This document shows positions 1 through 64,000 of a stretch of DNA of 64,000 nt, in pieces; position 1 is the first letter of the stretch, and every line of letters starts with the position of its first letter. The DNA comes from Acidobacteriota bacterium (GTDB lineage: Bacteria; Acidobacteriota; Holophagae; Acanthopleuribacterales; Acanthopleuribacteraceae). The notes under the pieces were generated by a model. That model had not been told where the DNA came from, searched no databases, and worked only from the letters and a program-made list of their open reading frames with translations. The stretch covers positions 248,001 to 312,000 of the forward strand of contig JAGQSC010000021.1 of NCBI GenBank assembly GCA_020439745.1, read 5' to 3'. The position numbers were made by a program, and so were the translations under genes.

Positions 1-2
1 AA

Positions 3-2210
3 TTTGCACTTGCGGGAATTCCTGAAAAAGCACCGATTATTCCTGGCGAGCGACAGCGTTACCTGGCCGAAATCGCGGATTCTGTGGATGAGTATCGGGC
101 ATTTGCCAAGCAGCAGGCCCATATCGCACGTACTTTGTACCAGTTAGATGGGTCTATCAAAGCATTGGAGGCTCGATCGGATGAAGGCCAGATTCGCTTC
201 CGCAGTGATGAAGGCCAAGCGGAGCTGGACCTGACACCTCGCGATACCGCGCACATCATCCAAGAGCTCAAACGCGAACAAAAATTTGTGGAAAACACCC
301 TGCACCCTGAATGTCGGGCGCTGCTGAAAGCCTGGCCTGCGGCCCGCGAAGCCTATGGCCAGGACGAACTGGTGACCCGAATCAGGGATCGGGAAATACG
401 CAACGATCTGTTTTCTGTGTCACTTTCCGGGACCCGTGTGCCCCGCGTTGCGTTGCCCGACATGCAGGATTGGGGCGATATGTTGCAATGGCTGTTGCTT
501 GAGAACGTTCCGGGCGGATTTCCCTATACAGCCGGTGTTTTCCCCTTCAAACGGACGGGTGAAGACCCGACGCGCATGTTCGCTGGGGAAGGAACGCCGG
601 AACGCACCAATCGCCGTTTCCATTACATTTCTAAAGGCCAGCCAGCTGCACGTTTGTCCACGGCCTTTGATTCCGTAACCCTGTACGGAGAAGACCCTGA
701 CCGGCGTCCCGACATTTACGGCAAAATCGGCAATTCGGGTGTCTCCATTTGCACCTTGGACGACATGAAAAAGCTCTACAGCGGTTTTGATCTGGTTAAC
801 CCCACGACGTCTGTGTCGATGACCATTAATGGACCCGCACCGTGTATGTTGGGCTTTTTCCTTAATGCCGCCATTGACCAACAGGTGGAACGATTTCTAA
901 GGGAGCAGGGCACACTGGATGCCGTTCGGACAACATGGGCCAAACAGTACCAATCCAAAGGACTTGAATTGCCTAGCTATGAAGGTCTGGCGTTTGACGA
1001 GGCCAATGATCGCTGTTTCGGCTTGGGACTGTTGGGCATTAATGGCAGCGATGTCGTGGATCCCGATTGCTACGAGCGCATCCGTGCCAACACATTGAAG
1101 CAGGTGCGAGGTACCGTTCAGGCTGATATTTTGAAAGAAGACCAAGCCCAGAACACCTGTATTTTCTCGACTGAGTTTGCGTTGAAAATGATGGGGGACG
1201 TGCAGTCGTTCTTCACGAAAAACGACGTGCGCAATTACTACAGCGTCTCCATCAGTGGCTATCATATTGCCGAAGCGGGGGCGAACCCCATCACGCAGGC
1301 GGCCTTCACGTTAGCCAATGGCTTTACTTATGTGGAGTACTACTTGTCGCGTGGATTGAACATCGACGACTTTGCGCCCAACCTTTCGTTCTTCTTCAGC
1401 AATGGTCTCGATCCAGAATATGCCGTGATTGGACGCGTGGCCCGTCGTATTTGGGCCATTACCTTGAAAAATAAATACGGCGCCAATAGCCGAAGCCAAA
1501 AACTCAAATACCACATTCAAACTTCGGGACGCTCGTTGCATGCACAGGAAATCGACTTCAACGACATACGCACCACGTTGCAAGCCCTTTATGCAATCAA
1601 TGACAACTGCAATTCGCTGCACACCAATGCATACGACGAGGCGATCACCACGCCAACGGAAGAAAGCGTTCGCCGTGCCCTAGCTATCCAGTTGATCGTC
1701 AACCGTGAGTTTGGACAGTCAAAAAATGAAAACCCGCTACAGGGTGCCTTTATCGTTCGAGAACTGACGGACCTGCTTGAGGCAGCCATCCTCAGCGAGT
1801 TCCGACGCATATCTGAGCGTGGCGGCGTGCTTTCGGCTATGGAGTCGATGTACCAACGGGGCAAGATTCAAGAAGAATCCATGTTGTACGAGCGCTTGAA
1901 GCACGATGGCAAAATTCCCATCATTGGTGTGAATACCTTTCTCAATCCCAACCCTGTCGATCGCACGCAGTTGGAGCAGGAACTGATTCGATCAACCGAT
2001 GACGAGAAAAACCAACAGATTGCAAACTTGCACCATTACCAGAGCTTTTATGGAGATCATGTGGAAGCTTCTCGAAAACAGCTGGTCGAGGCTGCGAACC
2101 AAAATAGCAATGTATTTGATGTCCTGATGAATGCAACACGAGTGGCGTCCTTAGGCCAATTGACGCGGGTGTTGTATGAAGTAGGAGGACAGTACCGTCG
2201 CAATATGTGA
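3..2210 (+). CDS. icmF: Fused isobutyryl-CoA mutase IcmF, C-terminal part (5' end outside window)
   Basis: The frame is open from the first bases, so the gene starts before the window; about 735 C-terminal residues are present. They contain the substrate-binding barrel of an acyl-CoA mutase ([39 protein letters not shown]) and end in QYRRNM. IcmF proteins of about 1,090 residues carry an N-terminal B12-binding domain, a MeaI-like G-protein chaperone and then this mutase domain. The first residues here match the linker after the G domain. The enzyme interconverts isobutyryl-CoA and n-butyryl-CoA with adenosylcobalamin. The mutase-only subunit of a methylmalonyl-CoA mutase is the alternative, but the linker and the C-terminal end favour IcmF. 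Confidence 0.88.
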
Positions 2211-2327
2211 GGTACCTAACGGACCAGATTTGCCCTTTAGTTTTGCGCGTTCATTTCGTATGATGGGAGCCAAGAGTACGCCTGACTGATTGACTAGACT
2301 GAAAATGATTGAGTTGCGAGGGATTCT

Positions 2328-3572
2328 ATGATCGAGGACATGCCCAACATCGACCTTTCCGGTATCGATTCGCTGCGCGAGATTCGCGAAGAACAGGTAA
2401 CCCTGGACGGTCGCATCGAGATGATGGAAAAGAAGCGCGGAAAGGTTTCGGATGCAGTCTTTACGAAAGTACTGAGCGATTATCAGTCCCGATTGGACGA
2501 ACTTTCGCGCGAAGCGGCTCCACTCAAGAATAGTGTTCGTCAGGAATATGCGAAGTTACGTCAACTGATGGCCGATCTCACACAAGCACTCGAAAAAGTT
2601 CGGTTTGAAAAGGAAGAATTGGAATTCCGCCATGAATTAGGCGAGTATGAAGGTGATGATTTCGATTCGGCCCATGCAGATTGCGACAAACGACTGACAG
2701 AACGTCAAGCTGATCTGGACGAAGCTGATCAATTAAAAGCCAAATTCCTTGAAGTTTTCGAATCCGAAGAAGACCTTGAGTCTGGCATGGAAGAAATTCC
2801 GGAGCCTGAACCAGAACCGGAGCCGGAGCCAGAACCAGAGCCGGAACCGGAGCCAGAACCAGAACCTGAGCCGGAGCCAGAGCCGGAACCTGAACCAGAA
2901 CCTGAACCAGAGCCCGAACCAGAGCCGGAACCTGAATCAGAGGCTACACCGCCGCCTTTTGGCGGGATGGAACCGGAACGTGAGTTTACAGACGAGGTGA
3001 TGGCAGAACTTGAGGCCGAGAGCGATGAGTTGGATGAAGCCGACCTCATGGAGGATTCCGACGATGGCGACGAAGCGGGTCCTGATGACCAGACTTTAGC
3101 GGGCGTACCGGCTTCAAACTTGGTGGGTTCCGACGATGTGGGTGGTGCCACCATGGAGTCTACACCGCCATTGCCGCCCCCCGTTCCAACTCTGGGCGAA
3201 CCCGCAACTATGAAACTGGACAAGTCTCAATTTGACTGGAGCACCCCACCCACCGACGAGGTGGATGGCACCATGATCATCACTAATCCCAAGATTATTT
3301 CGGTGGTGGATGGTCGCGAAGCCCAAGTTTATGCGCTCGGCATGGGTACCACATCAATCGGGCGTTCTCCTGACAATGACATCCATATTCCCGAAGAACG
3401 GGTTTCACGCAAACATGCTCAGATTGCGTTTGGACCAGGTGGGTATGCAATTTATGACCTGAATTCCGAAAACGGGACTTACGTCAATGGCAATCGCATC
3501 CGCGAACACTTCCTGATGGACGGGGATATCTTGTTGATTGGCACCAATCAGTTTATCTATCGCGAACGGTAG
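2328..3572 (+). CDS. FHA-domain protein with coiled coil and Glu-Pro repeat spacer
   Basis: This 414-residue protein has three parts. Residues 15-150 are charged and heptad-like, probably coiled coil. Residues 157-203 are an almost perfect Glu-Pro repeat. A C-terminal FHA domain at about 335-410 shows the phosphopeptide-binding signature ([30 protein letters not shown]). FHA domains bind phosphothreonine, so a link to Ser/Thr kinase signalling is likely. There is no signal peptide or membrane segment. The Glu-Pro stretch would act as a stiff spacer holding the FHA domain away from the coiled coil. A second possible start is the ATG at 2340. The precise role is unknown. Confidence 0.85.
2800..2940 (+). 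repeat. Hexamer tandem repeat encoding a Glu-Pro tract
   Basis: Roughly 23 tandem copies of a degenerate hexamer (GAGCCG, GAACCA and similar) encode alternating Glu and Pro within the FHA protein. Synonymous codons vary from copy to copy, so the tract looks old and selected at protein level. Its length could vary between strains by slippage in steps of two residues. Confidence 0.9.
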
Positions 3573-3580
3573 GCTCATCC

Positions 3581-5347
3581 ATTAAGAACCTGCGCCAATT
3601 CGTCGATGTCTTAAGCGCTGAAGGCGAGTTGTTGGCCATTGATGTGCCGCTTAGTCCCCATTTGGTGATCCCTGAGATCCAGCGGCGCACCGTGGCGCTC
3701 GGTGGACCGGCTCTACTTTTTCGCAATGTGCACGGATCCCCCTTTCAGGTAGCTACCAATCTGTTCGGGAGCCACAAGCGGATGGAGCTGGCCTTCGGAC
3801 GCAAGCCAGAACAACTGATCAAGGACCTGGTATCCATTGTGGACCACCTACCACCCAAGATTTCAGAGCTATGGCACAAGCGTCGTAGCGCCTTTCAGCT
3901 ACTCAAGACGGGCCTCAAACACAAATCCTCGGGACCTGTTCTCGACTGTAGCTTGGATGACTTGTCCTTAATCCCTGCGTTAACCTGCTGGCCTGAAGAT
4001 GGCGGTCCATTTATCACCTTGCCGCTGGTTTACACCGAGGATCCCCAAACGCGTAAGGGCAATCTGGGCATGTACCGCATTCAAATACAGGGCCCCAAAC
4101 AAACAGGTATGCACATCCAGATCCATCGGGGAGGCGGTAACCATTACGCTAAAGCCGAGGCCATGTCCAAACCCTTGGATGCGGCTGTGTTTGTGGGTGG
4201 CCCGCCAGCATTGATTATTGCCGCAGTGGCGCCCTTGCCGGAGGACGTGCCTGAATTGGTATTCGCCTCGCTTTTACAAGGTCAGAAGCTGAGCATGATC
4301 GAGCGGGTGGTGGACCGGCCTCTGCCGCTTGTCGCGGAGGCGGACTTCTGTATCTGGGGCCAAATACCACCGCATAGACGAGAAGACGAAGGCCCCTTTG
4401 GTGACCACTACGGATACTACTCGCTATGCCATCCCTACCCGGTCCTTGAGGTCAAGCACATCACCCATCGCAAAGATGCGATCTACCCGGCCACCGTAGT
4501 GGGGAGACCACCTCAGGAAGATCACTTTATGGCTGTCTACCTGCAAGACCTCTTCAAACCACTGTTCCCGTTGGTCATGAAAGGCGTCCGCGATGTGTTT
4601 GCCTTTGAGGAGTCGGGGGTACATTCCGTGGCAGGGGCTCTGGTCAATGAACGCTACGGACGTGAATCATTTACGGCAGCCCTGCGCATCTTGGGCGAGG
4701 GTCAGCTGTCGTTAACCAAAGTCCTCCTGGCAACCGACCAGGAAGTCGATGTGCGTAACTTCGGCCAGCTACTACAGACTATTTTGGCGCGTTGTACCTT
4801 TGAAACAGATCTCTTTGTCTTTAGCAATATCTCGCTTGATACCTTGGACTATACCGGCCCAGAGGTGAATAAGGGCTCCAAAGCGCTTTTACTTGGGACC
4901 GGGGCACCGAAGTATCAGTTGCAAAAAGACGTCCCGAATGCCATTGGTGACGGAAGGTTTGGCTCGGCATCGCTTTATGTGCCGGGTTGTCTTGTGGTCA
5001 GAGGGCCCGCCTATCACCCGGGTGACGGAATACCTGAGATGTTATTGCAAATGCCTGAAATTAAGGATTTTCGCTGGGTTTGCTTGCATGATGACCCGAA
5101 GGCTGCGACTGCGAGTGATGCCGCCTTCTTGTGGCACATATTCACCAGATTCGAACCCGCAGCAGATATTTACGGCAACCCAAGAGTCGTGCGCAATCAC
5201 CTTTCTTTTTCTGCACCTCTGGTGATTGATTGCCGCATGAAACCGAGCTACCCCGATATCTTGGTGCCTGACGAAGAGACGGTAGATACGGTGAATCGCA
5301 TTTGGTCCAGTCTGGGTATTGATGAATGGTTGGAGCGCCGCGCTTGA
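3581..5347 (+). CDS. UbiD-family decarboxylase
   Basis: UbiD-type enzymes are prenylated-FMN-dependent (de)carboxylases acting in ubiquinone or menaquinone synthesis or on aromatic acids. Family signatures seen are IQIQGPKQTGMHIQIHRGGG, the acidic motif EGPFGDHYGYY and VVGRPPQEDHF. The first ordinary start in frame is TTG at 3629. However, the 16 codons before it, beginning ATT AAG AAC CTG CGC, encode NLRQFVDVLSAEGEL, the expected N-terminus of the family. No ATG, GTG or TTG lies between the FHA stop and 3629 in this frame. I therefore place the start at the ATT at 3581 (588 residues), with GGTAGG just upstream. CTG at 3590 is another option. The stop overlaps the lpxK start. Which UbiD reaction it performs is not decided; no ubiX lies nearby. 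Confidence 0.8.
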   Translation: MKNLRQFVDVLSAEGELLAIDVPLSPHLVIPEIQRRTVALGGPALLFRNVHGSPFQVATNLFGSHKRMELAFGRKPEQLIKDLVSIVDHLPPKISELWHKRRSAFQLLKTGLKHKSSGPVLDCSLDDLSLIPALTCWPEDGGPFITLPLVYTEDPQTRKGNLGMYRIQIQGPKQTGMHIQIHRGGGNHYAKAEAMSKPLDAAVFVGGPPALIIAAVAPLPEDVPELVFASLLQGQKLSMIERVVDRPLPLVAEADFCIWGQIPPHRREDEGPFGDHYGYYSLCHPYPVLEVKHITHRKDAIYPATVVGRPPQEDHFMAVYLQDLFKPLFPLVMKGVRDVFAFEESGVHSVAGALVNERYGRESFTAALRILGEGQLSLTKVLLATDQEVDVRNFGQLLQTILARCTFETDLFVFSNISLDTLDYTGPEVNKGSKALLLGTGAPKYQLQKDVPNAIGDGRFGSASLYVPGCLVVRGPAYHPGDGIPEMLLQMPEIKDFRWVCLHDDPKAATASDAAFLWHIFTRFEPAADIYGNPRVVRNHLSFSAPLVIDCRMKPSYPDILVPDEETVDTVNRIWSSLGIDEWLERRA

Positions 5348-6345
5348 TGTGGATCTGGTATGTCGTCACCGGTCCTTTTGCCTTGTTGTTTGCGGTGGCC
5401 GTGTGGTTGCGCAATTGGATGTTTGACCATGGTTGGCGCCGGGTGAAGCGACTCGACAAGCCGGTTATTTCTGTGGGGAACCTGGCTATGGGTGGCACGG
5501 GAAAGACACCAGTATGCGTCAGCCTGTTGCGTATCTTGGTGCAGATGGGGTACCAGCCGGCGCTGCTTTCACGGGGCTATGGTCGGCGACTTCCGAAACG
5601 TGCTTTGCGGGTGACGCAAGAATCCCATTGGCTCGACGTGGGTGATGAGCCCTTGATGATCGCGAGGTCTGTACCTCAGGCTTTTGTAGCCGTTGGTCCC
5701 ACACGTTGGGATGCTGCCATGACCCTTAGCGACCATCCCGTAGACGTGTTTGTTGTGGACGATGGCTTTCAACACCGTCAACTGGCAAGGGATTTGGACA
5801 TTCTGCTGTGGGATGTGACGCAGAAGAAACCCACGATCTTTCCCTGGGGCAAGTTTCGTGAAGGTCTTTCGGGCCTTCGCAGAGCGGATTTGGTGGTATT
5901 CACGCGCTCTGATGGAGTTCCTGTCCGATTGGCTGAGATAGTGAAGCAGGTCAATCCTAGCGCCACATGTGTGAGCGTGGGTTTTAGACCCGGCGTTTTT
6001 CGGACGACCTTGGGAGACCCACTGGACCTTAGGCCGGGGACGCCTGTTGGCGCATTTGCGGGTATCGCCTTTCCCGATCGGTTCTTTGAGCAACTCCGCC
6101 GTCAGGGATTTGAATTGATCGATCCGCTTGGGCTGGGTGATCACAAGCCATTAACCCTTGCCCAGTTCAGATCGCTCTGTGAAACAGCAAGAACGCGGCA
6201 GCTTCCCGCGGTTATCACCACGTACAAGGATGCCGTGAAACTTGAACACCCCACAGAATCTGATATAGTTATAGGCTTCCAAGAGCTTGAGACGCATTGG
6301 GAAGACGAAGAAAGACTCCGCCAGTTTTTGTTGAAATATCTATGA
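5347..6345 (+). CDS. lpxK: Tetraacyldisaccharide 4'-kinase LpxK
   Basis: LpxK phosphorylates the 4' position of the lipid A disaccharide at the cytoplasmic face of the inner membrane. The 332-residue product has an N-terminal membrane helix (about residues 1-20), the P-loop GNLAMGGTGKTP, the motifs LLSRGYGR and VVDDGFQHRQL, and a C-terminal region ending in a TTYKDAVKL-like motif. I chose the ATG at 5347 because it overlaps the previous stop as TGATG, a translational coupling arrangement, and begins directly with the membrane helix. An in-frame ATG at 5326 lies inside the preceding gene. It is evidence that the cell makes lipid A. Confidence 0.95.
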   Translation: MWIWYVVTGPFALLFAVAVWLRNWMFDHGWRRVKRLDKPVISVGNLAMGGTGKTPVCVSLLRILVQMGYQPALLSRGYGRRLPKRALRVTQESHWLDVGDEPLMIARSVPQAFVAVGPTRWDAAMTLSDHPVDVFVVDDGFQHRQLARDLDILLWDVTQKKPTIFPWGKFREGLSGLRRADLVVFTRSDGVPVRLAEIVKQVNPSATCVSVGFRPGVFRTTLGDPLDLRPGTPVGAFAGIAFPDRFFEQLRRQGFELIDPLGLGDHKPLTLAQFRSLCETARTRQLPAVITTYKDAVKLEHPTESDIVIGFQELETHWEDEERLRQFLLKYL

Positions 6346-6363
6346 AATAAGGGATTATGGCCC

Positions 6364-6843
6364 ATGACCAAGAAATTGTTGGAACGACTTAACGGGGAGT
6401 GCAAGGCGATGGAGCACGAGCTCAAAGCAGTCCTGCCCGATGAGATCAGTAAAGCTGCTGCACTTGGTGATTTGTCTGAAAATGCCGAATATGAGGCTGC
6501 TCTTGACCGACAAAGGTTGCTACAATCCAAAATTCGGGCACTCAAATCGCGCATTTCCGATATATCTGTCATCGATGTCAATCGCCTTCCAGTCGATAAG
6601 ATTGGATATGGTTCTGTGGTCACGGTGATGGACCTTGAAGATGATCATGAAGTGACTTATCAGTTGGTGATGCCCGAAGATGCAGACGCAGCACGTGGCC
6701 GAATATCCATTAGTTCGCCCATTGGGCGAGCTTTGGTGGGCCGCACTCCGGGTGACGAAGTATCGATACCTATTCCCAGTGGCATCAAGAATTTTGAGAT
6801 CTTGGAAATGACCACCTATTCCAACACCGACCAAGATCTTTGA
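6364..6843 (+). CDS. greA: Transcription elongation factor GreA
   Basis: GreA enters the secondary channel of RNA polymerase and stimulates cleavage of backtracked transcripts. The 159-residue protein has the N-terminal coiled coil with the acidic tip motif LGDLSENAEYEAA, where Asp and Glu position the catalytic magnesium. The C-terminal FKBP-like domain follows (SPIGRALVGRTPGDEVSI). Length and order are normal. It follows lpxK by 18 bases and its stop overlaps the next start (TGATG), so it appears to be in the same transcript as the UbiD gene, lpxK and the methyltransferase-MTHFR gene. Confidence 0.95.
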   Translation: MTKKLLERLNGECKAMEHELKAVLPDEISKAAALGDLSENAEYEAALDRQRLLQSKIRALKSRISDISVIDVNRLPVDKIGYGSVVTVMDLEDDHEVTYQLVMPEDADAARGRISISSPIGRALVGRTPGDEVSIPIPSGIKNFEILEMTTYSNTDQDL

Positions 6844-8663
6844 TGCAAAGATCCGATTTGGAGCTTCTCCTTAAGCAGAAGGTCCACGTCGTTGAAGGAA
6901 GTTTGGGCTCGGAACTGGCCCGTAGACGCGGCAGCAGTGATGTTTTGCTGCCTCGTGTGGTGTTGGAGTCTCCGGATATCATCGCGAATCTGCATCGCGA
7001 TTTCGGTGAAGTGGGAGCCACCTTACATATCGCAGCAACCAGCGAAGCAAATCGGTTGGCGCTTAGGCGTTCCAAGCTTGCCACTCATTTTGAAGCCGTC
7101 AATCAAAACGCTGTAGCACTGTGTCGAGCCGCGGTCGATGCCCATCATATTATCTTTGCGGGATTGGGATCTACCGGGGCATTACTTAAGCCCTATGGTC
7201 CCTTCGTGGAGTCTGACTATCGCGAGGTTTATGCGGAACAGGTCGAGATCCTGTTGGATGCTGGTGTGGATGGTTTTTTTCTCGAAGCCTTTAGCAGCTT
7301 GATCGAAGCAGAACAATGTTTACTGGCAGTTCGAAAGCTGAGTTCAGTGCCCGTGATCGCCACCATGACGTTCCTTGAAGATGCGTGTACCAAGTTTGGT
7401 GACACGATGAATGACTGTTTTACGGCTCTACGAGATAAGGGAGCCGATGTCGTGGGGATCCAGGGTACCTTGGGACCGTTAGAAATAGACACATTCTTGA
7501 CCCAATTGGCACAGGGTTTCCGACTGTGCGTGCGTCCGAATGCGGGTTACCCGGTGCGAGTGGGTGGCGTGATGACATACCTGTCTTCGCCCGAATATGT
7601 GGCCGAGTTTGCGGAGCAATTTTGGCAAAAGGGAGCTGTGGTACTGGGTGGCGCAGCCGGTTTCACACCGGAACATATTGGTGCCGTAGCGATGCGCATG
7701 AGGGGTCGGAAACCGGTAACACCGCAACGAGGGACCGAAATTGAATCCAGCAGAGAAGATACGCCTCAAATAGAGGGCGCCCCTACGTTAGGTACGCTGC
7801 TCGGTCGAAAACCCGTACTCAGTGTGGAACTAGAACCACCCATGGGCCTGGAAACGTCAGAACTGATTGATTTGATTCAAAAATTGAAACCATTGGGCGT
7901 GGAAGCCATCAACATTCCCGAAAACCCTTTGGCTCGAGCACGTATCTCATCCATCGCACTTGCGCGTTTGATTCGTGAAAAGACAGGGCTTGATTCCATA
8001 GCGCATGTCACCTGCCGCGATCGCAATCTCATCAGCCTTCAGGCAGAACTCTTGGGTGCGCACGTTCTGGGTGTACACAACATCCTTGCACTCACTGGAG
8101 ACCCAAGCGGCGTAGGTGACTATCCTGCAGCTACGTCGATTTTCGACCTCGATAGCTTAGGTCTGGTCGAAATGCTTACCCGCATGAACATGGGCAAAGA
8201 CTTCGGCATGAACGATTTAGGCGCCATGACCTGTTTCAATATCGGGGTAGCTGCTAATCCGCTCGCCGATAATCTGGACGCCGAACTGAAACGCTTGGAG
8301 GCCAAGGTAGCTCGAGGCGCGACCTTTGTGCAAACACAACCTATCTTTGATCCTGACTCAATCCGCACATTCATACGTGCTTGCGAACGTCTTCAGATCT
8401 CCGTGCTTTTGGGCGTCATGCCCATTCGTGACTATCGCCACGCTCGCTATTTGGTCAACGAGTATCCTGGCATTCGCATTCGCGATAAGGATATGAAGGC
8501 GTTTGGCAATGCCGCTGAAAAACAACAACGGTCATTGAGTGTGCAACTTGCGCGTCAATTGATCCGCGAATTCCAGGAAATGGCCGCGGGTGTCTATTTG
8601 ATGCCCCCGTTCGGACAGGCAGAACTCCTATTGGAGATACTCGATCAACGGTCAATCGAGTAG
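6843..8663 (+). CDS. Homocysteine methyltransferase-like domain fused to methylenetetrahydrofolate reductase, zinc site lost
   Basis: The protein (606 residues) has the layout of YitJ-type bifunctional enzymes: an S-methyltransferase barrel (about 1-300), a linker, and a MetF-like methylenetetrahydrofolate reductase (about 320-600; SVELEPPMGLE, LALTGDPSG, FVQTQPIFD). The reductase half looks intact. In the barrel, the three cysteines that bind zinc and activate homocysteine are all replaced. The usual NC-x-x-GP site reads IQGTLGP (Gly208), and GGCCGTTPEHI reads GGAAGFTPEHI (Ala271, Ala272). Homocysteine activation by the known mechanism is therefore not expected. The domain may be regulatory, or may bind folate or another acceptor. 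The ATG at 6843 overlaps the greA stop. Its 3' end overlaps ftsY by 12 bases tail to tail. Confidence 0.88.
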   Translation: MQRSDLELLLKQKVHVVEGSLGSELARRRGSSDVLLPRVVLESPDIIANLHRDFGEVGATLHIAATSEANRLALRRSKLATHFEAVNQNAVALCRAAVDAHHIIFAGLGSTGALLKPYGPFVESDYREVYAEQVEILLDAGVDGFFLEAFSSLIEAEQCLLAVRKLSSVPVIATMTFLEDACTKFGDTMNDCFTALRDKGADVVGIQGTLGPLEIDTFLTQLAQGFRLCVRPNAGYPVRVGGVMTYLSSPEYVAEFAEQFWQKGAVVLGGAAGFTPEHIGAVAMRMRGRKPVTPQRGTEIESSREDTPQIEGAPTLGTLLGRKPVLSVELEPPMGLETSELIDLIQKLKPLGVEAINIPENPLARARISSIALARLIREKTGLDSIAHVTCRDRNLISLQAELLGAHVLGVHNILALTGDPSGVGDYPAATSIFDLDSLGLVEMLTRMNMGKDFGMNDLGAMTCFNIGVAANPLADNLDAELKRLEAKVARGATFVQTQPIFDPDSIRTFIRACERLQISVLLGVMPIRDYRHARYLVNEYPGIRIRDKDMKAFGNAAEKQQRSLSVQLARQLIREFQEMAAGVYLMPPFGQAELLLEILDQRSIE

Positions 8664-9632
8664 AGCGTCGACAAATTCGTCGGCGTTGAAGGGAATCAAA
8701 TCGTCAATCTTCTCGCCTACGCCAATGAATTGAATGGGTAACTGAAGTTCATTCGAGATAGCCACAGCCACGCCGCCTTTGGCGGTCCCGTCCAGTTTTG
8801 TAATGATCAGGTCGGAGACTCCGATCTTATCCACAAACTGCTTGGCTTGATGCAGGCCGTTTTGGCCCGTGACCGCATCGATGATCAAAACCACATGGTG
8901 AGGCGCTCCAGCTACCTCGCGTTCAGTAACTCTCCTGATTTTGGCGAGTTCATTCATGAGGTTCGGGTTGTTGTGAAGCCGACCAGCAGTATCCACCAAG
9001 ACAACATCTGCCTGTTCCGATTTCGCCCGTTGCATCGCATCGAATACCACACTGGCTGGGTCTTTAGAATCGTCTTTGGTCACCACGATGACACCCGCCC
9101 GCTCGGCCCATATTTCCAACTGCTCTGTGGCCGCTGCTCGGAATGTGTCGGCGGCACACAGAACCACTTTCTTTCCGGAACTGGTAAATCGATGAGCCAA
9201 TTTGCCAATGGTTGTGGTTTTTCCGACGCCATTCACACCTGCGATCAGGATTACCGCAGGATGCTGGTCGACTTCCCAAGGCATCTGCGGGTTCTGTTTC
9301 AGGATCGCAGAAATCTGATCATGAAGGATCTCGCGCAAAGAACCGCCATCCTGAATCTTTGCCTTTTTGGCTTGAACTCGGATTTGTTCCATCAATTGCA
9401 TGGTGGTGGCGACACCAAGATCCGCGCCAATCAAGAGTTCTTCGAGCTCTTCAAGTACCTCATCGTCTATAGCTCGACCACCCATTACGGATTGCAAGCG
9501 TTGAGATAGTTGGTCACGCGTTTTTCTCAATCCCTGTTTCAGCTGGGTGAAAAATGTTTTGGGCTGTTGCGTGGTTTCTGATTCGCGTTCGCCTTCCTTA
9601 CGGCGAAACAACGATTTGGCTTTTTCAAACAT
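8652..9632 (-). CDS. ftsY: Signal recognition particle receptor FtsY
   Basis: FtsY is the GTPase that docks SRP-ribosome complexes at the inner membrane. The 326-residue NG-domain protein has G1 GVNGVGKTT (132-140), ADTFRAAA, G3 DTAGR and G4 TKLDG, with a short basic and acidic N-terminal tail instead of the long acidic A domain of E. coli. It is the third gene of a minus-strand operon behind a TPR lipoprotein and a Roadblock-like protein, with only 3 bases to the latter. Its end overlaps the MTHFR fusion gene by 12 bases. Confidence 0.96.
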
Positions 9633-9635
9633 GTG

Positions 9636-9989
9636 TCAGACAATTTCCTTGTTGAACTGGCGAGCCAATTCTTTGAGATGATTGCGGATCAGGAGTTTTT
9701 CGCGCCTGTCACGACCCATAGCGGTCAGCGAGTACTGTTGATCCAGCCTCACATGAATGAAGTATCGATTTTCACAATCCAACTCCATGTAGTGGGGAAG
9801 GGCGGCACCATCTAATTCCTCAAACCCCCGCAGCAGGATTGGCATCTTAGCACCAGACAACCTGACTTCGAAAGTACCCAAGTTAGGCGCTTCGTAAATG
9901 ATCATTTCCCCGTCGGGATCCACAAAAATGATCCCTTCAAGGCTCTTGAATTTTGAAACGCTATCTTCAAGTGCCTTGTGAAAATCCAT
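9636..9989 (-). CDS. Small protein resembling Roadblock/LC7 domains
   Basis: The 117-residue protein has no signal peptide. Its N-terminal part (KSLEGIIFVDPDGEMIIYEA) has the helix-strand-hairpin look of Roadblock/LC7 proteins, which are the usual partners of MglA-type small GTPases. The C-terminal helix is basic. The start ATG overlaps the stop of the TPR lipoprotein gene (TGATG), and ftsY follows after 3 bases, so the three are surely co-transcribed. The fold assignment is by eye and uncertain. The presence of an MglA-like GTPase at 17.6 kb makes it reasonable. Confidence 0.55.
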   Translation of the reverse strand: MDFHKALEDSVSKFKSLEGIIFVDPDGEMIIYEAPNLGTFEVRLSGAKMPILLRGFEELDGAALPHYMELDCENRYFIHVRLDQQYSLTAMGRDRREKLLIRNHLKELARQFNKEIV

Positions 9990-10768
9990 CAGCGGTACTC
10001 GCGTTCAATAATCGATAGCATTTCCTGGGTAGGTCGGTCCAGTTCTGGTGGGGGAAACAAAATTGATACTTGGGTGAGATACTTCTTGGCGTGCTCGAAA
10101 TCTCGGTTCTTGAAGTAAGCATGACCAATCTTGAACAAAACCTGTGCATCGTTATTGAAGCCGGGTTCGGCCTTTAAGTAGTACTCCAGCGCTTTGTTGA
10201 ATTCTCCGTTCACCGCGTGGATTTCTGCGATCTGTAGATAGGCCCGAAAAAACTGAGGTTCCACTCTCACAGCCTGCTCAAAAGCGGCGACCGCCTGATC
10301 ATATTTCTCCTGGTTTAACAGACAGAGGCCCAGGTTGAAATACGCCAGTTGGGGCTGGCCATAACTACTATCCTGAATCACTTTCTTAAGGTACTGATAC
10401 GCCTGATCATAGTTTCCTTGTTCAATTTCGATGATCGCCATGTTGTTCAGGCTGTCGGTGGATTCGGGATTAATGGTCAACGCATTCTGAAATTCGGTGA
10501 GGGCTTCAGATGCTTGACCATTTAACATGTAGGCCAAGCCCAACCAATGGTGGTATCGGAAATTATGGTCGTCAATCTCGATGGCCCGCTTAATGTAATC
10601 GATAGCCTCGATGTAATTGTGATCGTTAATGTAGGCGCAGCCTACCTTGAAATTGTTCAGGGCAATTTCATAGGAGGCTTCCGCATCCGTTTGCGTCTTT
10701 GATTTCTTGTTCTGCGATTGACAACCAAGCATTGCCAGTATCATCACAACAACTATCCAAAGACGCAT
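9989..10768 (-). CDS. TPR-repeat lipoprotein, PilF/PilW-like
   Basis: A 259-residue protein with a lipoprotein signal peptide: a hydrophobic stretch and lipobox LAMLGC with Cys16. The rest is about six tetratricopeptide repeats (for example YHHWLGLAYMLNGQASEALTE and AYFNLGLCLLNQEKYDQAV). PilF/PilW lipoproteins of this build assist secretin or pilotin assembly of type IV pili, but many TPR lipoproteins have other partners, so the specific role is open. It is the first gene of the operon leading to ftsY, with a plausible sigma-70 promoter just upstream. Confidence 0.8.
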   Translation of the reverse strand: MRLWIVVVMILAMLGCQSQNKKSKTQTDAEASYEIALNNFKVGCAYINDHNYIEAIDYIKRAIEIDDHNFRYHHWLGLAYMLNGQASEALTEFQNALTINPESTDSLNNMAIIEIEQGNYDQAYQYLKKVIQDSSYGQPQLAYFNLGLCLLNQEKYDQAVAAFEQAVRVEPQFFRAYLQIAEIHAVNGEFNKALEYYLKAEPGFNNDAQVLFKIGHAYFKNRDFEHAKKYLTQVSILFPPPELDRPTQEMLSIIEREYR

Positions 10769-10800
10769 GGTTCACCTCAAAATGTGGAATCGTCGACGTG

Positions 10801-10829
10801 AGTTTACCATTTTATGAGGTGCCACTCAA
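10801..10829 (-). promoter_or_regulatory. Likely sigma-70 promoter of the TPR lipoprotein-ftsY operon
   Basis: On the minus strand TTGAGT (10829-10824) is followed after 17 bases by TAAACT (10806-10801). Transcription would start about 25 bases upstream of the lipoprotein start codon. Confidence 0.5.
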
Positions 10830-10842
10830 AGCAGCGTAACGA

Positions 10843-12573
10843 TCAGGTTGTGTCCATTCTACCGGCATAAAAAGCTTCAGCCAAAGCCCGTACCACATCG
10901 GGGTCAAAACGTTTGCCTGCCAACTCTTGCAGGCGATTAACTGCCTGATCGTGGCTCATGGCAATCTGATAGGGACGGTTGGTAGTCATGGCATCGAAAG
11001 CATCGGCCACGGCCACAATTCGCGCTTGCAGTGGGATGGCCAAGCCCTTCAGTCCTTTGGGGTAACCTTTGCCATCCCAATTCTCGTGATGGAACTGCAT
11101 GCCATCTGTGATCTCGCGAAGCTCATCGATGGTTCCGAGTATCGCCATGCCCTTGTCGGGGTGTTTTTTCATGATGTTGTATTCGGCGGCGGTGAGGGGC
11201 GCAGGCTTCTTGAGGATCTTGTCGTCGATGCCAATTTTCCCGACATCGTGGAGCAGTGCCGAAAGGGTTGTTTTCTCTAGATCCTCGTCACCTTGACCCA
11301 TCTCTTTGGCGATGACGCCCGCGTAGCGGCTCACCCGTTGTGAATGACCTTTCGTGTAGGGATCTTTGGCATCAATGGCGTTGACCAAAGCCTGCAATGC
11401 GCGCATGAAGGTCTCTTTGTTCTTCTGTGCTGCATTTTGGATCTGCGTCAGGTAGGAGAGAATCGATTGCCGCATCTCTTCGAACGTCATCGACAGCTGG
11501 CCGAACTCGTTGGAGGCGTCAACGTGAATGATTTTGTTGAATTCTTTTTCGGAGATTTGACGACTTGCGCTCAGTAGTTGCGTTAATGGCCGCCGCATGG
11601 CAACCACCATCAACATACCCAAGAGTAGGGAAATGGCGAATGTACCAGCAATCCAGGCCGTCAATTGGCTTTGCATTTTGGCCACGGAAGCAAAAGCTAC
11701 ATCTTGGGGAATTTCTGCACTCACAAGCCAGGGTAATCGCTGACACACGGCATAGGTGCCCAGAAAATCAATATTACCCTTTTTCTGGTAAGCAATGACT
11801 TCGTGAACGCGGCCCTTGGTTTCCAGGTAATTGCGCACCAATGGGTGGAAGGTGAAATCGAGGCCAGGAGTCAACTTCAGTTCAGTCGCTTGTGAATGAG
11901 CGATTAGGTAGCCTCGATCATCACATAAGAACACATGGTGCCTGGCGGAAGTCTGATCAAGCACATTCTGCAGCAGGGCGCCCAGGGAAATGACGGCACT
12001 AATGGCAGCTACATGGGTGCCTCCGGCATCCGTAACAGGGTCGGTGACCACGACAAACGGCGCAGGCTCCCCGGCCATGTGGATAATGGGTGAAAGTGCG
12101 GTCTGACCTTGAAACGCAGTCATGCTGCCCTGTCTGATGTAATCGCCGAAGTCTTCAGCGGTGATGCTTGGGTGTTGATGGTCGGTCATCTGTCTGCCCA
12201 ACCCATCAATGATGGAAATGGCCACAATTTCACGATTATCAGTCATGTACCGATTCAAAGAACCGTGGCTCAGGAAGAATCGATAAGCGCCTTCCAGCCC
12301 CGTCAATTGCATCGCGTTACCCGTCGCTTGAGAAAAGTTGGCTACCTTGGTCAAGTAGTTTTCAAAGGTCTCGTCAACGCTTAATGAAATACGGTCTACC
12401 ATCAGTTGTTGCGTTTGCTCTTCAGATGTACGCAAGCCCTGGTAACTCTGTTGGATGTTGAGATAAGCCGCGGTATAAGCGATCCCGAGCAGGACCGTGA
12501 GCAAAGCAAACAGGCTAATGGCAATAGGCAGGTGGCGAAAGGGCCAGCTTAACAGGTCAAGTGCGCGTTCCAA
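10843..12573 (-). CDS. Membrane sensor with extracellular Cache-like domain, HAMP and HD-GYP phosphodiesterase
   Basis: The 576-residue protein has a membrane helix at about 15-40, a periplasmic double-Cache-like domain to about 300, a second helix at about 305-325, a HAMP linker and a C-terminal HD-GYP domain. The HD-GYP part keeps its metal ligands and signature (LLHDVGKIGI, MKKHPDKG, HHENWDGKGYP, VADAFDAMT), so it should hydrolyse cyclic di-GMP. The periplasmic domain probably senses a small molecule. It follows the adenylate cyclase gene by 6 bases, so the two form an operon joining cAMP and cyclic di-GMP signalling. Confidence 0.9.
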   Translation of the reverse strand: MERALDLLSWPFRHLPIAISLFALLTVLLGIAYTAAYLNIQQSYQGLRTSEEQTQQLMVDRISLSVDETFENYLTKVANFSQATGNAMQLTGLEGAYRFFLSHGSLNRYMTDNREIVAISIIDGLGRQMTDHQHPSITAEDFGDYIRQGSMTAFQGQTALSPIIHMAGEPAPFVVVTDPVTDAGGTHVAAISAVISLGALLQNVLDQTSARHHVFLCDDRGYLIAHSQATELKLTPGLDFTFHPLVRNYLETKGRVHEVIAYQKKGNIDFLGTYAVCQRLPWLVSAEIPQDVAFASVAKMQSQLTAWIAGTFAISLLLGMLMVVAMRRPLTQLLSASRQISEKEFNKIIHVDASNEFGQLSMTFEEMRQSILSYLTQIQNAAQKNKETFMRALQALVNAIDAKDPYTKGHSQRVSRYAGVIAKEMGQGDEDLEKTTLSALLHDVGKIGIDDKILKKPAPLTAAEYNIMKKHPDKGMAILGTIDELREITDGMQFHHENWDGKGYPKGLKGLAIPLQARIVAVADAFDAMTTNRPYQIAMSHDQAVNRLQELAGKRFDPDVVRALAEAFYAGRMDTT

Positions 12574-12579
12574 AAGCTG

Positions 12580-14184
12580 CTACTTTTTTGAAAGAACGCG
12601 ATAGACGTGTGTCTCTTCGATCATGCCCTTGAGGCGCATGGGACCCAGATCCTCGAAGATGAATTGACCTTGAAGGCGGTTGTATGTCTCGGCACCGACG
12701 CAGACCTGATTGGGCTTGCATGCCATCGATTCAATGCGTGAGGCCACGTTCACCGTATTGCCGAGTACGGTGTACTCCATCCGTTTTAGTGAGCCGATAT
12801 CGCCGGCTACTGCCCGGCCTGAATTGATGCCAATACGAATGGAGAACTTCTCATCGTTAGACCGTCGTTGGTTGATCAATTCTAGGCGTTCGATCATCTC
12901 TAAAGCGGTTTTCACAGCGCGGGCCGGATGGTCTTTCATACGCGTGGGCGCGCCGAAAATGGCCATGATGGCATCGCCAATATATTTATCCAGCGTGCCT
13001 TCAAAGTTGAAGATGATGTCGGTCATTTCGGAAAAATAGTCGTTGAGTAATAATGCGACCCGGCTAGCCGACATCCGTTCTGACATAGACGTGAATCCCA
13101 CAATATCGGTGAACAAAACAGTCACATCACGTTCCTGAACTGTGAGCGTGAATTCGTTCGACGCGGCCGCGTCGGTGGTATTAATGATGCGGTTCACGAT
13201 GGCAGGAGAATGGTAGCGTTCCAGGCGGTGTCGGATACGGCTCTCGCGTTGGACCTTCTCGCCCAATTGAGCCTGTTCGATGCCCACGGCAGCGAAATTG
13301 GCCATAGCGGCCAACAGATCCAGGTCCGAGGCCCCGAATACAGCGGCAGATGTGGGTGAATCCAGGTAAATAATGCCAATCGCCTTTTCTTTGTGGAATA
13401 AAGGTACGCACATGGCCGATTTTATGCCCAGAAATCGGATCGATTCCCCCGCCGAAAAACGCGGATCCACCTGAGCATCTGTGGTGAGAATCGCCACGTC
13501 TTCCAAGAAGACTTTTTCCGCGATGGTTTTGGAAATCTCGATGTTGTCGGCCTTCTTGGGGTCGCGATGCTTAATCACGCGCGGTTCCAGTTGGTTGAGC
13601 TCGTTGGCCAACATCAAGAATCCGCGGTCGGCAGGTAGGTGCTCAAAAATAAGATCCATCACCCTCTGGATGATCTCTGTGAGCGACTTTACAGCGATTA
13701 ACGCTTTGGCCACTTCAATCAGGACGGTCATGATCTTGCGTGAACGGTCATCCGATGTGGCCGTGGGCATCACTTGTTGGTTTTCGTATTGGGCAATGAT
13801 GTCCTTGAGTTCGTTGACTCTTCTGATGATGGTGCCCGCTTCTTCGTAAAGGCCTTTGTCTTCTGAAAGTACGACCCGCTGTTCGCCAGTGCCATCCGCA
13901 ACAGGGGCAAACTTGATGTCGTAGTCGCCTAGTTGAATCAGGTCACCGGCTTCCAAGTTCACCGTCTTGATATAGATTCCGTTGACTCGAGTACCGTTCT
14001 TGGAACTCAGATCTTCCAGTGAAAAGGTGTGCCCATTGGCCGTCAGCTTACAGTGGTGTCTTGAAATACCGGCTTGTGTAAGCACAAGGTCACAGTCAGG
14101 TGCTCGACCAAACACCAGCTCAGCATCGGTAACTTCGACTCGTTTGTCGATGCCATTTTCCTGGTATTGGAGGATATATGGCAT
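12580..14184 (-). CDS. FHA-GAF class III adenylate cyclase
   Basis: The 534-residue cytoplasmic protein has an FHA domain (about 20-95; VFGRAPDCDLVL, ISRHHCKL, SSKNGTRVNG), a GAF domain (about 150-310) and a class III cyclase domain (350-530). The cyclase motifs look active: metal site VLFTDIVGFTSM, GTLDKYIGDAIMAIFG with the Lys typical of adenylate cyclases, and YTVLGNTVNVASRIE with the Asn and Arg of the transition-state site. The FHA domain suggests control by phosphorylated partners, and the GAF domain by a small ligand. It starts with ATG preceded by GAGAGG and shares an operon with the HD-GYP gene. Confidence 0.92.
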   Translation of the reverse strand: MPYILQYQENGIDKRVEVTDAELVFGRAPDCDLVLTQAGISRHHCKLTANGHTFSLEDLSSKNGTRVNGIYIKTVNLEAGDLIQLGDYDIKFAPVADGTGEQRVVLSEDKGLYEEAGTIIRRVNELKDIIAQYENQQVMPTATSDDRSRKIMTVLIEVAKALIAVKSLTEIIQRVMDLIFEHLPADRGFLMLANELNQLEPRVIKHRDPKKADNIEISKTIAEKVFLEDVAILTTDAQVDPRFSAGESIRFLGIKSAMCVPLFHKEKAIGIIYLDSPTSAAVFGASDLDLLAAMANFAAVGIEQAQLGEKVQRESRIRHRLERYHSPAIVNRIINTTDAAASNEFTLTVQERDVTVLFTDIVGFTSMSERMSASRVALLLNDYFSEMTDIIFNFEGTLDKYIGDAIMAIFGAPTRMKDHPARAVKTALEMIERLELINQRRSNDEKFSIRIGINSGRAVAGDIGSLKRMEYTVLGNTVNVASRIESMACKPNQVCVGAETYNRLQGQFIFEDLGPMRLKGMIEETHVYRVLSKK

Positions 14185-14213
14185 TAATAATGACCTCTCG
14201 CGAATTCCGATTC

Positions 14214-14243
14214 ATGCTATCACAAATGGTAAAAACATGTCAG
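14214..14243 (-). promoter_or_regulatory. Possible promoter of the cyclase/HD-GYP operon
   Basis: On the minus strand CTGACA (14243-14238), an 18-base spacer and TAGCAT (14219-14214) stand about 30 bases before the cyclase start codon. Confidence 0.4.
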
Positions 14244-14279
14244 GCTGCGAACATCGCGCGCCTCGGGAGCTAAAAGACT

Positions 14280-15152
14280 ATGGGAAATGAGCCTATTGAG
14301 AGGCTATGGCAACAGTGGGGCGATTTGCTTATGTGTGTGGCATGTGCTGCACCGCTGCAGCGAACCTGGTTAGGTTCTTCATGCGGTGCATGTGGCCATC
14401 CCATGCCAACTCGTGGATCAGCCATCGTTCAATTGGCAGACACTGAAGCGGTAGCAACACTGCTGGATTCGGCCGACGCACAGGCTATGGATCAAGGCTA
14501 CCGTACGCCGAGTCCATGGAAATCACGGATTCGTAAAGTCATCACCTCTGAGTATTTTCCAGGTCGTGCCTGGCGCGAAGCCCGTGCATCGGTTTTGGCC
14601 GCACAACGATTGCTGGTGATCGGCAGTGGGACCACCCAATATCCCCGCGCCATTCACTTAGATCTCGATGATTATCCTGGCGTGGACCTCGTGGCTGACG
14701 CCCATCGACTGCCGCTGATCACGGATGGTTTGGATGCGGTCATGGCCGAAGTGGTACTGGAGCACGTCGCACGACCCGACCAAGTGATAGCCGAGGTCTA
14801 TCGCGTCCTAAAACCTGGCGGTTCGTGCTTTTTTACCGTGCCTTTTCTATTTCCTTATCACGGTCATCCGCGGGACTACCGCCGCTGGAGTCCGGATGGG
14901 ATTCGTCAGGATTTTGATAAATTCTCGTCGCTGAGCTGTGGCATTCATGCAGGCCCCTGTTCAGCCATGGTGAACCTGCTGACGGAACAGGTCTATGTGA
15001 TGAGCGGCTGCCGGTTCCCGCGCGGTTATACGGCGATCAAGGGGTTGGCAACCTGTGTACTGTTTCCATTGAAGTTCCTGGATGTTTTGGTCACAAGATT
15101 TCCAGAAGCCCACCGCATGGCCTCAACGCTCTACGTCCATGCGGTGAAGTAG
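14280..15152 (+). CDS. SAM-dependent methyltransferase with N-terminal zinc ribbon
   Basis: The 290-residue protein opens with four cysteines in CxxC pairs (Cys19, 22, 35, 38), a probable zinc ribbon. A class I methyltransferase core follows: LLVIGSG for the SAM loop, HLDLD, DGLDAVMAEVVLEHV and VYRVLKPGGSCFFTVPF. This arrangement recalls RNA methyltransferases such as RlmA as well as small-molecule methyltransferases, so the substrate is unknown. It starts with ATG behind GGGAG and diverges from the cyclase operon. Confidence 0.8.
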   Translation: MGNEPIERLWQQWGDLLMCVACAAPLQRTWLGSSCGACGHPMPTRGSAIVQLADTEAVATLLDSADAQAMDQGYRTPSPWKSRIRKVITSEYFPGRAWREARASVLAAQRLLVIGSGTTQYPRAIHLDLDDYPGVDLVADAHRLPLITDGLDAVMAEVVLEHVARPDQVIAEVYRVLKPGGSCFFTVPFLFPYHGHPRDYRRWSPDGIRQDFDKFSSLSCGIHAGPCSAMVNLLTEQVYVMSGCRFPRGYTAIKGLATCVLFPLKFLDVLVTRFPEAHRMASTLYVHAVK

Positions 15153-15232
15153 CATGCGCATGGAACGTCTCATCACGATTCAGATTGCAGGCTTTTGGTC
15201 GTACTTCAGCGGAACCGTCCTTGTGGCTGTGA

Positions 15233-15261
15233 CCCGGTTCAACCCTGCGGATTGAACCGGG
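15233..15261. terminator. Perfect hairpin between convergent genes, probable bidirectional terminator
   Basis: A 10-bp perfect stem (CCCGGTTCAA / TTGAACCGGG) with a 9-base loop lies between the methyltransferase gene and the convergent NTF2-like gene. No clear T run follows on either side, so it may act together with other factors or protect transcript ends. Confidence 0.6.
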
Positions 15262-15269
15262 CATTGCGT

Positions 15270-15734
15270 TCAATTCGTAGACGTTTGCGATGTTCCGGAA
15301 CCTCCCATAACCGGTGAATAATGGGCTGCTCGTGTTTTCCACTTCCCGTCTTCTTTCACAAACACTTCCGTCACTCGGGTTAGATAGTGAGACACGTGGG
15401 TGCCACCCTTTGGTGTCATGCTGCCTTCTGAGTAGTACATGGCAACGGCGGCCTGTCCTTCCACCAAGGTAATCACCTGAATGTGTTTGGGTACCAAACT
15501 GAATTGGTCCCAACTCGCGCCTTCCGGATCGTTCTCAACTTGATGGATCAAGCCTCCACTGGACCAAAACTCCAGAGATCCGTGCTTGGAAATTTCGTCG
15601 CCCATGCCCTTCAAGTGTTCCAGGGTGTATGCGTTGCTGTCCATAATCGTTTTGATGATTTCTTGTTCCGTGGTTTGACCCCACACCACCAGACCCATGC
15701 TGCACCACACTATGGTTAGAAATACTTTCAACAT
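15270..15734 (-). CDS. Secreted NTF2/SnoaL-like (DUF4440-type) protein
   Basis: A 154-residue protein with a signal peptide (MLKVFLTIVWCSMGLVVWG) and a cone-shaped NTF2-like domain, judged from the pattern LEHLKGMGDEI, VITLVEGQAAVAMYYSEG and TRVTEVFVKEDGKWKTRAAH. Such proteins bind small ligands or act as minor hydrolases; no catalytic residues can be assigned. I chose the ATG at 15734 because GGAGGAG lies just upstream and the signal peptide begins there. A longer in-frame extension to 15827 is unlikely to be translated. Confidence 0.75.
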   Translation of the reverse strand: MLKVFLTIVWCSMGLVVWGQTTEQEIIKTIMDSNAYTLEHLKGMGDEISKHGSLEFWSSGGLIHQVENDPEGASWDQFSLVPKHIQVITLVEGQAAVAMYYSEGSMTPKGGTHVSHYLTRVTEVFVKEDGKWKTRAAHYSPVMGGSGTSQTSTN

Positions 15735-15910
15735 TTGACTCCTCCGATGACTGAATTGGACTCGTTCACTTGAGATGCACCACGAATGCGCTGCGTGCAG
15801 AATGCACCAGCTAACGTCATGTAACAAATTGCATTTTCAAGGTTTAGAGCCGTTCACAATATCGGTCGCACGCGAACAGAAATCAAGTTGATTGAACGAT
15901 GGATGCGGGA

Positions 15911-16843
15911 TCATGGTGCGTGTTCGGCCAGAAATCGCTCTGCTTCCAAGGCGGCCATACAGCCAGTCCCAGCTGCCGTTACGGCTTGGCGGTACACGGC
16001 ATCCTGAACATCACCGCATGCAAACACGCCTTTAACACCCGTTGCAGTGGAGTCGGCCGCTGTTTGGATGTAACCCTGAGCATTGAGTGTGAGTTGATTC
16101 ACAAAGAGCTCGCTGTTGGGACGATGGCCAATGGCCACAAACAAGCCTTCAATGGGCATTTCGCGTCGCTCCTGGGTCTGTGTGTCCTCCAGCGTGAGAC
16201 CCGTGATGCCTGTGTCGGCCGATCCTTGGATGTTCGCCACAACCGTGTTCCAAATGAATTCGATCTTGGGGTGTTTCAGTGCGCGCTGCTGCATGATCTG
16301 AGAGGCACGCAATTCGCCTCGACGATGAATGACCGAAACCTTGCTGGCAAATTTGGTCAAGAACAAGGCTTCTTCAAGAGCCGTGTCACCACCGCCAACG
16401 ACGGCTACCTGCTTGTTGCGAAAAAAGAAGCCATCGCAAGTCGCACAAGCCGAAACACCGTAGCCCATCAACTGTTTTTCGCTGTCCAGACCCAATAGTT
16501 TGGCTGATGCGCCGGTTGCAATGATCAAAGCATTGGCGGTGAATTCACGCTCTTCCACCCTGACATAGAAGGGGTACTGACTGATATCCACCGCGTCAAC
16601 ATGTGCATATTCACATTCGGCACCGAATCGGGTGGCTTGTTTGCGGAATAGATCCATCAGATCGGGCCCCATTATGCCATCCGGGAAGCCGGGGTAATTC
16701 TCTACGTCGGTGGTTATGGTTAATTGGCCACCAGGTTGTATGCCCTCAAAAACCAGTGGGTTAAGATCTGCTCGTGCAGCGTAAATAGCTGCCGTTAGGC
16801 CTGCGGGCCCGCTTCCAATAATGATCAATTCTCGGTGTTGCAT
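15911..16843 (-). CDS. trxB: Thioredoxin reductase TrxB
   Basis: TrxB passes electrons from NADPH through FAD to thioredoxin. The 310-residue protein has the FAD-binding [15 protein letters not shown], the redox-active pair CATC (Cys133, Cys136), the NADPH-binding [12 protein letters not shown] and the C-terminal FACGDVQD motif. All are intact and the length is normal. The start at 16843 is preceded by GGGAGG; upstream codons to 16993 are not part of the family. It stands alone, with a good promoter upstream. Confidence 0.96.
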
Positions 16844-16870
16844 GGTGCCTCCCATCTGGTTAGGGCGCCC

Positions 16871-16900
16871 ATTGTAATGAATAGCCGACCTGGGTTGCAA
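16871..16900 (-). promoter_or_regulatory. Likely sigma-70 promoter of trxB
   Basis: On the minus strand TTGCAA (16900-16895), an 18-base gap and TACAAT (16876-16871) lie shortly before the trxB ribosome-binding site. Confidence 0.5.
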
Positions 16901-17036
16901 CTGACAACCGCCCTCGTGATCACTCAGCGCCATCTCCCGAAGGGTGCAAGGTCTACTTATCGCTTGTGGTCTCGGCAGGTTTTGTGGAAACATCTGACGT
17001 CTGTTTTGCGTTCATGCAAAGAGTTTTGGAGGTTCT

Positions 17037-17462
17037 ATGCGCTGGTTAACTGCAGTTTTGGTTTTGGGCTTGTTGCAATGCGCGCCTAAATCAGATGTGG
17101 AGCTGTTTTCTGACGGTGACGTGCGAATAGACATTTCGGCAAATCCCAAGTTTGGCTACCGACCGCTACTGGTAGATTTCAGCGCCTATCTGGAAACCAA
17201 AGAAACGAGTGTGGAACGCGAAGTCTCCGAAGTGAAGTGGGTCGTCAAAGGCCCTCGCGGTTATGAACGTGAGATTGTTCAAGGTTCTTCTAACTTCCAA
17301 GATGAAGAAGACAACAAAGACGGCTTCTTTTACATGGAATACGAATTCAACATTGCGGGACGATATACCGTCCAGTTATTTGTGAACAAGGACGAATTTG
17401 TGTCGCGTCCGGTGTCCGTGAATGTGTTAGATCGACCCGACGAGTCACGTAAGCGATTTTAG
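17037..17462 (+). CDS. Lipoprotein with a PKD-like domain
   Basis: A 141-residue protein with a lipoprotein signal (VLGLLQC, Cys15). The mature part resembles a single PKD or immunoglobulin-like beta sandwich: an early GYRPLLVDFSAYL, then VKWVVKGPRG, and a late YEFNIAGRYTVQLFV, as in PKD domains that read 'Y.(Y/F)...G.Y.V.L.V'. GGAGG precedes the ATG. It lies just upstream of the MglA-like GTPase gene. A role in surface contact is a guess. Confidence 0.7.
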   Translation: MRWLTAVLVLGLLQCAPKSDVELFSDGDVRIDISANPKFGYRPLLVDFSAYLETKETSVEREVSEVKWVVKGPRGYEREIVQGSSNFQDEEDNKDGFFYMEYEFNIAGRYTVQLFVNKDEFVSRPVSVNVLDRPDESRKRF

Positions 17463-17508
17463 GATTTGTCAGGCTCTGAAAAGCCTTTGCATCCACTGCA
17501 TTGAGGCG

Positions 17509-17538
17509 TTGGTCCGTCCGTTTGGCCTGTGTTATTCT
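17509..17538 (+). promoter_or_regulatory. Possible promoter of the MglA-like GTPase gene
   Basis: TTGGTC (17509-17514) and TATTCT (17533-17538) are separated by 18 bases, about 30 bases before the GTPase start codon. A weak hairpin (AGGCT/AGCCT, 17471-17485) precedes it and might end the lipoprotein transcript. Confidence 0.4.
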
Positions 17539-17568
17539 TTAGCCTACCTGTCCTCACGGGAGCATTAA

Positions 17569-18885
17569 ATGGTCTTTTTCAATTACTCGACCATGCAGAT
17601 GGTGGCCAAAATTGTCTATTATGGTCCCGGTCTGTGCGGTAAGACCACCAACCTCAACCACATCTACGAAAAGACATCACCCAAATCTCGAGGTGAGATG
17701 GTTAGTCTCGCCACTGAAACGGACCGCACGTTGTTTTTTGACCTTTTACCTTTGGACGTGGGCTTGGTGGGTGGCTTCAAAACCAAGTTTCAGCTGTACA
17801 CGGTGCCCGGTCAGGTTTTCTACAACATGACGCGGAAATTGGTGCTTAAGGGTGTGGACGGCATCGTATTTGTCGCTGATTCACAGACGCCCATGTTGGA
17901 TGCCAACATCGAGAGTTTCGAGAACTTGAAGGACAACCTGGAGGATTTGGGTCTGGATTTCGATTCAATCCCCATGGTGTTTCAGTTCAATAAACGGGAC
18001 TTGCCCAACATTGTGCCTGTCCAGAAGATGAATACAGTACTCAACACCATCAATAAGTCGTATGTCGAAGCTTCGGCCCTTAACGGTGACGGCGTATTTG
18101 AGACGCTCAAAGAGATCTCACGTCAAACGCTGATCAAGTTGAAAACAAAAGTCATTGGCGATGAGTTGAAGCAAAGCAAGGCATCTGTGGAGTTCAAGGT
18201 TCAAGGGAGTAAGATCAAGAAGCAAATTGAAGAAGCTGGCGGCGACGTCAACGATTCGGACCGGGCTCTGGAAAAAACGGTTGTTGGTGAAGGAGAAAGA
18301 CCTGCGCCAATTCCCGTGGAAGAAAGCTTGCCCGGCCTCAATGCACCGGTTCCGGAGAACGTGAGTTTCGAGGACTACGAAGCGCCGATTACCGAAGACG
18401 AACCAGACCTTGACCAGTCTCTTTCATCAATCAACTTCGATATGATCGAACTGGATGAATTTGAAGATGAGATCGACAAGTTAGACCAGCCCGCATCGGT
18501 TGAGCTAGATGATGCTGAGACATTGGATGAAATCGATTTTGACGAGGAAGAACCCGCCAAAGAGATACCGACGTCGAATGATCCCCTGAAGTCGCTGGAT
18601 TCAATTGCTTCCAAGACCCTAACATCGAGCAGCGGGACGGGTGTGGTCAAGACACAGTCGGTGGACGCCTTACTGGGTGATTTGGTTTCTGGTGTGAGTA
18701 GCAAGAAAAAGAAAAAAGGGGATCGGTTCCAGGTGAAGGTGCCCCATTTTTCGCAAGCACAGGTGAACTGCATTTTCTTGGACGAAGCAGGCAACGTGGT
18801 TCACTCCAAACTGTACAAAGTGACGCCTGTTGACAGCGAAAACGGCCGCGAGATCAGGGTGACACTGGAGATTGAAGAGGCCTGA
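17569..18885 (+). CDS. MglA-like small GTPase with long C-terminal extension
   Basis: Residues 1-195 match the whole of MglA, the small Ras-like GTPase that sets cell polarity in Myxococcus: P-loop GPGLCGKTTN (19-28), switch motif YTVPGQVFYN and specificity motif FNKRD. MglA normally ends at about 195 residues. Here about 240 more follow: an acidic, disordered-looking linker (about 215-365) and a compact C-terminal beta-rich segment (about 375-438; FQVKVPHFSQAQVNCIFLD). The tail may tether the GTPase to a partner or act as an effector domain. The lolA gene follows after 5 bases. GTPase activity is expected; the role in motility is inferred. Confidence 0.88.
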   Translation: MVFFNYSTMQMVAKIVYYGPGLCGKTTNLNHIYEKTSPKSRGEMVSLATETDRTLFFDLLPLDVGLVGGFKTKFQLYTVPGQVFYNMTRKLVLKGVDGIVFVADSQTPMLDANIESFENLKDNLEDLGLDFDSIPMVFQFNKRDLPNIVPVQKMNTVLNTINKSYVEASALNGDGVFETLKEISRQTLIKLKTKVIGDELKQSKASVEFKVQGSKIKKQIEEAGGDVNDSDRALEKTVVGEGERPAPIPVEESLPGLNAPVPENVSFEDYEAPITEDEPDLDQSLSSINFDMIELDEFEDEIDKLDQPASVELDDAETLDEIDFDEEEPAKEIPTSNDPLKSLDSIASKTLTSSSGTGVVKTQSVDALLGDLVSGVSSKKKKKGDRFQVKVPHFSQAQVNCIFLDEAGNVVHSKLYKVTPVDSENGREIRVTLEIEEA

Positions 18886-18890
18886 CCGCG

Positions 18891-19466
18891 GTGCTGTTCA
18901 TGGTGTTGCTGTGGCAGTTGGATCCCGAAATCCAGGCCCGAATTCTGAGTTCAGTAAGCGATCTACAAGCGTTTCAAGTCGAATTTGAACAAGAGACCTA
19001 CAGCGACTATTTTGACCCCACACATGCTTTGGGTTCTTTATCGGTCCAGCGCCCAGGAAAAATGCGAATGGAGTATACAAAGGGCGAACACAGGTTGGCG
19101 ATCACCGATGGAGATACGTTTCACGAGTACGATTTTGATGCCGAAACTCTTTCAACGACCAGCCAAGCTGACATTCAGGACGAGCCGCTCGTACGCATTT
19201 TTCTGTATGGAGATGCCATCGAAGAACATTTCTTATTGGATCGCTATCGAGATCCAGACGGTGTCGATGTATTCCGGCTCAGACCCAGAAACCCCACCAC
19301 ATACACGGTGGAAATGACCTTTGATGAGCATTGGCGGCCATCCATGATCCACGTCATGGGCGAAGGCGGTGATGGCACGATCTTTCGGTTTACCAATTAC
19401 CAAGTGAATCCGAAATTTTCTCCGACCACCTTTGTGTTTCCATCTCATTTGAAGACAGCTGAATAG
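18891..19466 (+). CDS. lolA: LolA-like outer-membrane lipoprotein carrier
   Basis: LolA carries lipoproteins across the periplasm from LolCDE to the outer membrane. The 191-residue product has a short hydrophobic N-terminus (a signal peptide is probable but short) and the LolA pattern: FQVEFEQETYSDYF, GSLSVQRPGKMRMEY, HRLAITDGDTFHEYD and a late TIFRFTNYQVNPKF. The start is GTG, 5 bases after the GTPase gene, so the two are co-transcribed. The gene ends head-on against pabB with no gap. Confidence 0.82.
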   Translation: MLFMVLLWQLDPEIQARILSSVSDLQAFQVEFEQETYSDYFDPTHALGSLSVQRPGKMRMEYTKGEHRLAITDGDTFHEYDFDAETLSTTSQADIQDEPLVRIFLYGDAIEEHFLLDRYRDPDGVDVFRLRPRNPTTYTVEMTFDEHWRPSMIHVMGEGGDGTIFRFTNYQVNPKFSPTTFVFPSHLKTAE

Positions 19467-20732
19467 CTAATCCATCCCCAGGGCCAACATCAGAGCCTTC
19501 ATTTTGTGGAGGGTTTCAGCGTATTCCGCGGTTGGTTGTGAATCAGCTACGATGCCTCCGCCGCCGTGGAAGCACACATACGAGCCTCTTTGAATAAGCG
19601 TGCGTATGAGGATGTTGAAGTCCATGGCCCCGCCAGGGCGAATGATGCCCATGGAACCGGTGTAGGGGCCCCGTGCTTCTCCTTCGAGTTTGGCGAGTGC
19701 TTGCATGCAGGCGATTTTAGGGGTTCCGGTGATGGTGCCGCCCGGGAACATGGACCGAAGTACATCCATGTTCGTCTTGTCGGCAGCAAGCATGGCGGTG
19801 ACCTGAGAAACCAGGTGGTGTACATGGGAGTAACTCTCGATGACCGCGTATTCCGGCACATTCACACCGCCTGGCGTTGCGATTCTGCCCAGGTCATTTC
19901 GAATCAAATCTACCAGCATCAAGTGCTCAGCTTGTTCTTTGCTATCGCTGTTAAGTTCCAGACGTAACGCTTGATCGTCTTGCGGATTTTGGCCTCGTGG
20001 GCGTGTGCCCGCAATTGGCCTGGACGCCAGGGTGGATCCCCTGCGACTTACCAAGAGCTCAGGTGAGCCCGATAGGACCCAGTTGCCATGCCAGCGAAAA
20101 ACACCCATATAAGGACTGGGGTTCAATTGGCGCAAACGCATGTAGATGTTTTGCGGCGTTTCCGCGAAAAGACCCACAAAACGTTGACTCAGATTGGCTT
20201 GATAATACTCTCCTTCGCGAATGTCAAGTTGGATATGACGAATCTTTTCTTCATATTCGGTTTGCGTATCTCGCCAGCCGATAGCGTCGGGTTCCGTGCC
20301 GACTGGGGATGTTTGCGCGGATTCATCGGGCATCTTTGGGCCGGTTAACGTTTTTCGGCGTCGGTTGTAGGTCCAGTATTCGGGTGTGAATGCCCAGATG
20401 ACCCTTGGTCCTTGCCATACGGGATGAGGGATGGATGGCTTAACCCACGGATTGAGACCCTCATAACAGACCAGTGAAAACACAGCTCCGTGCGTGTTTT
20501 GCTCCACGTCACGTAACGCGGCTTCCAAGTCGATGGCCGTGATCGTTGACGACCTTTGTCGTTCCACCGACTCAAGCCGATCGCCCCAATCGACTATCGT
20601 TCGAGTGATAGGCCCGGAAAGGTAACTGGTCTCGGAGCGCTCTCCGATCGTACCAGCGGAATCCAAGAGGCATGCCATGGGCTGGGATTGCAGCCAACGC
20701 CATGCGCGATTGAGAAAAACATCCTCTTCCAT
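19467..20732 (-). CDS. pabB: Aminodeoxychorismate synthase component I (PabB-like)
   Basis: The enzyme aminates chorismate on the way to p-aminobenzoate and folate. The 421-residue protein has the chorismate-binding domain with PIAGTRPRG, HLMLVDLIRNDLGRI, MFPGGTITGTPK and GPYTGSMG. The position of the E. coli PabB catalytic Lys (PIKGT) is Ala here, as in anthranilate synthase TrpE. The overall sequence and the solitary context (no trp genes, next to a polyprenyl synthase gene) still favour PabB, but TrpE-type or ADIC-synthase activity cannot be excluded. It follows the prenyltransferase by 7 bases. Confidence 0.8.
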   Translation of the reverse strand: MEEDVFLNRAWRWLQSQPMACLLDSAGTIGERSETSYLSGPITRTIVDWGDRLESVERQRSSTITAIDLEAALRDVEQNTHGAVFSLVCYEGLNPWVKPSIPHPVWQGPRVIWAFTPEYWTYNRRRKTLTGPKMPDESAQTSPVGTEPDAIGWRDTQTEYEEKIRHIQLDIREGEYYQANLSQRFVGLFAETPQNIYMRLRQLNPSPYMGVFRWHGNWVLSGSPELLVSRRGSTLASRPIAGTRPRGQNPQDDQALRLELNSDSKEQAEHLMLVDLIRNDLGRIATPGGVNVPEYAVIESYSHVHHLVSQVTAMLAADKTNMDVLRSMFPGGTITGTPKIACMQALAKLEGEARGPYTGSMGIIRPGGAMDFNILIRTLIQRGSYVCFHGGGGIVADSQPTAEYAETLHKMKALMLALGMD

Positions 20733-20739
20733 GAGGCGT

Positions 20740-21726
20740 TCAGGTCATTCTGGACAACATCAACTCGGGCACTTGTGCCAGCATTTGGCGGAACGTATTG
20801 TCTGGAAAATGCACGAGGAAGGAACAGGCTTGCTCTGCATACCGACGCCCCAGCTCCCATGTCTCCTGGAGTGACTCGTGCTCGATGACCGCCCGACGCA
20901 ATTCCAACACGGCATCGTCCTCGTGATCCGACCAACAACGGCGAATGAGCGATTCTGTCTTGGGTTCTCGTGCGAGTAAACGAATGACGGGGAGTGTCAC
21001 CTTTCCTTCACGCAAATCACTGAGGACTGGCTTGCCCAGCGCTTGTTCATTGCCCGCGTAGTCTAAATAATCGTCAATTAATTGAAAGGAAATTCCCAGG
21101 TTGTACCCGTATTGATGCAACGCATCGCGCTGCTCTTCGTTTAGACCGGCTACATGCCCTGCGGTTTCCATGGTAGCTGCAAATAGCAAAGCGGTTTTTG
21201 CAATGAGGATCTCGAAGTAGTCCTGCTCGCTTATGGTCAGGTCAAAGTTCCAGCGCTCTTGAAGGATTTCGCCTTCGATCATGCCCTGAGTGACTCGGCA
21301 TATAAGGTCGAGCACTTCCAGATTCTTGCTGGCGACAGCCAAGGAATTGGCTTTCGTGTATAGAAGATCTCCATAGAGTACGCTGATCGTGTTGCCTTGG
21401 ACATGGTTCAGCGAGGCCAGACCCCGTCGTTTCTCGGCTTCGTCGATGACATCGTCATGAATCAATGTAGCCGTGTGAATCAGCTCATAAATGACGGCAT
21501 AGGTGACAAGGGGTTCTCTGACGCATGAGAGCATTTTGCCGGCCAGAAACAACAAGGCGGGTCTCAGGCGCTTGCCTGGATTTGCTAAGACATGTCGGTT
21601 CAGCTCGCTAAAGAATGGGTTGTCAGTGCTCAGTGATGCCTGCAGGGCTTCGCTCAGGGACGCGAGATCATCTTCGATTGCCGCGTAAAGGCTGGGGGTG
21701 CTGATCTTGTCCGTCTTAAAAGTCAT
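20740..21726 (-). CDS. Long-chain polyprenyl diphosphate synthase
   Basis: These synthases elongate farnesyl diphosphate with isopentenyl diphosphate to make the quinone side chain or related lipids. The 328-residue protein has both Asp-rich motifs, LIHDDVIDEA and QLIDDYLDYAG, and the GKRLRPAL box. The product chain length (hepta-, octa- or nonaprenyl) cannot be read from the sequence with confidence. The start chosen is the ATG at 21726; 22 upstream codons in frame are not family-like. pabB follows in the same operon. Confidence 0.9.
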   Translation of the reverse strand: MTFKTDKISTPSLYAAIEDDLASLSEALQASLSTDNPFFSELNRHVLANPGKRLRPALLFLAGKMLSCVREPLVTYAVIYELIHTATLIHDDVIDEAEKRRGLASLNHVQGNTISVLYGDLLYTKANSLAVASKNLEVLDLICRVTQGMIEGEILQERWNFDLTISEQDYFEILIAKTALLFAATMETAGHVAGLNEEQRDALHQYGYNLGISFQLIDDYLDYAGNEQALGKPVLSDLREGKVTLPVIRLLAREPKTESLIRRCWSDHEDDAVLELRRAVIEHESLQETWELGRRYAEQACSFLVHFPDNTFRQMLAQVPELMLSRMT

Positions 21727-21827
21727 GGCGGCAGTGGTGATGATCCTCAGAAGGGTAGGACTAGCCGAACATCTGACTCGGTCAAGTCGCAAGCCATCTT
21801 ATCACAGCGTTCCGTTTGGATCGGACG

Positions 21828-22379
21828 CTAGAAATGCCAGCCAATCGTCACCATGTACCCGCGCACATCACTTGAATCCAGACCGGTGATCGTATCCACG
21901 GCATCGTCTTCTATGGCGTTCGGTGTGTACAGAATCTTTCCCTGAACCAGTAGTTTGTCGAACACGGATGCACCCAGTCCAAACTCAATTCCCAATTCGT
22001 TGTCGATCACGTCCTGATTGATCTCGTCCACGTCATAATTGACCAGGTTCACGCCGGCCTGAGCAAAAAATGTGGTCCCAAGCGGAAACCACATGAAGTC
22101 CGCATTGAACATGTTCTTGACCGATATTTCTGCTTCGCCAAATCCGGAACCCAATTCGTCTTCCAGGCGGCCGGAGCTGTCGACGTAAAATGCTTCAATC
22201 TTGAACCCAACCACGGTGAACTTGAACCACAAATCACCGCCTAACACGATGCCGTTGTCGCCGTCGTCGATGCCTTTGGTCGGCGAGTAAACACCGGCTT
22301 GTAGGCCAAACTTTAGACCCGCGAAAACGGGTGCCGAGAAAACGCATGCAGCAATTAATAGAGGAAAAACGCGTTTCAT
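21828..22379 (-). CDS. Outer-membrane beta-barrel protein
   Basis: A 183-residue protein with a clear signal peptide (VFPLLIAACVFSAPVFA), alternating amphipathic strands (GVNLVNYDVD, FGLGASVFDKLLVQGKILY) and a C-terminal Phe (VTIGWHF), the usual end signal for outer-membrane barrels. It resembles small YfaZ/OmpA-like barrels of about eight strands. Its start overlaps the waaA stop by 4 bases (ATGA). Function unknown. Confidence 0.78.
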   Translation of the reverse strand: MKRVFPLLIAACVFSAPVFAGLKFGLQAGVYSPTKGIDDGDNGIVLGGDLWFKFTVVGFKIEAFYVDSSGRLEDELGSGFGEAEISVKNMFNADFMWFPLGTTFFAQAGVNLVNYDVDEINQDVIDNELGIEFGLGASVFDKLLVQGKILYTPNAIEDDAVDTITGLDSSDVRGYMVTIGWHF

Positions 22380-23596
22380 GATGACTCCTTGGGAGTGATG
22401 ATCTCCAAGTTTAGCAAGTGCTCGTTTGTACGGGCAAGCGCACCTTGTTGCGCGTGCGCAAATGAAGCGGCGCGTTCACCCAGCCGACACAGCTCATCAG
22501 GTGACGCCAACAGATCTACGATTCTGTCCCGAAGCTCCGTCTCATTTTGAACCTGGACCAGTGCGTCAGCCGCCAGTGCTTCAGCCACGTCAACGCGAAA
22601 GTTGTGGGTGAATGGTCCCGTGATCACAGGTGTACCTACCTTGATGGATTCAATGAAGTTTTGGCCACCACGTGGGATAAAGGATCCGCCCACAACGGCG
22701 AGCGATGCATAGGCATAACAACCATTTAGCTCCCCGTAGCTGTCGAGCACCAACGTCCTTGAAGGGCTATTCTGGTTGGCCATTTTCGATCTCAGTTGCG
22801 GGTTCAGCGGCGTTAATAACCGCAGATGGTCTGGCAGTTTGTCCAGGTGTCTGGGGACCCAAAGTACCTTGAATCCGTGGGTTAGTGCGGCTTGGGCCGA
22901 TGTCACCAGTTTTGCAACTTCGTCAGCTGATATGGAAGCAAAGATGACCAGTTTGTCTTCATTTAGCCAGGTCACCAACTCGTCAGGAGGCGAGTGGCCG
23001 CGGGGGTAATCGTACTTGATGTTTCCCGTGACCACAGGTTGGTTGGCGCCCATGGATTTGAAGCGCTCGGCATCGAGTTCACTGCGCGCGCAGATCAAAG
23101 ACACCCGTCCCATCGCGTTGCGCAAAAGGGGCAGGCGCCGCCAGCGAGTGGTTTTCTCACTGAGTCGTGCATTGATGATGGCGATTTTTGCGCCTCGATG
23201 CTGGATGAATCGGTACAGTTCAGGCCAGATCTCGGTCTCAACCACGATCAGGTTGGGGGTTGGATGTGCGTTCAGAAGTTGGCTGTACTTGGACCTGTGA
23301 TCGAGCGGCAACGGCCTGATCTGAGCAGAAGTAAGGTGTTGTGAAAGCAGCTCGAACCCAGATGGCGTGGTTGTGGTGATCAGTACTTTCATCACGCGCT
23401 CGGACGGCCAGGTTTTGAGAAGAGCCAACGCCAATTGCGACTCACCGACACTTACTGCGTGGATCCACAAGTCGGGTGCCCATTTGAGCGGCGAAGGGTC
23501 CATGCGCTGACGCCACCAGGCGCCTCGCGAATCACCGGTAACCCGAAACCGCAGATAAATGAACCAACCGATCAGCCAGATGAGAAATCGATACAT
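22376..23596 (-). CDS. waaA: Kdo transferase WaaA
   Basis: WaaA (KdtA) adds Kdo to lipid IVA. The 406-residue GT-B protein has an N-terminal membrane anchor (FLIWLIGWFIYLRF), WIHAVSVGES, TTTTPSGFELL, VETEIWPEL and the C-terminal nucleotide-sugar motif SLAVVGGSFIPRGGQNFIE. All are typical. It overlaps the zinc-ribbon gene upstream (TGATG) and the porin-like gene downstream (ATGA), so three genes are translationally coupled. With lpxK and the Lpt genes it confirms a complete LPS core pathway. Confidence 0.95.
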   Translation of the reverse strand: MYRFLIWLIGWFIYLRFRVTGDSRGAWWRQRMDPSPLKWAPDLWIHAVSVGESQLALALLKTWPSERVMKVLITTTTPSGFELLSQHLTSAQIRPLPLDHRSKYSQLLNAHPTPNLIVVETEIWPELYRFIQHRGAKIAIINARLSEKTTRWRRLPLLRNAMGRVSLICARSELDAERFKSMGANQPVVTGNIKYDYPRGHSPPDELVTWLNEDKLVIFASISADEVAKLVTSAQAALTHGFKVLWVPRHLDKLPDHLRLLTPLNPQLRSKMANQNSPSRTLVLDSYGELNGCYAYASLAVVGGSFIPRGGQNFIESIKVGTPVITGPFTHNFRVDVAEALAADALVQVQNETELRDRIVDLLASPDELCRLGERAASFAHAQQGALARTNEHLLNLEIITPKESS

Positions 23597-24456
23597 CAGT
23601 GACGGAAAAGAAAAGGCAACGCCACGAACGCAATGGCAGAGATTGCCATGGTCAGCAGGGCCGTGGATTTGACGAATCGACGGATGGGCGCACCCTTCTT
23701 GACGATTTCAAAATCGGTCACGTACACCGTTTCGCAGGCGCCGTTCCCGGTATCTGTGCGCGTGGTACTGGTGCCACGCTTGAACCCATAGGCCGGGTTC
23801 TCATAACTAGCCAGAAATCCCGACATGGTGACCTGATCGCCGGGTCGAACACTGCGAATGCGTTTGGCGATCCGTCGATCGTCAGTCAACAGGTGATTGT
23901 TGGAAATCGCGTCCCATTTGAATTGGCGGCCCGTTAATTCGTCAAACCAGCGACAATAGCAGGTGAAATTTCCCGATGTGAATTCGATGCGTTGGTAGGC
24001 GTCGTTTTCAAGATTAGGTCCCCAGATGACGCACATGTCCATGATGTTCAGGTAGTCCTGCCACTGTTCATGAAGCACATCAGAGAGGGCGTCTGCTGCG
24101 TGGGTGCTGACCACAAGACCATTTAACTGGTAGTTGAATTTGGGATGAATCAGGTACGTGAGTCCCTTCTGTGTCACTTCAAAGGATTCGGGTATGGCAT
24201 CTTCGGTCTGCAACGGTTCCATAAACATGCTCTGTAGCATCTCTCCCCTTGCTGGCAGGGAAGGCTTGAAAAAGAACAGGACGAGAAATGTCAGCGACGA
24301 GACGGCAAAGATGGCACCCAACCATCGGTTGATGGGTCGAAAACCCTGGGGCGGCGATTTACGCTTGGGCTGTTTCTCGTAATCGGTAAATCGGTAACCA
24401 CAATCGCAGACCTGAGCCGTGGAGGGGTTAAACGTATCGCATTGAGGGCAATTCAT
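23596..24456 (-). CDS. Conserved membrane protein with N-terminal zinc ribbon, function unknown
   Basis: The 286-residue protein starts with a CPxC-type ribbon (MNCPQCD, VCDCGYRF), followed by a membrane helix near residue 50, a large extracytoplasmic part and a C-terminal helix (LLTMAISAIAFVALPFLF). The soluble part contains CVIWGPNLENDAYQRIEF, FTCYCRW, then GDQVTMSGFLASYENP and VYVTDFEIVK, a pattern shared by a conserved family without known function. The last section resembles a small OB-fold-like domain. I use the ATG at 24456, directly before the ribbon, rather than the longer frame from 24498. Confidence 0.7.
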   Translation of the reverse strand: MNCPQCDTFNPSTAQVCDCGYRFTDYEKQPKRKSPPQGFRPINRWLGAIFAVSSLTFLVLFFFKPSLPARGEMLQSMFMEPLQTEDAIPESFEVTQKGLTYLIHPKFNYQLNGLVVSTHAADALSDVLHEQWQDYLNIMDMCVIWGPNLENDAYQRIEFTSGNFTCYCRWFDELTGRQFKWDAISNNHLLTDDRRIAKRIRSVRPGDQVTMSGFLASYENPAYGFKRGTSTTRTDTGNGACETVYVTDFEIVKKGAPIRRFVKSTALLTMAISAIAFVALPFLFRH

Positions 24457-24536
24457 CTCAACACCTGTCGTGCCATATTCTTCTGAATCATACCGCAAGC
24501 GTTACGAAACCTGGGCGGTACATTCTCAGTACTGAA

Positions 24537-24545
24537 TGATATAAT
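24537..24545 (+). promoter_or_regulatory. Extended -10 promoter of lepB
   Basis: TGATATAAT is a perfect extended -10 element. Its expected transcription start, about 24552, argues that the TTG at 24554 is not the start codon and that translation begins at the TTG at 24569, behind GTGGGGTGG. Confidence 0.5.
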
Positions 24546-24568
24546 CCCAGCCTTTGTGGGGTGGTCAC

Positions 24569-25549
24569 TTGGCTAAGAAAGACAACAAACAGGATAAGGT
24601 CGACAAAGACGTGGACAACAAAACGTTGCCATTTCGTAAGAGCGATGTACGTGATTGGTTCGAAGTCATCATGTACGGACTGGCGTTATTGATGTTCGTC
24701 AAGAGTTTTGTCTTTCAGAATTTCCAGATCCCTACGTCGTCCATGGAAAACAGTTTGTTGATCGGCGACCACCTGATGGCCAACAAGTTCGTCTTTGGTC
24801 ATGCTCAGTGGGATTGGGAACGGAAGTTGTTTCCCTTTCGGCCCATTCGCCGCGGTGACGTGTTGGTGTTCAAGTACCCCGGTGACATTCGTCAGGACTA
24901 CATCAAGCGCTGTATAGGTCTGCCTGGCGAGAATGTGGCGCTCAAATCGGATATCGTTTTTGTGGATGGGGTCCCATTAGACGAGAGATACACCTACTAC
25001 AAAGAACCCCAAGATCCCGAGAAAAGCTATCGTGATCCCGACAACAAGAACAGGCCGTATGGTTATGACGAACTGAAACCGGGACTCGAACACGGGGTTC
25101 ACATGGATAGCGAGTTCTTGGATCAAGTGATTGCGCAACAAAAGAAAGCAGGCAAACCGCCCAGTGAGCGAACGGTCAATTTTGTAGAGGTCACCACGGA
25201 ACAACTGGTACAGCGGACGAAGCGTACATTTGGGTTCGCGTCCAACAGTGATCATCTGGCGGATCAAAATTTTTGGGACCATTTGGTTGAATCGGGAGAG
25301 GCTGTTATCCCTGAAGGGTTCTACCTGATGATGGGAGACAACCGAAACAACTCGCTGGATTCTCGGTTTTGGGGTTTGGTTCCGGAGTCCTATGTCGAGG
25401 GCCGAGCCTACGTCGTTTGGTGGTCTTACGGCGAAGACGAAGGCAGCCATACGTTGAAGGGAACACAACTCATTTGGAGTTATGCACGGGTGCCTTTTCG
25501 CTTTTTCACCCACACCCGTTGGGATCTTTCCATGAAGCGCATCAAGTGA
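24569..25549 (+). CDS. lepB: Signal peptidase I
   Basis: LepB cleaves signal peptides on the outer face of the inner membrane. After a Lys-rich cytoplasmic tail and one membrane helix (about 31-50), the catalytic serine lies in PTSSMENSLLIGD (Ser58) and the general-base Lys in DYIKRCIGLPGE (Lys113). Later boxes GDNRNNSLDSRFWG are intact. An insertion of roughly 100 residues lies between the Lys box and the C-terminal box, making the protein longer (326) than the simplest enzymes; large inserts are common in other phyla. The start codon is taken as TTG. Confidence 0.93.
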   Translation: MAKKDNKQDKVDKDVDNKTLPFRKSDVRDWFEVIMYGLALLMFVKSFVFQNFQIPTSSMENSLLIGDHLMANKFVFGHAQWDWERKLFPFRPIRRGDVLVFKYPGDIRQDYIKRCIGLPGENVALKSDIVFVDGVPLDERYTYYKEPQDPEKSYRDPDNKNRPYGYDELKPGLEHGVHMDSEFLDQVIAQQKKAGKPPSERTVNFVEVTTEQLVQRTKRTFGFASNSDHLADQNFWDHLVESGEAVIPEGFYLMMGDNRNNSLDSRFWGLVPESYVEGRAYVVWWSYGEDEGSHTLKGTQLIWSYARVPFRFFTHTRWDLSMKRIK

Positions 25550-25583
25550 TCAGAACCCGCTCCAGCGGCCCAGATGGGTCTGC

Positions 25584-25612
25584 TTGACGGGTGACCCATG
25601 CCCCTGTAGACT
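25584..25612 (+). promoter_or_regulatory. Sigma-70 promoter of accA
   Basis: TTGACG (25584-25589), 17 bases, TAGACT (25607-25612); the predicted transcript starts about 25 bases before the accA ATG. A 7-bp inverted repeat (ATGGGTC/GACCCAT, 25574-25599) overlaps the -35 box and could be an operator. Confidence 0.55.
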
Positions 25613-25643
25613 TGCAGCATTAAGGTAAGTGTGACGCACCGAA

Positions 25644-26600
25644 ATGAGTCGAAATGCCCAAGCATTTGAAGAACCGATATTAGAAGTTCAGGCAGCTCTG
25701 GAAGGCCTAAAAGCACAACCGGAAAACCCTAGAACCACTAAAGAAATTCAGAAACTCGAGCAGAAGCTGGCCAAGCTTCAACGGGATATCTACGCCAATC
25801 TCACGGATTGGCAGCGCTGTTTGGTTGCCCGTCACCCCAATCGCCCATACACACGTGATTACGTGGAGCAGTTGTTCGTTGACTTTGAGGAACTGCACGG
25901 GGATCGGAGGTTTGCGGACGACCCCGCGATCATGGCGGGTTTTGCTCGCTTTCGCGGTCAGACAGTTGCCATTATTGGCCACCAAAAAGGCCGAGACATG
26001 AAGGCCAAACTCTATCGCAATTTTGGCATGCCTCGCCCAGAGGGCTACCGCAAGGCCATGCGCATCATGCAGCTGGCGGAAAAATTCCGCCGCCCCATTA
26101 TTTGCATGATCGATACGCCTGGAGCTTATCCGGGCATTGACGCTGAAGAGCGCGGTCAGGCGGAGGCCATTGCCTATAACCTGTGGGCCATGGCCCGGTT
26201 GAAGGTACCTATTGCCGTCATTGTGATTGGGGAAGGTGGTTCCGGAGGCGCGCTGGCACTTGGCGTGGGCGACCATATCGCCATGCTTGAGAATTCGGTT
26301 TATTCTGTGATTTCGCCTGAGGGGTGTGCCTCTATTTTGTGGAAAGATGCCAGTCAAATGGAACAAGCCGCCGAGGCCCTTCATTTGACATCACGTAAGC
26401 TGTTGAAGTTGGGACTGATCGATTCAATTATCGAAGAGCCTCTTGGTGGGGCCCATCAGGATCCCGTAGAAATGGCGAAACGTGTAGGTGACCACATAGC
26501 GGCATGGCTTCAGGATAGCTTTGGGGTTTCGGACTCGGAACGCGTTGCATTGCGCTACCAAAAGTTCCGAGCGATGGGGATCTACTCCGAAGTGGGATAA
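25644..26600 (+). CDS. accA: Acetyl-CoA carboxylase carboxyltransferase subunit alpha
   Basis: AccA, with AccD, transfers the carboxyl group from carboxybiotin to acetyl-CoA, the first step of fatty-acid synthesis. The 318-residue protein shows the standard N-terminal helices, [58 protein letters not shown] and [12 protein letters not shown]. Length is normal. The other ACC genes are not in the window. recJ follows after 2 bases. Confidence 0.97.
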
Positions 26601-26602
26601 TC

Positions 26603-28285
26603 ATGGGAAAGCCTTGGCTTGTCTCTGCAGATCAACAAGATATCGTAAAACAGATTGCTCAGAGGTATCGCATGTCCGACTTGGTGGCGCGGTGTGTGGT
26701 CAACCGCGAACTTCACCTGAACGGCGAGCTGGACGACTTCTTGGAGCTTGACGATTATCAGCCGCCCGACCCTTTTCTGATGCCAGACATGGACGTAGCG
26801 GTTGAGCGAATTGCTCGGGCTCTGGCAAAACGGGAACGCATCTGTATCTATGGCGACTACGATGCGGATGGCGTTTCGTCCATCGCCATTCTCTCGCAAG
26901 CATTGCGGGCGCTGGGTGGTGATGTCTTCTACTACATTCCAGATAGGTTCTTTGAGGGTGTGGGTCTGAATTGCCAACGCCTTCGTTTACTCCAGCAAGA
27001 GGAAGGTGTGGCCCTGGTGATCACCGTGGACACCGGTAGCCGCGCGTTCGAAGAAATGGATTATGCACGCCAATTGGGTCTGGACATTATTGTTACCGAC
27101 CACCATACACCCGATCAACGAAGGCCCAATGCACTGGCTGTCATCAATCCCAAATTGAGCTGTTCTGTCTATCCCGGGCCTTCGCTTTCCGGTGCAGGCG
27201 TGGCTTACAAGTTGGCTGAAGGTTTGTCTCAACGATTTCCTGGCAAGATAGATTTGGGAGCGTTGATTAAGATCGCAGCGATCGGTACGGTAGCCGATAT
27301 GGTGCTGTTGCACGGTGAGAACCGCTGGATCGTCTATCGCGGACTTCGCGAGATCGATGCCGAAGAACGTGGCCCTCTGCGAACCCTGTTGCGCCGAGTG
27401 GGCGTGCGTGGACGGGTTCATTCTCTGGACATCAGCTTTCGCGTGGCGCCTCGCATCAATGCGCCCGGACGACTGGGCGACCCGGACATCTCGATCCAGT
27501 TCTTTGAAGACCGAGCACCACGCGACATTCAACGCAATATCGACGTGATGGACGGCATGAACCAGGTGCGTCAGGCAATTGAAAAGGACATGACGGACCG
27601 TCTGGAAAACCAGATACGGTCGATTCTGGCCAAGGAATTGCCCGCGTTTGTCCTCTTGGCAGGACGCAATTGGCATCGAGGCATTCTGGGTATCATGGCT
27701 TGCAAGATGTTGCGTCGGCTATCGCGACCTGTGTGCATTCTGTCGTACGGGGAAGAAGAGGCCCATGGCTCGATCAGGGCGCTCTCGGGCATGGATGTCA
27801 TGACGCCGCTGGGTGAAGTGGCATCGCTCTTGCGCAGTTTTGGGGGCCACGCAGAGGCGGCAGGTGTATGTCTGCCGATCACCAATATCCCATTGTTCAA
27901 AGATCGTATGAACGAATTATTGCAACCCCAAGTCGAAGATTTACTCCCACAAATGCGCCAATTCGTGGATGCTGAAGTTGAGTGGCGCGACGTGAATCGT
28001 CGCTTTTTTGAGGGGATCTATAAGTTGGCGCCTTTTGGCACAGGAAATCCGATTCCAGTCTTCTTATGTCGCAATTTGATTCTGGAAAGCAATTTGCAAA
28101 GGCGCGGGCCTTGGTACCATTTTGAAGTCTCTGACGGGATGATTTCTCGGCGCTGCTCTTTCTACCAACCACTGGAGATGGACGAAACACTGGAACGCTT
28201 TGACTCGGTGGATCTGCTGTTCTCCGTGACGCCGTTCAAAGACGATTTTCAGATTCAAGTCGTCGAGCTGCGTCCCAGTCAGTAG
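26603..28285 (+). CDS. recJ: Single-strand DNA exonuclease RecJ
   Basis: RecJ degrades single-stranded DNA 5' to 3' in recombination and mismatch repair. The 560-residue protein has the DHH-family metal motifs DYDADGVSS, VDTGS and TDHHTPD, the later RINAPGRLGD, and the DHHA1 signature GGHAEAAG. The C-terminal OB-fold region is present. It is slightly shorter than E. coli RecJ but complete. It lies between accA and the lptC/A gene. Confidence 0.94.
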   Translation: MGKPWLVSADQQDIVKQIAQRYRMSDLVARCVVNRELHLNGELDDFLELDDYQPPDPFLMPDMDVAVERIARALAKRERICIYGDYDADGVSSIAILSQALRALGGDVFYYIPDRFFEGVGLNCQRLRLLQQEEGVALVITVDTGSRAFEEMDYARQLGLDIIVTDHHTPDQRRPNALAVINPKLSCSVYPGPSLSGAGVAYKLAEGLSQRFPGKIDLGALIKIAAIGTVADMVLLHGENRWIVYRGLREIDAEERGPLRTLLRRVGVRGRVHSLDISFRVAPRINAPGRLGDPDISIQFFEDRAPRDIQRNIDVMDGMNQVRQAIEKDMTDRLENQIRSILAKELPAFVLLAGRNWHRGILGIMACKMLRRLSRPVCILSYGEEEAHGSIRALSGMDVMTPLGEVASLLRSFGGHAEAAGVCLPITNIPLFKDRMNELLQPQVEDLLPQMRQFVDAEVEWRDVNRRFFEGIYKLAPFGTGNPIPVFLCRNLILESNLQRRGPWYHFEVSDGMISRRCSFYQPLEMDETLERFDSVDLLFSVTPFKDDFQIQVVELRPSQ

Positions 28286-28291
28286 GTCATC

Positions 28292-30241
28292 GTGCAATCA
28301 CGCTGGCCTTTACGGCTGTTCTTCGCCGCGGTTGTTGTGGGCGTGCTGTGGTTGGCGACCGTGTTCACCTCGTCACCGCAACTCGAGATTCACGAACGCG
28401 ATCGCTCAGCGGATGAACGCGAAGACGAGACCATGTCAGGGGAAGGTGTGGTTTATCGCGAATACGATCTGGCTGGGAATCAGAAAATCCTGGTTGATGC
28501 CGCGAAAGGTCGTCAGTTGGGAGATGCCGGTTGGCAACTGGAGGGTTCGAAAGCTCAATGGGTTTCTTCAAATGGCAGGGTGGTCACCCTTTATTCAGAC
28601 ACCTTTCAGGAACGAGCAGATGGCACGCGTCTCATCGAATCCACCAGTGACCGACCTATTCGGGTGGTGGAAGAAGATGGGCTCATTTTTCAGACAAGGG
28701 GTCCTGTGGTCGTGTCTGGCGATCAATTTCATGCGGTGGCTCGTATCGATTTTCAGTGGGGGCTATCCATTGGACATGCCAACGAGATCCTGTTTCAACC
28801 GGGTGTCCATCTAAAGTTGATTGGCGATGTGGGGTTTCAAGTGCTTTTGCCTCAAGGCGAAGCACGCATGTTGGCGCGCGAGCTCACCCTAGACGTAGTC
28901 CATGGAATTGGTCAGATGGATCAAGCCAGCATCAATGTTCAAGCAGATCTGGGAACCCATGTCAGTTTGGTCGCGTCCAGCATGCAGTTCCTGTACGAGG
29001 GAAACGAGCGCGGTGTGCCACAGAATCTCCGCGAATTTCATGGTCTCGGCAAAGACACGCGTTTGGAGTGGTCCAATGGGCGACTGATGGCTTCGCGTTT
29101 CACCGTGTGCATGGGCCCTGAAGGCCGATGGGTGGAATGGGCTGAGTCGGTTGGAGAAACGAGGTTCTCATTGCAGACCGAGGACCGTTACCGCTTGGAT
29201 GGTACGACCAGAGATTTGGTGGTTGCATTTGAACTCAACGAGCCTCAAAAGATGACTGGCAACGATCCAGTGAGTGCATCGGGTATCGATGCTCAGGGCT
29301 CGGAATTCAAAATCGACAGTAAAGGGGGGCTGGAGGCGATTTTCCACCTGGGCCGTGTTCGCGATTCTTTGATCTTGGGCGAACCCGTATTTGCCTTTAA
29401 AGACTTATCGGGTCATGCAGGCCACATTCGACTGTTGCACCAAGAAGCACGGATCCTATTAGGAGCCGGCGCGGCACTCAGTCAAAACGACGAATTACAG
29501 GTGACCGGTGAAGAAATCTTGATTGCGAACTGGAACCTTGATCAAAAGGAGATTTTTGCGCGGACCTTCGTGCGTTTCGCTGCCCTCGATGAAGATGGTC
29601 GCGACCTGATCGGGGAAGGCGAGCAAGTTTCCATGCAACTTCCCAGTCGCCAACTGACGTTGCTGGGAACGCCCGCCTCGTTCCGTCAGGGTAGCGACAT
29701 ATTGAAGGCTGAGCGGGTTGAAGTGGCCTATGACGACGAAGGAGAAAGGCTGCTGCGGGCCGAAGGTCATTTGACGTTTGAGGTCGACGTGGGTGGGCAA
29801 ATAGCGTCTACCGAGGCTGAAGTCCTGTTATTTGACGAGTCCTTATCCGTCGCTCGTTTCACAGATGTCAAGCGGGCAGAACTACCTGGTTTTGGCACGA
29901 TCACGGCTCGAGAAATGAACGTTCAGTTGGATAAGGAGACTCGGGCCATGAACCTAGTCGAAGGATCTGGATTGGTCACGATCGAGGGGTCATTCGAACG
30001 GGACGCGGCCACACACAATTTTTCGGCCCAGGCCGATGCCTTTCGCTATGATGCGACCACCGAAGTGGCGGTACTCATAGGTAAGGAACGTGAGGTTGTG
30101 TTGCACCTGGACGAGGGTCAATCGCACCGCAGCCGCCAATTGACGTTCAATTTTCGCGATGGTAGTATGCTGGCCGGTTCAAATACCCACGAGTACACCA
30201 AAACCATCATCAATATTAAGGACAAGAAAGAAGGCGAATGA
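28292..30241 (+). CDS. Large LptC/LptA-type LPS transport protein
   Basis: The 649-residue protein has one N-terminal membrane helix (about 8-27), then an LptC-like domain (GEGVVYREYD, ILVDAAKGRQ, SKAQWVSSNGRVVTLYSD) and several OstA/LptA-type beta-jellyroll stretches up to the C-terminus (IASTEAEVLLFDE, GTITAREMNVQLD, RQLTFNFRDGSM). LptC (about 190 residues) and LptA (about 180) form the periplasmic bridge for LPS. Here one polypeptide with extra repeats appears to cover both. It starts with GTG, 6 bases after recJ, and overlaps lptB by 4 bases. The split into domains is approximate. Confidence 0.8.
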   Translation: MQSRWPLRLFFAAVVVGVLWLATVFTSSPQLEIHERDRSADEREDETMSGEGVVYREYDLAGNQKILVDAAKGRQLGDAGWQLEGSKAQWVSSNGRVVTLYSDTFQERADGTRLIESTSDRPIRVVEEDGLIFQTRGPVVVSGDQFHAVARIDFQWGLSIGHANEILFQPGVHLKLIGDVGFQVLLPQGEARMLARELTLDVVHGIGQMDQASINVQADLGTHVSLVASSMQFLYEGNERGVPQNLREFHGLGKDTRLEWSNGRLMASRFTVCMGPEGRWVEWAESVGETRFSLQTEDRYRLDGTTRDLVVAFELNEPQKMTGNDPVSASGIDAQGSEFKIDSKGGLEAIFHLGRVRDSLILGEPVFAFKDLSGHAGHIRLLHQEARILLGAGAALSQNDELQVTGEEILIANWNLDQKEIFARTFVRFAALDEDGRDLIGEGEQVSMQLPSRQLTLLGTPASFRQGSDILKAERVEVAYDDEGERLLRAEGHLTFEVDVGGQIASTEAEVLLFDESLSVARFTDVKRAELPGFGTITAREMNVQLDKETRAMNLVEGSGLVTIEGSFERDAATHNFSAQADAFRYDATTEVAVLIGKEREVVLHLDEGQSHRSRQLTFNFRDGSMLAGSNTHEYTKTIINIKDKKEGE

Positions 30242-30972
30242 ACGGTGGCTTGACCTTACGAGCGCATTCGCTGACCAAGAGCTATAAGGGTCGGAAAGTG
30301 GTGCGCGGCGTTAACATGCACATCCAGTCGGGTGAGGTTGTGGGCCTGTTAGGTCCCAATGGCGCAGGAAAAACGACTTCCTTCTATATGGTGGTGGGTC
30401 TGATCAAGCCAGATCTTGGGTCGATTCTATTGGGCAACCAAGAGATCAGCCATCTGCCCATGTACAAACGAGCAAGACTTGGTATTGCCTATCTTCCACA
30501 GGAGCCGAGCATCTTCAAGCGGATGACCGTGGAAGAAAATCTCCTATCTGTGCTGGAGATCATGGACCTGACGCGTGAACAACGCGTGGACCGAATGGAA
30601 GAATTGTTGGTGGAGTTCAATCTGGAGCACATTCGTCGCGGAAAAGGTTACGCACTCAGTGGTGGGGAACGACGCCGAGTAGAAATTGCGCGTGCCCTGA
30701 CTTCCAACCCTCATTTCATCCTGCTGGATGAACCGTTTGCCGGAATTGACCCCAAAGCAGTGGGTGACATACAATTGATTATCGAGAAATTAAAGGCCAA
30801 GAATATCGGGGTTTTGATTACGGATCACAGCGTTCGCGAGACATTGAAAATCACTGAACGCGCATACATTCTGAATAAAGGCGAGATACTGCGTGAGGGA
30901 TCTCCTGGTGAACTGGCAAGCGACGAAATGGTTCGTGACATTTACCTGGGCGATCAATTCAAACTCGATTGA
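30238..30972 (+). CDS. lptB: LPS export ABC transporter ATPase LptB
   Basis: LptB powers extraction of LPS from the inner membrane. The 244-residue ATPase has Walker A GPNGAGKTT, Q-loop LPQEPSIF, signature LSGGERRRVEIARAL, Walker B FILLDEPFAGIDP and the H-loop DHS. The pattern around the Q-loop and the short C-terminus match LptB rather than general ABC ATPases. It starts on the ATGA overlap with the lptC/A gene and is followed by rpoN, the conserved gene order in many diderms. Confidence 0.97.
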   Translation: MNGGLTLRAHSLTKSYKGRKVVRGVNMHIQSGEVVGLLGPNGAGKTTSFYMVVGLIKPDLGSILLGNQEISHLPMYKRARLGIAYLPQEPSIFKRMTVEENLLSVLEIMDLTREQRVDRMEELLVEFNLEHIRRGKGYALSGGERRRVEIARALTSNPHFILLDEPFAGIDPKAVGDIQLIIEKLKAKNIGVLITDHSVRETLKITERAYILNKGEILREGSPGELASDEMVRDIYLGDQFKLD

Positions 30973-30981
30973 TCGGTTTTT

Positions 30982-32406
30982 ATGGCACTAGAACAACGTC
31001 TGAATCTTAAATTATCGCAGAAGCTGGTCATGACCCAGAGTCTGCAGCAAGCCATCAAGCTGTTACAGATGTCGCGACTGGAGTTGGTGGAATCGGTACA
31101 GCAGGAATTGTTGGAGAACCCTGTTCTCGAAGAAGCTGCCGAATACGACGATGACGTGAGCAAAAACGAACTGGAACGCAAAGAATCTGAGGCGGACGCG
31201 TTTGAGAAAGCCATGGATCAGATCGATGTGGATGCTTATTTCCAGGATTATTTGGGTGACTATCAACCACAATACCAAAAGGGCACCTTTGATATTTCCG
31301 ATCAACCTCCTTTTGAGAATATGGTCACCAAGCCGGAATCACTCCGCGAACACCTGGAGAAACAGCTGGGCCTTTTGCCCTTGAACGAGGCTGGTTTTGA
31401 GATCGGCATGGAAATCATCGGAAATGTGGACGACGATGGCTACCTCGTGGTGACTTTGGAAGAAATTGCCGAAGAAACCAAATCTACCCTAGACGAAGTG
31501 GAAGCGGTTTGGCGATCGGTTCGTGAATTTGATCCCCGCGGGGTGGCAGCCCGTAATCTTCGCGAATGCCTGGAAATACAGATCGCCTATTCGGAATGGG
31601 CGGGTACTGATGTGGAGACCCTGCTGCTTGATCATTTCGATCTATTGGCGCGTGAGAAGTATCGCGAGATCATGTCCAAATTGGGCATAGAGCGCGAGCA
31701 GCTACTGGAGTACCTGGAAATCATCAAGTGTTTCGAACCCAAGCCAGGTCGTGCGTATTCACCCATTCCCACGCAATACATTGAGCCGGATGTATACATC
31801 GTGAAAGTAGACGATGAATACGTGATTCAGATCAATGACGAGGGCACGCCCAGGCTTCGGGTGTCGCCGCGCTACTCAAAATTGATTGGCATGGCCCGCA
31901 AAAACGACAAAGAGGCTGCAGCCTACATCAAAGACAAATTCAAATCCGCCATGTGGCTCATCAAGAGTTTGGATCAACGCAACCGGACCATCTATAAAGT
32001 GGCGGAATCGTTGGTACGCCACCAAAGAGACTTTTTTGACTACGGTGTGGAATATATGAAGCCTCTAGTGTTGCGGGAAATTGCCGATGATATTGGTATG
32101 CACGAATCTACGGTGTCTCGTGTGGTGAACAACAAATTTGTGCACACCCCTCGCGGCGTGTTCGAGCTCAAATATTTTTTCAGGTCGGGTATCAGTTCGG
32201 CCTATGGCGACGATGTTTCATCTCTGGCGGTCAAAGAGAAAATTCGCAAGCTGACCGCCGAAGAGTCACCCAACAAACCTTACAGCGATGCGACGATTGT
32301 CAAGATCCTCACCCGCGAGGGCATTGAGATCGCGCGTCGTACGGTTGCCAAGTACCGCGAAGAACTTGGCATTCCGTCTTCGTCAAAACGCAAGCGGAAA
32401 TTATGA
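30982..32406 (+). CDS. rpoN: RNA polymerase sigma-54 factor
   Basis: RpoN recognises -24/-12 promoters and needs enhancer-binding activators. The 474-residue protein has the Gln/Leu-rich region I (LKLSQKLVMTQSLQQAIKLL), an acidic region II, the core-binding domain and the RpoN box ARRTVAKYREELGIPSSSKR at its end. All are canonical. No enhancer-binding activator is encoded in the window. Confidence 0.98.
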   Translation: MALEQRLNLKLSQKLVMTQSLQQAIKLLQMSRLELVESVQQELLENPVLEEAAEYDDDVSKNELERKESEADAFEKAMDQIDVDAYFQDYLGDYQPQYQKGTFDISDQPPFENMVTKPESLREHLEKQLGLLPLNEAGFEIGMEIIGNVDDDGYLVVTLEEIAEETKSTLDEVEAVWRSVREFDPRGVAARNLRECLEIQIAYSEWAGTDVETLLLDHFDLLAREKYREIMSKLGIEREQLLEYLEIIKCFEPKPGRAYSPIPTQYIEPDVYIVKVDDEYVIQINDEGTPRLRVSPRYSKLIGMARKNDKEAAAYIKDKFKSAMWLIKSLDQRNRTIYKVAESLVRHQRDFFDYGVEYMKPLVLREIADDIGMHESTVSRVVNNKFVHTPRGVFELKYFFRSGISSAYGDDVSSLAVKEKIRKLTAEESPNKPYSDATIVKILTREGIEIARRTVAKYREELGIPSSSKRKRKL

Positions 32407-32421
32407 CGTGTGGAGGAAACC

Positions 32422-32949
32422 ATGAAGATTGATTTCACCGGACGCGGTGTAGATATTACGCGTGATGTCAAAGAACACACGGAACAAAAACTGGATCGAT
32501 TGACCAAACACCTTGGTGACATCCAGGACATTTCAGTGGTTCTGTCCACCGAGAAGTATCGTCACAAGGCTGAAATCAAGTTTCTCTCAAACAAACACAC
32601 TTTTCATGGGCACGAAGAAACCGCAGACATGCTGGCATCCATTGATCGTGTGGTGGAGAAGCTTGAAAAGCAGGCGCGACGATTTAAGCAAAAGAAGATC
32701 AAAACCAAGCGCAAGACTGGTGAGTCCATTCGCATTAATGTGATCAGTGACGACTCCAGCGAATCCGATTTGAAAGTTATTCGCACGGATCACGTGGTGG
32801 TTAAGCCCATGAGTCTTGAAGAGGCTGTTGAGGAACTGAAGAAGCACGAAAATGATTTTTTTCTGTTCCAAAACGCCGAACATGACGGTGTGAGTGTGGT
32901 CTACAGGCGACGAGATGGCCATTTTGGCTATATTGAGCCGGTATTCTAG
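32422..32949 (+). CDS. hpf: Long-form ribosome hibernation factor HPF
   Basis: HPF binds the small subunit and, in its long form, dimerises ribosomes into 100S particles in stationary phase. The 175-residue protein has an N-terminal S30AE domain (MKIDFTGRGVDITRDVKEH) and a separate C-terminal dimerisation domain (MSLEEAVEELKKHENDFFLF, GVSVVYRRRDGHFGYIEP). The ATG at 32422 is used because GGAGG is 5 bases upstream; a GTG at 32410 is in frame but covers the ribosome site. Confidence 0.95.
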   Translation: MKIDFTGRGVDITRDVKEHTEQKLDRLTKHLGDIQDISVVLSTEKYRHKAEIKFLSNKHTFHGHEETADMLASIDRVVEKLEKQARRFKQKKIKTKRKTGESIRINVISDDSSESDLKVIRTDHVVVKPMSLEEAVEELKKHENDFFLFQNAEHDGVSVVYRRRDGHFGYIEPVF

Positions 32950-32954
32950 GGACC

Positions 32955-33971
32955 ATGGAGCGAGTACCTGAACAAGAGGAGTCCTACCTCGATCGGCTGA
33001 GTAAGGCATTTGCCCGGACGGACTCGGTCTCGCCCCGAAAGGTTACGGTCGAAGCGTTTATCAGTTGTGCTGATTCGCTTCAGTTGCGTCTGGTTGCCGG
33101 CCACAGTGGACTCGGCAACCAGATCAATTCCACAAAGATTCAAAAACCAGGGCTAGCCCTAGCCGGGTACCTGGACTATATCGAACATGGCCGCTTTCAG
33201 GTTTTGGGTCGTGCCGAGATTCAGTTCTTGTCCGAGTCTGAGTCCCCCAAACTGAGGAAATCCCTCGAGGATATCTATAAACGCGGTATCAGCTGTGTGC
33301 TTGTGACTCGGGATCAGGAACCTCCTGAACTTTTGTGCCAGCTTGCCGACAGGTACGACGTACCACTCATCGTCTCCAGCCTGGATGGCGGCGACCTGGT
33401 CGAGGGTGTGGTCTCTGTGCTCGAGCGTCAATTGGCGCCACAGTTCAGTTTCCACGGGAATTTCATTGCCGTATATGGTTTGGGCGTCTTGATCCTGGGC
33501 GAGTCGGCGGTCGGCAAAAGCGAATGCGCGTTGGACCTTGTATTCAAAGGCCACCAATTGGTGGCGGACGATGTGGTGTATGTGTGGCGAAACAGTTCCG
33601 GTCGCCTGTGGGGCCGTGGCAATGAAATGCTACGTGATCATATGGAGATCCGTGGGTTGGGCATCGTCAATATCAAGGATCTGTTCAGTGTCCGAGCTGT
33701 GATGGATGAGCATCAGATCGATTTCGGCATTTTGCTGGAAGCATGGGACCCCCATCGCAACTACCAATGTCTGGATGTGGATTTTGAACATCTGGCACTG
33801 CTTGGCGTGAAAGTACCCATCATTCGACTACCGGTCGCACCGGGCCGCAACATCGCAAACCTTATTGAAGTTACGGTTCGTAATCAGTTGCTTCGCGCAC
33901 GGGGAGGCTACTCCTCGGAAGAGGTTACCAAGAAGCTGGATGCGTTTCTCAGCCACCCGAACGACGTTTGA
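32955..33971 (+). CDS. hprK: HPr kinase/phosphorylase
   Basis: HprK phosphorylates and dephosphorylates HPr on serine. The 338-residue protein has the N-terminal domain, the catalytic region with His167 (FHGNF), P-loop GESAVGKSE (182-190) and the signature MEIRGLGIVNI. In proteobacteria ptsN usually sits between hpf and hprK; here only 5 bases separate them and no PTS gene is nearby. The gene ends exactly where a convergent gene ends. Confidence 0.94.
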   Translation: MERVPEQEESYLDRLSKAFARTDSVSPRKVTVEAFISCADSLQLRLVAGHSGLGNQINSTKIQKPGLALAGYLDYIEHGRFQVLGRAEIQFLSESESPKLRKSLEDIYKRGISCVLVTRDQEPPELLCQLADRYDVPLIVSSLDGGDLVEGVVSVLERQLAPQFSFHGNFIAVYGLGVLILGESAVGKSECALDLVFKGHQLVADDVVYVWRNSSGRLWGRGNEMLRDHMEIRGLGIVNIKDLFSVRAVMDEHQIDFGILLEAWDPHRNYQCLDVDFEHLALLGVKVPIIRLPVAPGRNIANLIEVTVRNQLLRARGGYSSEEVTKKLDAFLSHPNDV

Positions 33972-34658
33972 TCAGGGGCACACACGATCCACTTGACGCA
34001 CAAGTGTGTCCACTGCGGTATCTGGCCAAGTAGCAGTCACGTTCATCAACATGCAATGGGCGTCGCATCCATCACTGCCAATGAAACAGGTGCGTTGTGA
34101 CATGAAGTTGTCCCAATCGAGAAAACCTGCTGTGCCGCCATCAATGCCGTCGACGGCACCCATAGAGAGTGACGCCACACCCTCACCGAAGTTATTGATG
34201 TCTCGTTGCGACCAGACCAATTCTCCGTTCAGCCACAGCTCAAAGGTACCTGCAGTGTCAGCTTGCCAAAGCCACTCCAAGGCATGCCATTGATCCGTCA
34301 CCGGGACGGAATGCGTCACGGCACGCTTGGGGTCTGATTGTTCTCGCACGTGGATATCCAGGTACTTACCTGCATTGTCACGGCGCAGGGCCAGGGTGAA
34401 TACGGGTATTTCAGTGGCATTTCTGCCCACAATCACATCCAGGGCCGCACCGATGGGGAGGATCAATGAAGTTGGATTGAAGTAGACTCGCGCCCTATAA
34501 GACGATTCAGAAATCGCGAGGTTGTCGCGGACATAAACGGGCTCCGCGTCGTTGACGATGACGCGGAGTCCATAACTATCACCGTACGCGGCTGCGGAAG
34601 TTACATCCATGTTACCTGCCCATAAAGGCATCGAGAGCATGAGCATCAAGTATTTCAT
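33972..34658 (-). CDS. Secreted protein with LamG-like beta sandwich
   Basis: A 228-residue protein with a signal peptide (MKYLMLMLSMPLWAG) and a probable concanavalin/LamG-like domain: RARVYFNPTSL, WHALEWLWQADTAGTFELWLNGELVW and FLDWDNFMSQ. Several cysteines near the C-terminus may form disulfides. It overlaps the stop of the upstream secreted protein gene by 4 bases, so both are made together. Probably a carbohydrate or surface-binding protein; no enzyme motif is visible. Confidence 0.65.
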   Translation of the reverse strand: MKYLMLMLSMPLWAGNMDVTSAAAYGDSYGLRVIVNDAEPVYVRDNLAISESSYRARVYFNPTSLILPIGAALDVIVGRNATEIPVFTLALRRDNAGKYLDIHVREQSDPKRAVTHSVPVTDQWHALEWLWQADTAGTFELWLNGELVWSQRDINNFGEGVASLSMGAVDGIDGGTAGFLDWDNFMSQRTCFIGSDGCDAHCMLMNVTATWPDTAVDTLVRQVDRVCP

Positions 34659-35512
34659 CGGCTTGACCTCGCAATTGGAACGGTGGTGAGCATGCGGGCC
34701 AACGCGCTGATCCGTCGGTGCGCGCAGGCTAACACCTCAATATCGGGCCGACAGCGTGATGTGAATAGTGCTTGACCATCGGCGCAAGCATCGGTGATGT
34801 CGTTCATCAATGCGGCGCCAGTGCCCGGTTCGGTGATCTCGGCAACGAGGGCATCCACCACGCATTGGGCCACAACCTGTCCGCAATAATTACTGCTGAG
34901 ATCAACAACAGGTCCTGGTTCCAGGGGATGGTGCTCAAAATGACAAAAATGTTCTTGAAAGATGGCATCGACACCAAAGGCCAAGAGGTCGGCTACGTGG
35001 CGACCAAGAATGTCAGGTGCACCAGGCGCAAAGAACGGGACCGCACGCGCTTCGGCTGCCAACTGGGCATCCAGCGGGCCGCCACCTTGCAAAGCTGGTT
35101 CCATCATGGCGGCCGCCCAAAGACGAATGCCATCGATGACCAGGACAGGGTCTTCAAGGCCAAAGAACGAACCTCGCTCTGGTGGTGAGCACAAACCGTC
35201 ACAAATAGGTCCCCACGCTACCACATCAGCCGTACACCCGGTTCCGGGGTTTCCGTTTGGTTTTGGCTCTCGCCAGTTACATATGTCTTCGGTCGACGGT
35301 CCACCTGGACCCCAATTGCAAAAATTCCCGCCCAAACAATCGCCCGAGAAATAACAATCGCAGTTGGGAGCCTCAATGTTAGGAACGACTTCATCCCAGG
35401 CGTCTGTATTTCCGAGCTCGAAATCGTCTCCAAAAATGGGCGTCTCTAGCCGTTTCTCTTGGCCCAAGACCAGACAAGCGCCAGCCAGCACAAAAGCCAT
35501 TCGCAAAGGCAT
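34655..35512 (-). CDS. Secreted Cys-rich protein, function unknown
   Basis: The 285-residue protein starts at the ATG at 35512 behind GGGAG, with a signal peptide (MPLRMAFVLAGACLVLG). The mature N-terminus reads FGDDFELGNTDAWDEVVP, a 'DDFE.G...W' motif often found at the start of secreted lectin-like proteins. A Cys-rich stretch follows (NCDCYFSGDCLGGNFCNWGPGG). The rest is helical with paired cysteines. I do not recognise a named family. It is coupled to the LamG-like gene. Confidence 0.6.
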   Translation of the reverse strand: MPLRMAFVLAGACLVLGQEKRLETPIFGDDFELGNTDAWDEVVPNIEAPNCDCYFSGDCLGGNFCNWGPGGPSTEDICNWREPKPNGNPGTGCTADVVAWGPICDGLCSPPERGSFFGLEDPVLVIDGIRLWAAAMMEPALQGGGPLDAQLAAEARAVPFFAPGAPDILGRHVADLLAFGVDAIFQEHFCHFEHHPLEPGPVVDLSSNYCGQVVAQCVVDALVAEITEPGTGAALMNDITDACADGQALFTSRCRPDIEVLACAHRRISALARMLTTVPIARSSR

Positions 35513-35540
35513 ATCATCTCCCTGTGATGGGTTCTTACCT

Positions 35541-35569
35541 ATCTTGTTCTTGGGCTTATGCTTTGTCAA
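35541..35569 (-). promoter_or_regulatory. Possible promoter for the secreted-protein pair
   Basis: On the minus strand a perfect TTGACA (35569-35564) is followed after 17 bases by a weak -10, CAAGAT (35546-35541). Confidence 0.35.
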
Positions 35570-35624
35570 CCCAATGCCGATAATCAGAGAGCGTGGTTTC
35601 GACGAATGTAAGGGTGGTGTTTGA

Positions 35625-36611
35625 TTGTCTCGTCCCTATCACTCAGAGCAGCAGATGTGTGTGGATTTATGTGTCGACTTGAGGTCGTTGGACCTCCATC
35701 AATACGAGACTAGACAGGAACAAGCTGTTTTATGCGACCTAGTTAAGCGTATCAATCAGCTTTTTGAGCGCCTGTTCCATCTTCTCAATAGGGTGGCAAC
35801 GTCGAAGGAAGAGTCCCACCACTCCCATGACGACTCCACACAATTTCGTATCCGCATCGATACGGCCATGCGAGAGGACAGTCCCGAATCGCGGCTGGAA
35901 TTCGTGATTAGCATGTCGTTGGGGATTCTGCGTGCAAAACGGGCCGCAGCCTCGGCCTTGACTTTATGCGGAGACTGGCTTCAAAAGCTTGAAACCTTGG
36001 CCAGTTGCAGGCGATGCATGATCAAAACAGTCATTGCTTTGGAAAACTGTCTCGCTCTCTTGGGCGAGCAGGCACCTCGATTGGATTTCTTTTCGGAGGT
36101 TCAGAAAGGTGTCGAGGTGCGTAGGTGCTATGGCGAGCTGTGTTTTGAAATCAACGAGGCCACCCACCAAGACCTTCCCATTGACGAAAAGTTGCGCTTG
36201 GTCGGGTTAGCGCTAGGTAGGTTGCGAAAGCTGGATGCCTATGAATATGTTCGATTTAGTGACCGCCAGTTGGTGGCCAATCTCAAGAGCAGGTTGCGAA
36301 ACTGGTTTGAGTCCGAGCGCAATCATGGGCAGGGAACAGGCCTTTTGGACGATATCCGTTTTTCAACGGAACTGTTGCTCTCCATCAACAGTCGTCAAGA
36401 GTTACAAGAACATGACCTAGTCACAGTTCGGTCATGTTTGAATCACCTGGAAGCACATCAGGCTTGTACCGCTTTGTTACACGCCTTAGTTGGTCGCTCG
36501 AAACGCTTGGATGCACTCATTCTCAGCTTTGCCGATGAACGCTCGCTGCGCGAGGTCTTAATCGAGTTGGAGCAGGAGCTCATGTACCAGACAGGTGCTA
36601 CTACGCACTAA
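35625..36611 (+). CDS. Hypothetical helical protein
   Basis: This 328-residue cytoplasmic protein is mostly alpha-helical, with no signal peptide, membrane segment or recognisable motif. It contains a pair of cysteines (ASCRRCM) and several Leu-rich heptad-like stretches. The start is a TTG behind GGGTGG; the ATG at 35655 is the alternative. It is divergent from the secreted pair and its end overlaps the PhoD-like gene by 4 bases. I do not recognise it. Confidence 0.65.
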   Translation: MSRPYHSEQQMCVDLCVDLRSLDLHQYETRQEQAVLCDLVKRINQLFERLFHLLNRVATSKEESHHSHDDSTQFRIRIDTAMREDSPESRLEFVISMSLGILRAKRAAASALTLCGDWLQKLETLASCRRCMIKTVIALENCLALLGEQAPRLDFFSEVQKGVEVRRCYGELCFEINEATHQDLPIDEKLRLVGLALGRLRKLDAYEYVRFSDRQLVANLKSRLRNWFESERNHGQGTGLLDDIRFSTELLLSINSRQELQEHDLVTVRSCLNHLEAHQACTALLHALVGRSKRLDALILSFADERSLREVLIELEQELMYQTGATTH

Positions 36612-37651
36612 TAATGGACCTGTTCTTCGCGTACGACCGTTCCTTGGGTGTCGCGCAATTGGAGCTTCAGCAGTCGGTTTTGCCAATCCATCTCAAGCGA
36701 ACCAAAGTTGGCACCGAAGAACCGCTGGTTAATCTCCATGGGTTCATGTTGCGCCTTTGCAGATGCTAGTCGGTCATCGGTGATGGGGTAGTTCAAAGCT
36801 GATGATGTCAACTCAACAAACGTGGTTTGACTCCTTTTTTCGCGGTAATATCCGGCAAAATGCCGATCACCGGTCAACAAAACGATGAGCTTATCGCCCG
36901 ACTCGGCGAGCATTCCAAGTAGTTTTGCCCTTTCAATAGGCAGCATTTGCCAACACTCGAATCCGTGGCCGACCGGCAGAACCTGGACCGACGACACAAT
37001 GATGCGCAGGTCTGCAGGTTGGCGAAGTTGCTCATGTAACCATGCCCATTGATCAGCGCCTAGCATGGTCTTGTTCGGGTCGTCGTCTGGCAGATACCGC
37101 TCCTTGCCAGGTAAGGGCTCATCGGTCGCCTTGAGGCTCGATCTGAAATAGCGCGTATCCAGCATGATAATCTGAAGCATCTTCTTTGCTTCCCCCAAAA
37201 ACATGCTGGTGTAGATACCTGGCCGGCCAAGCCTTGGATCTTGTTCTGGAATCGCCCAAACATGTTCAAACAGTGCCTCAGATTGTGCTTTGTATGGCCA
37301 GCTGCCATCCGCATCGTTGAATCCGTAATCGTGGTCATCCCACATGACTGCCAATGAGACTGTTTCCCGCAAATGAGCAAAACGCCGATTGTTCGCCAGC
37401 GCATGATAAGCGTTGCGCAACTGCACTAATTCGGGATCGTCTTCTTCCCTTTCTTGGTAAACGTTATCACCACACATCAAAAATAGGTCCGGACCATAGT
37501 TGGCGATGGTCTCAAAGATCTCATCGCGATCCAACATGGGGTTAAAACAGGAACCAAAGGCCAATCGGGTGACGATTTGATCGGGTGTCGATGCCTTGGA
37601 CGGCATGGTAATGCTGGGTTCATGCACCAAAAAGGCAAAGAAAAGGAACAT
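36608..37651 (-). CDS. PhoD-like metallophosphatase
   Basis: A 347-residue protein with the calcineurin-like metal sites of the PhoD family: LAFGSCFNP, MCGDNVYQ, MWDDHDYGFND and LLTGDRHFAGYY. Such enzymes hydrolyse phosphodiesters or phosphomonoesters outside the cytoplasm. The N-terminus (MFLFFAFLVHEP) looks like a short signal peptide. The substrate is unknown. It stands alone. Confidence 0.85.
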   Translation of the reverse strand: MFLFFAFLVHEPSITMPSKASTPDQIVTRLAFGSCFNPMLDRDEIFETIANYGPDLFLMCGDNVYQEREEDDPELVQLRNAYHALANNRRFAHLRETVSLAVMWDDHDYGFNDADGSWPYKAQSEALFEHVWAIPEQDPRLGRPGIYTSMFLGEAKKMLQIIMLDTRYFRSSLKATDEPLPGKERYLPDDDPNKTMLGADQWAWLHEQLRQPADLRIIVSSVQVLPVGHGFECWQMLPIERAKLLGMLAESGDKLIVLLTGDRHFAGYYREKRSQTTFVELTSSALNYPITDDRLASAKAQHEPMEINQRFFGANFGSLEMDWQNRLLKLQLRDTQGTVVREEQVHY

Positions 37652-37800
37652 ACGGATTCCCCTGAATAAATTCGCGCTTTAGGTTACATCATTCCCTGGC
37701 CTCACCCAGTCTTTTTTTGGGAGTCATCAAGTTCTTCCTGAAGCATACACATGGCTGGGCCAATCTGTCATATCATGGGAAATCCGCTTGGAGGTGGCTC

Positions 37801-39240
37801 ATGCGGCTTTTTTCTATAATGATGCTTGGCTTTTTAGGTCCGCTTTATGGTCAAGATGTGGCTTCCGGGTGGTTGAATGTGGTTTGGGGTGACAGCCAAC
37901 CCGGAATTGAGTTTGAGACTTTTGTGCTGTATTCGCTGACCATGGAAGATGGCCGCCAGATGAAACTGGATCTTTCAGATGATCTAATTGCTGCTTCAGG
38001 CGGGATTGAAGTCATAAACAGCAGATTTATCACGGTGTCTGGTGTGCTTTCTAACGACGTGCTGGTGGCGGAGGGGATTCTCTATGAACTTGATCCTGCG
38101 GAACGTGGTGGCGCGGTGAGTGGTCCACAACCATGGATCAGCATTCCTGTCAAATTCGCGGACATTGCCACGGAACCCCAGAGTCAGTCTTTCTTTTCGA
38201 ATATGTACGGTGGGAGCCCGGGCCAATTGGACCACTACTGGCGCGAGCAGTCGTACGACATCATCAACGTGGTGGGCAGCCAAGCCGAAGGCTGGCGCAC
38301 GCTACCCCAAAATCAGACGTTTTACGTGCCAACACCAGGCTCCGGTTCCAACGCGAATCTAAATGCATTGTTTGATGATGCCATTGCAACTCACGATCCT
38401 TTCGTCGACTTTTCCAATGGCGGTACGGGTGGGTTCCAAGGCATCAACATCATGTTTAACGGCAACCTTGATTGCTGTGCCTGGGGCGGTGGACGATTTG
38501 CAACAATTGACGGTGTCTCTAAGAGTTGGCGTGTGACGTGGGAACCGCCTTGGGGATATGCCGACGAAGGCGTGATTGCTCATGAGATGGGGCATGGATT
38601 CGGGTTACCCCATTCAAATAACTCGGATATGGACAGTTCACCCTATGACAGTCCATGGGACGTCATGAGTGCCGCCACCGGCCATGCGGTGACCGACCCT
38701 ACCTTCGGCCGGCTGGGTAAACACACCATCTCGTATCACAAAGACAGACTGGAATGGATTGCACCTACAGAGAAAATACTTGCAACAGCACCTGGCATAT
38801 ATCAGGTCACAATCGATCAACTTGCCCTGGCCAGTACCCCCAACCTGCGCATGGTTCGCATCCCTATTCAAGGAAGTGCGACGCACTACTATACTGTGGA
38901 GGTGCGTGACCAGGTGGGTAACTATGATGGGAATTTGCCTGGCAATGCAGTGATCATCCACGAAGTTATGGTCGGCAGGACAGAGCCAGCTTGGGTGATT
39001 GATGGTGATCCAATACCTGCGACTTATTCCAATACCGAAGGCGTCATGTGGCGAGTGGGCGAGACCTTTGAGGATGCGGCCAATAACATCACCGTTCGCG
39101 TGGACAGTGCTACAGCTGATGGATTCCTGGTCACCATTTCACACCTAAACTGCAGTGTATCTGCCTATCAACTAGCGCTTCCCGAATGGTCGATTAGCTT
39201 GGATGTGACCGACTTGATCGATTTGTTGAACTGTCTGTAG
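37801..39240 (+). CDS. Secreted M6-like zinc metalloprotease
   Basis: The 479-residue protein has a signal peptide (LFSIMMLGFLGPLYG), a pro-region and a metzincin-type site HEMGHGFGLPH (261-271), with the zinc ligands His261, His265, His271 and Glu262 as base. A 'WDVMS' Met-turn follows. The pattern SYDIINVVG and YYTVEVRDQVGNYD fits the immune inhibitor A-like M6 family. The C-terminus has a small beta domain and ends LDVTDLIDLLNCL, a hydrophobic tail that may be a sorting or docking element. The ATG at 37801 has GGAGG upstream. Confidence 0.8.
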   Translation: MRLFSIMMLGFLGPLYGQDVASGWLNVVWGDSQPGIEFETFVLYSLTMEDGRQMKLDLSDDLIAASGGIEVINSRFITVSGVLSNDVLVAEGILYELDPAERGGAVSGPQPWISIPVKFADIATEPQSQSFFSNMYGGSPGQLDHYWREQSYDIINVVGSQAEGWRTLPQNQTFYVPTPGSGSNANLNALFDDAIATHDPFVDFSNGGTGGFQGINIMFNGNLDCCAWGGGRFATIDGVSKSWRVTWEPPWGYADEGVIAHEMGHGFGLPHSNNSDMDSSPYDSPWDVMSAATGHAVTDPTFGRLGKHTISYHKDRLEWIAPTEKILATAPGIYQVTIDQLALASTPNLRMVRIPIQGSATHYYTVEVRDQVGNYDGNLPGNAVIIHEVMVGRTEPAWVIDGDPIPATYSNTEGVMWRVGETFEDAANNITVRVDSATADGFLVTISHLNCSVSAYQLALPEWSISLDVTDLIDLLNCL

Positions 39241-39278
39241 TCGGTGTTACCCCAAACGTTGCGCACGGAATCTCACCT

Positions 39279-39300
39279 GGGCCGGTTATAATCGGCCCTT
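39279..39300 (+). terminator. Hairpin after the metalloprotease gene
   Basis: GGGCCG/CGGCCC form a 6-bp stem around an 8-base loop, then TTGTT follows. The loop contains TATAAT, so the same place could instead serve as the -10 box of the polysaccharide export operon; no matching -35 box is seen. Confidence 0.4.
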
Positions 39301-39338
39301 GTTGCGCCACGCACGAAGTAACCCGTTCAAGGCTATCG

Positions 39339-40157
39339 ATGAAGTCACACCATCGCCGAAGTTTCGCTCTCATGTTTAGCAGCGCCTGGACCCATCGGCA
39401 GCTCATCCTCTTGATGACAAAACGGTCCGTCCAAGCTCAGTATCGCGGATCGATATTCGGCTTGGTATGGGCTGTGTTTCATCCCTTACTTTTGCTCGGG
39501 GTCTATACGGTCGTATTCACTGAAGTTTTTTCGGCTCGTTGGGCAGGGGAGGGCGGGGTGGTGGATTACGCCATTGCACTCTTCTCCGGCCTGATTGTCT
39601 TCAATTTTTTTGCAGATTGCTTGGCGAATGCACCCCACCTCATTTCCAGCCATTTGAATTACGTCAAGAAGGTGGTATTTCCGCTAGAGATACTGGCCTG
39701 GTCCGCAATTGGAAAGTCTTTGTTTCATTTTTTTGCGAGTCTGGCTGTCTTACTTGCTGCTGTGGTCTTCATGACCCACCGTATACCGATACAACTGACC
39801 ATGTTGCCCCTCATGTTGGTGCCTTTGGTGCTCATGGGCATTGGGGTTGTATGGCTTGTATCGTCCCTGGGCGTCTACTTAAAGGATGTCGGACAGTTCG
39901 TGCAGATCGTGATCTTACTGCTGATGTTTTTGAGTCCGATTTTTTATTCGTTAGAACAGGTGCCCATGCGTCTGGCGTTCATCTTGGAACTCAATCCGCT
40001 GACACCCATGATGGCTCAATTCCGTGACGTGTTTCTGTTTGGCCATTGGCCCAGTTTGTCTTCGGTGCTGAGGTTGACTGGAATGGGGGCACTATGGGCC
40101 TGGGCCGGGTTTGCCTGGTTCCAAACGACACGGGACGGTTTTGCGGACGTACTATGA
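39339..40157 (+). CDS. wzm: Polysaccharide ABC exporter permease (Wzm-type)
   Basis: This is the membrane subunit of an ABC-2 transporter that moves completed polysaccharide across the inner membrane. The 272-residue protein has six predicted membrane helices and the family segments RSVQAQYRGSIFGLVWAVFH, YVKKVVFPLEIL and LNPLTPMMAQFRDVFL. It starts the dense operon of 39.3-48 kb; every next gene overlaps or nearly overlaps it. O-antigen or capsule export cannot be told apart from sequence alone. Confidence 0.93.
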   Translation: MKSHHRRSFALMFSSAWTHRQLILLMTKRSVQAQYRGSIFGLVWAVFHPLLLLGVYTVVFTEVFSARWAGEGGVVDYAIALFSGLIVFNFFADCLANAPHLISSHLNYVKKVVFPLEILAWSAIGKSLFHFFASLAVLLAAVVFMTHRIPIQLTMLPLMLVPLVLMGIGVVWLVSSLGVYLKDVGQFVQIVILLLMFLSPIFYSLEQVPMRLAFILELNPLTPMMAQFRDVFLFGHWPSLSSVLRLTGMGALWAWAGFAWFQTTRDGFADVL

Positions 40158-41491
40158 GTGAACTGGCGATTGAAGTTAAGGGGCTTTCTAAGTCTTACGA
40201 ATTTTACGAGTCGCCCTTGGATCGACTCAAACATCTGTTGACGGGTTCGCGAAGCGCCAATCAGGTAGCCTTTCAAGCGTTGAAAAACGTATCGTTCAAT
40301 GTGTACAAGGGCGAGACGATAGGTGTGGTGGGCCAGAACGGGTCAGGAAAATCTACGTTACTGCATTTGTTGGTGGGTACGCATCGTCCCAGTCGTGGAA
40401 AAGTGACCGTGCATGGACGAATTGCGGCTTTGCTTGAATTGGGCTCGGGATTTGATCCGGAGTTTACTGGCCGTGAAAACGTCTATATGAATGGGCAGGT
40501 ATTGGGCTTATCACGAAGCGACATTGATGCGCGTTTTGATGAGATCGTGGCCTTTGCGGAGTTGGGCTTGTTCATGGATCGTCCTGTTAAGACTTATTCC
40601 AGTGGCATGTTTGTACGATTGGCTTTCTCAGTTGCCATCCACACGGATCCCGAAGTGCTTGTGATTGATGAATCGTTGGCAGTGGGCGATGAAGCATTTC
40701 AAAGAAAATGTATTGCTCAAATTGAATCATTCCAAGAACGGGGTGGCACTCTGGTCTTTGTCTCACACTCGGCCGCAACCGTACTTGCACTGTGTGATCG
40801 CGCCATTCTCTTGGATCATGGTGAGCTATTGATGGACGGAACACCCAAGGACGTGGTGGCTCATTATCACAAGCTGCTGTTCACCGTCCCTGAACAACGC
40901 GAAGCCCTGCGTCAAGCCATCTTGAACGGAACCGCTGAGCAATTGGCGGTTGAACGGGACTTGGGCACCGCCCCCGCGCCTGAATTTGACCCCAATCTAA
41001 AGCCGACAAGTACGATTGTTTACGGGTCGGGAGCCGCAGAGGTGATGGACCCACACATTACGGACACCGAAGGTAACAGAGTCAATATTCTCAATCGAGG
41101 TGATACCTACGTATACACTTATCGGGTGGCCTTTCGAAGTGCAGCCTACTGTGTGCGAGCAGGTAATCTCTTCAAGACTTTGAGTGGCGTTGAGTTGGGC
41201 GCTTTGATCTCTCATCCAAGAGGTGGCGGACTTTCAGAGGTCGAGGCGGGTACAGAGTTAGTGTTTGCCTATCCCTTTCGGTGCGTGATGCAGGAAGGCG
41301 TCTATTTCGCCAATGCGGGTATTGTGGGTCAAGTGAATGGAGAAGAAACGTTTCTGCATCGGATCGTGGATGCGGTCATGTTCCGAGTGCGTACCGAGAG
41401 TCCCTCAGATAAACGGGTTGAAGGTGTCATTGATTTTTCAGTGAACGGTATGCCCGTCAGCATCACACGTATCCATGGAGTGCGAAGTTGA
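40154..41491 (+). CDS. wzt: Polysaccharide ABC exporter ATPase with glycan-binding C-domain (Wzt-type)
   Basis: The 445-residue protein has an ABC domain (1-245; GQNGSGKST, YSSGMFVRLAFSVAI, VLVIDESLAVGDEAFQ) and a C-terminal Wzt_C beta-sandwich (about 290-440; VNILNRGDTYVYTYRVAF, GVYFANAGIVG). In E. coli O9a this C-domain binds the modified end of the O-chain and permits export only of capped chains. Its presence implies that the glycan here also carries a terminal modification. It starts on ATGA with wzm and ends on TTGA with the sulfotransferase gene. Confidence 0.93.
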   Translation: MSELAIEVKGLSKSYEFYESPLDRLKHLLTGSRSANQVAFQALKNVSFNVYKGETIGVVGQNGSGKSTLLHLLVGTHRPSRGKVTVHGRIAALLELGSGFDPEFTGRENVYMNGQVLGLSRSDIDARFDEIVAFAELGLFMDRPVKTYSSGMFVRLAFSVAIHTDPEVLVIDESLAVGDEAFQRKCIAQIESFQERGGTLVFVSHSAATVLALCDRAILLDHGELLMDGTPKDVVAHYHKLLFTVPEQREALRQAILNGTAEQLAVERDLGTAPAPEFDPNLKPTSTIVYGSGAAEVMDPHITDTEGNRVNILNRGDTYVYTYRVAFRSAAYCVRAGNLFKTLSGVELGALISHPRGGGLSEVEAGTELVFAYPFRCVMQEGVYFANAGIVGQVNGEETFLHRIVDAVMFRVRTESPSDKRVEGVIDFSVNGMPVSITRIHGVRS

Positions 41492-42855
41492 CAAGGCACG
41501 GATTACTGGTGCTGGGCATGCATCGCAGTGGCACATCGCTTGTTGCACGTATGATGATGGAAGCAGGTCTTACGTTGGGTTCAGACCTGATTCCACCGTC
41601 CCATGACAATCCGGCCGGATTCTTTGAGCATAAAGAAGTGGTGGCTTTGAATGATCGAGTACTCGAACATTTAGGGATCCGATGGGATTCGCCTTGTCTC
41701 GTACCGGAGCAGCCTGCACCTGAATGGTTCTTCAGTACTGCGGCAGACATTTGGTCGCGCGTATTTGCGGGATCCGACCATTGGTGCGTCAAAGACCCAC
41801 GCATGATGCGACTCTTGCCCTGGTGGTTTGCCTTTTTTCAACACATGAATATGGAGCCCGGAATCGTCTGGGTCGTTAGGCATCCTGACGAAGTGGCGCA
41901 GTCGTTGATCAAACGAAACAACATGGATTTGCAGACCGCTTATGCTTTGTGGATTCGCAGCCAGATTGAATGTATGCAGGCTACCAGAGCCAGGGCTACG
42001 ACAGTGGTCACTTACGACGAGGTGATTCTCAATCCATTTCGCACGGCGAAACGCATTGCGAGTACGTTAAAGATCCACTGGCCTCATGAAGGTCAGGATC
42101 TCAAACAGAAGTTGATCGGGGCCGTTGATCCAAGCTTGAGGCATCATCAATCCGCGAAGGGTCACAGTGAGGATCCCTTCGAGCGATGGGCCATTCAGCT
42201 GTTTGATTTGTTGGCCACTGGCACTATGGATCCTTCATCGTGGCAACCCCACATCTCGACGCTAACGCTGATTGATCAGTTTCCTGTTTCCGCGGATACT
42301 GCAAACCGTGCACTCAGGGCCCAGAACCAATCGCTGAATCAGTTCATTGACCGCCTAGTAAAGGACAAAGAAACCCTAGATGAGTTTGCCATCCGAAAAG
42401 ATCGTGAAATTCATCAATTCAAGCTACAGGAAAGTGAACTCAGAAAGGAGATCAGGCGACTCACGGACATGGTTGCAAATCTAGACAAGGACCTGACAGA
42501 CGTTAGCGAAAGATCTCGTGTCCTCAGCCAACAGGTCGTTGATCTCGAGGCTATGGGCAATCAACTGCGAGAACAACTGAGCGAGGCGGAATTGTTGCGC
42601 CAATCCGAAAGTATCAATCTTGGACGAGTCAACATGGAGTTGGGAAGACTCTCGAGTCAGTTGGATGAAAGCCGCAACGAATACGATCAACTGATGCGCC
42701 AGAATAAGCACCATGAAGAGGCATTGGCTGACCTCACAAGGGAACGCGATGCTTTGCAGCGCGAATTGGAACGGATCCAGACCAATTTGGACAAGGTCAT
42801 GCAATCCAAGTCATTTCGGGCATTGTCTTATTTCATCAAGTTCAAGCTAGAATGA
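41488..42855 (+). CDS. Sulfotransferase with long C-terminal coiled coil
   Basis: The first 260 of 455 residues form a PAPS-dependent sulfotransferase: 5'-phosphosulfate loop LGMHRSGTS (9-17), FEHKEV, WCVKDPRM and the 3'-phosphate region WVVRHPDEVAQSL. Residues about 277-440 are an unbroken heptad coiled coil, followed by an amphipathic tail (KSFRALSYFIKFKLE). A 160-residue coiled coil would be about 24 nm long. A capping enzyme plus a coiled coil next to a Wzt with a binding domain resembles WbdD, the capping enzyme and chain-length ruler of O9a. Here the cap would be sulfate. The start is TTG, coupled to wzt. Sulfotransferase activity is well supported; the ruler role is inferred. Confidence 0.85.
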   Translation: MTRHGLLVLGMHRSGTSLVARMMMEAGLTLGSDLIPPSHDNPAGFFEHKEVVALNDRVLEHLGIRWDSPCLVPEQPAPEWFFSTAADIWSRVFAGSDHWCVKDPRMMRLLPWWFAFFQHMNMEPGIVWVVRHPDEVAQSLIKRNNMDLQTAYALWIRSQIECMQATRARATTVVTYDEVILNPFRTAKRIASTLKIHWPHEGQDLKQKLIGAVDPSLRHHQSAKGHSEDPFERWAIQLFDLLATGTMDPSSWQPHISTLTLIDQFPVSADTANRALRAQNQSLNQFIDRLVKDKETLDEFAIRKDREIHQFKLQESELRKEIRRLTDMVANLDKDLTDVSERSRVLSQQVVDLEAMGNQLREQLSEAELLRQSESINLGRVNMELGRLSSQLDESRNEYDQLMRQNKHHEEALADLTRERDALQRELERIQTNLDKVMQSKSFRALSYFIKFKLE

Positions 42856-44555
42856 CAGTTAGGGAGAGGGGTTCATTGCAGTCATGCGATCTTGACATCA
42901 GTGTGGTCACCTACCATTCTGGCCGTTGGTTGGAGGGGTTCGTCCGGAGTATTCTGGCAAGCGATCTCGACTTGAACCGCGTGCGCCTTCTGTTCATGGA
43001 CCATAGCAGTGATCGCAAATGCGTCGATGAATTAGAGGATTTGCGCAGGCGACACGGATCGGCCTTTTCCGGTTTTGAAATTCGGCGACAGCGCAACCGC
43101 GGATTCGGCGGGGGACACAACGCGAATCTGAAGCACGCCAAGGCACCTTATTTCCTGGTTACCAATATTGATTTGGAGTTTGAACCGACCACGCTGTCGC
43201 GGTTGTTGTCTTGTGCCGCTCAGTCGGGCGATAACGTGGCTTCTTGGGAACCGCGACAGAAGCCCTACGAGCACCCGAAGAATTACAACCAAGTCACCAT
43301 GGAAACTCTGTGGTCATCCCATGCCTGTGTGTTGCTGCGTACCCAGGCACTGCGGCAAGTGGGTGGGTATGAACGATGGTTGTTTCTTTACGGTGAAGAT
43401 GTTGAACTTTCCTACCGACTTCGCGATCGTGGCTATGTGTTAAAATACTGCCCTCAAGCGGTCGTGTGGCACTATACGTACGACGAGGCCTACGCCTTCA
43501 AGTGGCGACAGTTTTTGGGCAGCTCCCTCGCCAATTTCTTCATTCGTCTACGCTACGGGACCTTGGGTCATATTGCGTATGTCCCGTTGATGTACGCTAA
43601 TTTGTGGCGTTGCAAATCGCCGTTTCCTTGGAAATATGCAAGGCTATTGCTGGCCGGAATGGAATTGGTAGCCAAAGCGCCTTTCTTTTTGCTCAGTCGT
43701 CGCACATCAAAAGCGCGATTTCCCATCCGCGGATACGACTATTTGTTGGCCCGAGATGGGGCCTTTGAGGTTCTTGAGCCTTATCCTGCCGAAACGCCAT
43801 TGGTCAGCGTGATTATTCGGACCTATCAGGGACGACAAGGATTCCTGCAAGAAGCCATACAAAGTGTCTTCAACCAGACCTACCGACCCATAGAGATACT
43901 GGTTGTGGAGGATGGTACCGATTATGCCGCTCTTTGGCTAAAAACGCTCAAGGTACCTGAAGGCATCAACATACGGCATTTGCCCGTGGAGAAGGGCGGT
44001 CGCTGTGTGGCAGGTAATCGCGGGCTTGAGGCAGCTCAAGGCGAATTCGTCAACTTCCTGGACGATGACGATCTGTTTTTTGCAGACCATTTAGAAACGC
44101 TTGTCATTCAGCTTCAAGCAAATCCCCAGTGCGGGGCTGTGTATGGTAATGCTTGGGAAGTTGCCACACGCGTGCACAGCACCGATCCTTTAAGCTACAC
44201 CGAGGTCATGCATTCGGGCCGCTATCGTCAACCCTTTTCGCGGCGTTTGCTTTGGCGGCAAAACTATATCCCGATCCAAACCATTTTGTTCCGACAATCG
44301 CTTTTTCGGGCCCATGGCGGCTTCGACTTGGAATTGGACGCGTTGGAGGATTGGCACTTGTGGATCAAATATTCCCTCGATGCAGACTTTGTCTACGTGC
44401 CCAAGACCACCTCCATTTATCGTACCCCTGCTGATCCCGATGTGGCCTCTGAGCGTCAGGAGCACCTGGACCGTTACTATGACGAGGTCATCGCTAAACT
44501 GGGCAAAATGGTCATCAAAAAATCTGCAGATGAATTGCTGAAGTATTTGAACTGA
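42852..44555 (+). CDS. Double-domain GT2 glycosyltransferase
   Basis: The 567-residue protein has two GT-A glycosyltransferase family 2 domains. The first (about 12-280; ISVVTYHSGRWLEGFV, GFGGGHNANL, TNIDLEFEP, LYGEDVELSYRLRDRG) resembles rhamnosyltransferases. The second (about 315-560; VSVIIRTYQGRQGFLQEA, FLDDDDLFFADH, LDALEDWHLWIKY) is a standard GT2 enzyme with a DxD metal site. Both look active, so the protein could add two sugars of a repeat unit. It overlaps both neighbours (ATGA and TGATG). Confidence 0.9.
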   Translation: MTVRERGSLQSCDLDISVVTYHSGRWLEGFVRSILASDLDLNRVRLLFMDHSSDRKCVDELEDLRRRHGSAFSGFEIRRQRNRGFGGGHNANLKHAKAPYFLVTNIDLEFEPTTLSRLLSCAAQSGDNVASWEPRQKPYEHPKNYNQVTMETLWSSHACVLLRTQALRQVGGYERWLFLYGEDVELSYRLRDRGYVLKYCPQAVVWHYTYDEAYAFKWRQFLGSSLANFFIRLRYGTLGHIAYVPLMYANLWRCKSPFPWKYARLLLAGMELVAKAPFFLLSRRTSKARFPIRGYDYLLARDGAFEVLEPYPAETPLVSVIIRTYQGRQGFLQEAIQSVFNQTYRPIEILVVEDGTDYAALWLKTLKVPEGINIRHLPVEKGGRCVAGNRGLEAAQGEFVNFLDDDDLFFADHLETLVIQLQANPQCGAVYGNAWEVATRVHSTDPLSYTEVMHSGRYRQPFSRRLLWRQNYIPIQTILFRQSLFRAHGGFDLELDALEDWHLWIKYSLDADFVYVPKTTSIYRTPADPDVASERQEHLDRYYDEVIAKLGKMVIKKSADELLKYLN

Positions 44556-46129
44556 TGAAACGAGTTGCTGTGTCGGTCGTTTTGCGAGATGCGGCCAAAC
44601 TTGAGTCCTTTGTGCAACACACACAGCGATGGAGCCTACCCTCCAGCGAGTTTGAGTTATGGCTTGCAATTTTTGGGAGTGATTTGGACACGGGCTACGA
44701 AAGAGCATCAGAGGCTGAATCGGGGATACACCTACGGACCGTTGAAAACGAAGCTGAGGCACACAACGCACATTTGGCACAAACTCAGGTCCCTCTATTT
44801 TTGATCTTGGATGATTCCGTAGACTTAGGGGTCGACACGATAACGCAACTTGTGAGTGAAGCCGATCATGCATCTCAGGACGTGGTGGCCTTTGAATGCG
44901 CGCAGTCAGAGATGGCACGAGAGAAGATCTTCCATCCTCTAAATGGAGAGACGCCCTGGAGTGCATTGTCCTGCGTGCTGTTTCGTACCCATGCTTTGCG
45001 CAAGGTCGGAGGTCTCGATGCCCGGCTCGACAGGCCCTGCCGAGATATGGATCTATCGTTTCGTTTAAGGGCGTGCGGATGGACACTGCGTTACTATGAA
45101 GAGATCACTGTAAACGCGACCGAGCCTGCCCAATCTGTCCCAAAGCCTGCGGATCAGTTGGTTTTGCGGTTACGCTATGGTCACAAACTGGATCTCCTTC
45201 GATTTCTGCTAGGTCGCTTACCAGAGTCGGGGTCTTGGTACAGCCGAATTCGGGCGGCATGCCAGGTGGCGCCCCGTGGTCGACGTTCCAAATTGGTCGG
45301 AAAGAAAATTGATTTGACATCGGCTGGACTGGTGAGGCTCAAAGCCGACGCACCAGCTATTGAAGACGGGCCAATGGTTAGCATCGTTGTGCGGACCCAT
45401 GGCGAACGACAAATGCTCTTGGCAGAAGCCTTGACGACGTTACAACGCCAAACCTATCGCAACTTGGAGATTGTGGTCGTGGAAGATGGGTCGCGGCTTG
45501 CCGAAAACACCGTAATTGCCTGTAGTGGTCCAGCGCAGGTCGCCTACTATCCTGTGCCAAAACAGGGCCGTAGCCGTTGCGGGAATTATGGGCTTGCCGT
45601 TGCGAAAGGTGCCTATCTCGGATTTCTCGACGACGATGACTTACTTTATTCCGATCATATTGCCAGCCTGGTGGCGGTCCTCGAGAAAGGGGAATTTGCC
45701 GCCTATTCTGTTGGATTGGAAGTGGGGACCCTGTGGATCAGTGGTCATGAATATCGCGAATGTCAGTGGATGGTGAGGTACCGCAAAGCGTTTGACCGTC
45801 GGAAACTTCAAATCGAAAATTTCTTACCCATCCAGACAGTTCTTTTTCGACGGGAACTGTATGAAAGACTGGGTGGATTTGATGAGGAATTGGATCAACT
45901 TGAAGACTGGAATCTGTGGGCCAGATATGGTTGGGTTGCCGATTTTAGGTTTGTTGATCGCATTACATCGTTGTATCGGGTACCGTTTGACCCGCACCTA
46001 AAAGCTTCCCGTCAGGTGGGTCTCGATAGCGCATACCGCAATGCGCACCAACGTAATCTCAACTTCCAAAGCAAATACGCGCCAGGGGCATTCATGGAAC
46101 CGGGATTATCGATTATGCTCAACCATTAA
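44555..46129 (+). CDS. Second double-domain GT2 glycosyltransferase, N-terminal domain degenerate
   Basis: A 524-residue paralogue of the preceding protein with the same two-domain plan. The C-terminal domain (about 275-510; VSIVVRTHGERQMLLAEA, FLDDDDLLYSDH, LDQLEDWNLWARY) is well kept. The N-terminal domain is worn: the substrate loop corresponding to GFGGGHNANL reads ENEAEAHNAHL, the DLE site reads ILDDSVD, and the catalytic ED of YGEDVELS is RD in PCRDMDLS. It therefore probably has one active site and a structural remnant. The pair looks like a tandem duplication followed by decay. Confidence 0.88.
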   Translation: MKRVAVSVVLRDAAKLESFVQHTQRWSLPSSEFELWLAIFGSDLDTGYERASEAESGIHLRTVENEAEAHNAHLAQTQVPLFLILDDSVDLGVDTITQLVSEADHASQDVVAFECAQSEMAREKIFHPLNGETPWSALSCVLFRTHALRKVGGLDARLDRPCRDMDLSFRLRACGWTLRYYEEITVNATEPAQSVPKPADQLVLRLRYGHKLDLLRFLLGRLPESGSWYSRIRAACQVAPRGRRSKLVGKKIDLTSAGLVRLKADAPAIEDGPMVSIVVRTHGERQMLLAEALTTLQRQTYRNLEIVVVEDGSRLAENTVIACSGPAQVAYYPVPKQGRSRCGNYGLAVAKGAYLGFLDDDDLLYSDHIASLVAVLEKGEFAAYSVGLEVGTLWISGHEYRECQWMVRYRKAFDRRKLQIENFLPIQTVLFRRELYERLGGFDEELDQLEDWNLWARYGWVADFRFVDRITSLYRVPFDPHLKASRQVGLDSAYRNAHQRNLNFQSKYAPGAFMEPGLSIMLNH

Positions 46130-46140
46130 AGGGCTGATTC

Positions 46141-47964
46141 ATGTTTGTTTTGTTTTTACTGCTAACAGTCATTGGGATGGGACCCATTTACGCCAATCGT
46201 CGCATGTTGGGTGTGGATTCTGTTGGGCTTTTTCTTGTGCTGTCATTTTTCTTGGGATCCATTTTTAGCGTCATGTTGTTGCTTACGTTGGGCCATGTGT
46301 CGTTTGCGTTTGGGCCTCGACCCGCCGTGATCATCCTGTTTTTGTTAGCGGCGCTGTCTTTTGCATGGTTGGTATTCCAGGTAAAGACGTGGACCGCTGT
46401 CAAAACGTTGGCCAGCGAATGGTGCAGTTGGCGTGGTCATGCACTTTATGTCTGGATCTGTTTCAGCCTGTTTTTTGCCGCTTGTGTCTTGATTAATCAG
46501 AAATATTTTTTCACGAACTGGGACCATTTCTCGTTTTGGCTGACAGATGCCAAGTTGATTTATGAGGGTGGCGAGCTTCGTCACGATTTGAATGTGATCA
46601 CCAAGTATCACTACACGTCGTTTTATCCTTTGCACGCCGTCCTCTGTTATTGGTTCATGGGTCGTCTGGCCGAACAATATGCCTCGCTGTTCACGCTTGC
46701 CTATGGGTTTTGTGGGACCGTGATTGCGTTCTCGGCCTTAAGACAGTGCAGCTCGGTTACTCGTTCACTGGGTGCTGCCTTATTGATCATCATGAATGTA
46801 TGTCTCGTGGCTAACCACTACCTGCTGTTTACGATGTATGCCGAAATCATATTTGCTGCAATGGTGGCGTTTTTCGTGTACTTGTTGTGGCAGGAATTCG
46901 ATCCACAGACCGAATCGGCGCGCATGGCATTCGCGGTTTTGGACCTTGTGGCCATGTGTTTGCTAAAGCCCACCAATCGCTATTATGCCTTGGTGTTATG
47001 TGCTCTCTGGTGGTCATACCGGAACCCTCATTGGCGGAGCGCTTTGAAGGCAAAGTGGTGGCCCGCAATGGCATCAATCACTTGGGCAGGCGTCGTTTGG
47101 GGAACGCACGCATTCTATCGGGCGAGACATTTCAGTACCGTCGAAGCCAAAGAAGTATTGGTAACTGCCAAAGAGGTCGAATGGAAGCAATATGTGGGCT
47201 ACCTCGAAGAAATGACGATGTATTTGGGCCACCATCTGTTGGTGCCCATCCTAGTCATTGGTGTGGTTCTGGTTCTGGTACTCACACGACGCCGCATGCC
47301 GGCCCGGTCGGGGTTCATGGTTCTTGGCTTGCTGGTTTTGCCCTTCCTGAATGTGCTTCATTGGATTTTGCTGTTGAACACGCTACAGACTGGTAGCTTG
47401 TTACGTTATGTAACCACGGTGTTTTATGCCTTTCCCATGTTGCTTGGGTTTTCCCAGATCCGCATCCCAACGCACGGTTTTCGGGCCTGGCTGACACACC
47501 TTTTTCCATCTATTGCGACAATCATTGGTGTGGGTCTGGTGTTTTTTTGGTTTCCGCCGGAAATGCCGTCCCATAATGGTTCGTATCTCTCGGCACGATG
47601 GCAAAAACCCTTTGTTGTCCGCGCACAGGCTGTAAGGGAAGCCATTGGTGAGGGTAGCCTCATGTTGGTTTCTGTGCTGGAGACCGGCAAAATATCCAAT
47701 GAGCAATACGATGGCTATTGCATCAATTACTACTTGAGCGACCATGTGACAGGTGGAACCTATCGCGAGCACCTGGAAGATTTTCCAGCTCGTCTCAGAT
47801 CTGTCGCACCGGATTACGTGTTTGTCACGAAGCCTCACGCCGAGTTGGCAGCTTATTTCGGGATGGCCGATGAACAGGATGCTCTGTTCCGAGTGCATCT
47901 GGGCGAGCAACTGACCTTTGAACGGGTTGCCCTCAATACAGAAGGTTTTTACGACGATCCCTAA
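46141..47964 (+). CDS. Polytopic membrane protein, possible GT-C glycosyltransferase
   Basis: The 607-residue protein has about ten to twelve membrane helices and a soluble C-terminal part of about 130 residues. Between the third and fourth helices it has NWDHFSFWLTDAKLIYEGG; acidic residues in such an outer loop are typical of GT-C glycosyltransferases of the GT39/ArnT type that use lipid-linked sugars. No closer family is recognised; an O-antigen polymerase-like protein is the alternative. It closes the polysaccharide operon and its stop overlaps the convergent LRR gene by 4 bases. Confidence 0.65.
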   Translation: MFVLFLLLTVIGMGPIYANRRMLGVDSVGLFLVLSFFLGSIFSVMLLLTLGHVSFAFGPRPAVIILFLLAALSFAWLVFQVKTWTAVKTLASEWCSWRGHALYVWICFSLFFAACVLINQKYFFTNWDHFSFWLTDAKLIYEGGELRHDLNVITKYHYTSFYPLHAVLCYWFMGRLAEQYASLFTLAYGFCGTVIAFSALRQCSSVTRSLGAALLIIMNVCLVANHYLLFTMYAEIIFAAMVAFFVYLLWQEFDPQTESARMAFAVLDLVAMCLLKPTNRYYALVLCALWWSYRNPHWRSALKAKWWPAMASITWAGVVWGTHAFYRARHFSTVEAKEVLVTAKEVEWKQYVGYLEEMTMYLGHHLLVPILVIGVVLVLVLTRRRMPARSGFMVLGLLVLPFLNVLHWILLLNTLQTGSLLRYVTTVFYAFPMLLGFSQIRIPTHGFRAWLTHLFPSIATIIGVGLVFFWFPPEMPSHNGSYLSARWQKPFVVRAQAVREAIGEGSLMLVSVLETGKISNEQYDGYCINYYLSDHVTGGTYREHLEDFPARLRSVAPDYVFVTKPHAELAAYFGMADEQDALFRVHLGEQLTFERVALNTEGFYDDP

Positions 47965-49724
47965 GGTAGAGGGAAGGGGATCGTCATGCTTGGTTCCAGG
48001 AAACTGTTAAAGACGAATGAGGTACCTGCGAGTCGCTGATCACTGGAGACCTGCACCGCTGCCCCGATCGGAAGTTGCTCCAGTTGGAAGATGTCTTTGA
48101 CCAGCAACGCCAGGGGGCGATTATCGGTAAGGGTCAATGCTACAGGTTCACCTGAGGGGCCCATACCGTCGAACAGTTGGCAACTTATTTCGGTGGCACC
48201 AGAAGCCATTGGCGCCACCAAGACAATCGCAGGAATCATGTCGCCAGGTAGATAGGCGAACAGCAGTCGTTCGTGCCATTGATCTGCGAATTGGCCCACG
48301 GTTTGTGCTGGAGATGCTTTTGAGGCGGCATCGCGATTGAACGTGATGAATGAGGGGTAGATTTGATCGCTGGGACTGTGGATGGTAAGGGCATAACCGG
48401 TCAGTGCGCCGAATAGGTCGTCACTGGACGACACAAACACGGAGTTTGGTGCCATCTCAATCACTTTCTCACCTCGGTCACCCGATCTCGTTGTGGCTAC
48501 CAACTGCACGGAAACTGCATCCTGAGTTGCGTTGAAAAGACTGACGCGCGATGTCCATTGGCTATTATTGACGATCCAAGGAATGACGGCTTGGGCAGCA
48601 CCCAGCGATTGACAGTCCAGTTCGCCCGTGAGCTGAGGTGTGTAGGCGAACGTGAGGCCTTCTTTCTGGTTCAGGGCAAGAATGTCCGCACAGTCGTTCA
48701 AATCCAGCAGATTGTTCTGGATAAAGAAGAGCGAAATGCGATCCAACTGGTCGAGGCCGTTGGGCAAATCGGTGAGCTGGTTGTCGCGTACGAACAAACA
48801 ACACATATCCTGCCAACCGGCCACATCTGGAAAATCCCGAAGCTGGTTCTCGTTGAGGTTGACAAAAGAGAGCGATGGCAAGTCTGCGAGCTGTTGCACA
48901 TCTATAAATTGATTGCGCTGTGCATACAAGGTGGACAGTTCCAACTGATTGTTCAAATCAGGCAAATCGGTGAGCCCAAGGCCAGTCAGGCTCAAATACT
49001 GTAAGCGGTAGGGCGATAGATCGGGGATGCTGGTAAGCGGATTGTCACCAATCGCCAGTCCTTCGAGGTTTGGAAATCCAGAGAGGTCAGGTATCTCGGA
49101 TAGATTGAGTCCTTCCAACTCTAGGAATGACAGCTGGGAGAGGTGGCTTATGTCAGGCAGTGTGGTGAACGCATTGTGGCCTATCTGCAGACTGCGCAAT
49201 TGGTTCACTTGCGACAGGTCAGGTGCAGGGTTGAGATTGTTCCAGGCCACGCTCAACACTTGCAGATTTTGCGGCAGATCGGGTAGTTGGGTCAGAATGT
49301 TTCCGCCTGCATAAAGCGCTTCGAGCTGTGGGGGCAGAGGTCCCATCTGGCGCATGCCGTTGGCGATCACGTACAGCACTCTGAGATGACTGAACGAACT
49401 CAAATCCGGCAACACCTCAATCTGGTTTTCACCAATTTCAAGTTCTTCTAACAGACTTAGAGCTGACAAGTCCGGTAGCGCAGAAATGCGGTTCTGGTCT
49501 ACATCCAATATCGTGATGTTTGTAAATGCTTCAACCCCGGTGAGATCTTGGATATCTCGTCCACTGCAGCGAATGGCCGTGGCAGCCTGTGCTTCAGCCA
49601 TGCTGATCTGGCTATCGCCGTTTTGGTCGTAATCAGCAACCAGGCATGATTTGAGGAACACGTCGGGAATCTCAATGGTCTGAGCCAACAGTGGCGCACA
49701 GCACAAGAGCACAAAGCACTTCAT
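47961..49724 (-). CDS. Secreted leucine-rich-repeat protein with EF-hand
   Basis: The 587-residue protein has a short signal peptide (MKCFVLLCCAPLLA), a calcium-loop motif YDQNGDSQISMAEAQ at about 33-47, and then about 13 to 14 leucine-rich repeats of 20-22 residues, many containing 'LPDLS' (about 55-350). The last 200 residues form beta-rich domains (WTSRVSLFNATQDAVSVQL, AAVQVSSDQRLAGTSFVF), a type common in secreted proteins of this kind of organism. Likely a surface adhesin or binding protein. Confidence 0.8.
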   Translation of the reverse strand: MKCFVLLCCAPLLAQTIEIPDVFLKSCLVADYDQNGDSQISMAEAQAATAIRCSGRDIQDLTGVEAFTNITILDVDQNRISALPDLSALSLLEELEIGENQIEVLPDLSSFSHLRVLYVIANGMRQMGPLPPQLEALYAGGNILTQLPDLPQNLQVLSVAWNNLNPAPDLSQVNQLRSLQIGHNAFTTLPDISHLSQLSFLELEGLNLSEIPDLSGFPNLEGLAIGDNPLTSIPDLSPYRLQYLSLTGLGLTDLPDLNNQLELSTLYAQRNQFIDVQQLADLPSLSFVNLNENQLRDFPDVAGWQDMCCLFVRDNQLTDLPNGLDQLDRISLFFIQNNLLDLNDCADILALNQKEGLTFAYTPQLTGELDCQSLGAAQAVIPWIVNNSQWTSRVSLFNATQDAVSVQLVATTRSGDRGEKVIEMAPNSVFVSSSDDLFGALTGYALTIHSPSDQIYPSFITFNRDAASKASPAQTVGQFADQWHERLLFAYLPGDMIPAIVLVAPMASGATEISCQLFDGMGPSGEPVALTLTDNRPLALLVKDIFQLEQLPIGAAVQVSSDQRLAGTSFVFNSFLEPSMTIPFPLP

Positions 49725-49775
49725 AAGGGTCTCCGGTTGTAGATTTGTGTGGTCGAGCCTAACACAAATAGGGCG

Positions 49776-50543
49776 TTACCAGGTGTATTTCCAACTGACG
49801 CCGTCGCATTTCCAAGCACCGCCCTGTTTGATGAAACGGGCCACGCCAAGCCGATCCTCTGTTTTCAGGTACAAGCGCGCATTTTCCCCGTTCACAGATA
49901 CCTTCTCCACTTGGTACTGCTCGGGAATGTCCAGCGAGTAGGCCAGCATGGAGACCTGACCGTACATTTCTTCATCAATGGCGCGCACCCAGTCTTGTGA
50001 CAGGTTGGCTTTCACGACGTCCGCTTGCTCGGCTTGAATGGCCCCTGCTAGCGCTTTAAGGCTTTGTGCCCATTCGGATTTTTCAGCATCTTTTCCACGG
50101 GCCACAACTCGAGCGTCAAGGTCCTTGGCTGAACTCACGGCCACGTCCACTTGAACGTCAATCCCCACCATGCTGCCCATGATGTCGACTTCACCTTCGG
50201 TGAAAATGCGACCCTTGATGCGCTTACCCACCGTACCTTCGAATTTCAGGCCGTCGCCAAATGACGTTTCGCTGATTCCACGCATAAATGAGACGCGCCA
50301 GATCTTGCCATTGCGAAAAACAAAGTCCAGACGACTCAGATCATGTTCGATCAATCCATCTGCTACGTCTTCATCGGTTAATGGCCAATCGGAGACAATC
50401 ACCGCCAGCTCTGTCTCGTTCGGGTCAAACTCGTTGGGGCGCATGGCGGCCGCCTGTTCCGAAAACTCAAATCGCACGCCTTCATAGGTGGCGTGGCCTA
50501 ATGAGCCACCCCAAGACACAAAGGTCAGTACAGAAATTAACAT
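49776..50543 (-). CDS. Probable exported protein, function unknown
   Basis: A 255-residue protein starting at the ATG at 50543 behind GGAGGAAC. A signal-like N-terminus (MLISVLTFVSWGGSLGHA) leads into an amphipathic, beta-then-alpha sequence with no cysteines beyond one near the end. Some segments (RLDFVFRNGKIWRVSFMRG, GVARFIKQGGAWKCDGVSWK) are reminiscent of DUF4878/NTF2-like lipid or ligand-binding proteins. No named family is recognised. It is 51 bases upstream of the LRR gene. Confidence 0.6.
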   Translation of the reverse strand: MLISVLTFVSWGGSLGHATYEGVRFEFSEQAAAMRPNEFDPNETELAVIVSDWPLTDEDVADGLIEHDLSRLDFVFRNGKIWRVSFMRGISETSFGDGLKFEGTVGKRIKGRIFTEGEVDIMGSMVGIDVQVDVAVSSAKDLDARVVARGKDAEKSEWAQSLKALAGAIQAEQADVVKANLSQDWVRAIDEEMYGQVSMLAYSLDIPEQYQVEKVSVNGENARLYLKTEDRLGVARFIKQGGAWKCDGVSWKYTW

Positions 50544-50991
50544 GTGTTCCTCCATGAACCTCGAACATCGCTGGAAAGATTTGAAAAAGTTTGGGTGTTC
50601 CAAATATAGGCGCACACTTATGGGCGGTCAATCACCACGAGAAACATAAAGTGTTCTCGCGGCAGGGGATTGCGTGAATGTGACGTCCAACACACATCAC
50701 CTTGAATGGACCCAAACGACCGCTTTGGGGCCGTTGGGCGTTTTCAACCGTAAATCACTAGTCATGAGTGCCATTGCCGAGGGGATGAGGGTTAGAAAAC
50801 AGGAGCATGCCCATAGCCGCCATGCTGTACCTTCGCGCTGCATCTGATCTGATTGACGAGGAGCTGGACCGCCGTCTGCTACAACGCCGACCCAGGTTTC
50901 TCGTGGTGCCGGTCTTGCCCTACTAGCTTTGATACCCGCTACACCCAGACCGAGGACCGGATGCATCAGAGTCCGCCAATGTGGCACGTGT
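50544..50991. other. Intergenic stretch without a convincing gene
   Basis: This stretch contains only short open frames on both strands, the longest (50697-50987, minus strand, 96 codons) with an unusual composition (many Arg, Pro, Trp) and no ribosome-binding site or family resemblance. No tRNA, strong hairpin or repeat was seen. It may hold the promoter of the 50543 gene. Confidence 0.5.
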
Positions 50992-51642
50992 CTATGACTT
51001 GTCTCTCATTTGGGTAACAACAGCGGATATGCCTAAGAGGGAAACAAACAGAAGTAATCCCATTTTGCCCGGTAGGGTAGGCACCGAAATGATGAGTGGG
51101 GCATCGTGCAGCGCGAAAGACAGGTCCCAGTTCAGGTCGGGGTTCAAATTGCTGCAATTTTGACCGCCGCAGGGTGTCCAGGGTCCGTGGTTTAGCAAAG
51201 CAAAAGGTGCACCCAATTGACTGGATTGTGTGTGCCAGAACCAGACACAGCCTCCCGCAGACTGCAATGAGACTTCCAGCCAATATGTGCCCGCATTTAG
51301 CGACCAAGATTGCGGTAAAGTGATGGCCACGTCCGATCCAAACTCGCCTGGCTGGAGGTCTTGAGCGTCCTTTAATAGCACGCCAGGCAGACCATGTTTG
51401 TCGGCATAAAGCCGCACACGGGCTGGTGTTAGAAACGCCTTGGGCCGGCAATCATTGGCGTGTCGCCCACGAATCACAATGGACCGAACGGACCAATGGT
51501 CGCCAACGGGTACCGTGAAATCATCAGCCGCAACTGCATCGCTGAACACAGGATTTACATAAGACGGCGCCGCACCTGTTCCAGGCTGGGCCAGTTGCTC
51601 GTAAATGACATTAAGTTGAAAACAAAACCATACAAGAGCCAT
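50992..51642 (-). CDS. Exported protein with VPTL-CTERM-like sorting tail
   Basis: The 216-residue protein begins at the ATG at 51642 behind GGGGG, with a hydrophobic signal-like segment (MALVWFCFQLNVIYEQ). The middle is a beta-sandwich (VRLYADKHGLPGVLLKD, GTYWLEVSLQSAGGCVWFW). The last 30 residues read VPTLPGKMG, a hydrophobic stretch and then the charged end MRDKS, the layout of IPTL-CTERM-type sorting signals. Such tails are removed by a sorting protease after transport to the envelope. An alternative start is the ATG at 51663. No sorting protease gene is in the window. Confidence 0.7.
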   Translation of the reverse strand: MALVWFCFQLNVIYEQLAQPGTGAAPSYVNPVFSDAVAADDFTVPVGDHWSVRSIVIRGRHANDCRPKAFLTPARVRLYADKHGLPGVLLKDAQDLQPGEFGSDVAITLPQSWSLNAGTYWLEVSLQSAGGCVWFWHTQSSQLGAPFALLNHGPWTPCGGQNCSNLNPDLNWDLSFALHDAPLIISVPTLPGKMGLLLFVSLLGISAVVTQMRDKS

Positions 51643-51767
51643 GGATGCCCCCCATTGAATCATGAGTTTCGCAGAGGCAAATTCAATGCCGACATGCAGA
51701 AACAGTCGAATCGTGTTAATGATCTTGCGTGGTTCATAGGAGCCATTGGAACACGGGGAAGAGACCC

Positions 51768-52295
51768 ATGCCTGAAATAGCTTTGAAGAATGCGACGCTA
51801 CGTCATTGGCGGATGGATGACGTCCAAGACTTGGCACGTTTTGCCAATAACCGCGCTGTGTGGCGCAATGTGCGCGATCTATTTCCACATCCTTACACGC
51901 TGGACCATGCCCATCAGTACCTGACGGTTGTCACCCAACAGAAACCTCAAAGCTGTTTCGCCATAGAAGTGGATGGCCAAGCGGGCGGGAGTATCAGTCT
52001 AAAGTTGGGCAGTGATGTCAATCGGTTGTCCGCAGAGATCGGCTATTGGTTGGGCGAGCCCTTTTGGGGACGAGGGATCGTGTCCGAAGCCGTGAACGCG
52101 ATGGTTCAGTATGGTTTCCATGAATTGGGGCTGGTCCGTATCTACGCGGAAGTCTTCGCCTGGAACCCCGCCTCGATGAAAGTGTTGGAAAAGGCCGGCT
52201 TCAAGCTTGAAGGGATCATGCGTGACTCTGCATTGAAAGACGGTCAACTCATCGACCAATACCTTTACGCGCGCATCAAAAAACAAGAACCATGA
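51768..52295 (+). CDS. GNAT-family N-acetyltransferase (RimJ/RimL-like)
   Basis: The 175-residue protein has the acetyl-CoA loop and helix EIGYWLGEPFWGRGIVSEAV and the C-terminal motif VFAWNPASMKVLEKAGFKLEG, which place it with RimJ/RimL-type enzymes that acetylate N-terminal amines or small amines. The ATG at 51768 is behind GGGGAAGAG; the 13 codons before it are not family-like. It is divergent from the VPTL gene. The substrate is unknown. Confidence 0.88.
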   Translation: MPEIALKNATLRHWRMDDVQDLARFANNRAVWRNVRDLFPHPYTLDHAHQYLTVVTQQKPQSCFAIEVDGQAGGSISLKLGSDVNRLSAEIGYWLGEPFWGRGIVSEAVNAMVQYGFHELGLVRIYAEVFAWNPASMKVLEKAGFKLEGIMRDSALKDGQLIDQYLYARIKKQEP

Positions 52296-52318
52296 AAGAA
52301 CACGAATGAACACGAATC
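52294..52318 (+). repeat. Interspersed repeat, copy 1
   Basis: GAACACGAATGAACACGAAT begins right at the GNAT stop codon. The core CACGAATGAACACGAAT (52301-52317) recurs in inverted orientation 450 bases away. Short 'ACGAATGAACACGAAT' elements of this sort are scattered in many environmental genomes; their origin is unclear. Confidence 0.75.
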
Positions 52319-52439
52319 AGAAACGAAGAGGACTCACGTTTCCAACGTCTCCTGCGGATTTATTACACTTCGCGAGTATCGGTAGTTCCATTGAATCGTT
52401 GATCGCTTCAGAAAATGCATGTGGAGATTAAATGATGAA

Positions 52440-52694
52440 CACGATTGCTGCGATCGCCGGTTCTTGTTTGTCCCGATGATTGCGATCTGACGTGCACGGT
52501 TGTCGTGGCTTGATATGGAAGTTACCGATGAGGCTGTTATTTGGCATCGGTTAGGGACTGATACGTCGCCTCACCAGGGACCTTCTGTGGTCGGCTTGGA
52601 AGTTGTCTGGTACAACAGCCTGGGTCTCTATGTATTTGGCAAAGAAGAGTTTGAACGAACCATCGTAGCCCTAATTGGGGAAAACCGAGAATAG
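52440..52694 (+). pseudogene. Decayed small gene remnant
   Basis: An open frame at 52500-52694 encodes 64 residues (WLDMEVTDEAVIWHRLG, VVGLEVVWYNSLGLYVF) with protein-like composition, but it lacks a good start. Coding-like sequence continues upstream in two other frames (RRFLFVP, then DDCDLTCTVV), so joining them needs about two frameshifts. I read this as the remnant of a single small gene, of unknown family. Flanking inverted repeats fit a region of past insertion and loss. Confidence 0.35.
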
Positions 52695-52755
52695 CCATGA
52701 TCCGCCAATGATTCGAATGGGCTGTTCGGAGTACACAATTGACCGGATCCGAGCA

Positions 52756-52794
52756 ATTCGTGTGTATTCGTGTTCATTCGTGGTTCTCTTTTTG
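52756..52794 (-). repeat. Interspersed repeat, copy 2 (inverted)
   Basis: The minus strand reads CCACGAATGAACACGAAT followed by further ACACGAAT units. The 17-base core at 52766-52782 is identical to copy 1 in reverse orientation. Together they could bracket a lost insertion. Confidence 0.75.
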
Positions 52795-52962
52795 TTTTTG
52801 AACTGGGGTTCCGATCGCTATCAAGGTCACGGGCGAATGATCGTTTAGTGAAGATCGAATCATCCATTTTGGTTGTATTCGTGTTTGCCAACGGTTTTCG
52901 AGTACCATGCAACCAGGACTTTAGTTGCCCGTACATGTGAGTGATTGGCTTGGGGGGTTTGG

Positions 52963-53742
52963 ATGATTGTTGTTGAGGGGTTAACCAAGCGGTTTGGCAA
53001 GGTGACCGCGGTCGATGGATTGAGTTTTCAGGTGCAGCCTGGCGAGATCGTGGGTCTGCTAGGTCCCAATGGTGCCGGCAAGACCACAGCCATGCGTTGT
53101 ATGTGCGGTATCACGCCCGCACAGGAAGGTCGAGTGCTCATTCAGGGGGTGGACCTGGATGATGACCCGGTTCGCGCAAAGAGTAAACTGGCGTTCGTTC
53201 CCTCGGAGCCGCGCCTGTTTGATTATCTGACCGTGCAGGAACACATTGGTTTCTTTGCACGCCTCTATGCGGCTGCAGACGGGCAAGCCAGCCGTGAATG
53301 GATTGCCGAGCGGGAAGCTGCAGGTGCCGCATTATTGGCCGAGCTGGACCTAGCTCAGCGGCTGGACTTCCTGCCCGGTGCGCTATCTCGGGGTATGAAG
53401 CAGAAATTGATGATTGCTTGTGCCTTGGTGCACGAACCCCAGGTTCTGATTTTCGATGAGCCTTTTACTGGGTTGGATCCGCACGCCATCCGCAAAGTGC
53501 GACAAATCATTCAGAACCACATCGGCAAAGGTGCCTGCGTCATGATCTCGAGCCATCTGTTAGGCATGGTGGAAGACATGATCACCAGTGCACTGATCAT
53601 CAATCGCGGTCGCAAAGTGGTAGAAGGCAATATGGACGAACTGCGCAAGAATCTGTCTGCCGAACACCAGCATGCCGATCTCGAAGAAATATTCATTCAA
53701 CTCACATCTGAAGCGCCTCAAATAGAGCGTGTCGCACCTTGA
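52963..53742 (+). CDS. ABC transporter ATP-binding protein
   Basis: A 259-residue ATPase with Walker A GPNGAGKTT, signature LSRGMKQKLMIACAL, Walker B VLIFDEPFTGLDP and H-loop SSH. The signature reads LSRGM instead of LSGGQ, common in ABC-2 exporter ATPases. The ATG at 52963 is behind GGGGGG; the frame from 52945 is less likely. It overlaps the permease gene by 4 bases (TTGA), so the pair forms an exporter of unknown substrate. Confidence 0.9.
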   Translation: MIVVEGLTKRFGKVTAVDGLSFQVQPGEIVGLLGPNGAGKTTAMRCMCGITPAQEGRVLIQGVDLDDDPVRAKSKLAFVPSEPRLFDYLTVQEHIGFFARLYAAADGQASREWIAEREAAGAALLAELDLAQRLDFLPGALSRGMKQKLMIACALVHEPQVLIFDEPFTGLDPHAIRKVRQIIQNHIGKGACVMISSHLLGMVEDMITSALIINRGRKVVEGNMDELRKNLSAEHQHADLEEIFIQLTSEAPQIERVAP

Positions 53743-55406
53743 ATAAGGCACTGCTCTATCTGGTTTTTCGTTCCTATCGAGGCAGGCTCAAATCTCGACT
53801 CAGTCGTATGAAAAATCCACGCTACCTGGTGGGCGCGATTTTTGGTGCGGCCTACATCTGGATCTTCTTTGGACGCCGCCTCTCGTCAGGTGCCATTCAG
53901 CTTCCTGAGCAGTTCGTGGTGATGATCGCCCCAGTGGGCGGCAGCATCTTGTTGGCTTTGTTCTCAATTCAATGGTTGCTGGTGTTGCGAGATGGTGGAC
54001 TCAACCTCACCGAAAACGAAATGGACCTGCTATTTCCGGCCCCTCTCAGCAAACGCGCCTTATTGCACTATCACTACCTGAAAGCTCAGTTTGGACTGCT
54101 CATCGCGTCCATGGTCATGGTGCTGTTCATGCGGCCCGTACTGGGCATGTCGGGCTACTGGCTGGGTGTGGCACTGGTTTGGTTGTTGTTTAATGCGCTG
54201 CTTTTCCAACAGACTGCCCTCGATTTTCTCTCCTTGGGACTGGTGCGTTCTTGGGCCATGCGAAGTGTGCAGTTATTGTTGGGATTGATATTCATAATGG
54301 CCGCAGCCGCCAACGGGTTTGGCACCCTTATTTACAAGGATCAAGCCGCACCTTTATGGCTGATTGTGGCTCAGTGGGTAACGACACCGCTTCAGTGGAT
54401 TGCCCGCGGTTTTGTTGGAGGAACGCTGCAAAGTGCAATTACGGCGGTGTTTACTTTGCTCGCAATCATGAGTCTGTACTACCTGATCACCATTGCTCAG
54501 GATGTGTCGTTTGAAGACAGTTCCTTGCTCAAATCGAAAAAACGGAACCGAAGGCGGGCACGTCGCCGCTCCGAACGCCGCACAATTGATGCGGAGAAAC
54601 CGCGAAAATCCCGTCCAACTTGGATGCCTGTGACCAACATGGTTTGGCGGGTGATGATGAGCAAATCCAAAATTGGGCTGCTGCGTTATGCCACAAAAAT
54701 GCCGATCATCATCATTGTGCCGGTGGTTTGTCTCAGTTGGCTGGTGTTTATGATTTTGGGCCCAGCCGAGATGAAAACCAGCCTCGCGGTCATGGCGCTG
54801 ATGGGGTCTGGCATCTTGATGCTGGCCGGCGGGAAAATGTTGTTGCTCGATTTCCGCACCGAGTTGGATCATGTGGAGCTGTTGAAGAGTTTCCCCGTTC
54901 GAGGCGTGCACATGGTGTTGGCGGTCTTGGGGATCAACGGATTGGTGCTGATTTGCATCCATGCATTATTCGCGATTATGTTTGCGATTTCATTTGTGGG
55001 CGCCCCGACGAATTTTCAAATCCCATATTCCCCTTTGGCGATCGCAATCACCTTGATGCTGGTGGCACCGGTAATCTCTTTGATGTTCCTGCTACTGGAG
55101 AACTTGCTGTTCTTGTGGCTACCCGCATGGTTCTTGCCCGAGAAAGGTGAACGTCAGGTGCGCGGCTTCGATGTCATGGGCCGACGTGTCTTCAATTTGA
55201 TCGTGCGACTGTTCGGTTTATTGGGCTTGTCATTGGTCCCAGCGGCGGTTGCAGCGGGCGCTTTGATTTTTGTGTCGGGTGACGCAGGACTCTTACTCTC
55301 TGGCGCCCTCTTCGCTACGGTCCTGCTGATTGAGCTCGGGCCCATAGTTTGGGTGGCAGGCAAGTGTTACGACCGCATTGAATCCCTGGGCGACGAAGCC
55401 GTGTAA
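53739..55406 (+). CDS. ABC exporter permease
   Basis: The 555-residue membrane protein starts on a TTG overlapping the ATPase stop. It has about twelve predicted helices in two groups, separated by a very basic cytoplasmic linker at about 265-290 (KKRNRRRARRRSERR). The opening motif SRMKNPRYLVGAIFGAAYIW and the early SENEMDLLFPAPLSKRALL-like segment (here TENEMDLLFPAPLSKR) fit a family of putative ABC exporter permeases. Substrate unknown. Confidence 0.82.
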   Translation: MNKALLYLVFRSYRGRLKSRLSRMKNPRYLVGAIFGAAYIWIFFGRRLSSGAIQLPEQFVVMIAPVGGSILLALFSIQWLLVLRDGGLNLTENEMDLLFPAPLSKRALLHYHYLKAQFGLLIASMVMVLFMRPVLGMSGYWLGVALVWLLFNALLFQQTALDFLSLGLVRSWAMRSVQLLLGLIFIMAAAANGFGTLIYKDQAAPLWLIVAQWVTTPLQWIARGFVGGTLQSAITAVFTLLAIMSLYYLITIAQDVSFEDSSLLKSKKRNRRRARRRSERRTIDAEKPRKSRPTWMPVTNMVWRVMMSKSKIGLLRYATKMPIIIIVPVVCLSWLVFMILGPAEMKTSLAVMALMGSGILMLAGGKMLLLDFRTELDHVELLKSFPVRGVHMVLAVLGINGLVLICIHALFAIMFAISFVGAPTNFQIPYSPLAIAITLMLVAPVISLMFLLLENLLFLWLPAWFLPEKGERQVRGFDVMGRRVFNLIVRLFGLLGLSLVPAAVAAGALIFVSGDAGLLLSGALFATVLLIELGPIVWVAGKCYDRIESLGDEAV

Positions 55407-55407
55407 A

Positions 55408-55427
55408 AGGGGTGCCGTGGCACCCCT
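55408..55427 (-). terminator. Terminator of the sigma/anti-sigma/DUF4097 operon
   Basis: AGGGGTGCC/GGCACCCCT form a perfect 9-bp stem. On the minus strand it is followed by TTTT, fitting a Rho-independent terminator for the DUF4097 gene. It also lies right behind the convergent ABC permease gene. Confidence 0.7.
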
Positions 55428-55434
55428 GTCACCA

Positions 55435-56490
55435 TCATTGCTGTGTTTTGACGATATTTACGTCACCGTTCACGGTGCGAATCACGACGCGGTGACGGCC
55501 TGTTACTGTCTGACCCGAGGCACGAATCACTTTGTGCCGGGTACCTTCAGTGCTTTGCTTCAGTGCGAATTCTGATGTGATCTTGCAGGGCTTTCGGTCG
55601 TTGGTTTGTTTGATCTCAATGTCAAACTCACCTGAGAACCCTGCCGGTAGGTGCACATTGATGTCGCCGCCCTTGGAATCCAGATCAACATCCCGCTCAC
55701 CGTCGTCGGGATCACCGACCATGATAATGGTGATGTTACCGCCCATGGTGTGTGCGGTTGCATAGCCGTCTACGGCATCGACGCGAATGTTGCCGCCCTT
55801 GGTCTCCACATCCACGAATTTGGCCGACCCGATGTTGATATTGCCACCCATGGTTTCACCGATCAGACCTGTGGGTGCTTCCACCACCTTGATGTTGCCA
55901 CCATACGTCTTCACCTTAACGGGTTCCACGCGACCATCGATGGGTGAATTTGGGTTGTCTACGTTGATGTTACCGCCCATGGTTTCGCAGTCCACTAGAC
56001 CCGGCGTATTAGACAGGCTGATATTTCCGCCCATGGTCTTGACATGCCCACTGACTTGGGAATGATCGATACCGATGTTGCCGCCCATGGTCTTCACGGC
56101 CAGCTCACCACGAAGCTGGGTGAGTTGCACATTTCCGCCCATGGTGGCGGCCTCAATGCGACCTTCGATTTGTTCGATCTGCAGATTGCCGCCGGTTGTC
56201 TTGACGTCAATGTTGGCCTGGTTGGGTAGCCTGATGGTCACAGCCAGTTTGTGACGCTTATTGCGTGGCAGTGTGGCGACCACACTCAAACCGTCTTTGG
56301 TTTGGTTGACATCCATGACCACGTCTTCCGCACCGTGGTGCTCCAACGACAGGTCATTGCGTGACTCACCGATAATGGTCAGGTTTCCCCCTTGCTCCAG
56401 TTCCACATACAGGGTTTGACCTGCGCTGAATGCATAGCTTTGTGATTGCTCCGCAAAACTGAGCGAAGCGAGGATAAGTACGAAAATCAT
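55435..56490 (-). CDS. Secreted DUF4097-type repeat protein
   Basis: The 351-residue protein has a signal peptide (MIFVLILASLSFA) and a parallel beta-helix-like body. At least nine turns of about 17-20 residues repeat 'TMGGN(I/V)' or 'TKGGN', typical of DUF4097 adhesin-like domains. The same turn appears in the DNA as repeats of GTTGCCGCCCATGGT on the + strand. Such proteins often accompany sigma/anti-sigma or envelope-stress systems. It is the third gene of the sigma factor operon, 9 bases behind the anti-sigma gene. Confidence 0.85.
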   Translation of the reverse strand: MIFVLILASLSFAEQSQSYAFSAGQTLYVELEQGGNLTIIGESRNDLSLEHHGAEDVVMDVNQTKDGLSVVATLPRNKRHKLAVTIRLPNQANIDVKTTGGNLQIEQIEGRIEAATMGGNVQLTQLRGELAVKTMGGNIGIDHSQVSGHVKTMGGNISLSNTPGLVDCETMGGNINVDNPNSPIDGRVEPVKVKTYGGNIKVVEAPTGLIGETMGGNINIGSAKFVDVETKGGNIRVDAVDGYATAHTMGGNITIIMVGDPDDGERDVDLDSKGGDINVHLPAGFSGEFDIEIKQTNDRKPCKITSEFALKQSTEGTRHKVIRASGQTVTGRHRVVIRTVNGDVNIVKTQQ

Positions 56491-56499
56491 GGTTGCTCC

Positions 56500-57303
56500 T
56501 TAGTAGGTTGTTTTTTGGGATACCCGATAGAGGGCGGGCAGGTCGGCGGAGTCGGGACCCTTGTCCAACATCTGCTCTGAATAATCGCGGCCCAGGTACG
56601 TCATGGCATTCAGCTTCAAACTGGTGTTGGCATCACTGGTCAACAAAGCCACAAATGCTTCGCTGATGGCCTGGTCCATCTCCTGGCCAGCCAGGATTTC
56701 TGATGCCTTGAGGCGAACCGAGATTTCGGGGTCGTTATTCATGGCGTAAATCAGTGCATCGCGCACTTCTGGATCAAAGACCTCGTGCGCGGCATCCAAT
56801 GCTTCCAACCGTTGATAAAGCGAAGCCGGTTGCACCATGGACTGAGCCAGGATGTGACCCACGCGTGGGTCCGACGGTTCGGCCACCAGAGACTCGCGGT
56901 GAGTAATGTCGTAACTCAAAGTCACACGTCCGTCAGCCAACGTGTTCACGGCGACGTTGGCATAACTAGCCAGCGATTCGCCGAGAACCGACGTTTCTCC
57001 CCCACTGCGTCCGCTCATAAAACCAAGCACGATTCCGGCCGCCAAAGCGGCTGGTAACCAAAGTGGATGAATTCGGGAAGGAGGGGCCGTGTTCAGTTGG
57101 CGAAGCACGCGACTGCGCATCGCTTGAAAGGAGGTCTCGTCGGGTACGTGGCCCATGTCGATGGTGTCGAAACGGTGGTGCAATTCAAGGACTGCATGAC
57201 ACGTCGCACACTGAGCGACATGTTCTTGCAATTCTGCAGTCATACCCGTGCCATCGGCGATAATCTGTTCCAATTGGTCTTGAATGGATAAGCAGTCTTT
57301 CAT
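56500..57303 (-). CDS. Membrane anti-sigma factor with zinc finger and HEAT-like repeats
   Basis: The 267-residue protein has a ZAS-type motif (His28, Cys32, Cys35 in HVAQCATC) in its cytoplasmic N-terminus, one membrane helix (about 83-100; LWLPAALAAGIVLGFMSG), and an outer part with HEAT-like helical repeats (VRDALIYAMNNDPEISVRLKA, FVALLTSDANTSLKLNAM). It overlaps the ECF sigma gene by 4 bases, so the sigma factor is probably its partner. The HEAT-like sensor part is unusual. Confidence 0.85.
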   Translation of the reverse strand: MKDCLSIQDQLEQIIADGTGMTAELQEHVAQCATCHAVLELHHRFDTIDMGHVPDETSFQAMRSRVLRQLNTAPPSRIHPLWLPAALAAGIVLGFMSGRSGGETSVLGESLASYANVAVNTLADGRVTLSYDITHRESLVAEPSDPRVGHILAQSMVQPASLYQRLEALDAAHEVFDPEVRDALIYAMNNDPEISVRLKASEILAGQEMDQAISEAFVALLTSDANTSLKLNAMTYLGRDYSEQMLDKGPDSADLPALYRVSQKTTY

Positions 57304-57797
57304 GGTACCTCCGCCATCTTGCGCATGCTGCGATAAAGAATGTTCTTGACCACCGTTTCATGGCATTCCAATACCTCGGCGATCTCTTTCACGGCATAAC
57401 CTTCTATGTATTTCAAAACCACGGCCAGCCGGTGTTTGGGGTGGAGTTTGTCCAGGTACTGGCCGAGCATATGGCGGTCCAGTGGGTGGTCTTCGGACGG
57501 TAACTGTTCTTCGGCTAGCGCTACATGAGGTTCGGCACGTTGGCTACGCGAGAAGCTGACACTCGAGTTGTAGGTGACGCGCATCAACCAGGATTTGAAT
57601 TGGTCAGGTTGCTGCACACTGTGGAGTTTCTCGAAGGCTGCCAGAAACACGTTCTGCGTGATGTCCATGGCATCTTCGGCTTGGCGTGTGTAGTTAAGCG
57701 CCACGGAATAAACGAGTTTTTGGTATTTGCGCATCAGTTCATCAAAGGCACTCATGTCACCAGTCAGGGTTTTCTCGATCAGTTGGGCGTCCAACAC
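57300..57797 (-). CDS. ECF-type RNA polymerase sigma factor
   Basis: The 165-residue protein has sigma region 2 (about 15-80; FDELMRKYQKLVYSVALNY, DAMDITQNVFLAAFEKL) and region 4 (about 110-160; HPKHRLAVVLKYIEGYAVKEIAEVL). It lacks regions 1 and 3, so it is an ECF sigma of the RpoE/SigW type. The start is GTG behind GAGAGGATG. Translation is coupled to its anti-sigma factor. The leader sequence is almost identical to that of the divergent Rieske-ThDP gene. Confidence 0.93.
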   Translation of the reverse strand: MLDAQLIEKTLTGDMSAFDELMRKYQKLVYSVALNYTRQAEDAMDITQNVFLAAFEKLHSVQQPDQFKSWLMRVTYNSSVSFSRSQRAEPHVALAEEQLPSEDHPLDRHMLGQYLDKLHPKHRLAVVLKYIEGYAVKEIAEVLECHETVVKNILYRSMRKMAEVP

Positions 57798-57799
57798 CA

Positions 57800-57960
57800 G
57801 TTCATCCTCTCAACTGTTTGCACCTATACAGACGCATCTCAGCCCAAAAAGTAAGCACAAGCGCAAACTTTCCCAAGAAAAAGCCCTCGAGAAAGCTAGA
57901 TCACATCACTCGGAGTTACCCTGCTATGATGGCCTTTTCCAACACAGTTGAGAGGTGAAC
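57800..57960. promoter_or_regulatory. Divergent control region with inverted leader repeat
   Basis: The minus-strand leader of the sigma gene (57819-57800) reads AAACAGTTGAGAGGATGAAC. The plus-strand leader of the Rieske-ThDP gene (57941-57960) reads AACACAGTTGAGAGGTGAAC. They share 12 plus 5 identical bases with a one-base indel and cover both ribosome-binding sites. TATGAT at 57925-57930 could be a -10 box for the plus gene. Shared control of the two operons is possible. Confidence 0.45.
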
Positions 57961-57961
57961 C

Positions 57962-59890
57962 ATGGTTGTTTGGCACCGAATCTTGGATTTGGATGAGCTA
58001 TCTGATGGTCGCGTCACGGTGGTCACGGTGGAAAATCGAAGTTTTGCCATCACCAAATTTGAAGGTGTGTACGCTGCCTTGGACAATCGTTGTCCGCATC
58101 AGGGCGGACCCTTGGGTGAAGGTTCCATTGAACAGGGGTGGCTGCGGTGCCCTTGGCATGGGTGGGATTTTCACCCCACTACGGGAAAGCCGCCCGGAGG
58201 TTATGACGACGGGGTGTGCACGTTTCCCATCGAGGAACGGACCGATGGTGTGTATTTGGGCCTGCGCCCCACACCCAAACCTGCGCGCACGGTTTCGGAC
58301 GTCATGATTGAGACGATGGTGAATTGGGGCGTGACCCACGTGTTTGGCATGGTGGGCCACTCCAATTTGGGGGTCGCCGATGCCATGCGTCGGCAGCAAG
58401 AGCAGGGAAGGTTGACCTTTATTGGCATTCGGCATGAGGGAGCGGCCTCTTTTGCAGCCTCTGCCTATGCCAAGCTCACCGGAAAACCGGCGGCCTGTTT
58501 TGCCATTGCAGGGCCCGGAGCCACAAATCTGTTAACTGGATTGTGGGACGCAAAAGTGGATCGCGCGCCTATCCTCGCCTTGACAGGCCAAGTAGATACC
58601 CAAGTTTTGGGGCCCGGTGCCTTCCAGGAAGTGGATTTGAGCCAAGCCTTTCAGGGGGTGGCCGTATGGAGCCAGACGGTGCTGGCCACCTCCAGACATG
58701 CGGAGCTAATGAATCTCGCTTTGAAGAACGCCATCCTGAAGAGGGATGTAGCCCATCTGATTTTTCCCAACGAGGTGCAGCAGATTGCGGCCGAGGACGT
58801 GTCTGCATCCGATCCCAAAGGACGGATAACACCGCTCACCATTCGCCCACCGGAGCCAGCATTCGAGGATGCACTGCAAGCCTTAGCGCATGCCAAACGA
58901 CCCGTCACCATTGTCGGGCACGGCACTCGATTCGATATGGACGGCGTCATGACGCTCGCAGAACGTCTGAATGCGCCGGTCATTACCACATTCAAAGGCA
59001 AGGGCTTGGTTTCGGATCACCATCCATTGGGTTGTGGGGTGCTCGGTCGAAGCGGGACACCGATCGCCTCATGGTTCATGAACGAAGCCGATCTGTTAAT
59101 GGTATTTGGGGCTTCCTTTTCAAACCACACTGGGATTACGCCCAAGAAACCCATCATCCAAGTGGACTACGATCCCATGGCTTTGGGTAAGTTCCACAAG
59201 GTTGCCTATCCCATTTGGGGCGAAATCGGTGAAACAGCCAAGCTTTTTGCCGATCGGCTCACAAACAAGGAAACGGTGGATCAGCGAGGGGAAGTTGCGG
59301 ATCGGTGGTCCATTTGGCGGCGCGAGAAATTGCGACGTGCAGGGGACGATCGCGGAAAAGGTCTCAATTCGGCGTTTCTATTCGCTCAGTTGACCGAGGC
59401 AGTGAATGCAGACGCCGTGATTGCCGTAGATGTGGGCAACAACACCTATTCATTTGGCCGGTACTTTGAGTGTGATGCCCAGTCGGTATTGATGTCAGGT
59501 TACCTGGGTTCCATTGGTTTTGGTCTACCTGCCGCCATGGGTGCTTGGTGTGCGTCACCAAATCGGCAAATAGTCTCTATTTCGGGTGATGGTGGGTTCG
59601 GCCAGTACATGGCTGAACTAACCACGGCTGTGAAATACGGCATGAACATCACCCATGTGCTTTTGAATAACGGTGAACTGGGCAAAATCTCGAAAGAGCA
59701 ACGCGCGGACCAACTGGATGTTTGGCAGACGCAGTTGCACAACCCCAACTTCGCCAGCTATGCAGAGAACTGCGGTGCGCTGGGTATCCGTGTCCAAAAC
59801 CGCAGCGAGCTTAAATCCGCATTGCGTCGTGCACTAGACCACCATGGCCCGGCACTGGTGGAAGTCATCACCGATGCCATGCTGATTTGA
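57962..59890 (+). CDS. Rieske domain fused to a thiamine-diphosphate-dependent enzyme
   Basis: The 642-residue protein starts with a Rieske [2Fe-2S] ferredoxin domain (1-105; Cys44-x-His46 in CPHQGG and Cys63-x-x-His66 in CPWHGW). A full enzyme of the acetolactate synthase/pyruvate oxidase family follows: PYR domain with catalytic Glu159 (IRHEGAASFAASAYAK), a middle domain (VTIVGHGTR), and a PP domain with GDGGFGQYMAELTTAVKYG and LNNGELGKIS for ThDP and Mg. A Rieske cluster suggests redox chemistry, such as oxidative decarboxylation of a 2-oxo acid with electron transfer. Substrate and acceptor are unknown. It is divergent from the sigma factor operon. Confidence 0.88.
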   Translation: MVVWHRILDLDELSDGRVTVVTVENRSFAITKFEGVYAALDNRCPHQGGPLGEGSIEQGWLRCPWHGWDFHPTTGKPPGGYDDGVCTFPIEERTDGVYLGLRPTPKPARTVSDVMIETMVNWGVTHVFGMVGHSNLGVADAMRRQQEQGRLTFIGIRHEGAASFAASAYAKLTGKPAACFAIAGPGATNLLTGLWDAKVDRAPILALTGQVDTQVLGPGAFQEVDLSQAFQGVAVWSQTVLATSRHAELMNLALKNAILKRDVAHLIFPNEVQQIAAEDVSASDPKGRITPLTIRPPEPAFEDALQALAHAKRPVTIVGHGTRFDMDGVMTLAERLNAPVITTFKGKGLVSDHHPLGCGVLGRSGTPIASWFMNEADLLMVFGASFSNHTGITPKKPIIQVDYDPMALGKFHKVAYPIWGEIGETAKLFADRLTNKETVDQRGEVADRWSIWRREKLRRAGDDRGKGLNSAFLFAQLTEAVNADAVIAVDVGNNTYSFGRYFECDAQSVLMSGYLGSIGFGLPAAMGAWCASPNRQIVSISGDGGFGQYMAELTTAVKYGMNITHVLLNNGELGKISKEQRADQLDVWQTQLHNPNFASYAENCGALGIRVQNRSELKSALRRALDHHGPALVEVITDAMLI

Positions 59891-59907
59891 CGTGTAGGTC
59901 ACCCTAC

Positions 59908-60546
59908 TCACACGTTGCCAATAATCGCAAAATCCGTGATCAATGCGATGGGTTTGTGGTCACCCCCAATGGCGAAATATGAGGCGTAGAAGCCATCGCC
60001 ATAACCTGACGAAAATGCAACGATGTTGCCGGCCGATTCGGGATCTGGCTTGAAATTAGCCCAAGACCAGGTATGCCGGTAGGTCTCGTCGAGGAACTCA
60101 ATAATGTCTAAGAAATAGCGATCGTTTTCTCCCATGCGTTTTGTGAGTGCGTGCGATGTGTCGATATCCATGAAACATCCAGTTCCTGCATCGACACCAT
60201 ATCCAAACATCTCATCATCTTGTAGATCTTCGACGAGCTGACCATTGATGACTGCCATCTCCCAATGATTGATCGGACCTTGAGTGAAATCGACACGTGC
60301 AAAAGCTACCCGCTCGTCGCCCCCTTCGAGGATCGCTATGGCGAGCGTGACAGGATACTCGCCATTTGGGACACGTCGCGTAAATGGTTGTGGGTCTGGA
60401 CAAACGAGCGGATCTGAAGCGGCTATTTGGCCTGACGTTATGATGAGATTGCCGATGGATTCGATCCGAAAGGAAACGGGTGCGTTTGGATCTACTGCGT
60501 TCAAAAAGACTTGCGTAACTAGTTTTTCATCGATCATGTGGGCCAA
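59908..60546 (-). CDS. DUF4241 protein
   Basis: The 212-residue soluble protein matches the DUF4241 pattern: GNLIITSGQIAASDPL, FTRRVPNGEYPVTLAIA, WEMAVINGQ, FGYGVDAGTGCFMD and late VAFSSGYGDGFYASYFA. The family is widespread and of unknown biochemical function; some members occur beside toxin-immunity genes. It is convergent with the Rieske-ThDP gene, 17 bases apart. Confidence 0.8.
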   Translation of the reverse strand: MAHMIDEKLVTQVFLNAVDPNAPVSFRIESIGNLIITSGQIAASDPLVCPDPQPFTRRVPNGEYPVTLAIAILEGGDERVAFARVDFTQGPINHWEMAVINGQLVEDLQDDEMFGYGVDAGTGCFMDIDTSHALTKRMGENDRYFLDIIEFLDETYRHTWSWANFKPDPESAGNIVAFSSGYGDGFYASYFAIGGDHKPIALITDFAIIGNV

Positions 60547-60594
60547 GGGAATACCCTCACTTCTGTTTTTCGTTCAACGGTTCAGTCGTCGCTC

Positions 60595-61170
60595 CTACTC
60601 GTGGTCTGGCCAGTTGCGACGATGCTGCAAGAGATTTGATGCTTCTTGCCGAATCTGGCGGTTCGCACCATGTTCGGTAAGTGCCTGCGCCATCGATCTG
60701 GTAAGGTCTTTTCTGTCGAGTAAGGGTTCATGAACATGACCATCTCCCTGTTCCAGACATTCCTGAAACAGTTCGTCGCTCAATGCATCCGCTTTCAAGG
60801 CGCGCAGGAGTTTGTGGCGCATGATGATCTTCTCGGTCCAATCGCCATGGGCCAGAACGCGCTTGGCCACGTGATCAAACTGGTCATCGGTGAGCCAGTG
60901 TCTTTCCAAAAGGCTGGCCAGTGCGCTTCCACCCATGGGGGAATCCACATCCTCTATGGCAAGCTCCATGTAGCGATCCAACTCGTCTAAGCTGGCGGAT
61001 TGACGATTCATGAACCACCTTCGAAAAGTCGCATAGCGATAATGCTCGTCCGGGATGCCATCCTCATCGGCTTCAGCTGCCTTCAACTGAGCTTGGTAGA
61101 TCTCGCGATCTAACAAACCATAGCGAACCCATTTTTCGTGATAGCCGAAATTCAACTTCTGTTCGTCCAT
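60595..61170 (-). CDS. Hypothetical helical-repeat protein
   Basis: The 191-residue soluble protein is acidic and helical, with HEAT-like segments (GSALASLLERHWLTDDQFDHV, LLRALKADALSDELFQECL). No family is recognised. I chose the ATG at 61170; an ATG at 61194 is the alternative. It follows the direction of the DUF4241 gene and lies 48 bases upstream of it, so they may be co-transcribed. Confidence 0.55.
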   Translation of the reverse strand: MDEQKLNFGYHEKWVRYGLLDREIYQAQLKAAEADEDGIPDEHYRYATFRRWFMNRQSASLDELDRYMELAIEDVDSPMGGSALASLLERHWLTDDQFDHVAKRVLAHGDWTEKIIMRHKLLRALKADALSDELFQECLEQGDGHVHEPLLDRKDLTRSMAQALTEHGANRQIRQEASNLLQHRRNWPDHE

Positions 61171-61270
61171 ACTGCCATTATCGCTAATGTGCATGAGCAC
61201 AGCCAACACTGGTCATTTTTTGGGACCCATTTTTTGCCACCGCTGGGCCAACATTGCTCGGCTAAATCGG

Positions 61271-61276
61271 TATAAT
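61271..61276 (+). promoter_or_regulatory. Possible -10 box upstream of the VOC gene
   Basis: TATAAT is a perfect -10 box about 55 bases before the VOC start codon. No good -35 box is found at 16-18 bases. Confidence 0.35.
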
Positions 61277-61329
61277 GCTCAGCACATTCACACCGCGCAC
61301 ACGTGCGAACGAAGAACCGGAGGAAAGAG

Positions 61330-61734
61330 ATGGCGAAAATTACGGGGATTGGTGGCGTTTTTTTCAAGAGTAAAGGCGACAGCGCCGCGTTGGCGGCCTG
61401 GTACAAAAAGCACTTGGGTCTTCCGCTAGAGGACTGGGGTGGCGCCATCCTTCGCTGGCCGGATGACAAAGCCGAAGATCAAGGGCTCACTGTTTGGCAC
61501 TTGGCTGCCAAGGACAGCCTGTGGTTCAGTCCCAGTGATTCGCCATTCATGATTAACTACCGCGTGGACAATATGGCGGAAATGCTCGATCAGTTGCGCG
61601 GCGCTGGTGTGGAGATATTCAAAGGTCCTGAATCCCACGAGAACGGCAAATTCGCTTGGATCATAGACCCCGATGGCAATAAGGTTGAGCTGTGGCAGCC
61701 CATGAATTGGGATCCCAAGAACAAGGAAGCATGA
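61330..61734 (+). CDS. VOC-family (glyoxalase-like) protein
   Basis: The 134-residue protein has the VOC fold: ITGIGGVFFKS, LAAWYKKHLGLPLEDWGG, then INYRVDNMAEMLDQLRGAGV and DPDGNKVELWQP with a Glu where one metal ligand is expected. VOC proteins include glyoxalases, dioxygenases and antibiotic-binding proteins, and the substrate cannot be told. GGAGGAAAG stands before the ATG at 61330. Confidence 0.85.
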   Translation: MAKITGIGGVFFKSKGDSAALAAWYKKHLGLPLEDWGGAILRWPDDKAEDQGLTVWHLAAKDSLWFSPSDSPFMINYRVDNMAEMLDQLRGAGVEIFKGPESHENGKFAWIIDPDGNKVELWQPMNWDPKNKEA

Positions 61735-61760
61735 TTAGGATTAGGTCCAATCGACACCGC

Positions 61761-62282
61761 TTAGATGGTAGGGAATAGTCGGTCTTTTTCGATATGTATT
61801 GATCGCAGTATCCGTTGAATGGTGGCTAAATGAACGCCTTCTGTCGTGTCTAATGAGGTGATGATCACCAGATCCTTTTTGTAGCTGCGGCCCTGCGCGC
61901 GAATCTCGACAGTCCGATCCTTGATCACCTGTTGTGCCAAATACGAGGCCCCGGGGTAGCCGTAAAACTGACCGCTATCCATACGTTGTAGGGACTTGTT
62001 GGACATGCCCAGCTTATCGATAAGCGTATGGACCAACTCCTTACTGACTGCATCGGCATCGGACTTCTGACGGTCGTTGACCAGGGTTACCATCAGCCAT
62101 CCTTTCCCTTCTGGAAACGCAACCAGGATCTGGTTACCGGCAGGTCCGGCCCTTTCGGTGACTTCCCAGTCCATGGGGTGTTCCAGGCGCATGGTGCCGG
62201 ACTGAAACGATTGCCACGCCATGTCCGGAGCATCCTCTTGCAACGGACACAGAAATACAAAAACGCTCATAAAAAACATCAT
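61761..62282 (-). CDS. Small exported protein, function unknown
   Basis: A 173-residue protein with a hydrophobic N-terminus (MMFFMSVFVFLC) that may be a signal peptide. The body (MRLEHPMDWEVTER, ILVAFPEGKGWLMVTLVN, YGYPGASYLAQQVI, LVIITSLDTTEGV) resembles PsbP/DUF1795-type proteins, single-domain beta-alpha folds found in the envelope. That match is by eye. It is convergent with the VOC gene. Confidence 0.6.
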   Translation of the reverse strand: MMFFMSVFVFLCPLQEDAPDMAWQSFQSGTMRLEHPMDWEVTERAGPAGNQILVAFPEGKGWLMVTLVNDRQKSDADAVSKELVHTLIDKLGMSNKSLQRMDSGQFYGYPGASYLAQQVIKDRTVEIRAQGRSYKKDLVIITSLDTTEGVHLATIQRILRSIHIEKDRLFPTI

Positions 62283-62530
62283 CGCTGTATTTTAACCCCA
62301 GAGCATATAGCGCAACGGGACAACATCCATGTTCATGACCCCATTCTCTCGATCGGGTTACAGCGTCGTCTTGGGCAAAAGCCCATATTACGAGACCATT
62401 TCCACCCGAGGGGGCAGATGGGTCCAACTCAATCATCTTGTTCTAACATGGTCGCCGCCCACCTAACCGGGCTCGATGCATTCTCGATAGGTTTGCAACA
62501 TTTGTACGACGATTGAGTATGGAGTACTTC

Positions 62531-63079
62531 ATGACAAGCCTTGTTTTTCCCACCGCTGCGTCGGTGTTGCTGGTATTAAGTCTGATCGTTTTGGGTCGCC
62601 GGAAGCCCAAATACAGTCATTGGGTCCACACAATTAGCGAATTAGGAGAAGTGGGCGCTCCCGATGAAAAGTTGGTGTCGTGGTTTGTCTTTTTTCCCAT
62701 TGGGTTATTGCTGCTGCCGATCAGCTTTCAATATCACACCCCATCTCCCCCCATTGCTGCGCTCGCGGGATGCGTTGCAATTGGTTACTTGGTTGCTGCC
62801 GTGTGCCCTTGCGATCCCGGTTCACCTGTTTCGGGCTCCACAAGACAGGCTATCCACAACGTGGGTGGGGGCATCGAATATGTCGGTGGCGGATTGTGTC
62901 TGATTTGGGCGGCAGAGTCGATCGGATCCCATTTCAAATGGTTGGGATTCTTGGTGCTAGGTGCAGCGATGGGACTCACCGTTTTGCCTGCTGCGTCCCC
63001 ACGCGGATTGGTTCAAAGGTTGGCAGAAGTCTGCTTGTTTGGCAGTTTGATTTTCCTGGTTACCACCTCATCGGTTTGA
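62531..63079 (+). CDS. DUF998-like integral membrane protein
   Basis: The 182-residue protein has about five or six membrane helices. WVHTISELGEVGAPDEKLVSWFVFFPIGLLLL and the CPCDPG loop fit the DUF998 family, which is of unknown function. The ATG at 62531 has GGAG nine bases upstream; in-frame TTG (62513) and ATG (62519) codons are earlier options. A 5-bp hairpin (TGGGC/GCCCA, 62372-62385) lies upstream. Confidence 0.75.
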   Translation: MTSLVFPTAASVLLVLSLIVLGRRKPKYSHWVHTISELGEVGAPDEKLVSWFVFFPIGLLLLPISFQYHTPSPPIAALAGCVAIGYLVAAVCPCDPGSPVSGSTRQAIHNVGGGIEYVGGGLCLIWAAESIGSHFKWLGFLVLGAAMGLTVLPAASPRGLVQRLAEVCLFGSLIFLVTTSSV

Positions 63080-63158
63080 CGCACTCTGATGCACTTGCAG
63101 ATCCTTATGTGTCATTGCCATAGCGGATGGCATTATGATTACCTTGTGAGGTGCATTC

Positions 63159-63488
63159 ATGGGTCGCATTGTCATTGCTTGTTATCGGCCAAAACCAGAC
63201 TGTGAGGATAAGCTGCACGCCCTGATGGCCGACCATTGGCTGGTTCTACGTGATCAGGATTTGGTTACAGACCGTGCATCGATCATGATGACCGCCTCAG
63301 ATGGAACGGTCGTTGAGGTTTTTGAGTGGAAGTCCCTTGCTGCCATAGAAGCAGCGCACGGTAATCCCGTAGTGGGTGCCATGTGGGAGAATTATGCTCA
63401 AGTCTGTGATTATGTCCCCGTATCGGTTTTGCCGGAAGCCCAGCAGCTATTTTCCTCGTTTTCACCCTTGGACCCACCGGGTCATTAG
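63159..63488 (+). CDS. Small protein resembling dimeric alpha-beta barrel monooxygenases
   Basis: The 109-residue protein has the short beta-alpha-beta pattern seen in ABM/YciI-type dimeric barrels (IVIACYRPKPDCEDKLHALMADHWLVL, VVEVFEWKSLAAIEAAHGNP). There are no strong catalytic motifs. It follows the DUF998 gene by 79 bases and is on the same strand. Function uncertain. Confidence 0.6.
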   Translation: MGRIVIACYRPKPDCEDKLHALMADHWLVLRDQDLVTDRASIMMTASDGTVVEVFEWKSLAAIEAAHGNPVVGAMWENYAQVCDYVPVSVLPEAQQLFSSFSPLDPPGH

Positions 63489-63633
63489 CAGATACATCTA
63501 ATGCCAAGGTGGGCCTGTCCTGAGTTTGATGATGTGGCCTCGGCGATAGACTCATGAATAGAATCAATCAATGGCCGGTAATGCCTCTCGTCCACGTAAG
63601 GACACTTGTGGTTTAAGAGCGTCTTGAGGCAAT

Positions 63634-64000
63634 TCAATCGACGATGTAGGGGTGGAAACAGTTGACCATCTCGGTGATTTCGAGCATGGTGCTTCCGGCA
63701 TCGGGCCAATTTGGGGTAAGTGAACTGAGTGTGGCTGCGTGGATGACACTGCCGTAGGTGCCACCCATAAACAGCCCCTCTGCACCAAACACCATCAGCT
63801 CATTTGTCGTGATGTCAGGCTCTTGGGGGTGCTGAATCCAGTCCCAACCATTGTGACTGGTGGCCCAAAACTGATCTGAAACCGCAAAATAGGTGTATGC
63901 ATCTTTCACGATATCGTGGATTCGGTTTGGCAGACCGGTGGGATCCCACATCACGCCATCGGATGACCGCCATGAACCGCCCTGGCCACATACAAAGACA
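63634..64000 (-). CDS. BNR/sialidase-like repeat protein, C-terminal part (5' end outside window)
   Basis: The frame continues past the right edge of the window: the minus strand reads in frame through SWRSSDGVMWDPT. Repeats with an S-x-DG-x-x-W pattern (SSDGVMWDP, TSHNGWDWI) and turns such as FGAEGLFMGGTYGSVIHA are typical of BNR/Ycf48-like beta-propellers. Only about 122 C-terminal residues are present, ending in FHPYIVD. The whole protein is probably a secreted propeller. Confidence 0.65.
   Translation of the reverse strand, partial: VFVCGQGGSWRSSDGVMWDPTGLPNRIHDIVKDAYTYFAVSDQFWATSHNGWDWIQHPQEPDITTNELMVFGAEGLFMGGTYGSVIHAATLSSLTPNWPDAGSTMLEITEMVNCFHPYIVD

Follow-up and report, generated by a model that had tools for sequence, protein, structure and literature searches.

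Textbooks present the ThDP enzymes of the pyruvate oxidase (POX) and acetolactate synthase (ALS) superfamily as either flavin-dependent or non-redox. In a 64,000-nucleotide stretch of the 5.1-Mb genome of an Acidobacteriota bacterium (hereafter the window; contig JAGQSC010000021.1), one gene joins a core of this kind to a Rieske [2Fe-2S] domain, raising the question of what such a cluster does on the same chain as a ThDP enzyme.

Organization and distribution of the fusion gene

According to the list of open reading frames and the translation, the gene occupies positions 57962–59890 of the forward strand, on which all features of the protein given below also lie, and forms one unbroken frame of 642 aa. 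Direct reading of the sequence revealed a Shine–Dalgarno-like GAGAGGTG at 57950–57957 (+), ahead of the ATG, which would make a good ribosome-binding site. Pfam placed a Rieske domain of the dioxygenase-ferredoxin type at residues 4–76 (57971–58189; PF00355, E 4e-16), followed by the N-terminal, middle and C-terminal TPP_enzyme domains at residues 110–227 (58289–58642; PF02776), 302–426 (58865–59239; PF00205) and 490–635 (59429–59866; PF02775), with E values of 1e-31 to 1e-37. Between the Rieske and ThDP parts lies a variable linker (residues 101–109; 58262–58288), whose mean identity among relatives is 17% as against 65–82% in the flanking domains. The preliminary description had reported that both Rieske ligand pairs and all ThDP motifs were intact, and this was borne out: Cys44-Pro-His46 (58091–58099) and Cys63-Pro-Trp-His66 (58148–58159) are where they had been placed, the N-terminal domain contains the GHSN signature with His133, the catalytic-type Glu159 and Phe221-Gln222, and the C-terminal domain contains GDGGF...NN (residues 542–570). 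The four Rieske ligands, His133, Glu159, Phe221, Gln222, Lys575 and Glu579 did not vary in any of the 79 aligned sequences. The fusion itself is real, since the same head-to-tail arrangement recurs in relatives. Full-length fusion relatives in other genomes and collections ruled out both a reading frame arisen by chance and an assembly chimera.

Both flanking genes, encoding an ECF sigma factor (57300–57797) and an unannotated protein (59908–60546), are on the opposite strand, so that the fusion gene stands alone in the window. The sigma factor gene appears to form a single operon (55435–57797, −), upstream of the fusion gene, with a probable anti-sigma-type gene (56500–57303) and a gene whose DUF4097 product contains GGN repeats.

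Homologues sharing the fusion were readily found. Full-length copies, 54–76% identical, are spread over about 20 phyla of bacteria and also occur on megaplasmids of haloarchaea; copies from genomes of the same family are 70–76% identical, and those from about 20 other phyla 54–74%. At least 577 relatives were confirmed, from which we kept 80 loci of about 19 bacterial phyla, with 64–74% identity to the window fusion; the phyla include Cyanobacteriota, Pseudomonadota, Bacteroidota, Nitrospirota, Nitrospinota, Planctomycetota, Gemmatimonadota, Myxococcota and Verrucomicrobiota. Among 396 Acidobacteriota genomes, 20 carried the fusion and a twenty-first (G387) carried the rubredoxin form described below. 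Four haloarchaeal megaplasmids encode it at 62% identity, and a 55% identical copy lies on a mobilizable plasmid of Mycobacteroides abscessus (NC_021278.1, 15940–17841), with genes for a cation:proton antiporter and a flavodoxin-family protein nearby. PLSDB/RefSeq plasmid records label the protein only as "thiamine pyrophosphate-binding protein". In a phylogenetic tree the family formed a single clade, set off from its nearest relatives by a long stem (support 100/98), and no relative above 50% identity had a separate, unrelated Rieske part. Two Myxococcales copies (L096 and L137) contain frame breaks, seen as stops in simple translation, that may reflect sequencing error or decay, and a member from a Bacteroidota genome (L195 in G996) has one in-frame TGA within the match.

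No publication on a Rieske–ThDP fusion was found in the open-access literature searched, whether Rieske was paired with CDGSH or with pyruvate oxidase, glutamate synthase or acetolactate synthase. Sengupta et al. 2018 (PMC5859297) recorded CDGSH domains alongside Fer4_19, Glu_synthase and Rieske_2, an assortment that resembles the glutamate-synthase-like partner described below; the words thiamine and TPP are absent from that paper, and neither the Rieske–ThDP form nor its CDGSH-Fer4_19-CDGSH-Rieske–ThDP extension is described there. The family is widespread and apparently uncharacterised.

The ThDP core and the Rieske domain

The ThDP part has a complete N–M–C core with the catalytic Glu and the GDG...N motif. 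Its best-scoring models were those of pyruvate oxidase, although none of the pyruvate oxidase equivalog cutoffs was reached: PRK08611 gave 420 bits against a cutoff of 742, and the other models fell further short. The closest solved relatives were Escherichia coli PoxB and Lactobacillus plantarum POX (LpPOX). An AlphaFold2 model built from 53 family members spanned both domains with a mean pLDDT of 91.7 and a pTM of 0.87, and its top Foldseek matches were POX, the C-terminally truncated PoxB (3eya; TM 0.91, normalised to the target) and Corynebacterium glutamicum PQO, with acetolactate synthases close behind. With PoxB, LpPOX and PQO the fusion protein thus shares the whole ThDP core, the fold and the ThDP motifs, at 25–28% identity and below every NCBIfam cutoff. 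By alignment, Asp402 corresponds to PoxB Asp292 and Gly383 to PoxB Gly273, which we take to be FAD-touching residues, so that a FAD site is predicted in the middle domain. The equivalents of LpPOX Phe121 and Glu483 are also retained, the latter as Glu579 (59696–59698).

The active site nevertheless departs from that of POX in two places. Phe479 of LpPOX and Phe465 of PoxB are implicated in electron transfer from ThDP to FAD, whereas the fusion family has an invariant lysine at this position (Lys575; 59684–59686). In addition, His133 in the GHSN loop, beside the cofactor, stands in place of a Gly or Asp. Together these replacements suggest that the substrate or the chemistry may differ from those of POX. 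Both would make the surroundings of the predicted active site more positively charged, which may signal an altered relay, or else a substrate that is a dicarboxylate or bears a hydroxyl or sulfonate group. Nor does a flavin pocket in itself imply redox catalysis, since non-redox acetolactate synthases also bind FAD and oxalyl-CoA decarboxylase binds ADP in the same pocket.

A housekeeping acetolactate synthase was ruled out. The ALS large-subunit equivalog gave 304 bits against a cutoff of 538, and the sequence after the NN motif is LGKISKEQ in the fusion instead of the ALS-type G-M-V-R/x-Q-W. A separate contig of the same genome encodes an ALS-like homologue (L002; 31% identity) that reads LGMVRQWQ at this point.

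PoxB exposes a C-terminal peptide to reach the membrane quinone. By contrast, the fusion protein stops right after its C domain, at about PoxB residue 532; the membrane-binding peptide of PoxB and PQO is absent, and the chain carries an N-terminal Rieske domain. Pyruvate:ferredoxin oxidoreductase (PFOR), like related 2-oxoacid:ferredoxin oxidoreductases, is a ThDP enzyme that couples oxidative decarboxylation to one-electron export through Fe–S clusters (PMC5020499); its working principle is similar, but PFOR uses [4Fe-4S] clusters and CoA and has a different domain arrangement. We found no PFOR match in Pfam and no PFOR family among the best 25 NCBIfam matches. We regard the fusion as a variant among POX-type ThDP enzymes rather than a new kind of enzyme.

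When the Rieske domain was compared in isolation, its best solved matches were the ferredoxins of naphthalene dioxygenase and toluene-4-monooxygenase (T4MO). The CxH...CxxH ligand spacing in a Rieske fold is the same as in these soluble ferredoxins, which here are represented by a domain covalently joined to a ThDP enzyme. None of the extra disulfide cysteines of high-potential bc1-type Rieske proteins was present beside the ligands in CPHQGG...CPWHGW. The domain is therefore of the electron-shuttle kind.

Exchange of carrier domains and recurring partners

The N-terminal domain is not the same in all members of the family. In G387 (L152), rubredoxin (PF00301) replaces the Rieske domain on a ThDP core 58% identical to that of the window. 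A search for further rubredoxin-type copies among relatives of G387, in Acidobacteriota, in the phyla of L100 and L076, and in Planctomycetota and Bacteroidota yielded none beyond G387; it was during this search that another type turned up. Three genomes of KSB1/Calditrichota, the phylum of L076, encode proteins of about 870 aa in which a CDGSH-Fer4_19-CDGSH block precedes the Rieske domain (L171–L173). The ThDP core stays about 55–60% identical in the rubredoxin and CDGSH forms. The tree, which gives no placement for the rubredoxin form, nests the three CDGSH forms as a clade inside the Rieske forms, indicating that the block is a gain. That unrelated folds, all of them one-electron carriers, occur in the same place speaks more strongly than anything else for an N-terminal part that conducts electrons; on these sequence comparisons, the swapping of dissimilar carriers on one core argues strongly for a role in electron transfer.

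The commonest neighbour, present at 39 of the 80 loci, was a protein combining a Rieske domain with a glutamate-synthase domain (PF00355 + PF01645; hereafter Rieske–GltS). Its gene was located in the flanking sequence examined at each locus, in most cases immediately upstream of the fusion and on the same strand. The GltS-like part has an FMN domain and a C-x5-C-x4-C [3Fe-4S] motif, and has no glutaminase domain. Of 40 other genomes searched, 22 encoded Rieske–GltS elsewhere, two of these matches being cut by contig ends. Within Acidobacteriota, the Rieske-type partner was found in 12 of the 21 fusion genomes as against 5 of the 375 others (Fisher p 6e-14), or, counted by genus, in 9 of 12 as against 5 of 198 (Fisher p 2e-10, with kinship above the genus uncorrected). 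The window genome has its copy (L007; 136–1752, −) unlinked to the fusion gene. A further Rieske fusion of this genome (L006; 361–1977 on contig C26) consists of an N-terminal Rieske domain and about 430 residues of unmatched sequence; it was rejected as the GltS partner because its second domain is unidentified and the real partner is in L007.

The GltS protein adjoining the rubredoxin-type ThDP gene also carries rubredoxin, and the one adjoining a CDGSH-type ThDP gene (L185) carries CDGSH-Fer4_19-CDGSH. The matching is not absolute, since in L113 a Rieske–ThDP gene lies beside a CDGSH–GltS gene. The ThDP fusion occurs with no GltS partner in one Acidobacteriota genus (g79) and in several cyanobacteria, and GltS proteins with CDGSH occur in genomes with no match to the ThDP fusion, as in three Acidobacteriota loci (L199, L201 and L202) where two CDGSH domains are fused to the glutamate-synthase FMN domain.

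A third Rieske protein, in which a Ferric_reduct/MsrQ-like haem-b membrane domain is joined to a Rieske domain, was encoded near the ThDP gene at 9 loci. The window genome also encodes one, unlinked to the fusion gene (L004). Here the gene belongs to a three-gene unit (761–2894 on contig C51) encoding a small membrane-type protein, the MsrQ/Ferric_reduct-like protein with its C-terminal Rieske domain, and an unmatched protein of 260–310 aa; the same unit recurs near the Rieske–ThDP gene in other phyla. Other recurring neighbours were DUF5996, a Na+/H+ exchanger, TauE/SafE, FMN_red (in cyanobacteria) and carbonic anhydrase. Two CDGSH-type ThDP genes adjoin a gene for malic enzyme. As malic enzyme makes pyruvate, this slightly favours pyruvate as the substrate. 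TauE/SafE-family exporters are encoded near the ThDP gene or its GltS partner in both bacteria and haloarchaea (L152, 1655–2503; L126; L154–L156), a hint that would leave some room for a sulfonate.

Proposed reaction and alternatives

We consider it probable that the fusion protein is a soluble POX-type 2-oxoacid oxidative decarboxylase that passes electrons through FAD to its own Rieske cluster and from there to an external acceptor. In such a cycle, a 2-oxoacid, either pyruvate or a more polar relative, would add to ThDP and lose CO2, as is established for POX-type enzymes. The resulting carbanion/enamine would reduce the FAD predicted in the middle domain, FADH2 would pass its two electrons singly to the Rieske cluster within the same polypeptide, and the cluster would deliver them to an acceptor that is probably shared with the Rieske–GltS FMN enzyme and is perhaps the MsrQ-like haem-b/Rieske membrane protein. 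This reading follows from the POX-like family and fold, the conserved FAD-site positions, the shuttle-type Rieske domain and the carrier swaps, and from the linked Rieske–GltS gene with its matching carriers, the nearby membrane Rieske protein, the malic enzyme and the existence of a separate ALS-like protein. The one-electron exit through the Rieske cluster, which the preliminary description had proposed, gains support from the likeness to POX, PoxB and PQO, the ferredoxin-type Rieske domain, the replacement or extension of the carrier and the two Rieske-bearing redox neighbours. Carrier-borne electron transfer is thus well supported by comparison, whereas we infer the FAD, the direction in which electrons flow, and which substrate and acceptor are used.

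Two other readings would give the Rieske domain a different part. The protein might be a non-redox, acetolactate-synthase-like carboligase or decarboxylase whose Rieske domain serves as a sensor, of redox state or of iron, and carries no catalytic electrons. This would agree with the close kinship to acetolactate synthases, in which FAD is non-catalytic, and with the lysine in place of the POX relay phenylalanine; we regard it as improbable, because folds as unrelated as rubredoxin, CDGSH and Fer4_19 in the same place are easier to reconcile with electron transfer than with a dedicated sensor, the genome has a separate ALS-like homologue, and the neighbours bear the same carriers. Alternatively, electrons might enter through the Rieske cluster and drive the ThDP chemistry in reverse, as in reductive acylation or carboxylation or the reduction of O2 or peroxide. 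Rieske and rubredoxin domains do commonly deliver electrons, as in dioxygenase ferredoxins, the GltS partner counts formally as a reductase, and FMN_red-type proteins are neighbours in cyanobacteria. However, known POX-type enzymes run oxidatively and carriers of such potential are too weak for reductive carboxylation; we consider this the least probable reading.

A further alternative concerns the partner genes. The ThDP–Rieske and GltS–Rieske proteins might exchange electrons directly or share one dedicated carrier, in which case oxidation of a 2-oxoacid would power, or be joined to, a reductive amination of the glutamate-synthase kind that needs neither NAD(P)H nor a glutaminase. Their tight linkage and co-occurrence, the matching swaps of rubredoxin and CDGSH-Fer4_19-CDGSH modules, and the retention of the [3Fe-4S] motif in a GltS-like core without a glutaminase domain speak for such a pair. 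We nonetheless think it unlikely, given the mixed pair L113 and the occurrence of each protein without the other, and since both could merely use the same acceptor. In a broader and still doubtful proposal, to which we give slightly more weight, the ThDP–Rieske, GltS-like FMN/[3Fe-4S]–Rieske and haem-b–Rieske membrane proteins would form a dedicated system, in which interchangeable Fe–S plugs (Rieske, rubredoxin or CDGSH-Fer4_19-CDGSH) connect the oxidation of 2-oxoacids either with the membrane or with FMN chemistry of the amino-acid type, independently of NAD(P)H.

An Fe–S plug that shares the chain of the enzyme, and whose fold has been traded for others during evolution, would represent a new way of wiring a decarboxylase to one-electron chemistry, in a family whose many bacterial and haloarchaeal hosts are often marine. 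Sequenced cyanobacteria, such as Xenococcus sp. PCC 7305 (L079), and haloarchaea with the family bear names suggesting cultured strains, which would make it directly testable, and the enzyme might serve as a biocatalyst that oxidizes 2-oxoacids in coupling with an electrode or a mediator.

Finally, DUF5996 or a diverged form of it was encoded beside the fusion gene at 21–22 loci of several phyla (L093, 13266–14126; L119; L135; and others). This recurrence is a context clue for DUF5996, itself a family of unknown function.
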